A DNA stretch of 64,000 nt from Oncomelania hupensis (lineage: Eukaryota; Mollusca; Gastropoda; Littorinimorpha; Pomatiopsidae), in contig CM072515.1 in the NCBI GenBank assembly GCA_036898135.1, positions 71,275,753-71,339,752 on the forward strand, in the 5' to 3' direction. The notes under the pieces are model-generated. The model was not told the DNA's origin. It saw only the letters and a list, made by a program, of their open reading frames with translations, and did no database searches. Numbering within the stretch: the stretch's first letter is position 1; every line of letters starts with the position of its first letter. Shown here piece by piece: positions 1-64,000 of the stretch. A program made the translations under genes and the position numbers.

Positions 1-143
1 GTCTTTATTAATTTCAGTGAGACAATTAGAACTTAGTGTTTTTTTGTCACACTGTATTTGGCACTTGCTAGTATTATAGCTGTATAGTCATTTATTGGAC
101 GTGTGATAGTTAAACTTTGGGGATTCGTGCTTTGTGACTTTTA

Positions 144-482
144 TTACGTTGACGTAGGGCGTGATTTTCGATGCCACCCTTTTGTTGCATCAAAGTAAAA
201 GTGTTGAACTTTCACCACCATCTTGCCTCGACCTTTATTGAACAATTGAACCCCTTGCGTGTTTGGGCTATCCCTTTCCACATCGCCCACACCGTATAAC
301 ACAGACTTGGTCTTGTATAATAACCTTTGTTGTAAGTTAACACTTGGAGAAAATGGAATTTGCCCGTAGAAGTTGGCAGGCAAAGTTTGCAAATTGGATG
401 ATAGATTGAAAACTGTCAATTTCTCCTGCTGCTTCTTCTTCTTCTCCTCAAAGTCCAAGGTCAGTCCCTCAACACAGTGCAT
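144..482 (-). CDS. Unrecognised open frame of 112 codons, doubtful
   Basis: An open frame on the minus strand with a lysine-rich stretch that comes from a short TTC/GAA tract near 430-455. Its first codons overlap the edge of the RTE fragment that begins near 452, so the start is not real. The downstream part (from the QTLPANFYGQIPF segment to the SRPTST end) has no low-complexity bias and could be a decayed piece of a mobile-element protein, but I recognise no domain. It is listed because nothing else explains 140-430. Confidence 0.15.
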   Translation of the reverse strand: MHCVEGLTLDFEEKKKKQQEKLTVFNLSSNLQTLPANFYGQIPFSPSVNLQQRLLYKTKSVLYGVGDVERDSPNTQGVQLFNKGRGKMVVKVQHFYFDATKGWHRKSRPTST

Positions 483-1062
483 TGCTTCAAATATTTAGGA
501 GCCAATTGTATCAGACAAGATAGGCAAACAACTGCTGCCCTGGCAAGGTTGAAACCCATTTGGAAAGACAAAACCATTCCAAGATAAGGCTGCTGCGCTC
601 CCTTGTCATCTCTATCTTCCTATACGCTTGCGAAACATGGACCCTCACAGCAGATCTTCAACGAAGAATACAAAGCATGAAGATGAGGTTATACAGAAGA
701 CTTCTGGGCATTTCCTATACTCAGCACATCACTAATGCCGAAGTCCGACATACCATCACACAAGCCATTGGACAACACGACGACCTGCTCACAGTGGTGA
801 AGAAACGGAAACTCCTATGGTCAGATCGCCAGATCATCAGGCTTGAAAAGACCATCCTGCAAGGCACAGCGCAAGGAGGTGGAAGAAGAAGGAGTGGACA
901 ACATTCGAATTCGAGAATGGACTGGCTTGACACTGAGCGAAGCCATAAGAGTTGCTGAGGACAGAGAAAGATGGAGTACGCTGGTTAGATCTGTGGTGCC
1001 ACAACGACTTCCGAGTTATAGGACAGGATAGGATAGGAGAGGATAGAATAGTATAGGATAGA
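452..1062 (+). mobile_element. RTE-clade LINE, 3' fragment with internal deletion
   Basis: This is the C-terminal tail of an RTE/BovB-like reverse transcriptase, the same family as the copies at 17.6, 39.5, 56.1 and 57.4 kb. It can be read in pieces: LLRSLVISIFLYACETWTL at 590-650, RRLLGISYTQHIT near 700, then KKRKL near 805. The frame breaks after that, and the conserved GRPKKRWEDNI region is spread over two frames at 865-935. Compared with the 39.5 kb copy, about 30 bases are missing near 512-530. The end carries the (GGATA)n tail (about 1020-1062) seen in every copy. It is 5' truncated and non-coding. Confidence 0.85.
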
Positions 1063-1084
1063 ATATGTCTTCTCGAATGGCCTT

Positions 1085-2095
1085 TGGTTTTAGCAGACGT
1101 TAATAAAATATACTACTACTACTCCTGCTGCTTCTTCTTCTTCTTCTTCTTCTTCTTGGTTTAAACAAATATTTTATTCAAGGAAAAACACATCATTACA
1201 AACAATGATTTACAGGATAGGCAACAAACGAGCTTATATAAGCCCACCATGTATAACAAATTCTACATAATAATTAAGTGACAGGCAACTAACTGATAGT
1301 TGCATATAAAGAAAGAAGAATACAATTTAAAAAAAAATATCATAAATTAATTAAACATAATAATATTTAGTAAATAATTACATGGAATATGCAGAATAAC
1401 AGGTAAAAATTCATGTTTATTCATTGTTTTTCTTCGGTTTTTTTTCCTTCTTTCACTTTTTAAAATTTCTTTCTTCCTTTTTTTTAAATCTTTTATCCTC
1501 GTTTGTTTTATTTTCTCTTTCAAGTTTCCTCTTCTAAACCTTTTTTTAAAATCTTGTGTACCTGCTGTTAGTTTTATCTAATTTTAGTCGGATGACTAAC
1601 TGAATTAAATAGTTCATTGCACGCGATACATGTATAATCCTGATTTATGTCATTTGAAATCATAGCTATTGGAGTTTCCACTGGTCGAAATTTCCACTGC
1701 CATGCATTCAGAACTTTGCAAAGTTTTGAACACTGAAATTCGTGTCATAGATTTTTTTTTTTTTTTTTTTTTTTTGGGGGGGGGGGGGGGGGTCAATCTT
1801 CCTATGTTTTTTAAATTCTTTTCTTTCCCTCTCTTTCATTCACTCTTACAAACCCCTTTTCCCATTCCTGTTTGAAGCCTTCTGTCTGTATCTGGTTTCC
1901 GTCTTTGAATTACTTTTCTTGCTTCTTATATTTGTCTGTCTTCCTTGGATTCTGAAAAGCTTTCTCGATATTTTGTTTTCATTCTAAACGCGGCGTGTAT
2001 TTTATGTTTTCTGTTCTTCTGTCGTTCTTAAATCTTCTTCTTTCTTTCTTTTTTCCATTTATTCTGAAAATGTTTCTTCTGAAAGTGTTTCTTCC
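1085..2095. other. Non-genic, pyrimidine-rich stretch
   Basis: I see no gene here. It contains a short TTC run (about 1132-1157), T/C-rich DNA from 1420, and a composite homopolymer at 1752-1792 of about 24 T followed by about 17 G. A second T/G block of the same form occurs at 3594-3621. Confidence 0.5.
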
Positions 2096-2211
2096 TTGTC
2101 ACGCGGCCTTCTTTTGATATTTTTCTGTCTGTCTGTCTGTATGTTTCTAGCTCTCTCTGTCTCTGTGTGTCTCTCCCTCAATCCCCCTCTCTCTTTGTCT
2201 CCCTCTATCTT

Positions 2212-2347
<136 letters not shown>

Positions 2348-2908
2348 GTTGTTTCATGGATTCTTCAGTATCATGGATGCACGGCTTTCGGCGAGAAGGC
2401 CCGAAGTTCTCTGCTTCCCGTCTTTTTTGGGCGTGTCTGTTCCAAACTTCCGGTTTCTGAATGGCGTACATGTTTTGATAGTGATATTTTGACCCTGTTG
2501 ACATGTCCGCCAAACGTCGCCCTCAGGGCAGTTGCTGCTGTTTCGCCGGTTGTACAGTCAGAAGCGGAATATGCAGAATGAGCCCTTAAAGCTGCCAGGT
2601 GATACAGATGCAGAGCATTTCTGAAATTTAAAAAAAAAAAGAAACGTGTACTATGATTACGGAATACCAACACGGCAACAGCATCTGTGCAAAACAAACG
2701 TAGGCCTACTTTTCTTCTTCGGTTTTGCACTTTCAAAACTGCTTGCTGACTGCCTGTAAAGTTTATATCGTACCTTGTAAACTAAAAGAAATAAGTCAAA
2801 AACAACGATAGATTAACTATATACACTACTAAAGTTACAAATGTATCATGAAAATGTCCATGATAAGAAATGACTACAATCTGGATCTCTACATTGCCTC
2901 GCAAGGGA

Positions 2909-3235
2909 GGCACGGTGGCCGAATGGTTAGAGCGTTGGCTTGCGGATCGGAAGGTCTCGGATTCGAGCCCAGGCCGGGGCATTGTGTTGTGTCCTTGGGT
3001 AAAACACTTTACTCCCGTTTCCTACTCCTTCGGATGAGAGTATAAACCGAGGTCTAGTCTGTGTCGCATACATTCCATCTTAACGGACTTTAAAGATCCT
3101 GACGATCATGTCCTAGACGGGTGAGTGCCGGTAACAAGAACACACCCAACATGCACCTTGGTAAAAAGTGCCATAATGACCAACACGATTGATTGTGGGC
3201 ATATACGGCAAGACGAAGTGACAATGAGTGAATGA
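2909..3235 (+). mobile_element. tRNA-derived SINE, family A
   Basis: The head is tRNA-like: GGCCGAATGGTTAGAGC (A box, about 2917) and ATTCGAGCCC (B box, about 2960). The body contains ACACTTTACTCCCGTTTCC and ends with the CCTAGACGGGTGAGTGCCGG block. The body is shared with the copies at 31138, 37721 and 33285 (+) and at 38935, 54935 and 56960 (-). The 3' part diverges from the longer copies after about 3165, so this is a shorter or rearranged variant. Confidence 0.85.
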
Positions 3236-3593
3236 CACGTCAATAGCGGTCTCTCCAATAGCGGCTATTTGCACAATCGAAAACATCAGGTTTCACATTT
3301 CAAAAATCGATGAAGAACATTAGATCTTTTACTTACACTTTTCTTCTTCGTTAGTACATAGAAATTTAGAAATAAAAACGTATCTACATGCCTCAACAAG
3401 GTCATCTAATTGGTCCATGGTTTGTACTTCCATGATGCGGACATATAAGACTTTCTGCAAGCGGAAATATCGAACACAAGGGCAAAACCACGTGACTTGG
3501 CTGCGAACTCCGTTAGTCATAGAAAGAAGGAGAGGTGTTTCCATAGTTTGTACTTCCATGGTTGTTTCAATATTTCTCCCTTTCTCAAAGTCC

Positions 3594-3621
3594 TTTTTTT
3601 TTTTTGGGGGGGGGGGGGGGG
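3594..3621 (+). repeat. Poly(T)-poly(G) composite tract
   Basis: About 12 T run directly into about 16 G, the same layout as at 1752-1792. Confidence 0.9.
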
Positions 3622-3654
3622 TTATTAATTTTTGTATTTATATAGGATTTAAAG

Positions 3655-3768
3655 CTTTGTTGCCCAGATGCTGGATCGAACACACACCTGTCAGGCGCCA
3701 TTGGTTGCTGGCTTGTGGACAAGGCAAGTTAGTCCCGCCTTAGCCCACTTGGCAACAACGCTCGTTAC
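3655..3768 (-). mobile_element. tRNA-derived SINE head, family D
   Basis: The reverse complement reads GCGTTGTTGCCAAGTGGGC (A box) through a GGTGTGTGTTCGATCCAGC-like B box to CATCTGGGC. It matches the plus-strand copy at 62287-62400 over about 110 bases. The spacing of the boxes is wider than in a normal tRNA, which suggests a long variable arm or a duplication. It is a SINE head, not a functional tRNA gene. Confidence 0.6.
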
Positions 3769-4167
3769 GCTTGTTACAGCGTACGTCGCTGTTGGTCTGA
3801 CTTTGTATGGGTCTGAAAAGGAGGAACGGAGAGCGTGAGGTGGGGAAGAGGGAGGGGGGTAAAGTGGAGGGGGGGGACGGAAGAGTATATAAGGTGGGTG
3901 TGGGTGGGGAGGCAGGAGGTGTGGGAGATGGAGAGGGTTGTTTGCTCAGCGGTCCAAGGTGTTAGGAAGACCCTGGCTTGCAGCGCGTGCGCCATACTTG
4001 CCTTGGGTTCGATCCTGAGGACAGAACCGAGAGTAACTCAATGAACTGCAAAGCGAGAACATTCACCACAATTAATGTGTGAGCTTTTTATATTTATGTT
4101 TCTTCTTCCACTTGCTTCTTCTTCTTCTTCTTCTTCTTCTTCTTCTTCTTCTTCTTCTTCTTCTTCT

Positions 4168-4229
4168 CTGGTCCTGATTTGGCTCAGAAGAGTCTGTTGG
4201 ACCTAAAGCTATAACCATGTAATGTAATG
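4168..4229 (+). mobile_element. LINE 3'-terminal hairpin tail between TTC tracts
   Basis: The segment starts GGTCCTGATTTGGCTC and ends GTTGGACCTAAAGC followed by an ATGTAATGTAATG tail. The GGTCC and GGACC ends are complementary and could form a stem. The same block occurs at 23640, 28312 and 32695 (+) and at 59950 (-). TTC microsatellite borders it on both sides (about 4114-4167 and 4230-4296). Confidence 0.7.
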
Positions 4230-4310
4230 TCTTCTTCTTCTTCTTCTTCTTCTTCTTCTTCTTCTTCCTCTTTCTTCTTCTTCTTCTCCTGCTCCTCTTC
4301 CTTCTCATTA

Positions 4311-4970
4311 GGTGGCCTGGTAGTTCAGTGGATAAGATGCTGGTTCCCTATGCCGAAGGTCGCGAGTTCGAATTACACTACACTACAATACAATACAATA
4401 TAACCTTATTGTCTGATGTTCATCACATACAGAAATTTGTCTTTGGCTCGTCGTCAGCAAGAAGCATGCAATATATCCATTTTATATGCACAACCAGCAG
4501 AGACACATTCATTTCTAATGGCACAGCAGCAACCTTAAATTCCAATCAAATACAGACATTCGCAATCTAAACCCCACATCAATAATAGCTAATAATTTTA
4601 CATTCATGCAAAAAAAGCACACACACCCACACGCACACCCACACACAAAATAATCTAATGACAGCACAAGTTCATTGTTGTCTTAAATTAAACTATACAT
4701 ATCATGGCCTATACATGATTATAATGGCAGTTCTTAAAAGGTAGAGGCATGACTAGAACATTGTACATTTACCTATACATCTATAGACAGTCAACAATCA
4801 ATTACATAATACAGTGCAGTAGCAACATTCTTAAAACATATTAGTAATAAAAAACACAGCAATGACACAACTGTGGGACGATCTTACGTGACTCAGGTAT
4901 GAGACTTTTCAGGACACCGAGGGTTTTCACGGAGTACTCCGGTTTCCTTCCTCGCTTTTATAATGGTATT
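4311..4970 (+). mobile_element. tRNA-Arg-like SINE, family C, split by a 490 bp repeat
   Basis: The head at 4311-4376 reads GTAGTTCAGTGGATAAGATGC, then TTCCCTATGCCGAAGGTCGC and GAGTTCGAAT. The body at about 4875-4970 contains CACCGAGGGTTTTC and ACTCCGGTTTCCTTCC. Head and body are contiguous in the minus-strand copy at 29975-30150, so the 4377-4865 segment is an insertion just after the B box. Confidence 0.7.
4377..4865 (-). mobile_element. Dispersed ~490 bp LINE-3'UTR-like repeat, copy 1
   Basis: It is the reverse complement of 11190-11690 over nearly its whole length. In the minus orientation it ends in CAATAAGGTTATATTG followed by (TTGTA)n, a polyadenylation-like signal plus a pentanucleotide tail, as expected for a retrotransposon 3' end. 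It contains no coding frame. A short AC-rich run lies at about 4618-4650. Confidence 0.75.
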
Positions 4971-5472
4971 GGATGCAGTTAATCTAAAATTTCGAAAATA
5001 GAAATTGATTTATATTCCGACTTCCGTAATAGTGATTCTTCAGACGCTGCGTGTTCTTGTCCTTCTTGATCATTTCTTCTTCTATTTGTTCTTGTTCTTA
5101 TTGTGCTTCTAATTTCATCATCATCACCATCATAATTATCGTCATTTTCTGTTTATCTTCCTCTTCTTCTTCTTCTTGTTAAACTTAATTTTGTTTAAAT
5201 TAAAAATGTCTTATGTCCCATCGGTAACTTCGCCAAATAATATAATTGAAGTGTAGAATTTACCTTAACTTTTATGTATGTATGTCTATCATTCCTCCTC
5301 TTTAATTCACGTTTTGCACCATAACAGGAAAATCAACAGTCGAGTAGCTTGGACGGGTGGTAAAATGTGTGAATATCGCGTAGGCGACAGTGACCACTTT
5401 CAATAAACTGCGGAGAAGAAGGAAACGAAGAAAAAACCAGAACAAGAAGTGCAGGGGCAGGAGCAGACAGAG

Positions 5473-5560
5473 GAGAAGAAGAAGAAGAAGAAGAAGAAGA
5501 AGAAGAAGAAGAAGAAGAAGGAGGAGGAGGAGGAGGAGAAGAAGAAGAAGAAGGAGAAAA
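5473..5560 (+). repeat. (GAA)n/(GGA)n microsatellite
   Basis: A purine-only tract: GAA repeats with a short GGA block near 5520-5537, then GAA again. Confidence 0.9.
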
Positions 5561-6289
5561 AGAATGTAGAGAAACGGGATTTTTCCGGTATTTTTTAATT
5601 AAAATTAATTTGTTTTTTTGGATTGGCTAAAATTCTTCAGCCAATGGGAGAAGGGACATTCCGCAATCAGGGCGTTGTTCACTCACTCAAATTCTGTGTA
5701 TGTCAGGCGACGTGGTCGTATGGGGTTGTGTCAGTGTGTAGGCCAGGAAAAAGGAGAAAGATTATAAAAGAAAAGAGAAATGAACTCTTGTATAAAAAGT
5801 AAAGAGGTAGAAGGCACTGAGAGTCTATTTGGAAGTGTGGATTCAGTGGGACTTTCTCTCTGGAAGTTGATAATTTTGTGCTGTAAAGATTACAGGTATT
5901 TATAATGTTTTTTTTATGATTGTAAAATGTCGGATAAGTATATTTTTGTATTGCATTTGTTGTATTGAAAGGTGGTGAGCTGTTGTCCACTAAGATAGAA
6001 TATTGAATTTTCATTGATGTAATAATATTATTAATTACGTGGGGCGATAGTTGTAGAGTAGTAGATAATGTAATATGAATGAAAGGCGTGAGCATGTTTG
6101 ATAGTAATTTTCATTCATGAAGTAATTACCTGGATATGAATAATAGTGGTGGAGGAAGGAAAGTGATGAACGCATACGAAACGGAAGTGGAAAAGTGAAT
6201 AAACAATGGGAGGTCAGCAAGGTTGAAACAAAAGAAGAATTATGAAATTATCAGAGTCAGAGAATTGACGTTTGTATAATGTATATCGT
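5561..6289. other. AT-rich stretch, no gene seen
   Basis: AT-rich DNA. The open frames in it are short and have no recognisable domain, signal peptide or splice context. Confidence 0.4.
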
Positions 6290-6817
6290 TGTAGCGGCCT
6301 ACTGGGAGCGGGAGTGACTGTATCCTCGCAGACCCGGGGTTGTCTTGGACAACAAAGTCAAGGCGTCCCGAGAGACATCGGAGAGGGTCAGCCTTACCTC
6401 TTTGCCTGACCAAAGACTACGGTATCGACTTCGGGTGGACTGGAGGTTAACGAGCGTTCCTCTGCCCGTCGACGTTCGTCTCTTGTTACTACGTTACTGG
6501 CAGCCAGTTCCAGCTTGTGCATAGACCCACCTCCCACTTCTAACGAGGTAGTGTGATCTTTTATGATTAATTTTGGGCCCGTGTAATATTATGAACACTA
6601 GTCGATATTGATTATTGAAGATAATTTAGTAGTTTGTAAAGTGATTTGTAATCACGTTGAGTTTGAATTGTGTGAACGTATGATGAGAGGTTTACTGGTA
6701 TTTAAGCAATGATGCCTGAGCTATGAGATTCATTTCATGAGAATAAATAGAGAGAATTGAAAGACAGTTTTCCCCGTCTTCTCTATTTCATTATATACAG
6801 TTCTCGTCTTCTTTACA
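6290..6817 (+). mobile_element. Possible LTR, weak
   Basis: The segment begins TGTAGCGGCC and ends TTCTTTACA, giving TGTA...TACA inverted ends. A GAATAAATAG polyadenylation-like signal lies about 70 bases before the end, as in LTRs. A TTGGCGTAGTC motif near 6855 resembles a primer-binding site but is about 35 bases too far from the proposed end. I found no second copy and no target duplication. It could also be ordinary intergenic DNA. Confidence 0.25.
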
Positions 6818-7439
6818 GCCCGGTCAAGCGTTTACCGGCCCTCGAGTGCTGACTTGGCGTAGTCAAACTGGTATGAGTCCAGTGTAGAGACTAAGAGAGA
6901 GAAACAATCGGACATGATTATAAGTATTAGAATATCCGTGTGAAAGAATTATAGTGAAAGTTTGATATAAATATTGTCATTTCTTTATATAAAGTTGAGA
7001 ACGTGGAACGTATATTTTGTGTTGGTGTTTGCCTGTGTTGAGAAGAGTCCGTACGTTTGTGGTAGTTAACAGAGTCTTGCACGCACGCTCATTTCGTTCT
7101 AGGAGTCAAATATATTTTGCATGCACTCAGATAGTGTAAACAGGCACCCACACTAAAATATCCATCCATTACAAAGAAGAAGAAGAAGAAGGACAGACCA
7201 AACAGTAACGTAGCTAATTGACGATTCAATCAACAAGGTAATCAAGAACACAACACACGAACGCACTATTTTTCCCCTTCTTTTTATTCTGTCCTGGTTT
7301 CCAAGCGCACTGAGCATGCTACTATGGCATGGAGAAAACCAGCTTCACAAGTGATCAAAATCAACGTCATACACGTACACACACAGGGTTTTGCGTTTGT
7401 AACAAATAGAGATGTGCACCTTAGAAATCAAATTTATAT

Positions 7440-7567
7440 TATTTATTATTGATGATTGTGCGTTTGTTATGTATGTAGGAGAGGTACTGTAATATGTGGG
7501 CGTGAATGTTGTTTGCGAATCGCCGCGCTTTGAATCTGATTTAGGACGAAAGCTCATACATAGCTTC

Positions 7568-7643
<76 letters not shown>
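7440..7643 (+). mobile_element. L2/CR1-like 3' tail fragment with (TTA)n
   Basis: The GCTTTGAATCTGATTTAGG block followed by CATACATAGCTTC and (TTA)n (7569-7643) is a diverged copy of the repeat at 29086-29339, whose equivalent text is GCTTTGAGCCTGATTGATT and then (ATT)n. Confidence 0.55.
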
Positions 7644-7645
<2 letters not shown>

Positions 7646-8920
7646 TTCCAAACGTATAGGCACTCACATAAAAGAACAACACAAAGTATTATAAAGAAAG
7701 ACACATCATTCTAGCGTGGACACATACTTATTTCAAAACACTACAAATACATTAAATTCAATCTTACTTCATTTACATAATGATTCAAGTAAAACGTAAG
7801 TTAACATTAGTTCAAATATTCCAATGCGAAAAAGAAACATAACCAACGTTTATCGGTATTTTGTAAATTTCCTTTTTCGGTACATTACATATCAACAGTA
7901 ACAACAGCACAATTCATTTCGCCCAAGTACTGGATGATGGTTGGGCAAAACATGGACCATAAGCTGACAGTCAAAAATTTGAATAAATGAGAATAAATTA
8001 ACTTGCACTATAATTGGATAACACAATTTTCAAATGTTAGCATTCGTGACGGTGGGCTCTATTGTTGCTGGGGTCTGCACAATGGAATGCTATTACCCAC
8101 TCGTCTTTCGTCTGCGGGATTCGGGCTAGTTAGATCGCCCTATGACTAATCTTAATACATTTATATGTTTAGCCAAGTCTGTGTGAGGATGGGGTTACAG
8201 AGATAGGGAGAAAAGTGTAATAGATTCACTGACACACTAGCTCTCGCACAGCTATGAAATATAGGTAGTCCAGCCACTTGTTAACAGTAAATATCACACA
8301 TTTATTTCCTCTACTCTATATTTAATTCTCTAATCACTACATTAACTTAAATGTCCAAAACGTAATATAGCTAGAATTAACTTAACAGTCCAAGATTCAC
8401 TTCAAGTAGTTCGCTCTTTGATGGGTCTATTCTGCTACTGTTCTCGATACTTGCTACTGTCTCATCAATGGGCTTTGTTCTTGTTTTGCCTAATGTTCTT
8501 TTTTCTGGAAGATTGGACTACCGCACAGTCCCTATAAATCAGTGTTCGTGCACTTCTTCTATGGAACTTAGCTGTATCGTTGAGGTGCGGTGCTGTTGTC
8601 TCCTCGTCTCGTTTGTTGACTACTGAGCTATCAGAGCTCAGTGCTTGATGCTCCTTTTGCAGGCCTCAGGTCCGGGATGACTCTCAATGGGGTCTATCTC
8701 CTGCCGCGGACCAAGCCTGCTCGTCTGCAAAACATAAGACGAGTTTCTGCAACGCCTTGCTTACAAAGGAAGTGCAGAGCGTCTCACTGTTGGAAGAAAC
8801 AGCCCTCAACGAGATCGCATCCACTTATACAGATAAGAGACGAACAATCTTCTAAGTCCGTGGTTCATTGGAATTTCCAACATGATTCCTATATATACGT
8901 CATGGCTAAAATAAACACAG
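7644..8920. other. No gene recognised
   Basis: Mixed-composition DNA with no domain-bearing frame and no similarity to the other repeats here. A 96-codon open frame at 8641-8931 has no support. Confidence 0.4.
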
Positions 8921-8924
8921 GGAT

Positions 8925-9141
8925 AAGATAAGATAAGATAAGACAACTTTATTATCTTTTACAAGAAATTACATTGTGGTGTACAATTACAATCAACAAG
9001 GAATAAACATCACAATAATAATAACAACAATCATAATGACAATGAGGATAAAAAATGCACAGTCACATATGAATAGAATTACAATTATGCATGCTAACAT
9101 TAAACGACAGCAAATGTGAAATGAGATTATTTTGGGCAAAC

Positions 9142-9179
<38 letters not shown>

Positions 9180-10065
9180 ACATACACACACACACACACA
9201 TGTCATTTATTAAGTAATGAGACAGCCTTTGGAATAAAACTGTTTTTCATTCTGAGAGTTCTGACCCTTGGTGTTTGGTAGCGCCTTCCAGAAGGCAGGA
9301 GCTGGAAGTGGTGCGCAAGCACATGAGTGCTATCCAGCACAAAGCAAATAGCTTTCCGCACAACACGTCTTTCATACAACACCTGCAGACTCTCTTGTTT
9401 CACTCCCACAACCCTCCCACAGACGTTCACTACTCGATCCAGAATACTTTTGTTTTTTACACACAAACTTCCATACCAGCAGATAAAAGAAAAGGTAAGA
9501 ACGGACTCAATAAAAGAAGAGTAAAAGGTCTGAAGGATGCGGCGACTGACTTGGAGATTTCGAAGTTTTTGAAGGCAGTAAATTCTAGACTGACATTTTT
9601 TGTGTATGGCCTGGGTGTTTGCAGTGAAGTTCAGTTTCTCGTCAATGATGGTTCCCAGGTATTTGTATTGGGTGACTCTCTCGACTGTAACACCATCAAT
9701 GACAAGGTCTGGAATGAGAGTGTTGTTTTTACGAAAGTCAATGACCAGTTCCTTAGTTTTCTTGACATTTAAGTCCAGATAGTTTTGTTTGCACCAGGAG
9801 CTGAACCTATCAACTGCAGAGAAATACACAGCATTTGAATTGGACAGGTCCACAAGGGCAGAGTCATCCGAGTACTTTATGACCGGTGAGGCATCAGTTC
9901 CTCTGCAGTCGTTTGTGTAGAGCGTGAAAAGTACCGGAGAAAGAACCGTACCCTGAGGAGCTCCTGTGGACGTTTGTTTGAGAGATGAGACAGCAGAGTG
10001 AAAGCGGACAACCTGAGATCTGGACACGAGGAAGTGAACGATCCACAGGACGAGTGTAAGGGAGA
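8925..10065 (-). mobile_element. Rex1/Babar-like LINE, 5' truncated
   Basis: The 3' half of a non-LTR reverse transcriptase. In order, the protein shows TGAPQGTVLSPVLFTLYTND (motif B), IKYSDDSALV (catalytic Asp pair, YSDD), LDLNVKKTKELVIDFRK, the YKYLGTIID thumb-region motif, and a C-terminal RTLRMKNSFIPKAVSLLNK end. The frame is open from about 10065 to the stop near 9203, so the copy is fairly young, but the motif A side and the endonuclease are missing. The 3' UTR includes an AC microsatellite (9146-9200), an AATAAAG signal and a (TTATC)n tail at about 8925-8945. The family signature, GAPQGTVLxPxLF followed by LYTxD, matches the copy at 13.9-15.4 kb. It cannot be autonomous. Confidence 0.8.
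9146..9200 (+). repeat. (AC)n microsatellite inside LINE 3' UTR
   Basis: An AC dinucleotide run in two blocks separated by a few bases. Confidence 0.9.
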
Positions 10066-10774
10066 AGTAATTAATAATATACAACTTCTCCGGTACAGCC
10101 ACTGGTCTGCAATAATACGGATGTGAGAATCTACAGTGGGTCCTCATGGTTTCTAAACCAGTCGCGTGGGTCAGCCACGTGGTCAAGCAAAACTGTACGA
10201 ACATTCACAATTATAAAACATGGCAAGACTTCACAAACATAATCCAACAATGATATCAATAATCGCGGTGAAACAAAAGATCGATCATTTACTTTTTTGA
10301 CAATGTCAGGCTATGTCTATACTGCGATGAATGAATTTCACCCATCACCTGCGTAGTCTTCTGAGAGAGCTTTCAGCGTGTGCGTCCTTCTCGGGTGAGG
10401 CTTAGACAAAGACTGAGGTACCTTAACGTAGTGGCCAGCTAAAGCCTGTGATATCCCATAATTCTTAACGCCTTCGCGGGGGCTGATGGATATAGGTCAG
10501 CTGGATTGATCCATGGCATACCTTAGCGAAAATTATCCCTACACATACTTAGAACAATCCTAACTTCTGTCGTTGGCTATTAATTGAATTTAATTTACAA
10601 AGGCCGAAGAAGAATAAACTTCTAGAGGTGTGAAGCCTTACTGCAGGGTCTAAACTAGCCTCTTGTGACAGCATTATTCAACGCCCTTCTCACCCCCCCT
10701 TTTTTTTCTCCAAATGAAATGAAACACCAACTGTCACTAGCTGCGTACTAGATCTAATACCTGTTTCTTTCATA
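10066..10774. other. No gene recognised
   Basis: Sequence 5' of the LINE junction. The open frame continues to 10204 but loses similarity to reverse transcriptase above about 10065. Nothing else is recognisable up to the RTE-like remnant. Confidence 0.4.
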
Positions 10775-11060
10775 CCCCTTGGCTTCTTGTTGACGTTGGG
10801 GCACCAGCAAAGATGTTGCCATCATTCTCCTCCATCAATCTCTGTCCACAACCGTTCTCTGGGATTCTGCAAAGCTCATCCCTGTCCACTCCTGGATGTT
10901 GTCCTCCCATCTCTAAGGCTGTATTCCTCTCTTGCGGCTTCCTGTGACTGTTCCTTGCAAGATAGGTTTCGCTTGTTTAGCGGAAAACGTGACCACATCA
11001 TGTAATCTTCCTTTTCTTGACGACTGTGAGGACATCGTCATGGGGTCCTCAATCAATTAC
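10775..11060 (-). mobile_element. Decayed RTE-like LINE fragment (C-terminal part)
   Basis: The reverse complement reads GPHDDVLTVVKKRKIT, a stop, CGHVFR, and then the GGQHPGVDRDEL region, matching the C-terminal order of the intact RTE frame at 17.6 kb but strongly diverged. It carries stops and frame changes. It belongs to a different RTE subfamily from the (GGATA)n-tailed copies. Confidence 0.6.
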
Positions 11061-11189
11061 CATTTCATTTATTGTCTATTCACACATTCAGGTGATATTA
11101 GACATTAATTAATAACAACAACAATATCAATCAAATCACAATGAAGAAACCTTATGAGATAGGCAACCTGCTCAGCTAGTTGGGTCCTT

Positions 11190-11388
11190 GCTGTGTATTT
11201 CATTACTAATGTGTTTTAAGACTGTTGCTACTGCACTGTATTATGTAATGGGTTGTTGACTGTCATCTATTTATAAATGGATTTAGAATGTTCTAGTAAT
11301 GCCTCTACCTTTTAAGCACTGCCATTATAATCATGTATAGGCCGTGATATGTATAGTTTAAGACAACAACTTGTGCTGTCATTAGATT

Positions 11389-11430
<42 letters not shown>

Positions 11431-11690
11431 TTCTCTGCGTGAATGTAAAATTATTAGTTATTATTGATGTGGGGTTTAGATTGTGAATGTCTGTATTATA
11501 TTGGAATTTAAGGTTGCTGCTGTGCCATTAGAAATGAATGTGTCTCTGCTGGTTGTGTATATAAAATGGATATATTGCATGCTTCTTGCGTACGACGAGC
11601 CAAAGACAAATTTCTGTATGTGATGAACATCAGACAATAAAGTTATATTGTATTGTATTGTATTGTATTGTATTGTACTGTATAGTATAA
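11190..11690 (+). mobile_element. Dispersed ~490 bp LINE-3'UTR-like repeat, copy 2
   Basis: An inverted partner of 4377-4865. It holds a (GT)n run at 11392-11429 and ends CAATAAAGTTATATTG then (TATTG)n at about 11640-11680, a retrotransposon-type 3' end. It separates two pieces of an RTE-like remnant (10775-11060 and 11800-12035). Confidence 0.75.
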
Positions 11691-11799
11691 CAAAATGGAA
11701 TGAATGGGGAAGAGGGATTTAACACCAAACTATAAACGTCTACCAATAGGCGTCATTGCAATAATTTTCACAATTGCTGTTATATGTGAATGATGTAAT

Positions 11800-12035
11800 A
11801 CATCATCTAAAGAATACCATATTCAGTCAAATGATGTCTTTGGTTTTCATACAGTTCATCATGAGGTCCTACCGCCTGCTGGATTCTCTTGCGGACTTTG
11901 TTTGTCAGATGGTCTGTGTTTTGGATGCCTTATGTCGGTTGCAAGGATACTTTGCAGTTCTGCTGTGAGTGACCAAGTTTCACACGCATATACTTGTAGA
12001 AATACTGATATTGCAAGAGATCTAATACTTTACCA
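11800..12035 (-). mobile_element. Decayed RTE-like LINE fragment (middle part)
   Basis: The reverse complement reads RSLAISVFLQVYACETWSL followed by TAEL, then, after a frame change, VRKRIQQAVGPHDEL. This is the section just N-terminal to the piece at 10775-11060. The two GPHDD/GPHDE stretches overlap, so either two copies are present or the element was split with a target duplication around 11031-11047 and 11849-11866 (imperfect). Confidence 0.6.
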
Positions 12036-12607
12036 ATGTAAAAATGTAAACCATTGTATCCATTATATCCATTTATTTTATTTATTAAAATAATTACAAG
12101 ATCTAAGTACTTAACCAGTTTGTAACAGTTAAAACATTTTTACATTTTAATTATATGATTTATTGAACAATATAGTAGGCATTATAAGTCTATATTTGTT
12201 ACCTTGAAGCATTATAATTTCGTATACCGTTCTTTTCATATAAAGAAACCACACTGATAGGCATATTTGGTCAATATTTAACGTTTAATGTATATACATA
12301 GGACACAAGATACAAGATGATTAATTGTGTTCATTTACACAAGAAAATGTGACATAAACAAAAGATTTGTGTATTTGATTTTGTGAAGTTATGAGTGTAC
12401 TTCAAATTAATCTTTTAATAAAAACGAAGTAACGTCAGCTAGGAAAGGCAAGTTATCGAGAAACTTTCGGCATTCCTTTCAAGTGGATTACATTTAGATG
12501 GCCAAGAGAATCAAGGATGTTTTAATATTATATTTGTAACGATGAGTATATAACATGATGCATTGGCATTGTTGTCGCAATAAAAAGATGCTATAGTGGG
12601 AAAACCA
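12036..12607. other. AT-rich, no gene seen
   Basis: AT-rich sequence with no recognisable frame or repeat partner in this window. Confidence 0.4.
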
Positions 12608-13545
12608 TTTGTTTAAAGGGACCCAGTTTGACCACGCTTCCTCGACAGATTGTTTGACATTCACAGTGAGTGTAGCCCCACTGGAAAAAATAAGTTTACA
12701 ATAAAAAAATACGCTTTCGAAATTATACTTATTTTTTTAATGAATAAATTCCGTTGTGTTTTTTGTGCCTATAAATAGCAACAGCTAGCCAACATTCTGG
12801 AGCTACAAACAGCATCTACCAAAGCCAGTAAAGGACAGGGCCCGTAAAAAAAATTGCTCGTAAAGGTTTTCGTTTTAGGTTGAAAAAACAGACCCTACTC
12901 TACCCTGGACACCAAAAACGCACACTTCAAGCCGCGTGGTTCTTTCAGAAATAGGGTCAAAGGTCGCACGGCTGTAGTGTTACCTCAAGGGGCAATAACT
13001 CCCTATCCGAACCGAAATAAAACAATTAAAACTTTAGCGGTTGATTTGAGCAAAGAAAGCCCTCTTTATCATTGTTTAATGTGATAACAAAGCCCACTTT
13101 GTCATTGTTTAATGTAATAACAAAGCCCACTTTATCATTGTTTAATGTAATAAGAATGCCAATTTTTGGGTAAATCCGTTTTTGGCCAAAAGTTAACAAC
13201 AACAAAAAAAAAGGTAAAGGTAGTCCCATAGCCTTGTGGCCGTAGGGGAGCGTGATGTTGGAGATCACACTGATCTTGGGCCATCGTAATGAGGGTGATG
13301 CCCATCTCTCTCCCTCGCTGCTTTACCTTCTCCACCCTTAAAAGAGTAGGTACTCAGTCACAGTTGAGTCAAGTGGGGGCATTGTTATTTGTCGCTTCAC
13401 GTTTTGCGGTCACCCATCCAAGTGCTAACCGCACTGGACGGTGCTTAACTTGCGACACAGTAGCGAATGCTCCAACCACTGCGCTATCCGACACCCCAAA
13501 AGTTGACAAAACGAAAAGCCTTTTGAAACGACCGATAAGCTTCGA
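12608..13545 (+). repeat. Dispersed repeat E, copy 1, interrupted by a 5S SINE
   Basis: It is similar in inverted orientation to 30230-31025. Both copies have a TTTAAAGGGACCCA-type end (12610 here, 31010 there) and then share blocks around the CTCTACCCTGG and AGCAACAGCTAGCCAAC segments. A 30-40 base unit ending ATCATTGTTTAATGT is repeated three times at 13065-13152. It has no coding frame and its class is unknown. The minus-strand SINE at 13200-13495 interrupts it. Confidence 0.6.
13200..13495 (-). mobile_element. Chimeric tRNA/5S-like SINE, family B
   Basis: The reverse complement starts GGTGTCGGATAGCGCAGTGG (tRNA-type A box), followed by CAAGTTAAGCACCG and GCACTTGGATGGGTGACC, which match the internal promoter part of 5S rRNA (boxes A and C). 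The body ends GGCCACAAGGCTATGGGA and an A-rich tail. It is flanked by a 14 bp target duplication CCAAAAGTTaACAA (13186-13199) and CCAAAAGTTgACAA (13496-13509), one mismatch, which proves insertion into repeat E. Confidence 0.85.
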
Positions 13546-13856
13546 ATGTTAGGCGTCTTTTCTTTGTGGTGTGAGTGAACAAAGCAACTATGCCTTACTA
13601 ACTACACTTTCACAGGGGTACAATTTTTAGACTGTTTTGAAAATTAAAATATGTATACATTATTAATGATCTTCACACATGGACATATTTTCATAATGCA
13701 AATATTTCAATTAAGCAGTAAAACGGGTTAACGTAAGAACAGATAAATATGAGAATTTAAAACTTATTAGTGTGTAAACATATAAGCTATTTATACAAAG
13801 ACAGTAAAAACAATAATTAAACTAACTAACCTGCATGAGAGTTGTAGAGTGTGTTT

Positions 13857-15462
13857 AGTAAGACCTACCGACTTGTTTGTTATGTGCTTGAATGGCAAGT
13901 GGTATGAATGAGTTCCTGTACCTATTTGATGTTCCCGCTGGGGCCCTAAAACGTCCACTCCTGTCTATCCGTCAAGAGTCAAATTCCAAGAAAAGTGGAT
14001 GGTTGCTGTCAGCCAAAATTGCAGTCAGCTTTTTTGTCACTTGTCTGCTATGTATCGTCGCTATGTCATCCTGTTCCCTCCCTACCACCCCACTAGCCCT
14101 TTTTATCTGTTTGTCCAATCTTCGTTTTTCTGTTTGTGATACGTTTCCTCCCCAACATGAGATTCCAAAAGAAATTATGCTTCCTATTACAGCTGTATAA
14201 AACATTTGTAAAATTTCCTGTTTTTCATTAAAAGATCTGTTTTCTTAAACAAAACATCCTACTTTGCAGCCGCTTGTAAATGTACTTTGTGTTATCTTTC
14301 CAATTGAATCTATCATCGATAACCACACCTAAATAATTATATGCATGCAATCTCTCTACTTCTTCTCCGTTGATAAAGATAGGATTAAAATCAAACTTGT
14401 TTCCCTTCCTAAAATCAATTATCATTTCTTTTGTTTTACTTACAATAAGATCTAGAAAATTTGAATCACAACAGTTGACAAAACTATCTATTTCATCTTT
14501 GTACATGTTGTCCATGTTGTTGGTAATAAGACCAGAGAGTGCTGTGTCGTCTGCAAATTTTATCAGGGGACAGGATTCGTGCTTTTGTCTATGGTCTGCG
14601 GTGTACAAAGAAAACAAAAAAGGTGCTAGAACAGTTCCTTGAGGGGCTCCTGTATTAGTCAATACAATATTAGAATTGTATACAATAGAATTGGATTTGT
14701 TTTGAACTCTGACAAACTGAGGTCTATTTGTAAGATAGTCAAAAATCCATAAAATAGTTCTAATATCAACATTCATGCCTGCTAGTTTTTGAACAAGTGA
14801 ATGGCATTGCATAGTATTAAAAGCACTACTAAAATCAAAGAACATAAGCCTGACACAAGAATTTGCATTTTCTAAATGTGAGTACATTTTGTTGAGGACA
14901 AAACGAACAGCGTCTTCAAAATTTCTCTTACTTCTACATGTATAGGCAAACTGCAGTGGGTCAGTAAAATCTGATACTAAAACATATAACTTATTAAGAA
15001 CAAATTTTTCAAAAACTTTCATCGTGACAGAGGTTAAAGCAACAGGGCGAAGATCATTAAATACTTTGACTGGATTCTTTTTAGGAACAGGTACTATGCA
15101 TGACATCTTCCAAAGAGTAGGTACAACAGACTGAGAAAAAGACATGTTAAACAGAACAGTAAAAATACCAGCAAGTTGGTTAGCACCTGACTTTAGTAAC
15201 TTAGGTGTAACATTGTCAAGACCAGCAGCCTTTCGAGTGTTTTAACTTAGTAAATGCTAAGCTTACATCCTCCTCACTAACTAACTCACTAACTAGTAGC
15301 TTTCGTTAAAGGTAGTAGGAGGTTGTTTTTTTTTTTTTAAATACACGTCATTGAAACTCATCCCGATTTCCTTGGTAAGACTTGCCTGTAGCTGGTCGTT
15401 AATAGTAGAAGTAGTATGAAAAATAAAACATGGTGACGACATTGAACATTTAAAAGGGTCTG
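13857..15462 (-). mobile_element. Rex1/Babar-like LINE, 5' truncated pseudogene
   Basis: Reverse transcriptase in order: KAAGLDNVTPKLLKSGA (about 15225), VPKKNP near 15085, FDLRPVAL-type motif 1, MFFDFSSAFN (motif A Asp, about 14835), TGAPQGTVLAPFLFSLYTAD (motif B, about 14650), IKFADDTALS (motif C, about 14555), LDLIVSKTKEMIIDFRKGN and YNYLGVVIDD. The frame shifts at about 14210-14228, continues through FYTAVIGSIISFGISCWGG, hits a TGA near 13972, and ends PLAIQAHNKQVGRSY at about 13857. Another frameshift lies near 15240. The catalytic Asp residues are intact but the copy is dead. It abuts the 3' side of the peptide-precursor gene and shares its strand. Confidence 0.8.
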
Positions 15463-15465
15463 AAA

Positions 15466-15601
15466 GTGGGCGCAGCTTCAGCAGCAGCTTCGCGGTTTTT
15501 GCGATCCGCGGATTCTTCCTCCTTCCGTTTCAACTTTCGCGTGTTTTGCGACCACCGCCACCGCCACTACCACTGCCACTATCATAACCTCCGCCCAAAG
15601 T
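15466..15601 (-). pseudogene. Degenerate extra repeat of the peptide precursor
   Basis: Directly beyond the stop at 15602, and in the same frame, the sequence reads TLGGGYDSGSGSGGGGGRKT then RES and a TGA. This is the Gly-rich peptide plus basic site of another unit, with RKTR in place of RKKR. Still further, DRKNREAAAEAAPTF echoes the start of a following unit. At the corresponding position other units have GAA (Glu) after the KR site; here it is TAA. So the reading frame may once have been longer by one or two units, or this stretch is spliced differently (see exon 2). Confidence 0.6.
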
Positions 15602-16209
15602 TTACCTCTTTTCCCTTTCTGCCAGGCTTTCGTCAATCAACCCTTGGGCAAAGGTCACCGTTTCCATTACAGCTTCGCGTTTTTTGCGACCGTCGCCATT
15701 ACCATAACCTTCACCTCCGTCCCCTGTTTCTCTCTTTTCCCTTTTTGCCAGATTTTCGTCAATCAACCCTTGAGCAAAGGTAACAGTTTCCATTTCAGCT
15801 TCGCGTTTTTTGCGACCTTGACCAACAGAATCTTTATATCCTTCGCCCGTTGTTTCTCTCTTTTCCCTTTTTGCCAGATTTTCGTCAATCAACCCTTGAG
15901 CAAAGGTAACAGTTTCCATTTCAGCTTCGCGTTTTTTGCGACCTTGACCAACAGAATCTTTATATCCTTCGCCCGTTGTTTCTCTCTTTTCCCTTTTTGC
16001 CAGACTTTCGTCAATCAACCCTTGAGCAAAGGTAAGAGTTTCCATTTCAGCTTCGCGTTTTTTGCTATCGCCGCCACCGCCGTCACCATGACCATAACCT
16101 CCGCCTCTGCCTATAGTGTCCCTCTTTTCCCTTTGTGCCACACTTTCTTCTCTCAATCCTACAGGCGCAGCATAAGCCACCAGTGCTTCTCGCTTCTGGC
16201 GGTCAAACT
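15602..16209 (-). CDS. Secreted multi-repeat prohormone-like precursor, exon 2
   Basis: This exon carries residues 31-232 of a predicted 232-residue secretory precursor. It begins after a pyrimidine tract and ACAG (acceptor AG at 16210-16211). Its first two bases complete a Glu codon split with exon 1. It encodes five alternating units. The long peptides begin Glu-Ala directly after Lys-Arg (type EAEMETVTFAQGLIDENLA, residues 83-106, 125-148, 167-190 and 209-232; a divergent one at 38-60) and end in REKR. The Gly-rich peptides are ETTGEGYKDSVGQG twice (107-120 and 149-162), ETGDGGEGYGNGDG (191-204) and a divergent one at 61-82, ended by RKKR or SKKR. Gly before RKKR is the standard amidation signal. 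The DNA unit is 126 bp. There are no cysteines. The stop is TAA at 15602-15604, but AG|GTAAAC at 15606/15605 could instead act as a donor. The family is not recognised: neuropeptide or pheromone precursor by architecture, not by homology. Confidence 0.75.
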
Positions 16210-16856
16210 CTGTAAAACAAATTGAAAAGGACGTCACATTTCATAGTATAGATAATATATATACCTTAAGTACAATCTCTAATCAACCGTTAGTTAACAT
16301 TACCAACCAATACTCATCAGCCGGATAAAATCCAAACGTTTGCAGGTGTGTTCAGGTTCGAGAAATATCTCATTAGTTTCGTAATTAGCGCCTCATAGGG
16401 TTTTACAATGACTGTTTTTTTAAGATAATGTTCAGATGAAGAAGAGTTTAGCTCGAAAATTCTCCTTGTGTGGTTTTGTCTTGTTGTGGTCCAAATAATC
16501 GTTCTTTTGTTTTTCGTACGTATTTGTTTCTCAATGAAGTTCCGATATACAATTTTGAAAAATTTTGTTGTTGTTGTTTTTGTTGTTGTATTTTAAGTTG
16601 GTTTTAAGTTGAATGTTTTCAATTAGTTTGTATACTTCATATTTTTGTGAATATACTTTCAATTAAATCCTTGAATTGAACACATAGTATTTTCCAGTCA
16701 CTTGACCTATAAACTCACTAAAGTTTGTTGTCACCACTGCGGCATGTTTAGCAACAAGTCAGTTTATTTTAAAAACAATTCTGAAGAAAAGGAGAAGCGA
16801 AAAAGGTTGTAAGAGCAAATGTTGTTCATCAGATTAATTTAAAGGTGTACATAGAA

Positions 16857-16886
16857 AAAGAAGAAGAAGAAGAAGGAGAAGGAGAA

Positions 16887-16921
<35 letters not shown>

Positions 16922-17000
16922 AGAAGATGAAGAAGTTGTTGTTGTTATTTCAATTTTTATTCATCAGATTAACATAAGTTATACTGATACTGAAGAAGAA

Positions 17001-17047
<47 letters not shown>

Positions 17048-17091
17048 AGAAGAAGAAGAAGAAGAAGAAGAAGAAGAAGAAGAAGAAGAAA
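16857..17091 (+). repeat. Two (GAA)n microsatellites
   Basis: GAA-rich tracts at about 16857-16937 and 16994-17091, separated by non-repeat DNA that contains GTTGTTGTT. They lie in the intron. Poly-Glu open frames here are artefacts. Confidence 0.95.
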
Positions 17092-17312
17092 AGTTAGTAG
17101 TAGCAGTAGTATACAAACGCAATATAAAAGTATAACCGAGGTATCGTTTAGGAACAACAGTAAAACGGTGAACTCGAGTACAAAGTAGGTGTAAGTTTAC
17201 ACATGTGATTACATACATAAAATAGCGCTCTATGCAAACTTAAAGTGACAACAATCATGGGCATTGTATTGTCACATTTATTAAATAAATAAATACGTAC
17301 ATAAATAAATAT

Positions 17313-17592
17313 GTGTCGGATAGCGCAGTGGTTGGAGCTCTCGGTACTGTGTCGCAAGTTAAGCACCGGCCAGTGTGGTTAGCACTTGGATGGGTGACCG
17401 CAAACCGTGAAGCGACAAATAACAACGCCCCCAGTTGACTCAACTGTGACTGAGTACCTACTCTCTTAAGGGTGGGGAAGGTAAAGCAGCGAGGGAGAGA
17501 GATGGGCATCACCCTCATTACGCTGGCCCAAGATAAGTGTGATCTCCAACATCACGCTCCCCTACGGCCACAAGGCTATGGGACCACCTTTT
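17313..17592 (+). mobile_element. Chimeric tRNA/5S-like SINE, family B
   Basis: The head GTGTCGGATAGCGCAGTGG, the 5S-like section CAAGTTAAGCACCG and GCACTTGGATGGGTGACC, and the body up to CACAAGGCTATGGGACC are the same as at 13200-13495 and 36356-36649. Its 3' end meets the (TATCC)n tail of the minus-strand RTE element, so the two elements lie tail to tail. Confidence 0.85.
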
Positions 17593-19472
17593 ACATCCTA
17601 TCCTATCCTATCCTGTCCCGTAACCCGAAGGTCGAAGGGGCACCACAGATGATCGTTTAACCAGCATACTTAATCTTTCTCTGTCCTCAGCAGCCCTGAT
17701 GGCTTCGCTCAGTGTCAAACCAGTCCATTCTGGAATGTTGTCCTCCCACCTCTTTTTCGGTCTCCCTCTTCTTCTACCTCCTTGCACTGTGCCTTGCAGA
17801 ATAGTCTTTGCAAGACCTGATGATCTGGTGACGTGGCCATACCATCGGAGTTTCCGTTTCTTCACCACTGTTAGCAGGTCATCGTGTTGTCCAATGGCTT
17901 GTGTGATGGTCTGTCGGACTTCGTCGTTGGTGATGTGTTGGGTATAGGAAATGCCCAGAAGTCTTCTGTAGCACCTCATCTCCATGCTTTGTATTCTTCG
18001 TTGGAGATCTGCTGTGAGGGTCCATGCTTCGCAAGCATATAGGAAGATGGAGATGACAAGGGAGCGCAGCAGTCTTACTTTGGAATGTAGACTGATGGTC
18101 CAAATGGGCTTCAACCTTGTCAGGGCAGCAGTTGTTTGTGCGATCCTGGAGAGGACTTCCTGTCGGGACCCATTGTCTGATACAATGGCTCCAAAATATT
18201 TGAAGCTATGCACTGTGTTGAGGGATTGGCCTTGGACTTTGATGTCCGTGTTGATGCCATTGGTGTTGTTTGTCATCATTTTGGTCTTCTCTGCACTTAT
18301 TTCCATTCCATAAGCTCTGGAGGTGGTGTCAAGCCTCTGTACCAGCTGTTTAAATTCCTGTTCCTCTCCAGTTAATCCATTTATGTCATCCGCAATACGA
18401 AGATTGGAGATTTCCCTACCCCCTATGCTGACTGTGCCTTCATGATCTACAAGAGCATCTGACATGATGCGCTCTAAGAAGATGTTGAAGAGTGTTGGAG
18501 AGAGTAGGCATCCTTGACGCACACCGATTGTTGTTTTGAACCAGTTTCCGATGGCGCTGTTGTGGAGGACTGCACTGGTAGCCTTGTCATACAGGCTTTT
18601 GATGAGTTCAATAATTTTAGGGCTGATGTTGTACACTTTCATTGTTGCCCATAGAGCTGCATGCCAGACTCGGTCAAACGCCTTCTTGAAGTCTATGAAC
18701 ACATGATATAGATGTTGTTGGTGCTGTAGGTATTTCTCACAGATTATTCTGAGGTTGAAAATCTGTTCAGTGGTACTTCGCCCTGCCCTGAATCCTGCTT
18801 GTTCTTCAGCTATGATTTGTTCAGCTAGGGGTTTCAACCTGTTGAGTATTATTTTCAGGAGGACCTTGCTTGGATGGCTGATGAGGCTGATGGTGCGGTA
18901 ATTTTCACACTCCTGAAGGTTACCTTTTTTTGGAAGAGTGATGACTAGCGACTGGGTCCATGGTATAGGCCACTCCCCACTCTGCCGGATCTTGTTACAG
19001 ATAATGGTGAGGGCATCAATCATCGCTTCTCCTCCTGCTTGTAGCAGTTCCGCGGATATGTTGTCCATTCCCGCTGACTTCCCTTTCTTTAGCGATTGCA
19101 CTGCTGCCTCAACTTCTTCCCGGAGAATTGGGCGGATTTCTTCTTCTTCTCTGTTCTCGGGACATGCTAGAACTGATGGGTCTCCATTTGGTGTATGGTT
19201 GTAAAGGTCAGAGCAGTACTCTGTCCATCTGTCCAAGACTTCTTGTTCTTCTGTAAGGCATATGCCAGACTTGCTTTGGATCGTGGAGACTTTGGGCTGT
19301 TTGACACTTGTCAGCCGCTTTACAGTCTGGTAGGCCTTCTTGCTGTTGTTCTTGTTCAGACTGTTCTCTATTTCCTGGCATCGATCTTCTATCCAGTTCT
19401 CCTTTGCTGTGCGCATGCCTTTTCGGATGTCATTGTTGATTTTTCGGTAGACATCGGTAGAATTTTTTTTCA
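17585..19472 (-). mobile_element. RTE/BovB-like LINE, 5' truncated, long open frame
   Basis: An uninterrupted 621-codon frame (17608-19473) covers the whole reverse transcriptase and C-terminal region. Visible parts in order: KGKSAGMDNISAELL, TLPKKGNLQECENYRTISLI, QAGFRAGRSTTEQI, YHVFIDFKKAFDRVWH (motif A), GVRQGCLLSPTLFNIFLERI (motif B), LRIADDINGL (motif C, Asp pair intact, first residue Ile rather than the usual Phe or Tyr), the FKYFGAIVSD motif, LLGISYTQHIT, GRPKKRWEDNI and an RSSVVPLRPSGYGTG end. The N-terminal endonuclease is missing: similarity stops near 19470 at a T-run. The 3' end is a (GGATA)n tail, as in RTE/BovB elements that end in short tandem repeats. Insertion appears recent, but the copy is not autonomous. 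Confidence 0.88.
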
Positions 19473-19556
19473 ATTATGCAATAAATAAATGAACACGTAA
19501 ATAAATAAATAGATTAATAAGTAAATGAATTCATATTTTAAAAATCATTCATTTAC

Positions 19557-19647
19557 CTGCACCGTTGGGCTTCAATCTCATTCCCATACAGATGTTAGGG
19601 ATACAGAAAGTAAGGCCTAAAATGGCCAGGATGAACGGTCCTTGCAT
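19557..19647 (-). CDS. Secreted multi-repeat prohormone-like precursor, exon 1 (signal peptide)
   Basis: The ATG is at 19647-19645. The 30 complete codons begin MQGPFILAILGLTFCIPN and continue ICMG, then MRLKPNGA. This is a typical secretory signal peptide: a short N-region, a hydrophobic core ILAILGLTF, and likely cleavage after about residue 22. The exon ends with one base of a split codon at CAG|GTAAAT, a good donor. Exon 2 begins with two bases, which makes Glu and leads directly into FDRQKR, a first dibasic site. The phase match over 3.3 kb, the same strand, and the signal-then-repeat architecture are the grounds for joining the exons. The start is chosen because it is the only ATG that precedes the hydrophobic core. 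Confidence 0.7.
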
Positions 19648-19708
19648 CTTCTTTGTCTTCAGTGCACAGAGCTACAGAACTCTTGGACAGAGAGAAGAAA
19701 CAGCTTTG

Positions 19709-19714
19709 TTTATA
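19709..19714 (-). promoter_or_regulatory. Possible TATA box of the prohormone-like gene
   Basis: The minus strand reads AATATAAACAAAG about 62 bases upstream of the ATG, which would leave a short 5' UTR. The region is AT-rich, so the motif could be there by chance. Confidence 0.3.
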
Positions 19715-20115
19715 TTAATTTACTTTTGTGATACACATTTTAAGTTTATTTGGATTTGTGGAGTTTGTTTTCAATTTAATTGAATGCAGTTTTGTTTAAT
19801 TTAAATTGATTTCGGTTTAATTTAATTTAGTTTGATGCAAGTTGTTAACTTATGTTCATTTTGTTTAGTGTATACAATATTCTTAATGAAAACAAAACAA
19901 AATTATGTTTTAATTAAATTAAATTTAACATTAATAAAAAAAAATCCCAGCTGCCTGATTCTTAACGTTTTGAATCAGTAGCGCGATCTCGTATGAATAC
20001 TCTACACATTAATTGAATTAAAAGTATTAACTTAAAATGTTGTTCTGTGCAGAACGGACTTCTTATTATGATCATAATCATGATCATCATCATCCTTATA
20101 ATCATCCTTCTAATC

Positions 20116-20116
20116 C

Positions 20117-20177
<61 letters not shown>
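20116..20177 (+). repeat. (ATC)n microsatellite
   Basis: An ATC trinucleotide run. Poly-His, poly-Ile and poly-Met frames across it are artefacts. Confidence 0.9.
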
Positions 20178-20189
20178 TATCAAGTTTCT

Positions 20190-20235
20190 GATTGGGTTCC
20201 TTGTAGTCCGCTGGACCCTTCAAACAATAACTAAC
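20190..20235 (+). mobile_element. LINE 3' hairpin tail remnant
   Basis: TAGTCCGCTGGACCCTTC then AAACAATAACTAACTG matches the GCAGTCCGCTGGACCCTATA tail seen at 23660, 32715 and 50490. Confidence 0.55.
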
Positions 20236-20478
20236 TGTCATCGTCTTCGTTATCGACCTTATCATTATAAGTACTTACGCTTTGTGTTCTGTTCGTATAT
20301 TTGATGCGGCGCATCCAAAATGTATAACGAATATGACCCGGAGATAGGGGGCACATTGGGCTTTATAGAAAGTCTGTCTGCTATTAAGTAGTTCAAAGCC
20401 AACAAACCCCGAAGGCGAAGAAGACCGTTCACGGAGAACCTAGAACGGAACAAGCGAATAAACATGTGCGTGCAATAT

Positions 20479-20586
20479 CATTAACCCTTTCATAACCCTT
20501 TCATAACCCTTTCATAACTCTTTCATTAACTCTTTCATAACCCTTTCATAACCCTTTCATAACCTCTTTCATAACTCTTTCATACC
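20479..20586 (+). repeat. 11 bp minisatellite AACCCTTTCAT
   Basis: About nine tandem copies of AACCCTTTCAT, with AACTCTTTCAT and TAACTCTTTCAT variants. Confidence 0.9.
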
Positions 20587-20820
20587 CGTAGTCTACTCCT
20601 CCCAGTTCAGAGAACGTCTCACATGAACACATTGACAAATAACCTCTTGAACTGGACAGTTTAAATAATATAGCCAGTTTTGACCTATACCCCTTGGATC
20701 GTAGATCAAGGGAACTTCTCATTTTAATGATCGCATTAAAAGACAAACGATGCTTCGAACCAAGACGATGTTCTTTTGTTTGGCATTGTCTTTGATTTAA
20801 TCACGCTGTACAAAGAGCCA

Positions 20821-20823
<3 letters not shown>

Positions 20824-20896
<73 letters not shown>

Positions 20897-20901
20897 ATTA
20901 A

Positions 20902-20949
<48 letters not shown>

Positions 20950-20950
20950 C
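20824..20950 (+). repeat. (ATT)n microsatellite
   Basis: An ATT trinucleotide run of about 125 bases with an ATTAATATT interruption in the middle. Confidence 0.95.
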
Positions 20951-20994
20951 TACAATAAAATGTGAAACAATAATTTTACAGCTTGCATAACTCT

Positions 20995-21455
20995 AATGTA
21001 GCCGGGAGGAGTACTGGACTCCCAACCACTTCCAAGAGAACACAGCCCTACCCCAGCTTTTATTTGGAACTATCGGAGTATAATTTGAGGGACATTTAAA
21101 ACAAATTGCCTTACTAGGGGGGGCGTGTTGCAAAAGCACACAGGGCTGCCAACTACTCGTGCTACGATACTCTGTTGCAGGTCTCTGCCACAAACCTACA
21201 CAGAATGGCCGCCAACAATTTAGCCCTGTGCACCCCCCAAAAGCTATGAGGCGAAAGGGTCAGTCAGGGAGAAAATAATTATTTTGTGTCGCCTTGTCCT
21301 GCATACTCCAAGGGCTGAAGACTCGTCCAAGGATTCTGCACAGCAGGAACCACCCAAAGCCAGACTGACAAAACGGAAACAAACTTTCTTTGGCCGCCTT
21401 AAAAAGGGAACAATCTCTTCCAAGCGGGACTAGTCGCCTCCCACTGCTCACACGA
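20995..21455 (+). repeat. Unclassified ~430 bp repeat X, copy 1
   Basis: Shares ordered blocks with 48822-49288 and 49508-49930: GTAGCCGGGAGGAG near the start, then GCCGCCAACAATTTAGCCCTG, TCGCCTTGTCCTGCATA, GGATTCTGCACAGCAGGA, and a TAGTCGCCTCCCA end. It has no coding frame or terminal repeats that I can identify. Confidence 0.65.
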
Positions 21456-21608
21456 ACGTCACAAGAACACGTATAAAAATTGCGATTTTGTTGCTCAAAG
21501 AGCTGCTCAAAGTTTTGGCTACAATTAATGATCTCAGGATCAAAGTTCAAGCAGCTCAAGACGCCATCTTGCTGTGTAACTCACACTGTCAAACGGCCAG
21601 GACCACTG

Positions 21609-21617
<9 letters not shown>

Positions 21618-21665
<48 letters not shown>
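21618..21665 (+). repeat. (AG)n microsatellite
   Basis: An AG run followed by ACAG/AGAC-rich sequence to about 21700. Confidence 0.9.
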
Positions 21666-21670
<5 letters not shown>

Positions 21671-21811
21671 AGACAGAGACAGAGAGACAGACAGATACAG
21701 AGAAAGGCCGAGAAGTAGGGAGGGAGACAGGTATGGAGGAGTAGGAAGGTGAAGAGAGAAGAAGAAGAAGAGAGACAGATAAAAATAGAGATGGAGAGAC
21801 AAGAAGAGAGA

Positions 21812-21997
21812 GGGGCCGGGTAGCTCAGTTGGTAAGAGCGTCTTGCTAGTAACCGAAAGGTCGCTGGTTCGAATCCCGGATTGGTCAACGTGTGATCATA
21901 TTATTTTCCCCTTTACCAACAACTGGCCCGCTGGTGTCAGTATAAATCGGTCCAGTAGTCACCTATATGCAAAAGTGTCGTGTGACTATAATCTACA
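21812..21997 (+). mobile_element. tRNA-Thr-like SINE, family T
   Basis: The head GGGGCCGGGTAGCTCAGTTG, the anticodon-loop text GCTAGTAACCGAAAGG and the B box GGTTCGAATCCC resemble tRNA-Thr(AGT). The body ends GTGTCGTGTGACTATAATC. It is shared with 34594-34769 and 48572-48753. This copy has one extra A in the D arm (TTGGTAAGAGC). Confidence 0.85.
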
Positions 21998-22389
21998 AAC
22001 AACACAAGAAGAGAGAGAGAGTGAGAGAGTGAGTGAGGGAGTGAGTGAGAGAGAGAGAGATAGAGAGAGACAAAGACAGCGACAGAAAAACTTCTGCTAT
22101 AAGTTTATAATCAAGTGTTCTAGAAGGAACTAGAGCGTAACATGAATCTGCAAGAACAAGACTAAAGTTAATTTCGGTAAAAGGAAATGTGTTCCCGTAA
22201 CCTTTCAGTCGTTTGAAAAGAGAGGCAATTGAAACCTCCCATTTTCTCTGTGCTAATCTTTTTCTTGCGTCTGCTTCTTTCTTTCTTTCTTTCTTTCTTT
22301 CTCCAACTCTTTCCTCTCCTTTTACTTGTCCTCCTTCTCTTCCTGCTTCTTCTTCTTCTTTTTCCTCTTCTTCTTCCCTTGGAGATCCA

Positions 22390-23695
22390 TAGGCTTCAAC
22401 TCGCCATGAACTATTTTCTTAAACTTAAAGATAACCCTGAAAATCCAGCTTGCGATTGTGTCCTAAACCCATTATTTACTCCTATCTACTCCAACAAACC
22501 GATAGATCTCCTTTTGCTATCAGAATACGTCATCACGTTGATACTGCAGGCATAGATATTAACTCTGTTAATGATGACCGATTGCTAACTGTGCTCCCAC
22601 CTTGGAAACTAAACAACCCCATAATCAACTTCAATCTCACATCCTTTAAAAAGAACGAAACTTCCGAAGCTGTTTATAAGCAACTTTACCTAGAACAATG
22701 TTCGTTGTATAAAGGATACGAAAAACTTTGTACGGACGGGTCGAAGAAAGGAGACGCAGTTGCTGCTCCGTCGGTTTCTAGGAGACACCTCGTCCAGCCT
22801 TTGCAACAGCGTATACTTGATTTTTGTTTTGTTGATACAGCTGAGCTCAATGCAGTTTATTTGGCTCTGAAACAGGTTTATCAGTCCAAGAGATTCTCAT
22901 TTTTAATCATGTCCGATTCACTGTCAGCACTTCAGTCTCTTTCCGCGAGAAAGATATCGCACCCTTTCCTGGCAAAGATCTCCACACACAACTTGTTTCT
23001 AAGGGTAAACAGATAGCTTTTATGTGGGTACCTAGTCACATGGGCATCCACGGCAACATTGCCGTGGACAAAGCGGCTATAGACGTTCATCATCTTGATT
23101 TTCCTTCAGAGGTTTTCCAGTTTGTTCCATATTCTGACCTGCGTTGTATGACTGGCTCTTATTATAAACGGCTCTGGCACACCGAATGGTCTACTCAAAT
23201 CAATAACATATTATTTCAAATTCTACTGGAGTTGTCTGCTTCTTTACCTAACTGTGCGTCCACTCACAAAGAAGACACTGTTTTGGCTCGCCTTCATATT
23301 GAGCATACTTATGTCACCCATAGTTTCCTTTAAAAGGAGAAGAGCCACTTTTGTGCTTTGCATGTAACAATTCCTTTTCCGTCCGCCATTTTATGTCTGA
23401 TTGTGCTGATTTGGTTGATGACAGAGAAAAATATTTTGGCTCGATACCTTTTAATGAGATTTTAAAAATTTGCAATGGTCAAAACCTGTTTACATTTTTA
23501 CGTGATGTTGGTTTATTTTTTCGCATATAGGTAATATCATCTTGTTTGTGTTACATTTTATCAGTAATGCTAGTTTTATGTCCATCTTTTATCATTTTTT
23601 TATGTTAGCATACTAGTCTGATTTTGAATAGTTTTTTGTGGTCCTGATTCGGCTCTTAGCAGTCCGCTGGATCCTATAATCATTGAATATCTAAT
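22390..23695 (+). mobile_element. I/Jockey-like LINE 3' end: RNase H plus CCHC tail, pseudogene
   Basis: It starts in a connection region (LQLAMNYFLKLKDNPENPA) and goes through RNase H: LCTDGSKK (first Asp), AELNAVYLAL (Glu), IMSDSLSAL (Asp) and MWVPSHMGIHG followed by NIAVDKAA (His/Asp). It ends in a CxxC-x8-H-x4-C finger (CFACNNSFSVRHFMSDC) and a stop at 23530. There are frameshifts near 22505 and 23016 and a TAA at 23331. The 3' UTR contains the GGTCC...GGATCC hairpin at 23640-23680 and an AATCTAATCT tail. No reverse transcriptase part remains. It lies tail to tail with the LINE at 23.8-28.0 kb. Confidence 0.8.
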
Positions 23696-23711
23696 CTAAT
23701 CTTCTTCTTTT

Positions 23712-23715
<4 letters not shown>

Positions 23716-23768
<53 letters not shown>

Positions 23769-23792
23769 TTTGTTTGTTTGTTTGTTTGTTTT
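23716..23792 (+). repeat. (TAG)n then (TTTG)n microsatellite
   Basis: A TAG run (about 23716-23767) followed by TTTG repeats (23768-23792), between two converging LINE tails. Confidence 0.9.
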
Positions 23793-24146
23793 TACGTCTT
23801 TTCACTTAAAAGTGATTTTAGACAACATTAACAACAGTAAATTAAAATACAACTAAAACATAAATAAAGGAGATAGGCAACAATCACTTATACTATTAAT
23901 AATATTCAAAGCTTAGAGACTACATACAAAAAAGGCAAAAAAGGCGAGATAAAACAATCCTCCGTGAAGAAGTATAGTTAGATTTCTCTCCATTCTCCCA
24001 CGGATAACTGCCTCTCCCACCCCTCCTACCGTCCTGAATGCAGTCCCTATTTACATATTATACAATATTTCTTATTCTATTCATCATATATAAGGAAAAG
24101 TATAGCACATTCCCGAATCATAAATACCAACAAATAATATCAAATA

Positions 24147-27100
24147 TTACAAAAACCCCCCTATAGGGCTAAAAATCAAGGCCTCTGCAATCTGCAGCCA
24201 ACAATCACATGTTATAATTTGAGCATTGCAAATATTTGCAGGTAAGAGTTGTTGTATTGCACTACAATCATGTAATATGTGATCTATTGTTATTTTTGCT
24301 TGACATTGGCATACTACCTCTTTGCAGTATTTTGTTTTCCAAGAATTAAGAATTAGTCTATTGGCCAAAGTAACAATAGGACGAGAATAATGGATTGCTT
24401 GATTTGTTATAATGTTCAAGTTTGATTCTGATTTAAATTGTTGATTGATAATTGTATACATTTCTTTTTGTGATAATGGTATTTGTATGGAAAAAACATG
24501 TTCATTTTTTGCTCCTTGTTTGGCTTGTCGATCTGCCCAATCATTATACAATAAACCGCTATGTGAAGGAACCCAACAAAATGTGACACCAGTTCCTGAC
24601 CTTATTAATATGTTAACAAGGTGTTGTATTTCATATATTATTGAATTAGCATCATTATTGTCAGATTGCAATGCATACAAAACGGGCTTAGAGTCTACAC
24701 ATATAAAAAAATCAATGAATGCTCTTTGTAAACTTATTATTTTATGTAATGACATTAAAATCGCGATAAGTTCAGCTGAAAATATTGAATGTTTTTTCCC
24801 TAAGCTATAACCTTCAATTACTTTGAGTGATGGTATAACATATCCTGAGCCAGATTCCCCTGAATCTAAAACGGAACCATCCGTATATATTTCTAAATAA
24901 TTATGATAATTTTCTTCTATGTGTATACGAGCAGCTGATGCAATTAAGTTAATATTATCATCTTTTTTCAGTGTAGTGTATTCAGTATCAAATTTAGCTT
25001 TACAGAATTCCCATGGAGGCAACGGTGGGCTTGCTAATTTTTTGAAAACATTTTGTGGAGATATATCTGCTGTCTCAAAAATATCAGAAGTGTAAGTAGC
25101 AATAGTTTGTAAGTATTTGACATTTCGAGATCGTTGAGAAAAATCTCTGTGCGATTGAATGTTTAATTCAATTGTTGTAAAATTTTGTACACTAGAAGCT
25201 CTGACGATGTATTTTGCACATGACATTTTACGCCAATCATCTAAGGACATTAATCCTACAGCCTTGTATGTAGCTATTGTTTTCGTATGAATAGGTACTC
25301 CAAGTGCAGTTTTAATAGCCTTGCTATCAATGCTTTGTAACTGTTTTAGTAGCGTTTTTGATGCCGAAAAATATACCTCCTGGCCATAAGTAAGTTTAGA
25401 TCTTACAAGTGCAATAGCAATAGACAATAACGTTTTAATATCTTGACCCCATTTTTGTGTTGATATTATTTTAAGAAGGGTCAAACTTTTGGATGCCTTT
25501 TGTATTAAATACTGTATGTGTTTATTCCAGTTCAGTTTGACATTTAAAAACACACCTAAAAATTTCACATCTGTCACATACTGCAATTGTTTTTTACCAA
25601 TAAAAAAGTTTGGTAATTGTCTTGGTCCCTTCCCACTGTTGAATAAGATCATATTCGTTTTTTCTTCACTTAATTCTAGACCATTTATCTGCATATATAA
25701 GATAATTTTATCCAATTCTGCTTGATAAATTTTTTGAATATGCTTTATTTCAAACATTGACGTCATTTTCTTTAAGGTTACATTAACCCACATAGCAATG
25801 TCGTCTGCATATTGTACTAAACTTGTATTTTTTCCAACTTGTTTTGGTAAATCGTAAAGCAAAATGTTAAAGAGTAGGGGCTATATAATTGACCCTTGTG
25901 GAATACCCATATTAGTGGTATATTTTGATGAATATGAATTGCCAATTCTAGTGATGAGTTTTCTTCCATTTAAAAATTGTTTAATGTATAAATACATATT
26001 ACCAGACAATCCAATTGTTTTCAATTTATAAAGCAGTCGACAGTGCCAAACGCGGTCATAGGCTTTGCTAACATCAAAAAACGTAGCAAGAACGTTTTTT
26101 CTTTTAGAAAACTGTAGTTTAATTTGTGTTGTCAATTTTACTAAATGATCAATCGTAGATCTACCTTTTTTAAATCCAGCTTGATTGCTTGGTATTATAT
26201 TGTTTTTGTTGCAATAATGTGAAAGCCTATTTAATATAACCTTTTCCAAAATTTTACCAGCATGTGATGTGAGTGCAATCGGACGATAGCTATTTGGATC
26301 TTGCCTGTTTTTACCTGCCTTTAATAGTGGAATGATGATAGAAGTTTTCCATTGTTCAGGTAAGGTATTTTCTTGCCAACATTTGTTAATTAATTTATGA
26401 AAAAATTCAATCCATTTTGTAGGAAGATGTTTTAATAACGTATAAGATAGTCCATCTGAACCAACTGCTGATTTTTTATTCCCCAACTGATTTAACGCTG
26501 ACAAGATTTCATTTAATGTTACTGGAGAATTGATGAAATTTGAATTATCTATAATTGGATCATTATATTCTTCAGATATTTCATCTTCAAGTCTTCTACT
26601 GCGTTCTTGATCAGTCAAGCTTGCTATATTGCTTGCAGTGGAGAATTGTTTGCCGAAGACTTCAGCCTTTTCTTGAGGTAATGGAAAAGATTTGTCTACA
26701 ATTTTAATCGGACACTGTGGACGTTGAATACCATTTTTCATTTCTTTAACCTTTTTCCAAATACATTTAGTATCTTGTGAATTATAAATTTTATTTGTAC
26801 AAAAATCTTCCCAATATTTCTTTTTTGCAAGAGCTATTATTTTATTACAACTAAGTTTTGTTGTTTTCATCTTGTCATAGGCATCTACTGTTCTTGTTCG
26901 TATCCATTCTTTATAAGACTCCTTTTTATGCCTTACAGCCACCTCACACTCAGGGGTCCACCATATGTTACCCTGGTGCTTTTTGTTTTTTCCATCTATT
27001 TTGCGAGGTATGGATTTGCTAGCAGCACTGTGTATGTGTTTTGAAAATGTATTGTATATTTCATCAAGATTTTCATCATCCTCAAAATTTAAATTAATGT

Positions 27101-27879
27101 CCAAAAGAATAGATTGATATGTAGTCCAATCTGCAAATTCATATTTATATTTTGGAATGTTATCTTTTGTCTGATCTCTTTCTATATGTTCTCCTAGTAT
27201 TGTTATAACAGGTAAATGATCACTATTTAAACTGTCGTCCTCCACATCCCACAAGGTGTTAGTGGCTAAAGATGTAGATATAAGTGATAAAACTATAGCT
27301 GATGGACGCTGTGTGCTGACGTCTGGTACTCGAGTTATCCTACCATCATTAAGTAAAATCAAATCTGAAGAATGTATATTATCAATAAGTCTATTACAAA
27401 CATTTGCATTGTGGATGCAACCTTTGTCCCAAATTGAAGAGTGTGCGTTAAAGTCTCCAACTATTATCCATTTAGTAGATTTATCTAGATTTTGAATCCA
27501 ATCAGTATTGTCATTTGTTATACCAGTAGGAAAATAAACTGACATGATATTGACCTCAGTTCTATCATTTATCTTCACTTTTGCTGATACAGAATGAACA
27601 CCCTCTATTGTCTTGGGCACAGGGGACCCACATGGCAAATAACTTACGTCTTTCCTAATGTATAAGGCTACTTTAATTTTTTTCATTTTTATGTACAAAT
27701 TGTACCAAAGGAGGAAAGAAATATCCGTCTAATTTAGGCAATTTATATTTGTTAACATTTAATGATTGTAGTGCAATAATGTGATGTTGATGTTGATTTA
27801 AATATTGCTGTAAGTATTGTGCGTTTGTAGATAAAGATCTACAATTCCATTGAAATATATTAAACTGTTCATCAGTCAT
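24147..27879 (-). pseudogene. LINE ORF2 (EN-RT-RNase H), one frameshift and one nonsense codon
   Basis: It starts MTDEQFNIFQWNCRSL (endonuclease N-terminus), shifts frame near 27680-27700, and continues through VNIMSVYFPTG, WIIVGDFNAHSSIWD (catalytic Asp/Asn), RPSAIVLSLIS and NSDHLPVI. The family normally has Asp in the SAID position of the third motif; this copy has Val, so the endonuclease is probably inactive. Reverse transcriptase follows: SYRPIALTSHAGKI, ATFFDVSKAYDRVWH (motif A), MGIPQGSII, a TAG stop at about 25880, PLLFNILLYDLP, and VQYADDIAMW (motif C, YADD). RNase H follows: LEIYTDGSVLD, FSAELIAILMSL, ICVDSKPVLYAL and CWVPSHSGLLYNDWAD. It ends with CQCQAKITIDHILHDC and a stop. Apart from those three lesions it is well preserved. 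Confidence 0.82.
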
Positions 27880-27896
27880 TATGTAATAGATTAATT

Positions 27897-28043
27897 ACTT
27901 CATTTGATCAAAATAGAATTGATAGTATTTGCCAGAAGGATTGATCCCTTTTTGTTGGGGTGAAAGCGATCGCTGTACAATGATACTTTAGCTGCACCAG
28001 ATTTGGTAAGAAACAAAGGATCGTTGTCAACATATTGTACAGT
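27897..28043 (-). pseudogene. C-terminal end of LINE ORF1 with SGNH-esterase-like motif
   Basis: Open frame ending DRFHPNKKGSILLANTINSI followed by LIK and a TGA 18 bases upstream of the ORF2 start. The D-x-x-H-P-N-x-x-G pattern is the catalytic Asp/His block of SGNH/GDSL hydrolases, a domain known in ORF1 of several CR1- and I-group LINEs. Everything N-terminal is replaced by a microsatellite. Confidence 0.55.
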
Positions 28044-28045
28044 AT

Positions 28046-28046
28046 T

Positions 28047-28133
<87 letters not shown>

Positions 28134-28278
28134 CTTCTTCTTCTTCTTCTTCTTCTTCTTCTTCTTCTTCTTCTTCTTCTTCTTCTTCTTCTTCTTCTTC
28201 TTCTTCTTCTTTTTCTTCTTCTTTTTCTTCTTCTTTCTTCTTCTTCTTCTTCTTCTTCTTCTTCTTCTTCTTCTTCTT

Positions 28279-28311
<33 letters not shown>
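28046..28311 (+). repeat. Compound (TAG)n(TTG)n(TTC)n microsatellite
   Basis: About 265 bases of trinucleotide repeat that changes in steps: TAG (to about 28098), TTG (to about 28132), then TTC with a few TTTTTC interruptions. Each step is one base change per unit. The long open frames on both strands are artefacts. Confidence 0.95.
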
Positions 28312-28374
28312 GGTCCTGATTTGGCTCGGAAGAGTCCGCTGGACCTAAAGCAATAGCCATGTAATGTAATGTCT
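28312..28374 (+). mobile_element. LINE 3' hairpin tail at the end of a microsatellite
   Basis: GGTCCTGATTTGGCTCGG ... CCGCTGGACCTAAAGC then CCATGTAATGTAATG, nearly identical to 4168-4229, and again joined to a TTC tract on its 5' side. Confidence 0.7.
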
Positions 28375-29085
28375 TCTTGTTCTTCTTCGCAGGACATTTT
28401 TGCGTTTCACAGTTTTGTGGCCTTTCAGGGAGACAAAGGGTTAATAAAGTACTGTATGTTCTTTATATTCTACACCAGTGATCTATAAAATAATGTGTAT
28501 TTCAGTTTCTGATTGACCCACTTTTTTATACATTCATGGTGGTACGAAAATTGTCTCGAGTTAAATAAATTCGCAGCGAAATATTTGAGAGAAAAACAAT
28601 TCACGCGAAAATGGATCAGTGTTGGTGAAAACATTTCACGACATATTTTTTTTAAAATAATAAAATCAATCATGCATGGCTAAACGATTTCAAATAAACT
28701 ATAATACGAAACAAATAATTACATCAACTAAAAGAATGCTACGAAAACAAAACAAAACATATTGGCCGATTTCAAATAAAGTCTAAAGGTACTTTCATGA
28801 ATGTACCTACTCTTTGTCCGGTCAGTTATCAAAGTTTAAATGTAGGGGAGGAGGAGGAATAGAGGGGGTAAGGGGTGGGGGGGGGGGGGGTGGTGGTTGG
28901 GAGAGGCGAGAAACATAGCGAAAGTTTTAAACCGTGGGTTTCTGCAACAATTATTCATTATGAATTGTTTACGTAAATAATATATTAGTTATCAAATTCG
29001 GCTAAATAATGCATTTTATAGGTAAACAAATCATTATAAATAATCATATTTAGGAAACGTTTCTAAATAATTCATTAAAAAATTC
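28375..29085. other. AT-rich, no gene; G run
   Basis: No coding feature. There is a G-rich segment with a G run near 28878-28890. From about 28940, AT-rich DNA recurs as TAAATAATxCATTxTATAGGT (at 29005 and again at 29352), interrupted by the repeat arm that follows. Confidence 0.45.
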
Positions 29086-29258
29086 GATTTACTTTCTGTC
29101 TTCCAGTAGCGATCTCCCTGCCTTTACATCACCTGTTCGAGTGACGGATCTGTATTTGTTGTGTGTGTGTGTGGATGAGACAGGTGAGCGTGTATGTTGG
29201 TACAGATTGCCCTGCTTTGAGCCTGATTGATTTGGGGAAAGGCGCGTATATAGCATCC

Positions 29259-29339
<81 letters not shown>
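29086..29339 (+). repeat. Left arm of a large inverted repeat (L2/CR1-like tail)
   Basis: It includes TAGCGATCTCCCTGCCTTTA, GATGAGACAGGTGAGCGTG, GGGGAAAGGCGCGTATATAGC and an (ATT)n end (29262-29339). It is inverted relative to 29680-29945. The GGCGCGTATATAGCATCC then (ATT)n ending is typical of L2/CR1-group 3' tails. Confidence 0.75.
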
Positions 29340-29678
29340 TAACACAATCTGCTAAATATTTCATTATATAGGTAAATAATTCCTTATTTTGCAACAATTG
29401 CATATAATTATCATGATGTATTTACTTAAGCAATGTTTTGTTTAGAAAAATAAAAGGCTATTTACTGAGAAAATATATTATTTACCGAAATCATACATTG
29501 TTTGTAAACAAATGATTATTTAGAAAATATGCTTCTGTATAAAGACTATTTAGCTTAAAGTATTAAAAAAAGCTCCAAAACAATCGCAAATAAATATTTT
29601 ACAAAGTGAATTCTGCAAGTTGTCATAAAAAGTTGATCACTATATTACGAATAATGCGTTATTAAAAAGAAAACACTC

Positions 29679-29679
<1 letters not shown>

Positions 29680-29756
<77 letters not shown>

Positions 29757-29945
29757 AGGATGCTGTACGCGCCTTTCCCCAAATCATTCAGGCTCAAAGC
29801 GCGCGATCTATACCAACATACACGCTCACCTGTCTCATCCACCCTCATACACACCAAACACACATCCATCACTCACTCAAACAGGTGGTGTAAAGACAGG
29901 GAGATCGCTATTAGAAGACGGAAAGAAAATCGAATTTTTATATTT
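29680..29945 (-). repeat. Right arm of a large inverted repeat (L2/CR1-like tail)
   Basis: Begins with (AAT)n (29680-29755), then GGATGCTGTACGCGCCTTTC, CATACACGCTCACCTGTCTC and GGGAGATCGCTATTAGAAG. It pairs with the left arm across a 340-base AT-rich spacer, so this is two tail-to-tail insertions of the same repeat. Confidence 0.75.
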
Positions 29946-29974
29946 TTTGAAATTAAATTTTTATATTGACTGCG

Positions 29975-30150
29975 TCCTGTACCATTATTGAAGGGAGGGA
30001 GGGAGGAAACCGGAGTGCCCGGAGAAAACCCTCGGTGACCTCAATAGTCTCGTACCTAAATCACATACGTTCGCCCCTTGCGGGAATCGAACCCGCGACC
30101 TTCGGCATAGGAAACCGGCGACTTATCCACTGCGCCACGAGGCCACCCCG
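29975..30150 (-). mobile_element. tRNA-Arg(CCT)-like SINE, family C, contiguous copy
   Basis: The reverse complement folds almost as a tRNA: GCCTCGT / AAGGGGC acceptor arms with one mismatch, D arm GGCGCAGTGGATAAGTCGC, loop TTCCTAT (anticodon CCT) and T arm GCGGGTTCGATTCCCGC. The body that follows contains CACCGAGGGTTTTCTCCGG and CTCCGGTTTCCTCCCTCC. The body shared with 4875-4970 shows that this is a SINE, not a tRNA gene. Confidence 0.75.
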
Positions 30151-30229
30151 TGTAACATCAACGTGTTTATGTACTTTGCTTGTCTCAGCCTTGACCTGAA
30201 CCCAGTTAATTGAAGCAGAACGATGGCTA

Positions 30230-30856
30230 TAGCCTAGAGGGTTACACATTGTAAGAGGCCCCAATTTGAAGGCTTTGTTTACTTTTAACCCAAAGGGGTT
30301 TACCGTAAACTTCGCATTGTTATACATTAAACAACAGCCCTGAAAATGAAAAAAAGCCTTTGGCTAGTAACTTAAAAAGTTTACTAGCCAAACAAAAAAA
30401 TTTTCTAGCCAAACTAAAAAAAAGTTCATTGTAGCGCACTCGCATTTGGCGACTAAAGGTTGTTTTTTTTAGTCGCCAATGTTGTTTTTCACTAGCCATG
30501 GCGACTAAATTAGTCGCCATTTTCAGGCTTGAACAACGATAAAGTGGGCTTTTGTTGCTCAAACCCAACCGCTTAAGTTTGAATTTTCCATTTCGGTTAT
30601 CACAGGGACATTTTTCCCCCTGTTTTAACGGTACATCAATAACATAGCCGTGTGACTTTTGATCCTATTTCTAAGGGAACTACGCGACTTCCATAGTTCG
30701 TCTTTGGTGTCTGGGGTAGGGTTCGGTAGAGTCTATTTGATCAACTTCAAACGAAACACCCTACCGAGCAAATTTTTTTAACGGGTTCTGCCTGTTACCG
30801 GTTTTAAGCTCCAGAATGAGTTGGCTAGCCCTTTTGTATTTGTAGGCACAATTTAT

Positions 30857-30889
<33 letters not shown>

Positions 30890-31025
30890 CAACAACAACA
30901 ACAACAAAAACCACCAACCTATACTTTGGAAAGAGTTATTTTGTGTGGTAAGTTTATCTTTTTAATGGGGCAACAGAATGTTAAACGGATCTTCGAAAAG
31001 GGCGTGGTCAACATGGGTCCCTTTA
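30230..31025 (-). repeat. Dispersed repeat E, copy 2, with a MITE inside
   Basis: An inverted partner of 12608-13545. Shared blocks include GATAAAGTGGGCTTT, GGGTAGGGTTCGGTAGAG-like text, CTCCAGAATG...GGCTAGC and the terminal ATGGGTCCCTTTAAA. An A run (30861-30887) follows TTTATTCTT. Interrupted by the element at 30335-30531. Confidence 0.6.
30335..30531. mobile_element. 197 bp MITE with terminal inverted repeats
   Basis: The ends are CAGCCCTGAAAATG on the left and CATTTTCAGGCTTG on the right (imperfect inverted repeats). Inner repeats GGCGACTAAA and TTAGTCGCC also pair. It is flanked by AACAA on both sides (30330-30334 and 30532-30536), a possible 5 bp target duplication; a less perfect 8 bp reading (TTAAACAA and TTGAACAA) would fit hAT. 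The uninterrupted repeat at 13.1 kb shows the empty site. Confidence 0.7.
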
Positions 31026-31420
31026 AACTGCGAGAGTTAGTTCAACAAGGAGAGAGAATACGGACGTTAAAGAAATTCTCGCCTTAGGATATAGGTCGTA
31101 TGAAGAGCATCTTCCATAGTTTAAAGTGGAAAAAAAGGCACGGTGGTCTAATGGTAGTGCTTTGGCTTGCGGATCTGAAGGTCCCGGGTTCGAGCCCTAT
31201 CCGGGCCGTTGTGTTGTGTCCCTGGGAAAGACACTTTACTCCCGTTTCCTACTCCTTCGGATGAGAGTATAAACTGGGGTCTAGTCTGTGTGTCGCTTAC
31301 ATTCCATCATAACGGACTTTAAAGATCCTGACGCTCATGTCCTAGACGGGTGAGTGCCGGTAACAAGAACACACCCAGCATGCACTTGGTCCTTCTCCCC
31401 CATCCCTGGCTGGCCAGGAT

Positions 31421-32059
31421 GCAAACTTGTTTTTTCCAACCTAGTTCCAGTCATTCGCCGAAAAAGGCAATTACCGAAGTCGAACGAAGCTCTCCGAGTC
31501 GAGCGAAGCTATCCGATGTTTTACGAACGAATGCTGGAAGGACTACGTGAAACCACAGGCTGGGAAGTCTCGTCTTTCGTAGGCCTCAATTACATACTAT
31601 ACTACGTAATGTAGGAGGCCCACGAGTTTACAAAGACGAAAGAAAAGACTTCAGAGCCTGTACAATCCTCTTACTACCAAAGAAGAGGCAATCTGGATCA
31701 GCCCAGTAACTGGCGCCTTATCTCTCTGCTAACATCATTTTACAAAATCTATATGAAATTGTTGCAGGGCAGAATACTTCCATGAACAGTAGCTACCGAC
31801 AGGTTTTGTGCTGAGAACTAACAAAATGCAAATCAAGGAACGCAAGTATTAAATATGGTCGATAATAACAAAGTATACCGTTGCGAAATGCTAATCTGTG
31901 TAAATCGAACAGAATTAGAAGCAACAGCGATCATTTTTAATGTCAACTAGTCGTAGTCATGCAAGCATCATTTCGTAACACATCGGAGAGTTTCGTTCGA
32001 CTTCGGTGATTGCATTTTAGGGCGAATGACTGGAACTAGGTTGGAAAAAACAAGTTCGC
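31421..32059. mobile_element. 639 bp TIR transposon with 9 bp target duplication (MULE-like), non-autonomous
   Basis: The two ends are inverted repeats of about 75-80 bases. The left end begins GCAAACTTGTTTTTTCCAAC; the right end read inward begins GCGAACTTGTTTTTTCCAAC. Both continue CTAGTTCCAGTCATTCGCC and then share an ACCGAAGTCGAACGAA block and CTCTCCGA. It is flanked by a perfect 9 bp duplication GGCCAGGAT (31412-31420 and 32060-32068), present once in the intact SINE at 37.99 kb. Long terminal inverted repeats with a 9 bp duplication fit Mutator-like elements. No transposase is present; the core carries a reverse-transcriptase scrap. Confidence 0.85.
31625..31783 (+). pseudogene. Reverse-transcriptase scrap inside the TIR transposon
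   Basis: Reads FRACTILLLPKK, then, after a one-base frame change, RGNLDQPSNWRLISLLTSFY followed by KIYMKLLQGRI and a stop. This is the conserved PKKG..xPSNWRPISLLxxFYKI block of a LINE reverse transcriptase (fingers/palm entry). It matches neither the RTE (TLPKKGNLQECENYRTISLI) nor the I-like copy here at the residue level. Confidence 0.65.
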
Positions 32060-32234
32060 GGCCAGGATAGTGCTCAGTTGTCCGGGCGTCAGACCATGCG
32101 CCCAAAAGGCAGCGGGTGGGCGTCTCGGGCGGCTTGAGTTAGATCCTGTATCGGCCAGCGCCTAGAGTCTGGTCAAGTACGGTGAGATAAATGCGCTATA
32201 AAAATCCTCAATAACAATTTTAAAAAAAAAAAAA

Positions 32235-32755
32235 TAATAAATAGTATCCCCACTTTGTGGCAATTTAGTGCTTTAAATTCCCACTGTTTCTGTCATTCTC
32301 ATTTGGTGGTTCTCGTTCCTAATCTATTATTTATCAGTCTACTATCTTCTTCGAAGTTTTCTTGAAAACTCTACCAAAATTCCTCATTTGTGTATGGGTT
32401 CTATTGGATCGGCTTGGGAATATTGGACGCTTTCTGCCAAATGGTCTTTCTATTTTATTAGTATTTAGCAATGTAGGCATTTTATATGTACGTGTTTTAT
32501 TAATATTTTTTAGTGATGTTTATATTCTATTTTGTTTTTGTAAACGGGGGTTCGATAAAGTAGAGTACAGCCTCAGCATCCCCTGCGTATGATGACTTTG
32601 TGGTAAAGTGACCGGCTAGTGGAGTGTTACCATTAGGGTTGTTTCAGCTGATCTTTTATACGGATCAGAGGTGAGTCTTCTTTCAACCAAGTTGTGGTCC
32701 TGATTCGGCTCTTTGCAGTCCGCTATACCCTATAAACAATGATTAACTAACAACC
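32235..32755 (+). mobile_element. ~520 bp element with LINE hairpin tail, copy 1
   Basis: An inverted partner of 59945-60490. Shared blocks: AAATAGTATCCCCACTTT at the 5' side, TTTAGTGCTTTAAATTCCCA, GGGAATATTGGACGCTTTCT, and AACGGGGGTTCGATAAAGTA; then GGTCCTGATTCGGCTCTTTG and CAGTCCGCT...CCTATAAAC. It ends with the same hairpin tail as the RNase H LINE at 22.4-23.7 kb. No protein is encoded; it may be a LINE 3' UTR or a non-autonomous passenger. Confidence 0.65.
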
Positions 32756-33284
32756 TTTAAAAAAAACATTTCATACTTAATATTAGATTGCAAACCAGCC
32801 TCCCGACCGCTGAAGAGTGAAAGAAACGATAATGTTGATTTAGACGATTTTGCTAAATTCATTATGACGGTCAAATCTAGCCTATATAGAAAAACTTCTT
32901 TTAGGACGTCAAATTTTCAACACCGGTCCAAAAAGGTATTGTGTTTATATAAGCGCACTTACAAGCTCAGAGAGCTTCTCAAGGCACTGACCACTAATAC
33001 CCAGCCTGCACACAATAGTTTGCTAAAGCCAGGATTCGAAACCACGTACCCCAAAGACGCACGTACACAAGGTTTGCGCCCTGAACCATGAAGCTATCCT
33101 GACGCCATTGGCCAGTCCTCTGTTTATTTATTGTTGTTGTTGCTGTTGTTGTTGGTGGTTTGTTGTTGTTTTAACACATATAGTTGTGTGCGTGTTGCCT
33201 TTCAATGAATTAATTGGAGTTTGGAGCTCTTAAAGTTATTTTTAAATTTGTATATAATTTAATATGTTGTCCTTTTCTTTTTCC

Positions 33285-33600
33285 TTCTATTCCGATGAGA
33301 GTGTAAACCGAGATCTAGTCTGTGCACGCACCCATTCCATCGCATGGTCTTAAAAAAAGATCCAGGGTGTGTGCCACGCAAATACACTCAGCAAACACTA
33401 GGTTACTTCTCCCCATTCTCCCTGGTGGCCCACGATTGTGCTCAGTCGTCTTGCTGTCGGACTGTGCGCCCAGAGGGGCTGCAAATGGATGCCTCGGACG
33501 ACGTGAGTTAGATCCTGTATCGGCCAGCGCCTTGAGCAGCTCTTGAGGTAGAAAAAGCGTCACGGAAGAACGATTCAAACAAATATTACAAAGGGTGAAT
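33285..33600 (+). mobile_element. tRNA-derived SINE, family A variant, 5' truncated
   Basis: It starts within the body (CCGATGAGAGTGTAAACCGAG) and runs through GAGTTAGATCCTGTATCGGCC to the AAAGCGTCACGGAAGAACGA end. The tRNA head is missing. Confidence 0.75.
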
Positions 33601-34593
33601 CGACGTTAAAATTAATTAAATAAATAATTTCAAAGTGCGTACACTTGCGTCCCTAATCGACCTCGTTAACGTGAAAGATCGTGAAAAATGTGGATAACAT
33701 TTTGTTTTCAAAAACAAAAACCAAAAAAGAACAAAAAGCAAATACTAACTGGTTCCATGGTCTAGGATACCGAGAGATTAATGGCTTCCAGGCACACTAT
33801 GCCAGTATTAAGGTGATTTAGGTGATAGAACGAGAATTCCGTGATAAGTAACGCGTCATTTTGTGTACATCTTCTCTGTATGAATTAGTGTGTGATATGT
33901 TGTTCAAGTTCAAGTTCAAGAATACTTTATTATCTCAACAGAGAAATTATGACATACAATTGCTGATCGGTATGAAACATTAAAACAATACATACATAGA
34001 TAAAACAAGTACACAGTAGACTACTGTTGTTATCAACAAATCAAAAGTTGAGCAAATTATTGTGATGTTTTGGGAAGGGCTGAGGTTTGAGGAATTTATT
34101 ACACATTTTTACTGTTAAATTCTATTTCATAAACGATAACATTGAATGGAATTGTGTGTGTATATCTGACAAAGAGAATGGTCTAATTTTGATGAAGGGA
34201 AAAAAAACTTCGTATACAGACAGGTACTTCAAATCTTGGCCAGTCCTTCAGTATGGGCTTGTTGGTCGGTCAAGATCTGCTTTTGTTGTTGTTGTGTATT
34301 TGCATTCAAAACATGTTTTTAGTATGATCTAAAGAAATATTAAGACCAATTTTGATTAGTTTTTACTTAGCAAATACGTTAACTACTTTTCAGCTTTTAA
34401 ACATTTTTAATTGTGTAGATCTATTTCATAGTTAGTTGCATAAAGGTCAAGGTCGCTGAGGATTTATAATTTTCTGAACCGCTTTTGATAAATTTTGGTT
34501 TGCAGAAAGTCCAAGGGCGCCTTGATCAATCGTTCCACTTTTACAATCTTCTTCTGCAGAATAAAATCGGAACGGAACAGGAACCACCAAAGA

Positions 34594-34769
34594 GGGGCCG
34601 GGTAGCTCAGCTGGTAGAGCAGTTTACCAGTAACCGAAAGGTCCCTTGTTCGAATCCCGGATTGGCCAACGAGCGGACCATTTTAGTTTCCCCTTAACAA
34701 CACTTGGTGCCAGGATAATGTGACCAGTAGTCGCCTGTACGCTCCAGTGTCGCGTGACTATAATCTACA
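34594..34769 (+). mobile_element. tRNA-Thr-like SINE, family T
   Basis: Head GGGGCCGGGTAGCTCAGCTG, ACCAGTAACCGAAAGG, B box TTCGAATCCCGG, body ending CGTGACTATAATCTAC, as at 21812 and 48572. Confidence 0.85.
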
Positions 34770-34949
34770 ATTGACCTTAACTCACGAAAATGAGCACTTT
34801 AGTTGTAAAAATGACTTTTTTTCCCCCAACTGTGAGTGCTTGGAAGAACATTTCAATGCCTTCCCGTCTTGTTTTTCTTCTGTTTTTTTTTTTTTCATCA
34901 GCAATTTAAAAATAAACATAACCTACATCCCTTTATCACATTGATCTAA

Positions 34950-35530
34950 CATCATTAGTATTGTGTGTGTGTGTGCGTGTGTGTATGGGTGTGTATGGGT
35001 GTGTGTGTGTTTTTTTAAAAGCGAATCCCCATTTAAATTAATGCCCTAAACCTCTAAAACGTCATTGTACAAGTATATCGTTTATGAGTGTCTCGTTTTG
35101 TGGTAATTACAATTGTAAATGCACTCAATTTATATTACCATTTGAACGCTAAAATTGAACTGTACAGATTCACACTTCTTGGGAGGTTATCATCGAGATC
35201 CAGTAGTCTTAAAACGTAGCGTGTGAACGTACGGTTTAGCTGAGGACTAGCTGAAGGTTGACTATCGCCTCTCCACTATTCTTTGCAGCAGGAAATACAA
35301 AACATATTGCAGTTTTCGTTAAAAGTATTGTGTCTTCCCAGATGCTGTCCTCCGTACATCACCACCCATGTAATGATCGGTGTAAACTGGATACTCACAA
35401 CCATTGCTTGATTTGTACCTTTGTGCAATAGTAATATGCTATTCAATACATATTGTTGTTTGTGTGTATGTGTTGTATGAATGTGCGTGTGTGTGTGTAT
35501 GTGTGTGTGTGTTTTAAGTTGTAATTAGAA
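34950..35530 (+). other. GT-rich runs, no gene
   Basis: (GT)n runs at about 34963-35010 and 35460-35512 with unassigned AT-rich DNA between them. A further GT-rich run lies at about 35685-35752. Confidence 0.6.
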
Positions 35531-35873
35531 ATAATCCATCAACGATCAACATTTGAAATGGACGCAGACGGAGTGATCTGACAGAATTTCAGAAAACAAG
35601 ATGGCAAGCCACACACAAAAAAAGCATTATCAACAGTGTTCTTCGTGTTTGTTTGTTGTTGTTGTTGTTTTGGTTGTTTATTTGTGTGTAGGTGTGTATA
35701 CGTGTGAGTGTGTGTGTAGGTGAATGTGTGTGCAGGTGGGTGTGTGTGTGGGCATGTAGAAACGACGTTACAGTGACACATTCATGAAACTCCACATGGT
35801 TTCTTTTGACTTTTTTGGAAGGCTGCCCTATTTTGACGTTAAAATAGGGTTCCGGTAGAGTTACAGCTGTTTT

Positions 35874-35925
35874 AGGGTTAGGTTAAGGGTTTGGGTTAGG
35901 GGTTAGGGTTAGGGATAGGTTCAAA
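35874..35925 (+). repeat. Degenerate interstitial TTAGGG repeats
   Basis: Imperfect TTAGGG/TTGGGTTAGGGG units, about seven, followed by AGGGATAGG. A second, longer block on the opposite strand is at 61083-61180. Confidence 0.8.
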
Positions 35926-36355
35926 ATTTTGAAAATGTCAAAATAATGTCACGAAAATGAAAAGTGTGTCAAAATAATCCCTGTTTTTTTTTCACAACAG
36001 TCATCAGAATGTCGTTTTTACAAAAATGTGTGCGTGTGTGTGTGTAAGTGTCGCCTCTGCCACTCGGCACCCATCCATCCTCCTCCTTCCCCTTCCCTCA
36101 TTCATATTTCACAGTTCAGAAAAGAGACGAATGTTTAATCGAAGCATGCTACTCTGGTTAGACTGTTTTATTCAAGCTCTGATTGCTTTTTATTTGCAGT
36201 GCACACAGCAGTTTTTTGGTTTTTTTAAATTTACATCTCGAACTCCAACGTTGTTTCAGTTCAGAAAAGGCAGCAAGCATTGGCATAAAAGAAAAACTTG
36301 TTCTCTGTTTTGCTTTGAGCACCGACATAATCTAAACTAAATCTAAATCTGTATA

Positions 36356-36649
36356 GGTAAAGGTAAAGGTGGTCCCATAGCCTTGTGGACGTAGGGGAGC
36401 GTGATGTTGGAGATCACACTTATCTTGGGCCAGCGTAATGAGGGTGATGCCCATCTCTCTCCCTCGCTGCTTTACCTTTCCCACCCTTAAAAGAGTAGGT
36501 ACTCAGTCACAGTTGAGTCATCTGGGGGCGTTGTTATTTGTCGCTTCACGTTTTGCGGTCACCCATCCAAGTGCTAACCGCATTGGACGGTGCTTAACTT
36601 GCGACACAGTAGCGAGTGCTCCAACCACTGCGCTATCCGACACCCCATA
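36356..36649 (-). mobile_element. Chimeric tRNA/5S-like SINE, family B
   Basis: Same structure as 13200-13495. It is flanked by a perfect 11 bp target duplication AAATCTGTATA (36345-36355 and 36650-36660). The 3' end has repeated GGTAAA units rather than a pure A run. Confidence 0.88.
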
Positions 36650-36891
36650 AAATCTGTATATATGATCTAAATCTAATTTAAATCTAATTTAATCTAAATT
36701 AAATCTTTTATTTATTCTGCGCTTTTTATGTTTTATTCTCCGAAACGTAAAACAAATTTGCATGCAAAATTATGCTCCCTACACAGAAAGACAAAACCAC
36801 AGCCATACTGGCACAGACAAAAAGATTGACACACAGACGGACACACATACAAGCGCGCGCATATCCACACAAACACACACACACAAACACA

Positions 36892-36893
36892 CA

Positions 36894-36963
<70 letters not shown>
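36892..36963 (+). repeat. (AC)n microsatellite
   Basis: An AC run of about 70 bases, preceded by ACACAA variants. Confidence 0.95.
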
Positions 36964-36964
<1 letters not shown>

Positions 36965-37235
36965 ATACACATTCCTCCATCTACCGGACCTTTTTGAGTT
37001 GGAATAATGTTTCGTAAACTGGATCAGAATATGACCCCCCTTTTTGCTATCCTTGACTTTTTGGCTATTAGTGTGGGGGTGCCTTAAAAAAAAAAAAAAA
37101 AAAAAAAAAAAGCGAAAGTGAGTCTTATTCCATCCCTCTTCCTTTTATGTCCAGTAATCTCCCTTGTGGAACACGAGCGTTAGTCATCCTTGTAAAATTG
37201 ACCAGTGTAGCTCCACGCATTTGCAAATTAGTCAC

Positions 37236-37310
37236 TGTTACGTTTCAGACGCGCACGATAGATCCGATCTTTTTGTTTTGCAAAGCATGCAATAACAGAG
37301 TGTATATCTA
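37236..37310 (-). mobile_element. LTR 3'-end fragment of the TGTTAC family
   Basis: The plus strand starts TGTTACGTTTCAGACGCGC and continues ACGATAGATCCGATC and TTGCAAAGCATGCAATAACA, the reverse complement of the LTR end at 59130-59216. It confirms that the family ends in GTAACA. Confidence 0.7.
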
Positions 37311-37369
37311 TATTGTTTTTCTTCCTGGGTCTAACATGGCATATAAATAGCTGTGAATAGGTTTTTGCT

Positions 37370-37462
37370 ATTCTATTTCTGTCTTTTTTGTCATCTATGT
37401 ACATAGTTGTAAATAGTCTATTTCTGTCTTTTTTGTCATTTGTGTACATAGTTGTAAATAGT
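37370..37462 (+). repeat. Two tandem 45 bp units
   Basis: CTATTTCTGTCTTTTTTGTC ... TGTACATAGTTGTAAATAG occurs twice in a row. Confidence 0.85.
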
Positions 37463-37539
37463 TTTTACCTTTACTGTTCCGTCTTTTTGTTTATAGTAGC
37501 AAAAGTGATGTTTGATCGAGTGCATGTATTTTCTATGTA

Positions 37540-37600
37540 ATGACTATGTAAAGCGTGGTGAGTCTGGTCATAGGTTGGGGTACCCGCTATATAAAAATCC

Positions 37601-37657
<57 letters not shown>
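37540..37657 (+). mobile_element. L2/CR1-like 3' tail with (ATT)n
   Basis: GGGGTACCCGCTATATAAAA then ATCCG and an ATT run (about 37600-37657), a typical L2/CR1-group terminus. Confidence 0.55.
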
Positions 37658-37720
37658 TATCTTTGGTTTGATTTTGCGTTGTTGCTAGAAGAAGCTTTGT
37701 ATAATGTTGATAATCGAGAG

Positions 37721-38142
37721 GCACGGTGATCTAATGGTAGTGCTTTGGCTTGCGGATCTGATGGTCTCGGGTTCGAGCCCTGTCCGGGCCGTTGTGTTGT
37801 GTCCCTGGAAAAGACACTTTACTCCCGTTTCCTACTCCTTCGGATGAGAGTATAAACCGGGGTCTAGTTTGTGTGTCGCATACATTCCATCATAACGGAC
37901 TTTAAAGATCCTCACGCTCATGTCCTAGACGGGTGAGTGCCGGTAACAAGAACACACCCAGCATGCACTTGGTCCTTCTTCCCCATCGCGGGCTGGCCAG
38001 GATAGTGCTCAGTTGTCCGGGCGTCAGACCATGCGCCCAAAGGCTGCGGGTGAGCGTCTCGGGCGGTTTGAGTTAGATCCAGTATCGGCCAGCGCCTAGA
38101 GTCTGGTCAAGTACGGCGAGATAAGTGCGCTATAAAAATCCT

Positions 38143-38198
<56 letters not shown>

Positions 38199-38220
38199 AT
38201 AATAATAATAATAATAATAA
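37721..38220 (+). mobile_element. tRNA-derived SINE, family A, full-length
   Basis: A complete 425-base copy: head GGCACGGTGATCTAATGG, B box GGTTCGAGCCC, body, and 3' end GCGCTATAAAAATCCTC, with an (ACT)n tail (about 38145-38198) that passes into (AAT)n. It contains the GGCTGGCCAGGATAGTGC site that is split in the 31138 copy. The 3' end resembles L2/CR1-group tails, which suggests that such a LINE mobilised it. Confidence 0.9.
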
Positions 38221-38224
38221 CAAT

Positions 38225-38841
38225 AAAATTTGCTGGTTGATATTATTGGCAATTTTTTCTAGAATTACTTGTTTACTACAAGTAGATCGAGTAGACTAAT
38301 AGTTAAGAGATTTTTCTAACCTAAACAAGGTTATAGTGCATAGTTCCGGTGACGAGTTTTATTTTGATTGGAAAAGATGGAGTATGCTGGTTAAACAATC
38401 ATCTGTGGTACTCCTACGACCTCCGAGTTACGGGATAGGATAGGGATAGGTGTTATTGCGCCATGCTGGAATATTCGAGCTTTCTCTCGATTATAGAGAG
38501 ACAATATGAGTGGTGCACTGTGTCTGCTTGGTGATACAGTCCCCTATCCGCCATTATGTTCGGGAACTTTAATTTACCTAACTGAACTGAACTGCTTGGT
38601 GAGTGAATAGTGAAAAAGTGATTAAGAGAGATTTGTGATGATATTATAAGTGATTTTCGGAGTGTGATATTGTATGCAGTTGTTGATGTATGCTGAAAAA
38701 AGTTGAAAAACTTCATACGACGGCTCCTGCCTTGTTGCTGAGTGAACAGGTTTGCGTGGATAAACGAATCTGAGTTACACTTATCAAGATTCAAGTATCG
38801 GAGCTGAATCAACCATTGATAGAAACAACAACCGTGTAACG
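38225..38841 (-). mobile_element. Solo-LTR-like copy of the TGTTAC family, interrupted
   Basis: Minus-strand copy whose 5' end reads CGTTACACGG (first base changed) at 38841. It shares CAAGGCAGGAGCCGTCGTAT, CAACAACTGCATAC and ACTCGTCACCGGAACTATGC-type blocks with 41191-42055. It is interrupted at 38372-38450 by an RTE tail and truncated near 38225 by the SINE tail. Confidence 0.75.
38372..38450 (+). mobile_element. 79 bp RTE 3' tail inserted in an LTR
   Basis: AAAAGATGGAGTATGCTGG through ACGACCTCCGAGTTACGGGA and a GGATAG tail matches the end of the RTE copy at 40455-40530. The LTR on both sides (GATTTTGATTGG-type | TGTTATTGCG) is continuous in the copy at 41.75 kb. Confidence 0.85.
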
Positions 38842-38934
38842 TTCACATCTCGGAGTAGTCCGTTGTAATTTCCGAGTCTGTATCTATCAAGTTTATTTAC
38901 ACCACAAATTCTAAATTCACACTGAAGAGGAGTC

Positions 38935-39225
38935 TTATCTTTTAATTTATTTAATCGTTTTTATAGAGCGCTTTTCCGCCTCAAGAGCTGCTCCAGAGCC
39001 GCCCACTTGCAATCTCTGGGCGCATAGTCTGACGTCAAGACGACTGAGCACAATCGTAGGCAACCGCGAATGGGGAGAAGGGACGTAGTGCGTGCTGGGT
39101 GTATTTGTGTAGCCGGCACTCACCCGTCTAGAACATGAGCGTCAGGATCTTTAAAGCCCATGCGATGGAATGCGTGCGTGCACAGACTAGACCTGGTTTA
39201 TTCTCTCTCATCCGAAGGAGGTTTT
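38935..39225 (-). mobile_element. tRNA-derived SINE, family A variant, fragment
   Basis: The reverse complement includes CTCATCC...AGACTAGACC-type body text, GACGGGTGAGTGCCGGC and a GAGCAGCTCTTGAGGCGGAA-like end with AAAGCGCTCTATAAAAACG. The head is absent. Confidence 0.7.
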
Positions 39226-39514
39226 CTATTAGGATGCAAAATTTTCACTTTTTTTATGCACACAGTCTTCATGTGTTAAATTTTGTCACCTCACGACAGA
39301 CTGACAAGATTGGCTGCGTGACACAATCTTGTTTTTAACATACATTTTATTCAACAAACAAACCAGATATTAATACAAGGCAAAACATCAGAGCGCACAA
39401 AAGCACAAGGCATAAATAAGTGCTACCCAAATAATAATAATAATAATAATGTGTCAAAATATCACTGGCGGACGACAGGAAACAACAACAACAGAACATT
39501 GATAAAAAATACAA

Positions 39515-40540
39515 ATAAATACAAAAGCCTGAATGACAAGGCTACCAGTGCAGTCCTCCATAACAGCGCCATCGGGAACTGGTTCAGAACAACAATCGTT
39601 GTGAGTCAAGGATGCCTTCTCTCTCCAACACTCTTCAACATCTTCCTAGAGCGCATCATGTCAGATGCCCTTGCAGATCACGAAGGCACAGTCAGCATAG
39701 GGGGTAGAGCAATCTCCAATCTTCGTTTTGCGGATGACATTGATGGGTTGTTTGGAGAGGAACAAGAACTTGAACAGTTGGTACAGAGGCTTGACACCAC
39801 CTCCAGAGCTTATGGAATGGAAATAAGTGAAGAGAAGACCAAAATGGTGACCAACAACACCAATGGCATCAACAAGGACATCAAAGTCCAAGGCCAATCC
39901 CTCAACACAGTGCATAGCTTCAAATATTTAGGAGCCGTTGTATTAGACAATGGGTCCCGACAGGAAGTCCTCTCCAGGATCGCATAAACAACTGCTGCCC
40001 TGACAAGGTTGAAGCCCATTTGGAAAGACAGGGCCATCAGTCTGCATTCCAAAGTAAGACTGCTGCGCTCCCTTGTCATCTCCATATTCCTATATGCTTG
40101 CGAAGCATGGACCCTCACAGCAGATCTCCATCGAAGAATACAAAGCATGGAGATGAGGTGCTACAGAAGACTTCTGGGCATTTCCTATACCCAACACATC
40201 ACCAACGACGAAGTCCGAAAGACCATCACACAAGCCATTGGACAACACGATGACCTGCTCACAGTGTTGAAGAAACGGAAACTCCGATGGTATGGCCACA
40301 TCACCAGATCATCAGGCCTTGCAAAGTCCATTCTGCAAGGCACACTGCAAGGAGGTAGAGGAAGAGGGAGACCCAAAAAGAGGTGGGAGGCCAACATCCG
40401 AGAATGGACTGGTTTGGCACTGAGCGAACCCATCAGGGTTGCTGAGGACAGAGAAAAATGGAGTATGCTGGTTAAACGATCATCTGGGGTGCCCCTACGA
40501 CCTCCGAGTTACGGGACAGGATAGGATAGGATAGGAAAAA
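39515..40540 (+). mobile_element. RTE/BovB-like LINE, 5' truncated, one nonsense codon
   Basis: It starts within the palm (DKATSAVLHNSAIGNWF) and shows VVSQGCLLSPTLFNIFLERI (motif B), LRFADDIDGL (motif C, FADD intact) and FKYLGAVV, then an in-frame TAA at about 39985 where the 17.6 kb copy has CAA (Gln). Beyond it the same frame continues through LLGISYTQHIT, GRPKKRWEANIREW and RSSGVPLRPPSYGTG to a (GGATA)n tail. So the pseudogene has a single C-to-T lesion and a 5' truncation. Confidence 0.88.
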
Positions 40541-40654
40541 TGTTTGAACAGTTGAAAACGTCTTGTCATTTTCTTACAGTGACAATTCTGCATTTCCAAA
40601 GCATAAGGTATTAACTTCCCTTAGGATAGGATCAAGAAGACCCAATCTTCTTTG

Positions 40655-40765
40655 TCAATATAATACAATACAAACACAATACAATGCAACACATCTTTAT
40701 TGTCTCAAATAAATAATGTACACAGTCCGCTGGCCCCTGTAAGCAATGAATAACTAACTATTAAT
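40655..40765. mobile_element. Two abutting retroelement tails in opposite orientation
   Basis: 40655-40712 (-): (CAATA)n-rich with TCTTTATTGTCTC, i.e. GACAATAAAGA plus a pentanucleotide tail, as in the 490 bp repeat. 40725-40765 (+): CAGTCCGCTGGCCCCTGTA then AGCAATGAATAAC, the LINE hairpin tail. Confidence 0.55.
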
Positions 40766-41124
40766 TTAACTCTGATCTCGAATTATAAAAAAAAACAAAT
40801 TCGCTTAGCCTACTCGTCCTTCTCCGGAAATTTCAAGATTCGAATATTATAAAGTATAGGCCTAAATATTATCAATTAGAATAGATATAGTTTATACATT
40901 TATTTACGTATAAAACACAAGCGAAGATCATTATAACATAAATCAAAAAGCACATTTTACAAATACATGTGTAACATCCACAAAAGAAGTACAATCCTCT
41001 TTAAGTAATCTATAATCATAAAATAAAAATCTAGTTCTAAACACGTTTATGCAAACAAACAACCGACATCATCATAATCATCATCACCATCATTATCTCT
41101 CCCTCATTTCTTTCTTTCTTTCGG

Positions 41125-41129
41125 TCGTC

Positions 41130-41167
<38 letters not shown>

Positions 41168-41190
41168 TCCTCTCTCTCTCTCTCTCTTTC
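41125..41190 (+). repeat. (CT)n microsatellite next to an LTR
   Basis: A CT run with CCCTCTCC interruptions, ending just before TGTTACACGG. Confidence 0.85.
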
Positions 41191-42055
41191 TGTTACACGG
41201 TATTTATCAATTGTTGATTCAGCCCCGATGCTTGAATCTTAATAAATTTAACTCGAATTTGTTTATCCACGCAGCCTGTTCACTCAGCCCCGATGCTTGA
41301 ATCTTGATAAGTGTAACTCGAATTCGTGTATCCACGCAGCCTGTTCACTCAGCAACAAGGCAGGAGTCGTCGTATAAAGTTTTCCAACTATAATCAGCAA
41401 ACATCAACAACTGCATACCAGATCGCTTTCCAAAATCATTACAAAGATCATCCTTACAAGGAAGGAAGGAATAACGAAGATTAACGATTGATTAGTACAA
41501 CTTATGTTAATCTGATGAATAAAAATTGATACAACAAAAGAAGATTAACGTCCTATTGCTTTAGCGATAAGGACGACTCACCACGTCGCCACCTTGACAA
41601 TAATGATCAACATCATCATATCGAAAAGGGTACGTACTTACCCATCTCTTTTGTCCTTAAAAGCAGACAGTCATCCTTACAAACAGTGTATTACGTATAG
41701 AGCCTCTCTCCAATCGAGAAAACGTTCGAACATCCCTCGCATGACGCAATAACACCCAATCAAAACATTAAACTCGTCACCGGAATTATGCACTGCCTTA
41801 CGTCATATAATGTTTAGATTCAACTAGTTTATACACGTTAGGTGTAAAAGCTTCGATCGATAATAAACAAGTAATTCCAGAAAAAGCTCAACAATATCGA
41901 ACGGCGAAAATTATCAACATTATAAAAAGCTTCTTCAAGCAACAAAGCAAAATGAAATCAAAGGTAAATTTTTTCTATTATTGCATGCTTTGCTAAACAA
42001 AATGATCGGATCTATCGTGTGCGTCTCAATCGTTTCACGTTCCTTCTGAAATCTT
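41191..42055 (+). mobile_element. LTR of the TGTTAC family with a 210 bp insertion
   Basis: Begins TGTTACACGG. A stretch of about 68 bases (GCCCCGATGCTTGAATCTT ... CCTGTTCACTCA) is tandemly duplicated at 41222-41356. Then CAACAACTGCATACC, later ACTCGTCACCGGAATTATGC, TTCGATCGATAATAAAC and GATCGGATCTATCGTG. A 12 bp direct repeat TCATCCTTACAA (41448-41459 and 41671-41682) flanks 41460-41670, which is absent from other copies. The last bases do not match the GTAACA terminus. Confidence 0.75.
41460..41670 (-). mobile_element. ~211 bp insertion with 12 bp target duplication
   Basis: Flanked by perfect TCATCCTTACAA repeats. On the minus strand it ends in TTATTCCTTCCTTCC, a short tetranucleotide-like tail, and contains GGCGACGTGGTGAGTCGTCC, a weak A-box-like segment. 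Probably a SINE, but no clear B box was found. Confidence 0.5.
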
Positions 42056-43005
42056 CCAATAACAACGGTCATAAGAACAGAGTATCATCACAGATCCCGC
42101 TATACCAGGTTGACGAAGCGGCCTTTTCTGTTGCTTTTTCGTCCCTTTTGTGTAACTGTCATCTATGTCAATACTTCGTCACCCACTGCACGTCACAACT
42201 TCCCCTCCCCCCTCCCTCCTCCTCTCCACCTTCCCCCTTTAGCAATGTTGCTTCTACACACCCACCGCCGTACGTAGCTCAGCGGTAAGGCGTTCGCCTG
42301 ACTCACGGACGGTCCAGGTTCGAATCCTGTAGAGGGGCAAGACAATTCAGAGACTGCCTCCAATCAAGATTCTCTCTACATCCATTTATGGTCACAATTC
42401 CAATCACACTTTATTCATACAGCTAAAGCCACTAACATTCACTAACACACACTAAACTCAATAAAAGTGATGGGATGAAAAACAATACCTTCAACATAAT
42501 ATAAGAATAGAGAAAGTCAAAGTCACAAGGAGGAGGGAGAGGGAAAGGGAAGAAGACAGATGATGGGAACGACTACACTTGGTGGGGATGATGATGTTCG
42601 ATCCGGACCCACGTAAAAGATTATCTGTACTAGCTGCTTGACCGGGATTTGCCACTTCCGGTGTCAACAAATGTCACGCATGGGGTCGGGAGAGAAGATT
42701 CACGCAGGTTAGACGTTACGAAGAAAGGGGTAGACGACGACTTGAACTAAGATGGCGAACACGTTGAAACACCTCACAATGAAGAGCAGAGGTGAAGTAA
42801 GTAAAGTAAAGAAAGGTAAGCCTGCAACAGTTAATGCCTCGGAGGTAATCGCAATCTATCCCGGATGTATCCAACGTTATCACTATTTGCCCCCCTCACC
42901 CCTCCTCATTCCTCTCCCTCTCTCCATCTAACTCAGTTGTTCCTTTTAGCTCAGTGCATCACTAACCAACTATAGTCCTTTGTGATGGCACTAGCTAACT
43001 ACATA
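42056..43005. other. No gene; one tRNA-like head
   Basis: Apart from the tRNA-like segment at 42272-42345, no frame or repeat is recognised. A C/T-rich stretch lies at 42205-42240 and another at 42890-42930. Confidence 0.4.
42272..42345 (+). mobile_element. tRNA-like SINE head
   Basis: GTACGTAGCTCAGCGGTAAGG (A-box region), GCGTTCGCCTGACTCACGG, and a CCAGGTTCGAATCCTG T arm. The anticodon arm pairs poorly. A related minus-strand piece is at 46362-46415. Confidence 0.5.
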
Positions 43006-43009
43006 GGTT

Positions 43010-44215
43010 GTTTCTTTAATTTAACGTCTGTTCACCTAAGTGATTTTAGACTTGATGGGAGCAGGGGGAAATATTAAAACAAATAAGGAATGGTCATAAT
43101 GAAGAGAGAAAGGGATTAAACAAAGTACACAAATCTGAACAATTAAACAATCAAAATTGTAAAATAATTAGAACTTATGCAAATGACGTCCAATATAACT
43201 GCCAACCAATCCTTGTAAAATAATCTTCATGGTTTACAGGATCCAGCGGGCTGCAAAAAGCCGAATCAGGATCATAATATCTCATATATGTAATTCAATG
43301 TTAAGAATACTTTATACATATATAATATTCCATGTTCTTAATTTATGCTTCATAGAAACAATCTATTAGATCTAGTAAATAATCTGTGCTGACTGTTTTT
43401 GTTGTTTCTTACAAAAAACATCCAACAGGACTGTATACTAATGATTTTGCAATTGATATCCAGTAAATAATATTTTTATCCTGAATATTTCGAATATGTT
43501 GTGGAATATATTGCGCGATTGCACTGCATTCATTAATGAGATGATTAATAGAAATTACTTGTTTGCAAATGCAAGCAACTTCCTTACAGTATTTTGTCCT
43601 CCACGAGTTCAAAGCAAGACAATAATTATGCTAAACTGATAACAGTCCGCGATGAATGTAACATTCCATTATATAATTTAATGCAAGGAATTTTATTTTT
43701 TATATTTTTCTCAATTATACGATATACTTCATTTTTTGAGAATGGAATATCGAGCTGAATAACAGTACTTCCATTTTGTGCCCCCATTTTTGCAATCCTA
43801 TCAGCCCAGTCATTATGATTTAATCCGCTATGAGATGGTATCCAGCAAAATTGAACATTTTTTCCATTTATGATTAAAGTATGAATAAGATATTTAATTT
43901 CATCTATAATATAACAGCCTTCTTTATTAGAATTTGAATCCAAAGTTTGTAAAACTGATTTAGAATCAACACAAAATATATATTGAGAAAGTCAGTGTGT
44001 AAACTAATGATTTTATTCAATGCCATAAGTATAGCAATAAGTTCTGCAGTAAATATTGAATGCCCTTTCCCTAAAAAGTAAGCCTCGTTAACTTTTAAAG
44101 CAGGTATAACATAACCTGCTCCTGTTTCACCTGATTCTAAAACAGAACCATCAGTATAAATTTGTAGGTAAGAATAATATTTTTCATAGATACGTTCCTT
44201 TGCTTCTGCTGCTAC
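43010..44215 (-). mobile_element. I-like LINE 3' end, decayed second copy
   Basis: Protein remnants follow the order of the 24.1 kb element: a YTDGSVLESGETGAGYVIPAL-like start broken by frameshifts near 43985 and 44215, FCVDSKSVLQTL, FCWIPSHSGLNHNDWADRIA (RNase H end), NSWRTKYCKEVACICKQVI and SLVYSPVGCFL with a stop at 43409. The 3' UTR carries a GATCCTGATTCGGC...GCTGGATCC hairpin at 43238-43270 and ends near TCACCTAAGTGATTTTAGAC. Confidence 0.75.
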
Positions 44216-44939
44216 ATAGGTATAGCAATAATATTAATATTCCGATCGCTCAGGGCCATTTTGATAATTTTTTCTGTAAATCATTTTCTGTAAATACACA
44301 TAACATGAGCATAATAATACATGCCAATCAATATAATATTTAAACATACAAGAACTAAAAACTACTAGTATTAACTTACTTCGTCTCTGGGAAACTGTCT
44401 CTAGTCTATCACTCAATTGGTAATGGTTGAGGATTTTTCCACTTTAGTCTGCTCCTTGACACTTGTGGTCCTATGCTTCGTGTGTGACTGCACGTTTCCT
44501 GGGGTGTAGGAGGATATAAAGGAATCTATGTCATCTCCGACCAATCATCTCGTTCTCGCGAATACGTGAGTCTTTTTTCTTGTCTTTGCCCTCTTGTCCT
44601 GCCTCTGGGACACTATCTGTTACGTCTCAACTTCGAGTGTCAAAGGAGAGATGCAGGGTAGATTTAAGAGTGATATGATTCGCGTGGCTACTTAGCGATC
44701 CAGTGACACAAAATCAGATGTATAAGTGGGCTAAGTTACATTTTTTATTGCGAGTTCTACCTGAGACTATCGGGAGTGAATGTCTCAAGGATGTTAATTT
44801 AATAATTGCGAACCTTCCCTTAGAGACCTGGTGAATTAACACCAGGTTTTTTCAATACTATCTGTTTATCTCTAAGTTAAGTTACCACATCTTTGTCGTC
44901 AATATTTGTGATATCACAATGGTTCTAAAACTTCTAAAT
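44216..44939. other. No gene recognised
   Basis: Unassigned sequence between the LINE fragment and the minisatellite. Confidence 0.4.
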
Positions 44940-45162
44940 AAAGGATGTTTATGATGCTCGTTTGTCAGTTGCGTACATTTAGGTTGTTCATGATGGCTCA
45001 GTTGTCAGTTGCGTACATTTAGGTTGTTCATGATTGCTCATTTGTCAGTTGCGTACATTTAGGTTGTTCATGATTGCTCATTTGTCCGTTGCTACATTTA
45101 GGTTGTTCATGATTGCTCATTTGTCCGTTGCGTACATTTAGGGTGTTCATGATTGCTCATTG
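44940..45162 (+). repeat. 40 bp minisatellite, about five units
   Basis: Units of about 40 bases containing GTTGCGTACATTTAGGTTG and TTCATGATTGCTCATTTGTC. The units are highly similar, with one- or two-base changes and a one-base deletion in unit 4. Confidence 0.92.
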
Positions 45163-45671
45163 CCAATTTATACTCAATATGCGAAGGAAAATAAACCCGA
45201 GTCAATGGTGCGGTAATCTGCTAGTTTATAGTATTTGTTATATCGGGGTATCATTATACTATATAGCTTACCTTTATATCGTAACATGCTCAGTACAGTT
45301 ATGTTTTAGGAACATAAAGAGTAATGCAAAAGGGGAAAATAGGCTAAATAATCTAATGCGTGTACATAAGAAAGCACAGGCGCTGGAATCTGAGTCTATG
45401 TTATTTCTCTGTAATTTCTCTACGAGGTAATAAAGTGTTCGTATTTGTAAATGAAGGCATAGCCTATAATTATGCACTTCGGGGTCGGCCATAAGGACGC
45501 ATGTAGATGAAACGTTTTTCTTCTACATTAATTTTGCTTGGCGCTTGTTAAGTCCCCAGACGGTAATCCCCTCGCTGTCAGAGTATCATCCTTTGTGATG
45601 ACAGTGCTTCCTGAGGTTTGATTGCAGTTCAAGCTGAAATGGAAGGAAGCGCCTCTTCACATCAGGGCAAA

Positions 45672-45675
<4 letters not shown>

Positions 45676-45735
<60 letters not shown>
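45676..45735 (+). repeat. (CT)n microsatellite
   Basis: A nearly pure CT run. A C run occurs nearby at about 45791-45800. Confidence 0.9.
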
Positions 45736-45738
<3 letters not shown>

Positions 45739-46013
45739 TTCCCCAGGGACCATTCTCAGTTTACATATGCCAGATCCCGCCCCCTTCTTCACCCCCCCCC
45801 CCTATCCCGCCCGCTCTTATAGCAAGAGGCTGGACTAGCGAAACGCTAAAATCACCCAGGAGAGTTAAATCCGGCAGTTGGGAAATGTGAACTTGGTGCA
45901 GATTTTAATATCCAACCACCCAAATATTTGTCTTCCTGTCGTCAATAGTTGTAGGGTAAAGAATACATGACTTCAATCCCAATTTTATTTCCGTGCTGAC
46001 CTGAGAGAAAGAG

Positions 46014-46082
46014 ACAGATACCTACAGACAAAGAGAGAAACAGACAGACAAATACAGAGAGAAACAGAGAGAGAAACAGAGA

Positions 46083-46141
<59 letters not shown>
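46014..46141 (+). repeat. ACAG/AG-rich run ending in (AG)n
   Basis: ACAGAC/AGAGAAAC variants give way to a pure AG run (about 46085-46140). Confidence 0.9.
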
Positions 46142-46143
<2 letters not shown>

Positions 46144-46361
46144 AAAAAAAAGAGAAGAACAGACTGGCAGCCAGATTATAAGGCCGACAGAAGTGAATGA
46201 ACATCGAGGTTTTACGTTTACGCCCACCATTGGCGATATGGCAGACGGGGATAACCATCCCAGAGAACAATAGGGGTAGAAACCTAAATCAACACTGAAC
46301 CAACATAGCAATGATACCGCTAGGCTGGACAGTGAAAACTAACTACTTTTTATTTCGCCCA

Positions 46362-46415
46362 CTACGGGATTCGAACTTGGGTCATCGGTGCGCCTGGCGA
46401 ACGCCGACAGAGGGA
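46362..46415 (-). mobile_element. tRNA-like SINE head fragment
   Basis: The plus strand reads GCCCACTACGGGATTCGAAC and GGCGAACGCC, the reverse complement of a T arm and D arm; related to 42272-42345. Confidence 0.4.
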
Positions 46416-46827
46416 GAACAAGAACAAGAAGTGTACGAACAATATGGCAAGCCGTTTAAATGTATTTGCTGACACTGACACACAGCCCCCAAATAAGCCA
46501 TTTCAAAAGCGCTCAGTTTTTATTGGCTGTGTTGTCAGTCGGCTTTATCCTAACGAAGCCAAAGGAACACTTGGATGATGGGGTGCTATCTGAACTGTGT
46601 GCATGCAAACAATGATCAACACCGGCTAAGCCAAATTTTAAATATTGGGCAAAACGTGTTTAGAAAATACTGAAGTACCATAACCTTGACCTTTGAGAAG
46701 ATACACATTCCAATAATCTACCATCCTTAGCAGTAGATACAGTATTTATCTAGGGAGCGTCGAGAAAGCATTTAGATAACCGTTATATACATAATCCATT
46801 TATCATAAGATTATTTTTTAATGTTAA

Positions 46828-47176
46828 GGGTACGTTCATGCTAAACCCGGCAATTTGACGTCGGCTGCCGTCGGCAACTGGTTGGAATCTGTGGTAATGC
46901 CATTTTCTTCTTTCCCACCATGAAAGCCGGCGATGAACGTTCATGCAGCCAGCCAGTTGCCGTCGGCTACCGTCAGCCAGAAATGTGCTTTGTCGCTTGT
47001 CACAAAAAAAAACGGCTGGCTGGTCGAAGGTAAGGAATTTTTCATCATACCGACAGAGTGAATGCACTTGATTCGCGGCAAAATGTGTGCGTGTGTGTGT
47101 GCATGTTCATGCATGTGTTGGATTGACATATAACCCTTCTCTTTCTCTCTTTCTTTCACACCCCTCCCTCCTTCCT

Positions 47177-47223
<47 letters not shown>

Positions 47224-47767
47224 GCAATTTTCCCAGATCTAACCAGTTTTAGATCTTGTCTGAGTCAAAACAGTTTTAGATGATTTAGTCAGATATGTCT
47301 TTCTCGCATTCATGTAACTGTTATATACAGCTAAATACTTTACCTCAGTGTTACAATCAAGCGCTCCGCTGGCGAAATAGGCATTTGAAAAATTGTAGAC
47401 TGTTTTGTCAAATCTTCACGGCATTGGCTAAGCAGATCTTGAAAAGTCTCTGTTCGCATCCTTATGTATTTTACACATTTCTGGGTATCGTTCATCACTT
47501 GCGGAATCAAATGACGGTATTCTCCATGCACTCTACGATTGCGGTGAATTGGGTGCACATTATATTTGCGAGAATTCCGTTTTAATAATCGATACATCAC
47601 AGGAGTATGCGCCTCTTCCGCCTGGAAAGCGCGATCTTTGTGTACAAAGTAGTGTGGCAGCAATTAGCCGGACAGCAACTTCGGGCTCTACCGTGAACAC
47701 TGGCGACGGCAATTTGCAGACGGCAACTGGCTGACGGCAACTTGCCGGGCTTAGCATGAACGTAGCC
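46828..47767 (-). mobile_element. PIF/Harbinger-type DNA transposon, internally deleted
   Basis: Terminal inverted repeats: GGGTACGTTCATGCTAAACC (left) and, read inward from the right, GGCTACGTTCATGCTAAGCC, both followed by CGGCAA. It is flanked by TAA (46825-46827) and TTA (47768-47770), close to the TWA target site of Harbinger elements but not an exact duplication. Subterminal CGGCAACTGG / CCAGTTGCCG motifs recur at 46871, 46960 and 47725. It contains a transposase N-terminal fragment and a CT microsatellite (about 47178-47220). Confidence 0.75.
47340..47663 (-). pseudogene. Harbinger transposase N-terminal fragment
   Basis: Frame with RVHGEYRHLIPQVMNDTQK, YIRMRTETFQDLLSQ and ISPAERLIVTLR, which is the helical N-terminal region of PIF/Harbinger (HARBI1-like) transposases, in which a YxRMxxxxFxxLL segment precedes IxPxERLxxTLR. 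It stops just where the DDE nuclease domain should begin. Only about 108 residues remain of a protein usually 350-400 long. Confidence 0.7.
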
Positions 47768-48109
47768 TTACGCTTTCCCCCTTATTCCTCTCCCCCCCTC
47801 TTTCTCCTCCCTCCCATAATATTCACGCTGGTAGTCAGAGCTGGGCAACTTCATGCATCAATCAGTCTGCTCTATCTTCGTTTTGGTTACAAGTATTGCA
47901 ATAATTGTATAAGAATAGAACACCGCTGACACAACATCGTGGGCTCCATTCCCTTCTTTTTATCCCAAATAGCAATACAAGTTTTCATGCAGAATTAGGA
48001 ATCTCTAGCATCATAGTCTGGCTGGCCACCCCTGGTGAAGATTTCTATACCTTGATTTGGACTGACACCACTGAATGGGAGAGAATCAAAAGTTGTTAGG
48101 CAAAGCACA

Positions 48110-48265
48110 ATTTGTCTGGACACAGGCTTAGATCCGAGGATGCGCCTAAGGCTGCAACATGGGCACTTTGGGCGGCTGGAATAAGATCCTGTATCGGCCA
48201 AGCCATTAAGCAGTCCTTAAGCTGGAAAAGCGCTCTATAAGAACGACTAAATCAATTCTGGACTC
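48110..48265 (+). mobile_element. SINE family A variant, 3' fragment
   Basis: ATAAGATCCTGTATCGGCC and AAAAGCGCTCTATAAGAACG match the 3' part of the copy at 33285-33600. Confidence 0.6.
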
Positions 48266-48389
48266 CTCGGGGCAATCTTCCCTTGAGGGGTCAGGCACCC
48301 AACAATCATAATCTTCTCCTCTAAGACTATAATAGACCGGACTCCCTGCTGCTTTCCCACGTTTTCAGTGATTAGTGTGTGTTTGTTTC

Positions 48390-48390
<1 letters not shown>

Positions 48391-48464
<74 letters not shown>

Positions 48465-48550
48465 TAAAAATAATAATTAATATAATAATAATAATAATCA
48501 TAATCATAATAATCATAATCATAATAATCATAATCATAATAATAATAATG
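48391..48550 (+). repeat. (AAT)n and (AATCAT)n microsatellites
   Basis: An AAT run to about 48462, then AATAATCAT variants to 48550. Confidence 0.95.
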
Positions 48551-48571
48551 TTGCGGGAAACCTAACAGTGT

Positions 48572-48753
48572 GGGGCCGGGTAGCTTAGTTGGTAGAGCGG
48601 CTTACTAGTAACCGAAAGGTACCTGGTTCGAATCCAGGATTGGCCAACGTGTGACCATATTATTTTCCCCTTACCATCAACTGGTTCGCTGGTGTCAGAA
48701 TGACGTGACCAGTGGTCGCCTATACGCTCCGGTGTCGTGTGACTATAATCTAC
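48572..48753 (+). mobile_element. tRNA-Thr-like SINE, family T
   Basis: GGGGCCGGGTAGCTTAGTTG, ACTAGTAACCGAAAGG, GGTTCGAATCCAGG, and the body to GTGTGACTATAATCTAC. Confidence 0.85.
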
Positions 48754-48821
48754 TGTACTGAAACGAAACAGATCACCACGTTGGAGTCTACTTTAGGAGC
48801 AAACCCGCGTATGTAACCTTC

Positions 48822-49288
48822 GATGTAGCCGAGTGGAGCATTTTGAGTCCCGTCTCTCGGCCACCACCCTGAGAACACGGTCCAACCTGAGCTGTTATCT
48901 GTTATCTATCCCTCACAAGAGGGACACACAAATATTTGCCCTGCAAGGAGGTGAAGCGTCTTGATAGTAAACAGGGATGCGGCTACTAGTACCAAGACAA
49001 TCCATACAAGTCACTGCCACTGACTTGCATAAAATGCCTGCCGACAATGTAGCCCTGCTCACCACCAAAAGCTGAAGACGAATGGTCAGCCGGGGAGAAC
49101 AAATGTCGGGTAGCCGGGGAGAACAAATGTCATGTCGCCTTGTCCTGCATAACCCAAAGGTCACTCGAAAGGATTCTGCACAGCAGAGCCACCCAAGACT
49201 AGACTAGTCTAACCAAAAAATGTAAGGTAGACAACCTCTCTCCCAATCTTGAACCAGCCGCCTCCATTTCCGCCACAGATCCCACGAC
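48822..49288 (+). repeat. Unclassified repeat X, copy 2
   Basis: It starts TGTAGCCGAGTGGAGCATT with GTCTCTCGGCCACCAC, which could pair with GCCGAG. It continues through ACTTGCATAAAATGCCTGCC, CAGCCGGGGAGAAC (partly duplicated at 49093-49135), TCGCCTTGTCCTGCATAAC, GGTAGACAACCTCTCTCCC and GCCGCCTCC. Confidence 0.75.
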
Positions 49289-49404
49289 TCAATCGAACCA
49301 TGTCCTCATGGTTTCCCAGTTCGCAATAGGTATGTCTGGAACCGACACTGACTACGCCCAGTCAGTTTCCATTCACTGACTTAACACAAAAACATTCTGG
49401 ACAG

Positions 49405-49506
49405 CATGCAGGTCTGGAGCCACCCTAGGCTAGTCTAACCAAACAATGTAAGGTAGACAACCTCTCTCCCAAGCTTGAACCAGTCGCCTCCCATTCCGCC
49501 ACAGAT
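49405..49506 (+). repeat. Repeat X, partial copy (3' part)
   Basis: GGCTAGTCTAACCAAACAAT, GGTAGACAACCTCTCTCCC and AGTCGCCTCCCATTCCGCC. Only the last 100 bases are present. Confidence 0.75.
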
Positions 49507-49507
49507 G

Positions 49508-49930
49508 GTTAGCCGAGCGGAGCATGTGACTCCCGTCTCTCGGCCACCACTTTGAGCCCAACCCGAGCTATTTCTTATTTTATCCAACGTAAGACGGACA
49601 TAAAAATATTTGCCCTTGCAAGGCGGGGAAGCGTGTTGATAGTAAACCGGGTTGCCGGCTACTAGTGCCACGACACTCTTCTACAAGTCACTGCCACTGA
49701 CTTGCATAAAATGCCTGCCCACAATGTAGTCCTGCTCACCACCAAACGCAGAAGACGAATGTCCAGCCGGGGAGAACCAATGTCGTGTCGCTTTGTCCTG
49801 CATTACCCAAGGGCCACACCATAGGATTCTACACAGCAGGAGCCACCCAAGGCTAGTCTAACCCCCAAAAAAATGCAAGTAGACAACCTCTCTCCCAAGT
49901 TTGAACCAGTCGCCTCCCTTTCCGCCACAA
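49508..49930 (+). repeat. Repeat X, copy 3
   Basis: A complete copy: TTAGCCGAGCGGAGCATG, GTCTCTCGGCCACCAC, ACTTGCATAAAATGCCTGCC, CAGCCGGGGAGAACC, TCCTGCATTACCCAAGGG, and the TTTGAACCAGTCGCCTCCC end. With copy 2 it forms a near-tandem pair. Confidence 0.75.
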
Positions 49931-50954
49931 GAAACATTATATTACATTCAGTATTTTACATGTCCGACCAATACTTTATCGAATGAGCTAAATCTTGCCC
50001 CTATCTTAGAAAATCTCCCCATTTTCTCTAGGGATGCCTCTCACCTCCGTAAGAACCGCCAAGAGAGCACATCTGGCGCCAAAGCTGCTGTAATCTGTGG
50101 TGTTGGAGATGCGGACTGACACTGTCAGTCTTGGTAATACCTCATCGATCTTCCCGTAATGCGTTTCAGTCAGCCTGTGTACGTCGCAATGTTTCCATGT
50201 CACACTTTACTAGTGTGAAAACAGAACCACTGGTGTTTACAGCGTAAATGTCAGCCGAAAGGTCCCTGTCTTTAAAAAGGTTTAGGCCAGAGCACATCGG
50301 TTAAAACTAGGAGGAAAACAACGAATTGTTTAGCATTGCATCCTACGTTTTTATGTATGTATTTTCTTTTATTATTTTCCTTTTTTATTTTTCATTGCCT
50401 GTCAGAAATGTGACAGCCATTTAAGTCCTCGTTTGTTTGTATTCATTGTGCTACACTTCCTCCCCTCGCTTTTTTAAACGGCTCTTGGCAGTCCGCTGGA
50501 CCCTATAAACACTGAATATCTGTATATCTATCCTTTCTAAACGGGGCAGCTAAAATAAATAAAGAAAACAGAACATTTAAATAAAACGTTTAGGACAGAG
50601 TAACAGACTGTAGTGTAAAGATGAAGTAATTCTGCTGGAGCACACCACCATTCAGAAATCCATAACTTGCACACAGTGCATACTCTCTTACTTGTGTATA
50701 CTAATGTTTTGAAAATAGGCCTCAATTGAAATTTTTGTTAGCCATCCTAACCAGACAGCTGTTTCTACTCCGGGAAGCGTCTTTAGAGGTCACGGGCCAG
50801 ACAGCTGTCTCTACTCCGGGAGCGTCTTCAGTGGTCACGGGGCGGGTGAGACACAGAAAACTTGGCTCATGCGCCACCACAAGACTATCTTGACCGCCTC
50901 TGAAACGGCGGAGACAGTTTGCCTGCCAAAGTTTCCTCTAGAGTGCTGCTACAA
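49931..50954. other. No gene; one LINE tail
   Basis: Mostly unassigned. The LINE hairpin tail GGCTCTTGGCAGTCCGCTGG then ACCCTATAAACACTGAATAT lies at about 50483-50522 (+). A CCAGACAGCTGTxTCTACTCC block is tandemly repeated at 50752-50840. Confidence 0.45.
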
Positions 50955-53900
50955 GGCAGAGGATGATGATGATGATGTGATCTTGTAAGGCGCCAAAAAA
51001 TCCATGTACGTAGTGTTCATGCTCTATGCGCACTAAAACGGTGATTCAGCCATATTAAAACAAGTAAGTTTTTAGTCCTTTCTTGAAGCTTGGCAGGGAA
51101 GGAGCTTGCTTCAAGCTCAGGGGAAGGGAGTTCCACAGAGTGGGTGCAGCATTTTTGAAGGAGCGCATTCCAAGAGTCTTTTTGGTTGTGTTGCTTGTGC
51201 GCACACTGGGGGTTTCAAGTCTACACTGAGTCCCTGACCTGAGTTCGCGTCTGGGTTGGTAAGGGGAGACCAGTTCTGTGAGGTAGGTGGGAGCAGTGCT
51301 CGTGAAGCACTGATAGGCAAGTGCCAGGATTTTGTAGTCTAGTCTTTTTTCAACGGGCAGCCAATGAAGAGAACGAAGTCCAGGTGAAATGTGCTCATTC
51401 CTTTTTTGTTTTAGAACAATCCTTGCTGCAGTATTTTGAACAAGTTGTAGTCTCTGCAGTTGTGTTTTGGGTAGTCCCCAGAGGCAGCTGTTACAATAAT
51501 CCAATCTAGAGAGGATGAGAGAAGTTGCAACTGATCTGGCTGTTTTAAGATTTAACAATGGGCGAAGTCTGCCTAGCATTCTGATGTAGAAGTAGCATGT
51601 CCTCACGATGAAACTAACATGCGTTGACAAGGTTAGTCGGCTGTCAATGTACAAGCCTAGGTTTCGCACTACGTCAGATGGTGTGATCTTGGCCTCTCCA
51701 ATTTGTACAGAGTCGATGCTGGTTTTTGCTAGGCTGGTCTTAGACCCACACAGCAAAATCTCTGTCTTCAAGTCATTCAGTTTGAGCCTATTTGATGACA
51801 TCCAGTTCTTGACTTCCTCACAGCAATGCTCCACCGATGTCACTGCCTCCTGTGCTGACTGTGCTGTAGGTCTGAATGCTGTGTAGAGTTCTGTGTCGTC
51901 GGCGAACATTTTTCGATTGAGGCCATGCCTTTCGACAACAGAGCCTAGCTGACAAGTGTAGATGCAGAACAGCAGAGGGCCCAGTACTGAGCCCTGAGGG
52001 ACTCCACATGATAGTTTCGTCTCTGGTGAGGATGCATGGTTGATTGTGACATACTGGGTTCTGTTTCGCAAGTATGATACAAACCAGTCCAATGCAGGCC
52101 CAGTCACTCCAACTTCACAAGACATGCGATCAAGGAGAACAGTATGATCAAGAGTGTCAAATGCCGCACTGAGATCTAACAAGACGCAAAGTGTCAAGTC
52201 ACCGGCATCGGCATTGCACAAAAGGTCATTCATGAGGCGTAACAGCGATGTTTCACAACTGTGATGGGCACGATATGCTGACTGAAATCTATCTGAGAGA
52301 TTGTGTTGGTCTAAGTGGCTGATCATTTGCCTGGCGATGACTCGTTCAAGTAGTTTTGAGATATAGGGCAAGTTTGAAACTGGCCTAAAATTTTTACATT
52401 CATTTGGGTTTAGATTGTGCTTTTTCAGCAGGGGTTTAATGAGAGCCGTTTTGAAGGGAGTAGGAACAACCGACTGACTGATGCTTCTATTTACTATTTT
52501 CACCAAAATGGGCAACAGGATGTCAATATTGTCCAGCACAATCTTAGTCGGTACAGGATCAACAGGTGAAGAAGTGGGCTTGCATCGAGCGATGATCGTC
52601 TTCAGTTGTTCGGCTGTGACAGGGGCAAAGTGAGATAACATTTCACCTATGAAAGGCCGGGTGATGTTCACAATGGGGGGTTGATTGTCATCCCGGAAAC
52701 TTTGCTGGATTTCTTCAATCTTGGCTTGAAAGAAGTGATTGAGAGTCGTGGCTGCAGCTTGACAGTCCATGTCAGGAAGTATCGGACTTGATGCTTCACC
52801 TCCCAGAAGTCTGTTGACCACTGAGAACATCTTGCCCGAATCTGATCCTGCATCTTCTAAGGCTTCCTGCACATGGTGAGCTCTGGCCTTGTTTACCACC
52901 ACAGTGCACTTGTTCCTAGCCTTACAGAAGCACTGCCTGTCTACTTCCAGCCCCGTGGTGCGCCACCTCCTTTCCGCCCTGCGCCTGGCCTTCTTTGCGT
53001 CATGCACAGCGGGCGTCATCCAGCCGGTGTCGCCTCTCTCCGTCACTTGCTTCTTCCTCTCAGGTGCATGCTTGTTTAGTAGCGACAAGAGCGTTTCGTT
53101 GTACAGAGACACCAGCTCCTCAACATCGTCAGGGGGAGAGAGAAGAAGGTTCGAATCCTGAAGGTCCTTTCTAAATGCTTCCTTTCTCATGCCTTTGATG
53201 TTTCGAACATGAATAATTTTCTTGGGAGGGTTGGGACGTGACATAATAGTTTCAGCGATCACAAGGAAATGATCCGAGAATTGCTGGTCTTCAACATCGA
53301 CAGTCTTGACCAAGGCAACGGTGGATCTTGACATGACCCAGTCAAGGATGTGACCTCTCCTATGTGTCACCTTGGTTACCAGTTGAGAGATGTCGAGCGA
53401 ATTTAGCAGCTGGCAAATGCGTTTGGTGTCAGAATCTTTGGGGGAGTCATAATGCAGATTCACGTCTCCAAGCACAATGAAGTACTTGTGAGAGGCGGCG
53501 ATGGCTGACAACACTGGGGTGAATTCATCAAAGAATACGGAGGTAGGTACTCTATGCACTTTGGTATAAGGTCGCCTATAGACGCACATTACATGCACAG
53601 ACAGCTTTTCATGAGAAAGTATGAAACACAATGATTCAAAAGAAATATGTTTTTCTGCTGTTAGGAGTCTCACTGTCAGAGAGCTGTTGTGGATGAGGGC
53701 AATACCTCCCCCACAGGTGTTCGTGATTCTAGGCTGATGAACACATGTGAAACCCGTTGGTGTCATTCGAGTAAGAACTAGTTCGTCTCCAGATTCCTTT
53801 AGCCACACCTCTGTTATCACAAGTATATCTAATGATTTCTCTAAAATCATATCATGTATCATGTCAGCTTTCTTTGATGTAGATTGGGCATTGAACAAAC

Positions 53901-54530
53901 CCAACAGCAATTTATTTCTCTTCCTGATGGAGGGAAGGGAAGGAGAGGGGGGATTGGAAGATGATGATCCACCAAAGTCTAGTGGTGCACTTTCTTGGCC
54001 GTCCAGCGATACATGTAGGTATGCCAGCCGGAAGGGCAGTAGTGGTGGTGAAGGGGGGCAGGTGGAAGCGTCAAAGGTATCGACAGGGAGGGTCGCTGTA
54101 GGTGAAGTTGTAGGTGGGAAGTTTTCAATAGTATCACTATCACACACTATCTCATTGAGACTTTTCAATTCAGTATCTGAATTAGAAGATGGAAAACTGT
54201 ATGGAATATTCTCTCTATGACTAGTGTCAATGTTTTGTAGTGGCACAACAAGTGCCTGTGGTTTCTGTAATTGCTTCACTTTTCTACCAGATCTCACACC
54301 CCTAACACTCTTTCTCTTTACTAGGCCTAATTTTCTACATGTTGATACCACACAATTACTTAGTACACCAGATGTTCTGGATAACTGTTTGAGAAATGAT
54401 GCTGAGTATTGAAAAGTATTCATGCTACTCTGGGTGGCAATCAGAATGTAATTAAAACCAGGCTCAGTAGCTCTGTTCAACCATGCAATGTCAAAAACAT
54501 TGAGATGTACTCATGTATCCAACACAAAGA
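50955..54530 (-). mobile_element. L2/CR1-group LINE with intact ORF2
   Basis: Minus-strand element with an uninterrupted endonuclease-reverse transcriptase frame, a short 3' UTR and a 3' end GGCGCCTTACAAGATCACATC followed by (ATC)n near 50960-50985, the usual terminus for this group. The frame is open to a TGA near 54530. No ORF1 is evident upstream, so the element may be 5' truncated outside the coding region or lack ORF1. Confidence 0.85.
51055..54423 (-). CDS. LINE endonuclease/reverse transcriptase (ORF2), intact
   Basis: A polyprotein that nicks target DNA and reverse-transcribes its own RNA into it. The start is taken at the first ATG (54423, MNTFQYS; A at -3), giving about 1,122 residues; the frame is open for about 35 more codons upstream. 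Residues up to about 170 are Ser/Pro-rich with a basic patch (RKSVRGVRSGRKVK). The APE-type endonuclease follows: LGLFNAQS, VITEVWLKES (Glu), CVYRRPY, VLGDVNLHYD (Asp/Asn), HILDWVMSRS and FSDHFLVI (Asp-His), all key residues present. Reverse transcriptase: NFRPVSNLPYISKLLERVI, QSAYRAHHSCETSLL, CVLLDLSAAFDTLDH (motif A), CGVPQGSVLGPLLFCIYT (motif B), KMFADDTELY (motif C), VRNLGLYID. The C-terminal segment ends RSFKNAAPTLWNSLPLSL and KKGLKTYLF. No nonsense codon or frameshift is present, so it may be functional. Confidence 0.85.
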   Translation of the reverse strand: MNTFQYSASFLKQLSRTSGVLSNCVVSTCRKLGLVKRKSVRGVRSGRKVKQLQKPQALVVPLQNIDTSHRENIPYSFPSSNSDTELKSLNEIVCDSDTIENFPPTTSPTATLPVDTFDASTCPPSPPLLPFRLAYLHVSLDGQESAPLDFGGSSSSNPPSPSLPSIRKRNKLLLGLFNAQSTSKKADMIHDMILEKSLDILVITEVWLKESGDELVLTRMTPTGFTCVHQPRITNTCGGGIALIHNSSLTVRLLTAEKHISFESLCFILSHEKLSVHVMCVYRRPYTKVHRVPTSVFFDEFTPVLSAIAASHKYFIVLGDVNLHYDSPKDSDTKRICQLLNSLDISQLVTKVTHRRGHILDWVMSRSTVALVKTVDVEDQQFSDHFLVIAETIMSRPNPPKKIIHVRNIKGMRKEAFRKDLQDSNLLLSPPDDVEELVSLYNETLLSLLNKHAPERKKQVTERGDTGWMTPAVHDAKKARRRAERRWRTTGLEVDRQCFCKARNKCTVVVNKARAHHVQEALEDAGSDSGKMFSVVNRLLGGEASSPILPDMDCQAAATTLNHFFQAKIEEIQQSFRDDNQPPIVNITRPFIGEMLSHFAPVTAEQLKTIIARCKPTSSPVDPVPTKIVLDNIDILLPILVKIVNRSISQSVVPTPFKTALIKPLLKKHNLNPNECKNFRPVSNLPYISKLLERVIARQMISHLDQHNLSDRFQSAYRAHHSCETSLLRLMNDLLCNADAGDLTLCVLLDLSAAFDTLDHTVLLDRMSCEVGVTGPALDWFVSYLRNRTQYVTINHASSPETKLSCGVPQGSVLGPLLFCIYTCQLGSVVERHGLNRKMFADDTELYTAFRPTAQSAQEAVTSVEHCCEEVKNWMSSNRLKLNDLKTEILLCGSKTSLAKTSIDSVQIGEAKITPSDVVRNLGLYIDSRLTLSTHVSFIVRTCYFYIRMLGRLRPLLNLKTARSVATSLILSRLDYCNSCLWGLPKTQLQRLQLVQNTAARIVLKQKRNEHISPGLRSLHWLPVEKRLDYKILALAYQCFTSTAPTYLTELVSPYQPRRELRSGTQCRLETPSVRTSNTTKKTLGMRSFKNAAPTLWNSLPLSLKQAPSLPSFKKGLKTYLF

Positions 54531-55984
54531 CTACAGAAATGGCTTCCCTGAAAACTATTTCAAACTTCTTTTACACAAAATGTCCACAATATCATAAAAA
54601 TTCTGCACAAAAATTGTATCACCATGATCAGCATGATCTTACAAAGCACTGTACCAAAAAACTAGCACAAAAATGAAAGAGCTGATGGCTGAAAACACCA
54701 AGAGTTTATGAGAGACATTTTCTGCTGCTACCTAGCGCATGATTAGCCACTCACAGGATAAAGAGTAACCAAGCTGGACCTGGAAGAAGATAGGTAGTGA
54801 CACTTTACTATAGTGAAACATTTATTCGCTCAACTTGCACGAGTTCAAGTACTTAAAATAAATGTTTTCAGAAATTTAAAGTGTAGCCTTTCAGAAGTAC
54901 TCCCCCCCCCCCCCCTCTTAAAAGTACTTCCTCCGGGGAGTCATGCACAGACTAGACCTCGGTTTATACTCTCATTCGATATGAAAAACATGCAGAGGTC
55001 GGAAGAGAACATGGTGTGACATGTGAAGGTTTTAGTTAGGGTACCATGGTCCAAAGGATCGCGGAGGTGAGGGGTGGGGGAGAGGGATTCCACTGACTTA
55101 GCGGGTGCAAAACAAAATTGCGATTGCTTTCCACTAAGCAAGTGTCTAAGCCTTGTTTTATCAAAACGGGAACTACCAGGCACGCCGCAAGATTCCGCTG
55201 CATCTCCGCCCTATCAGGAAAAAAAATGGTTTGGAGAATTTTGTATTGGTCTACTGCTGAAGTGCAATGCACGCTGTCTAATTCCTTCCACAGCTGCCGT
55301 AGCTATTAGCTCAAGAAGTTTTTCCAAATAAGTTTCAGCATAGCGGAGACTCGCAGAGGCAGAGGCTTATCCGCTGCTCTGTGTCGCGAGCAGCTGTTGG
55401 GGCTTACCACAAGGGCAGTAACCAAGTAGACTGGATCATCGATAGCAACGAGGAAGTGGTTTCTTCGATAGCACAGCTGTAGCAGCAACAGTATGACTTT
55501 ATAGATAGATAGAACCCGCTGCGCTATCGAGGTGTCCATTCTCCTTGGTTCATGCCCTTGTGAGCTGACCGGCAAGGCATAATGGTTCAGTCGACGCTAT
55601 CTTGCTCACTCACTGCTGTCAAACATAGACTTGCCCCAGAAGTGAACTTACCTCTCGCGCAATTAGCGAATACGCATGGGGCCTATAGCGAGTCTCAGCT
55701 GCATTGTGTGCGCTGTCAGAGACGCCATGCTTAGAACGCTTGATCACTCCACCTCTTCGGTCTACTACACTTTCCCGCCACATAGTTCCTAATATTTATT
55801 ATTCAGAAACAACGAGTAGTTTTGTTTTTCTTGTTCTTTTTTTACTTTTATTTTATATTTTTTAAGTTCTCCAGTTAAAACTGTCTTTCGTGCGCTTTAT
55901 TGTCTTATACTTCTGTGTAGTTCAAAGAAAACATGTTACAATTGTCTAATCAATAATGGTATTGGATTTTGTCGGTCTAAATTT
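54531..55984. other. No gene recognised; short SINE piece
   Basis: Contains a C run (54901-54914) and a minus-strand family A SINE piece (ATGCACAGACTAGACCTCGG then TTTATACTCTCAT, about 54942-54980). Two short minus-strand frames at 55036-55575 have no recognised domain. Confidence 0.4.
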
Positions 55985-56078
55985 GTAAAATAAATTTTGG
56001 TTTCCTTTCAGTCTTGTGATAGCGGTCTCCATGCTTTTACACCACTTGTTTGAGTAATGAATGTGTGTTCGTTAAGTC
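55985..56078 (+). repeat. Fragment of the 29.1 kb repeat, cut by RTE
   Basis: GATAGCGGTCTCCATGCTTT, TACACCACTTGTTTGAGT and ATGTGTGTTCG match the 5' part of 29086-29200. It breaks off where the RTE tail begins. Confidence 0.6.
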
Positions 56079-56079
56079 A

Positions 56080-56765
56080 TCAATTCTATCCTATCCCATC
56101 CTATCCCGTAACACGAAGGTCATTAGGGCACCACAGAGGATCTTTTAACCAGGGTACTCCATCTTTCTCTGTCCTCAGCAACCCTCAGTGGCTTCGCTCA
56201 GTGTCCAACCAGTCCGTTCACGAATGTTGTCCTCCAAACCTCTCTTTTTGTCTCCCTCTTCTTCTGCCTCCTTGCACCGTGCCTTGCAGGATGGTCTTTG
56301 CAAGTCTTGATGCTCTAGTGACGTGGCAATATTATCGGAGTTTCCGTTTCTTCACCACTGTGAGTAGGTCATCGTATTGTCCAATGGCTTGTGTGATGGG
56401 TCTGTCGGACTTCGGCGTTGGTGATGTGCTGGGTATAGGAAATGCCCAGAAGTCTTCTGTTGCACCTCATCTCAATGCTTTGTATTCTTCGTTGTAGATC
56501 TGCTGTGAGGGTTCATGTTTCGCAAGCGTATAGGAAGATGGAGATGACAAGGAAGCGCAGCAGCCTTACCTTGGAATGTAGACTGATGGTCCTGTCTTTC
56601 CAAAGGGGCTTCAACCTTGTCAGGGCAGCAGTTGTTTGTGCTATCCTGGAGAGGACTTCCAATCGGGACACATTCTCTGATACAATGGCTCCTAAATATT
56701 TGAAGCTATGCGCTGTGTTGAGGGATTGGCTTTGGACATTGATGTCCGTGTTGATGCCATTTAGT
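56080..56765 (-). mobile_element. RTE/BovB-like LINE, 5' truncated fragment
   Basis: The plus strand begins with TATCC repeats (the reversed tail) and CCCGTAACACGAAGGTC, and ends at GATGTCCGTGTTGATGCC. It is the antisense of the C-terminal 220 codons, with KKRKL, YTQHIT and LYACET-type segments recognisable but broken by frameshifts. Confidence 0.82.
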
Positions 56766-56959
56766 AATTAATCCATAATAATTAGGAAAGTAGTAGAAAT
56801 GGATGTTGACAGAAGCAAGAGAGACTGGAAAGAGAAGGAGGGGTTGACGAGAAAGCGGTGGAGGTGGAGGTGAGGGGAAGGGGGGGGGAGGAGAAGAAGG
56901 CGGAATGGTACAAAGGACAAGTAAAAACGAAAGAAGAGGATGATGACGATGATAGAAGA

Positions 56960-57135
56960 ATAGTAATGACGACTGCGCACACTCCTGTGCGAGCGGGGAT
57001 GAGGGACCTAGCTAGTGGCTGCTGGGTATATTTATGTAGCCGACGCAGAATCTTTAGTCCATGCGCGGAATGCGTGCGTGCACAGACTAGACCTTGGTTT
57101 GTACTCTCATCCGGATGGACTAACAGAACATTTGC
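56960..57135 (-). mobile_element. SINE family A variant, fragment
   Basis: TGCTGGGTATATTTATGTAG, GAATGCGTGCGTGCACAGAC and TTTGTACTCTCATCC match 38935-39225. Confidence 0.6.
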
Positions 57136-57354
57136 TTTGGCCGAACGAATGCGCCGCACTACGGGACTCATGAAATTTAATCCTTGTCATAACAGCAAGC
57201 TGCACTCCACTATTGTTGATAAACGTTTAAAGTATTTCGTCACAATAAGTAGGCTATATCGCACCAGTTACTAGTTTTTAATCCTGGTAGTTCAAAAGCT
57301 AACGGTAGTCCAGTTTTCTTCTTTCGGCGGGACTGTTATAGTAGGCCTTCCCTA

Positions 57355-57732
57355 CCCTATCCCTATCCAATCCCGTAATTCAAAGGTCGTTGGGGCACCA
57401 CAGAAGATCGTTTAACCAGCGTACTCCATCTTTCTCTGTTCTCAGCAACCCTCATGCCTTCGTTCAGTGCCAAACCAGTCCATTCTCGAATGTTGTCCTC
57501 CCACCTCTTTTTCTGTCTCCCTCTTCTTCTGCCTCCTTGCACCGTGGCTTGCCGGATGGTTTTTGCAAGGCCTGATGCTCTGGTGACGTGGCAATACCAT
57601 CGGAGTTTCCGTTTTTTCACCCCTTTGGGCAAGTCATCGTGTTGTCTAATGGCCTGTGTGATGGTCTGTCGGACTTCGTTATTGATGATGTGCTGGATAT
57701 GGAAAATGACCAGAAGTCTTCTGTAGCACCTC
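57355..57732 (-). mobile_element. RTE/BovB-like LINE, short 3' fragment
   Basis: An 89-codon minus-strand frame reads VKKRKLRWYCHVTRASGLAK and GRQKKRWEDNIREW to PQRPLNYGIG, then a CCTATCC tail. The 5' junction lies at GTAGCACCTC (57732). Confidence 0.85.
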
Positions 57733-57887
57733 TGCGTAATTATTTAAATATATATTACCATGCGTAATTCTATACAGTACGTAACAGACAAATACATTAG
57801 CAAACAAAAGCAATATAAACTCATAGCTAGGTTTGAAAGGATACGCTTAATTTGTCTATTTTCGATCGGTGCAAGGATGTTTCAAGG

Positions 57888-59216
57888 TGTTACACTCGTT
57901 GTTTGTTTTTTTATCAGTAGCTGATTCAGCCCCAATGCTTGAATCCTGATAGGTGTAACTCAGATTCGTTTATCCACGCAATCTGTTCACTCAGCAAGAA
58001 GACAGGAGTCGTCGTATGAAGTTTTCCAACTTTATTCAGCGAAAATCAACAACTGCATACTGTTACACTCGATGTTGTGTTTTTTTCTATCAGTAGTTGA
58101 TTCAGCCCCGATGCTTGAAATCCCGATAGGTGTAACTCAGATTCGTTTATCCACGCAACCCGTTCAATCATCAACAAGGCAGGAGTCGTCGTTTGAAGTT
58201 TTCCACTTTTATTCAGCATACATCAACAACTGCATACAATCGCTCAAACGTTTTTCACTTTACAATTCTCGACTATCAACTTTCCACTTTTTACAACTTT
58301 CTCAACTCTAATACAACAGCTCTCTCTACTTTCAACTCTCTCTTATTTTGAAACAGTGCGGCACTTATATAGTCTCTACATACTCCAGAACAGGCGAGAA
58401 AACCCCTGCATGGAACACCACAACCAATCAAAAGTAATTTCATCATCACTGTCTCACGTCATACAACCTTATTTGGAATGGAAGTTTCTATAGTTACCGC
58501 TAGAATTATCCATACGCTTCGATCGATAGTAAACAAACAATTCTAGAAAATTCTCAAATAATATCGACCAACTAAAAACACCAACGTTATACAAAGCTTC
58601 TTCTAATAACAACGCAAAATCCAATCAAAGATAAATACACTCTATTACTGCATGCTTAGCAAAGTAAAACGATCTGATCTATCGCGCGCGTCACACACGC
58701 AAACTACTATCGCACGCGTTTCACACATAAGTCTACCATCGCACGCGTCTCCAACGTAACACATACAATCGCTCAATCGCTTTTCGCTTCCTCAACTTTC
58801 AACTATCTCTCTTTACAATTCAACTTTCGTTTGAAACAGTGCGGTACATATATAGTCTCTCTATACTCCAGACACATTTAGAACACTCCAGCATGACGCA
58901 CCACAACCAATCAAAAACAAACTTCGTCATCGCTGTCTTACGTCATACAACTTTCTTCATCATAAAATAACCTCTCAGCTTCTATTGGATCTATCTAGAT
59001 CCTTCGATCGATGGTAAACAACCAACTCTAGAAAATTCTCAAATAATATCGATCAACTAAAATTATCAACATTATACCAAGCTTCTTCTAACAACAATGC
59101 AAAATCAAATCAAATATAAATACATTCTGTTATTGAATGCTTTGCAAAACAAAACGATCGGATCGGATCTATCGTGCGCGTCCCACACGCACCATCGCGC
59201 GTGTCTCAACGTAATA
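57888..59216 (+). mobile_element. Outer solo LTR of the TGTTAC family
   Basis: It starts TGTTACACTCG at 57888 and ends CAACGTAATA (expected GTAACA) at 59216. It is flanked by CAAGG (57883-57887) and TAAGG (59217-59221), a 5 bp duplication with one change. Without the inner insertion it is about 623 bases. The shared LTR blocks are CAGGAGTCGTCGTATGAAG, CAACAACTGCATAC, TATATAGTCTC (TATA-like), ACCACAACCAATCAAAA (CCAAT-like) and GATCGGATCTATCGTG. Confidence 0.82.
58061..58761 (+). mobile_element. Inner solo LTR nested in the outer one
   Basis: A complete TGTTACACTC...CCAACGTAACA unit of 701 bases with a perfect 5 bp target duplication CATAC (58056-58060 and 58762-58766). The host sequence, CAACAACTG-CATAC-AATCGCTCAA, is the outer LTR. 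Such a 5 bp duplication with TG...CA ends is the signature of LTR-retrotransposon integrase. Confidence 0.88.
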
Positions 59217-59879
<663 letters not shown>

Positions 59880-59944
59880 ACGGTCAGTAACACTGTGTCC
59901 TCGATGTCCAAGTTACGAGATATGGGATGTATGTTCGGTACATT

Positions 59945-60490
59945 ATATTACATGATTATTGCTTTAGGTCCAGCGGACTCTTCCGATCCAATTCAGGACC
60001 GGACAACCCCTGATCCGCATAAAAGTATGGCTGAAACAACCCTAGTGGTAAAACTGAAAGCTCTCCACCAGCCAGTCACTTTACAATAAAGACATCCCAC
60101 GCAGGGGACGCTGAGGCTATACTCTAATTTATCGAACCCCCGTTTACAAAAACCAAATAGAATACAAACATTATAAATTATCAACAAAACACATACATAT
60201 AAAATGGCTACATTGCTAAATAATAACATCATAGGAAGCCCTAGTGACCATCTGGCAGAAAGCGTCCAATATTCCCAAGCTGATCCAACAGACCTCACAC
60301 ATAAATAAGGAGCCTTGTCCCGGAAGAGTTTTCAAGAAAAAAGGTAGGTGACTGGTCTAGCGAAGAAGAAGATAGTATAGCAGATTGATAGAACAGAGCA
60401 GGAATGAGAAAGAGCAAATGAGAAAGACAGCGACAGTGGGAATTTAAAGCACTAAATTTCCAGAAAGTGGGGATACTATTTATACTGAAA
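59945..60490 (-). mobile_element. ~540 bp element with LINE hairpin tail, copy 2
   Basis: The reverse complement begins TATAAATAGTATCCCCAC and ends with GGTCCTGAATTGGATCGG ... GTCCGCTGGACCTAAAGC. It is an inverted partner of 32235-32755. This copy has the GGACCTAAAGC type of tail (as at 4168 and 28312), whereas copy 1 has CCCTATAAAC. Confidence 0.65.
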
Positions 60491-61082
60491 CCCCCGGCAT
60501 CCCGACGGGGGAGTATGTTCGGTAGGTAACGATGGGATGTAGAAGATGAAGGAAGTGGGGGTATGGGCAATGAAGGAAGGGAGGAAGATACAAACCGTCA
60601 CGCTGCGTAGCCGAGCCTAGCCCAAGGGTTTCGTTTGTCTCTCACTTGTGAGAGGTCCTCAGCGAGTTTCATCTACGCTGTGTCCCCCTCAATTTACATA
60701 GGTTTCCTTCTTGGGATAAATACTTCCGCTATAGAAGACCATAGTTTACTAGTTAACTGTGAGGAACCACGTGTTTTGGGTGTCAAAGTTACGAGAAAAC
60801 CACGTTACAAGATACTTAGGAGCGCTGCCCACCAAGGAGTTTCTAATCAAATGTGTACATTCATAAGAAAAGTAGTCTACTTATGCTACAGCACATTGAG
60901 TGGCTGATACTACCCGAGGCATACGTTTCACTACTCGCTTCCACTGGTCAGCGTAAGCAGGCATGCGTAGTGCGTAGACCCTGCTTGTGAAAAAGACCCT
61001 GTGTCACATCCTTCAAGTTCCGGGTCTCCTAGTTTATCCGAGCGCCTTTGCGCATGCGCCAGGTCATGTCGGGGCGGCTTTT
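60491..61082. other. No gene recognised
   Basis: A 90-codon frame at 60635-60907 (+) has no domain, signal peptide or splice context that I recognise. Confidence 0.35.
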
Positions 61083-61180
61083 TCACGAAGTTCTTAGGCG
61101 TCATAACCCTAACCCTAACCCAAACCCTAACCCTAACCCTAAACTTTTAACTCTAACCCAAACCCTAACCCTAACCCTTA
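61083..61180 (-). repeat. Degenerate interstitial telomere-like repeats
   Basis: Two blocks of CCCTAA units (TTAGGG on the minus strand) with CCCAAA variants, split by AACTTTTAACTC. This is the ancestral animal telomere motif, but the block is internal and short. Confidence 0.85.
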
Positions 61181-61454
61181 CGAAGACTATGATAGCACTG
61201 TGCGCATGCGTCGAATTTTGTAACTCGTCGACCAATCAGAATGCTCCCATTCGCTCCCAGCCCAGCTAAGATACTAGGAACTGTGACGATGTCACACCTG
61301 CTTGTAAATAGCTTTATGCTGCCCTCATCTCACTGTCTGAATCCCTCCGCAATATAGTTTGTGATATTATCTGGAAATCAACGAGTACTTTTTCATTTAC
61401 ATAAAAAGGTTTTTAAAAATTAATTGACTAAATCAGGAATGCGGATAAACTAAT

Positions 61455-61860
61455 GGGTCGATTCAGCCCCGATGCTTGAATCTTGTGTTACTCGAATTCG
61501 TTATCCACGCAGCCCGTTCACTCAGCAACAAGGCAGGAGTCGTCGTTATAATGAGGTTTTCCAACTTTATTTAGCAAACCGTATCAACAACTGCATACAA
61601 AAATCTCTTTCAGGAAAACGCCCTTCTAGACAAGCAGACAGCGCTACTTATCTAGTCTATATCAACAAGGCAGGAAAAAAAATGCAGAAAGTTCCAGAAA
61701 AACGCAGTCAACGTGCTACCACATCAACTCCAAAAAAATAAAACTCGTCACCGGAGTCGTACGTCATAGAACGTTCTACGCATTTCGAAAAAATAATAGA
61801 ATTTTCCATCAGTAAACAAACATTATGTAAGATCCCTTCCAACAGCAGCATAGAACAAAG
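61455..61860 (+). mobile_element. LTR fragment of the TGTTAC family
   Basis: GATTCAGCCCCGATGCTTG, AAGGCAGGAGTCGTCG, AACAACTGCATAC, AACTCGTCACCGGAGTCG. The TGTTAC start and GTAACA end are both missing. Confidence 0.7.
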
Positions 61861-62043
61861 GAAAATAAATGCTAAACTTGAACTGCTTGTGCCTAAACAT
61901 AGTCTTCATATTCACAACTTTCAGGCACCTCTCATAAAAACTCGTGGGTATCGCCATTATAAATTAAAACGAGGTTAGAATGAAACCAAGTTCCGGTCTG
62001 GCTTGTTTTGCTTTTATCAAAGCTTGATGCGTGACTTTTAAAT

Positions 62044-62241
62044 ATGGCAAATTGCCGAAAACGACGATTGTTAGAGCCAGAAAACGAGTGGGATAAGTAT
62101 AAAAACGGTGGAGGAAGTACATGCTCAGTGAAAGAATGCAAAAAACAATCGCAGAGGCTTGTATTTGTGGCGACTTCGGAGGTGCGTCGATCATCGACAG
62201 AAAGTGAAACAGGACCTGAAGACTCTTGTAGTTTTCCATAG
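62044..62241 (+). CDS. Small open frame of unknown meaning
   Basis: 65 codons from an ATG in fair context (AATATGG), basic at the start (MANCRKRRLLEPENEWDKY) with a CSVKEC pair. A possible donor (GGAG|GTGCGT) lies at about 62180. No domain is recognised, so it may be a first exon or a chance frame. Confidence 0.15.
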   Translation: MANCRKRRLLEPENEWDKYKNGGGSTCSVKECKKQSQRLVFVATSEVRRSSTESETGPEDSCSFP

Positions 62242-62286
62242 CTTCGCCGTCGCAACCTTCACAAAACACGAAGAAGTTGATTATGT

Positions 62287-62400
62287 TAGGCGAGCGTTGT
62301 GGCCAAGTGGGCTAAGGCGGGACTAACTTGCCTTGTCCACAAGCCAGAAACCGATGGCGCCTGACAGGTGTGGGTTCGAGCCAGCATCTGGGCGTTATGT
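62287..62400 (+). mobile_element. tRNA-derived SINE head, family D
   Basis: GCGTTGTGGCCAAGTGGGCT (A box), GACTAACTTGCCTTGTCCAC, GCGCCTGACAGGTGTGGG, TTCGAGCC (B box) and CATCTGGGCG. It is a plus-strand partner of 3655-3768. Confidence 0.65.
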
Positions 62401-63116
62401 TTTTCCGAATATTTTTCAAAAATTCACAAATAATGTTAGGTAGGTAGGGTTTAGGCGCGCCACTGGCGATAGAAAGAGATAATAAACTGCAGCAAAAAAA
62501 AAAATATATGTGAGGGTACGATTCTGGTGGCCAGTGACACATGTTACTATTCTTGAATATTTGGAAATAACTCACTAAAACACGCGGAGAAAGAAACCGG
62601 AAGTATGTTTCATTGAGGGGATTCCCGTTGGTGCATAGGATAGCAGAAAAGTGTGAATATATAGTGCGCATTTCAGTCGTAACACAGGCCAACCGCAGTG
62701 ACTAATGCAAACGCAAACGAAAGTCTCGGCTTGTGTCGGCTACGCAGTGTGCTGCTGTTAGGAGAATAAGTTATGGTCAGTTACATGTTTCTGTTCATCA
62801 AAGTTACCAGATCTGTGCCAGTCACGCAAACATTAAAGTGTCCACAGTGTCTTCTGAAACAAAACTGGCTTTTATCTTCGACGGCTGTAGTTTAAGGTCA
62901 ATAACACTGTTTTGTCGTATATGCCAAAGTTACGAGTTGTTTCAGGATCAACCAACAACTTTCACGTTCGGTTTAGAAATGCTTGATTTGATTTCGTACT
63001 GTTTGGTGTATTTGTTTCTTTCGAGAAACTTGTTGGGGAAAGCATGGAGATATAGCTAGATAAGGATTGTTCACGTTCATTTCTGTGCGTCGCTGTCTGT
63101 CTGTTTCTGTCTGTCT
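62401..63116. other. No gene recognised
   Basis: A 108-codon frame (62733-63059) lacks any recognised domain. The text GTCAATAACACTG ... CAAAGTTACGAG at about 62900-62935 resembles GTCAGTAACACTG ... CAAGTTACGAG at 59883-59920, so part of this may be repeat. Confidence 0.35.
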
Positions 63117-63121
63117 GTACT

Positions 63122-63205
<84 letters not shown>
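63117..63205 (+). repeat. (CTGT)n then (CT)n microsatellite
   Basis: A CTGT tetranucleotide run to about 63166, then a CT run to about 63205, directly against the LINE fragment that follows. Confidence 0.95.
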
Positions 63206-63206
<1 letters not shown>

Positions 63207-63209
<3 letters not shown>

Positions 63210-64000
63210 ATCAAACCTCACATTGATTATGCATCAACAATATGGGACGGCTGCAGTGATGCCTTGTTTAAACAAATTAATTCTATTCACCGCAGAGCTG
63301 CAAAATTACTTATCTCCAACACTTCCATCAAAACTGATTCAAAATTAAAACTAGCTGGTATGCTTCCCCTTAACAAACAACTTAATTACAATAAAGCCGT
63401 TTTAATGTACAAAATACTAAACAGTAGAGCTCCTGATTATTTAAAAGTACTTTTTAGCAAACCTTCATCCCGTTATTCAATTTTCCCACATAATTTAACC
63501 TTGCCACAGCCACGCTTAGACATATTTAAAACATCTCTGTCATAGTCTGGTTCAAGTATGTGGAATTCTCTCCCACAAGAGATCAAGGAAAGTAAATCAT
63601 TATCATTGTTTAAAATTAGACTCCACAAATTTCTATTTTCCCTTGCTCCTAAGATTGTATACATTTTGTTCTTTCCTATCTTGCGACAGTTTAATTTGTT
63701 CATGTGTGAAATAGCTTGTGTATGTGTGTGGTTGTGGTGGAGAGGGTGGGGAGAGTGGGAGTAGGAAAGGGGTATTGGAAGAAGGTGGGAGGAGGGAGTA
63801 TGTGCATTTCGGTACATTAATTTTCTTAGTAATGTTTTTAATTCTTACCATTGTTAAGGTTTGTGTTAGTTTGCAATCAATTTTATGTTAATTATTTTGT
63901 TTGCTCTGAATTTTTATTTTTATTTTTTTTTAAATGTTTGTTTCTTTTACAATTTTATTAAGGACTAGCTATAAGACAGGTCCATAGGACCTAATACTAT
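63207..64000 (+). mobile_element. CR1/L2-group LINE 3' end, pseudogene, runs to window edge
   Basis: Reads YIKPHIDYASTIWDGCSDAL, HRRAAKLLI, LAGMLPLNKQLNYNKAVLMY, LNSRAPDYL and FKTSLS, then TAG (63542-63544) where the family has Tyr, then SGSSMWNSLPQEIKES and LFKIRLHKFLF. This is the C-terminal thumb/connection region of the reverse transcriptase. The 3' UTR ends AGACAGGTCCATAGGACCTAA, with the GGTCC...GGACC stem again, close to the window end. Confidence 0.78.

Follow-up and report, generated by a model that had tools for sequence, protein, structure and literature searches.

A candidate two-exon gene for a secreted precursor of alternating short acidic peptides in Oncomelania hupensis

The window analysed here, a stretch of 64,000 nucleotides of Oncomelania hupensis DNA, carries on its minus strand two predicted exons whose joint product alternates long and glycine-rich repeat units separated by basic cleavage-type sites. 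The reading that this is an animal gene of two exons, encoding a secreted precursor from which furin-like enzymes would release two alternating series of short acidic peptides by cutting at RxKR sites, has in our view about an even chance; the peptides would likely be extracellular signals. An earlier note had proposed that the locus encodes a secreted multi-peptide precursor. The leader, the splice match, the regularly placed RxKR sites and a bias by codon position support this proposal, and a real, orphan precursor of this type is likely. Secreted multi-copy peptide precursors are already known as a kind of gene, defined by function and not by homology; the candidate is an orphan addition to that kind, which is itself not new. 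Annotation based on homology overlooks secreted peptides that are confined to one lineage.

Results and discussion

Two predicted exons join into a single reading frame

The proposed gene model consists of the following features.

19709..19714, minus strand: TATAAA, putative core promoter, 67 bases 5' of the ATG
19557..19647, minus strand: predicted exon 1 (coding part), encoding the hydrophobic leader MQGPFILAILGLTFCIPNICMG... and ending at the donor CAG|GTAAAT
16210..19556, minus strand: predicted phase 1 intron, containing a LINE reverse-transcriptase ORF at 17608-19473
15602..16209, minus strand: predicted exon 2 (coding part), up to and including the stop codon

An exon with a signal peptide and a good donor, a second exon behind a pyrimidine tract and acceptor, and a split codon joining exactly (1+2 bases) had all been claimed before, and each of these was borne out. 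Exon 1 runs from an ATG at 19647 to a final base at 19557 (GGTGCAG|GTAAAT), and its donor matches the consensus at 8/9 positions. The leader reaches a best nine-residue hydropathy of 2.66 at residues 5-14, and the N-terminal signal peptide was called with hydropathy as the sole measure. Exon 2 starts at 16209, following the acceptor TTTTACAG|AGTTT. This acceptor is fair, with 155 of the 3483 YAG sites in the window having at least its pyrimidine count. The phases of the two exons match, such that the 1+2 split codon leads into a product of 232 amino acids with its stop at 15604-15602. An upstream exon is needed, since the exon 2 frame offers no ATG ahead of its third unit. Base composition also sets the exons apart, at 47% G+C compared to 27-37% G+C in the surroundings. 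Only two Cys residues are found in the precursor, both within the leader and none outside it; most small linear peptides are likewise devoid of Cys.

Exons resembling exon 1 (at least 45 nt, with an ATG, a hydrophobic leader, an 8/9 donor and phase 1) were sought on both strands of the window, and 19557-19647 was the only one found. The same scan of 20 Markov-resampled 64-kb control strands returned one match in total. Relaxing the donor to 7/9 within the 25 kb upstream of the acceptor gave three phase 1 candidates, and a leader is present only in the 19557-19647 exon.

Long and glycine-rich units alternate, each with its own linker

The exon 2 product has the order L1 S1 L2 S2 L3 S3 L4 S4 L5, that is five long units, four Gly-rich units and ten cleavage-type sites.

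16121..16189, minus strand: long unit L1, EALVAYAAPVGLREESVAQ-REKR
16055..16120, minus strand: Gly-rich unit S1, DTIGRGGGYGHGDGGGGD-SKKR
15983..16054, minus strand: long unit L2, EAEMETLTFAQGLIDESLAK-REKR
15929..15982, minus strand: Gly-rich unit S2, ETTGEGYKDSVGQG-RKKR
15857..15928, minus strand: long unit L3, EAEMETVTFAQGLIDENLAK-REKR
15803..15856, minus strand: Gly-rich unit S3, same as S2
15731..15802, minus strand: long unit L4, same as L3
15677..15730, minus strand: Gly-rich unit S4, ETGDGGEGYGNGDG-RKKR
15605..15676, minus strand: long unit L5, EAVMETVTFAQGLIDESLAE-REKR, then stop

All long units (19-20 residues) begin with EA and are followed by REKR. The Gly-rich units (14-19 residues) open with DT or ET; SKKR comes after S1 and RKKR after each of S2-S4. 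At 9/9 internal sites the linker type predicts the unit that comes next, with EA after RQKR, SKKR or RKKR, and DT or ET after REKR. The earlier note had described five alternations of the two unit types, separated by REKR or RKKR. Five long units are indeed present, but only four Gly-rich units are in frame, the fifth being a remnant beyond the stop; the separators comprise five REKR (the last one terminal) and three RKKR, but also one RQKR and one SKKR.

The exon 2 protein contains 9 R-x-[KR]-R sites, whereas 5000 shuffles of it averaged 0.39 and never exceeded 5. Among 84 stop-to-stop ORFs of at least 100 amino acids, higher counts (27 and 21) occur only in two overlapping simple-repeat ORFs (27903-28406), and the next lower count is 1. 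The RxKR sites lie inside a repeat and are not independent of each other, hence we place more weight on the joint pattern of linkers and units.

The S2+L3 and S3+L4 segments are identical through 126 bases, and the identity extends 22 and 6 bases further; the duplication thus looks recent. Given the 126-base identity, the number of units may vary between individuals. The L2-L5 units are nearly identical and L1 retains the ending GLxxESxAxREKR, while the Gly-rich units differ in both length and sequence (S2 and S3 excepted). Conservation typically marks the active peptide of a multi-copy precursor, while its spacers vary. The near identity of L2-L5, set against the variable Gly-rich units, therefore makes the long peptide the better candidate for the main product, and sequence conservation suggests it likely is. 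The Gly-rich peptide is proposed to be a variable second product or a spacer.

A single-sequence fold prediction of exon 2 (mean pLDDT 60.6, i.e. low confidence) places helices over long units 2-5, and these also cover some of the linker and Gly-rich sequence. For none of the four distinct long peptides does the hydrophobic moment exceed that of shuffles (P 0.15 to 0.66), and we therefore propose no amphipathic mechanism.

A third-position excess in the differences between units

Pooled over the pairs L1-L2, S1-S4 and L3-L5, there are 10, 7 and 22 differences at first, second and third codon positions respectively, a third-position share of 22/39 (P 0.0025) that comes from three of eight pairs, picked for little overlap, two of them with gapped protein alignments that tend to favour a third-position excess. 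Taken singly, the pairs give P 0.146 (L1-L2), 0.019 (S1-S4) and 0.088 (L3-L5). The pairs outside the pool display, in the same order of positions, 5, 3, 9 (L1-L5), 2, 1, 5 (L2-L5), 1, 1, 0 (L2-L3), 6, 7, 9 (S1-S2) and 4, 2, 6 (S2-S4) differences; an ungapped alignment of S2 with S4 shows no preference for third positions (7, 6, 5). A dN below dS was found in 7/8 unit pairs, the exception being L2-L3 with two amino-acid changes and zero silent ones. When the L3-L5 changes were placed at random, equally few amino-acid changes arose with P 0.085.

The antisense strand is also open, for 253 amino acids (15464-16225), hence openness of the sense frame by itself proves little. Third positions of the sense frame are first positions of the antisense ORF, and the bias thus speaks for the sense strand. 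Together, these comparisons provide moderate support for selection on the encoded protein, which is strongest for the long unit.

Proposed processing and products

In the proposed scheme, exon 1 is spliced onto exon 2, the leader would be removed in the ER, a furin/PC enzyme would cleave behind each RxKR-type site, and a carboxypeptidase would then strip the C-terminal Arg and Lys residues. It relies on how furin/PC enzymes, carboxypeptidases and PAM act. The Gly-rich units would lose their basic residues entirely, leaving three of the four ending in Gly, such that amidation is possible; the candidate amides are ETTGEGYKDSVGQ-amide (twice) and ETGDGGEGYGNGD-amide (once). In the long units trimming would halt at the Glu of REKR, giving acids that end in Arg-Glu, e.g. 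EAEMETVTFAQGLIDENLAKRE. A possible exception is a second cut at the KR of LAKR in L2-L4; L1 and L5 are without the Lys of this motif. All predicted products are acidic, with net charges of -2 to -5, and would likely serve in signalling. The neuropeptide or peptide-pheromone use suggested by the layout in the earlier note is putative.

Gly before RKKR had been read as an amidation signal, with the Gly-rich amides as mature products. This Gly is present in S2-S4 (3/4 Gly-rich units, 0/5 long units), but Gly accounts for 23-56% of the Gly-rich peptides when that residue is left out, making it weak evidence for amidation. Nor are the Gly-rich amides clearly the main products, the conserved copies being the long EA peptides. 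Amidated Gln and Asp ends would furthermore be unusual.

We regard as doubtful a more elaborate model in which one precursor would deliver two signals at a fixed ratio, with the linker setting the chemistry (RKKR leading to Gly and then an amide, the Glu of REKR to an Arg-Glu acid), and in which the orphan family would grow by exact 126-base duplication. If expressed, the locus would add an orphan two-peptide precursor with peptide masses ready for peptidomics, and would offer a natural test of whether a Glu within the furin site fixes the peptide C-terminus. Computed MH+ values are 2494.213 for EAEMETVTFAQGLIDENLAKRE, 2080.974 for its shorter form with the end ...NLA, and about 1369.62 and 1226.46 for the two amides (1370.607 and 1227.440 as free acids, minus 0.984).

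The sequence beyond the stop codon has decayed

Two further stretches were noted downstream of exon 2.

15523..15595, minus strand: decayed remains of a Gly-rich unit and of the beginning of a long one, with another stop and the frame lost
15450..15518, minus strand: other-frame stretch that, on visual inspection only, is reminiscent of a precursor C-terminus; unit alignments did not extend to it at scores above shuffles

The 73 bases directly past the stop align with S1 and the start of L2 at a score of 61, compared to at most 27 for shuffles. No AATAAA or ATTAAA poly(A) signal occurs from 15602 down to 14000, an interval in which weaker variants are present only at 15197, 14564, 14440 and 14107. 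A second reverse-transcriptase ORF begins at 15241. The decayed units past the stop and the lack of AATAAA or ATTAAA within 1.6 kb suggest that the 3' end is eroding, and the precursor has likely lost C-terminal units.

Relatives and comparison with known systems

The full precursor was compared to 5.8 billion proteins, animal proteins included, using a search that needs shared five-residue words and that distant relatives could therefore escape; nothing was found at E 10 or better among the 7997 candidates sharing most words. Residues 80-147 were searched separately, to keep Gly-rich words from displacing relatives, and gave no relative among 318 candidates. The protein searches revealed no similar known precursor and Pfam no peptide-hormone family, while ten peptide strings were absent from the literature searched. 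The only PDB match (E 0.25) was taken as chance. The earlier statement that no named family could be matched agrees with all of these searches. Relatives were found in 0/51 and 0/40 pattern matches in viral and prokaryote genome contigs respectively, which says little as these collections are not meant for animals.

A Plectin assignment (Pfam PF00681) was considered, as the whole protein scores 22.7 against a cut-off of 20.5 (E 8.9e-5) and the long unit carries GLIDE..A, which is similar to the end of that repeat. It was rejected: single units match nothing, and none spans the full 39-position repeat. The best stretch covers 12 residues, no stretch passes alone, and three single units and the N-terminal piece, each run on its own, gave 0 families. 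The score is most likely a sum over a repeated short word. Phospho_p8 and IDEAL (Pfam) score below their cut-offs. The best NCBIfam match, CV_2116 (E 1.1e-6), reaches 28.6 bits where the cut-off is 58, with no stretch passing alone, and four weaker NCBIfam matches are far under cut-off.

The prohormone families used for comparison were those of the FMRFamide, pedal peptide, buccalin and enterin type. Lophotrochozoan multi-copy neuropeptide prohormones resemble the candidate in having a leader, several related copies, basic sites and a Gly before some of these sites. In contrast, the candidate's products are acidic, its two unlike units alternate strictly, and its sequence matched no known family in the protein and Pfam searches. 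Amidated aromatic or aliphatic ends are usual for the peptides of such prohormones, and the predicted products are without them. The apidaecin and yeast alpha-factor precursors likewise contain repeated units with Glu-Ala directly after a basic cleavage site. There, EA is a short spacer removed by dipeptidyl peptidase, whereas in the candidate it opens a 19-20-residue unit.

The ant hymenoptaecin precursor has a single intron in the pro-region, and its Gly-rich domains recur between EAEP spacers and basic sites (PMC3415428). The signal sequence, the one intron near the start, the repeated Gly-rich product and the EA segments after basic sites are common to both precursors (PMC3415428). The hymenoptaecin domains are however 97 amino acids long, with a spacer of four residues, compared to Gly-rich units of 14-19 residues and a better conserved EA unit of 19-20 residues in the candidate; assignment as a hymenoptaecin-type defence precursor with a 97-residue Gly-rich repeat was rejected on unit length (PMC3415428).

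Alternative explanations

The locus could instead encode a repeat protein secreted by a gland or epithelium, as part of mucus, egg capsule, shell or cuticle matrix, or else the precursor of defence peptides. Furin would cut it likewise, but the pieces would have a structural or protective role and would not be ligands of receptors; we consider this unlikely. RxKR sites suit constitutive-pathway furin, which is not specific to neurons. The acidic charge of all predicted pieces runs counter to the usual cationic antimicrobial peptides, and cross-linking Cys residues are lacking outside the leader. Similarity to the plan of ant hymenoptaecin is in favour of this alternative (PMC3415428). So is the precedent of a glycine-rich non-neuropeptide sequence that had once been mistaken for achatin, a fair warning for the present candidate (PMC8557429).

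The remnants past the stop, with their additional stops and lost frame, the missing canonical poly(A) signal down to 14000, the LINE inside the intron and the reverse-transcriptase ORF from 15241 on would all fit a decaying copy of a precursor gene, its exons still open and its expression or use gone. Such a copy seems to us rather improbable, as the leader, both splice sites and 202 exon 2 codons are intact and unit differences lean towards silent changes, though these may be older than any loss. That there is no gene at all, and that a 126-base tandem repeat is open by accident downstream of a chance leader-like exon, is very unlikely: leader exons are rare in the Markov controls, the RxKR sites far exceed shuffles, and the differences concentrate at third positions of the sense frame. 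These observations have to be set against the open antisense frame, the failure of the protein searches to find a homologue, and the fact that much of the ORF consists of a single 126-base unit, such that openness is not independent evidence.

Of 7989 proteins scored, 1217 match the protein encoded by the intronic LINE at E 1e-20 or better, and the named matches among the 120 listed span several phyla (sea spider, tube worms, brittle star and crab).

Mobile elements and repeats

The predicted intron of the likely two-exon gene for a secreted multi-peptide precursor contains a LINE reading frame, and further LINE or reverse-transcriptase sequences lie elsewhere in the window:

17608-19473 (-), LINE reverse-transcriptase ORF of 621 aa, inside the predicted intron
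51055-54510 (-), LINE ORF of 1151 aa whose single open frame carries both an endonuclease and a reverse-transcriptase domain
24147-27728 (-), LINE with an endonuclease/reverse-transcriptase part and an RNase H part, both in one frame
9203-10204 (-), reverse-transcriptase ORF with a second match, to ALKBH8_N (PF09004)

The intronic ORF shares its strand with the precursor gene, and displays 59-74% identity to relatives from several marine phyla (among the 120 matches listed). In the LINE at 24147-27728, the two parts are separated by one stop codon. The ALKBH8_N match scores 28.9 bits, above the cut-off of 21 bits, and probably reflects the model picking up LINE sequence.

The remaining features are tRNA-like matches and short repeats:

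30072-30143 (-), tRNA-like match, called tRNA-Arg by ARAGORN
48574-48646 (+), tRNA-like match from Rfam
28047-28308, compound microsatellite of ~260 bases, in the order (GTA)n, (GTT)n, (TTC)n
44942-45161, 40-base unit repeated 5.6 times in tandem, with 93% matches
20482-20584, 35872-35919 and 61104-61178, short arrays built from telomere-like units

The tRNA-like calls disagree, the minus-strand match being found by ARAGORN only and the plus-strand match by Rfam only; both are possibly tRNA-derived SINEs. The units of the telomere-like arrays are TAACCCTTTCA, TTAGGG and TAACCC.
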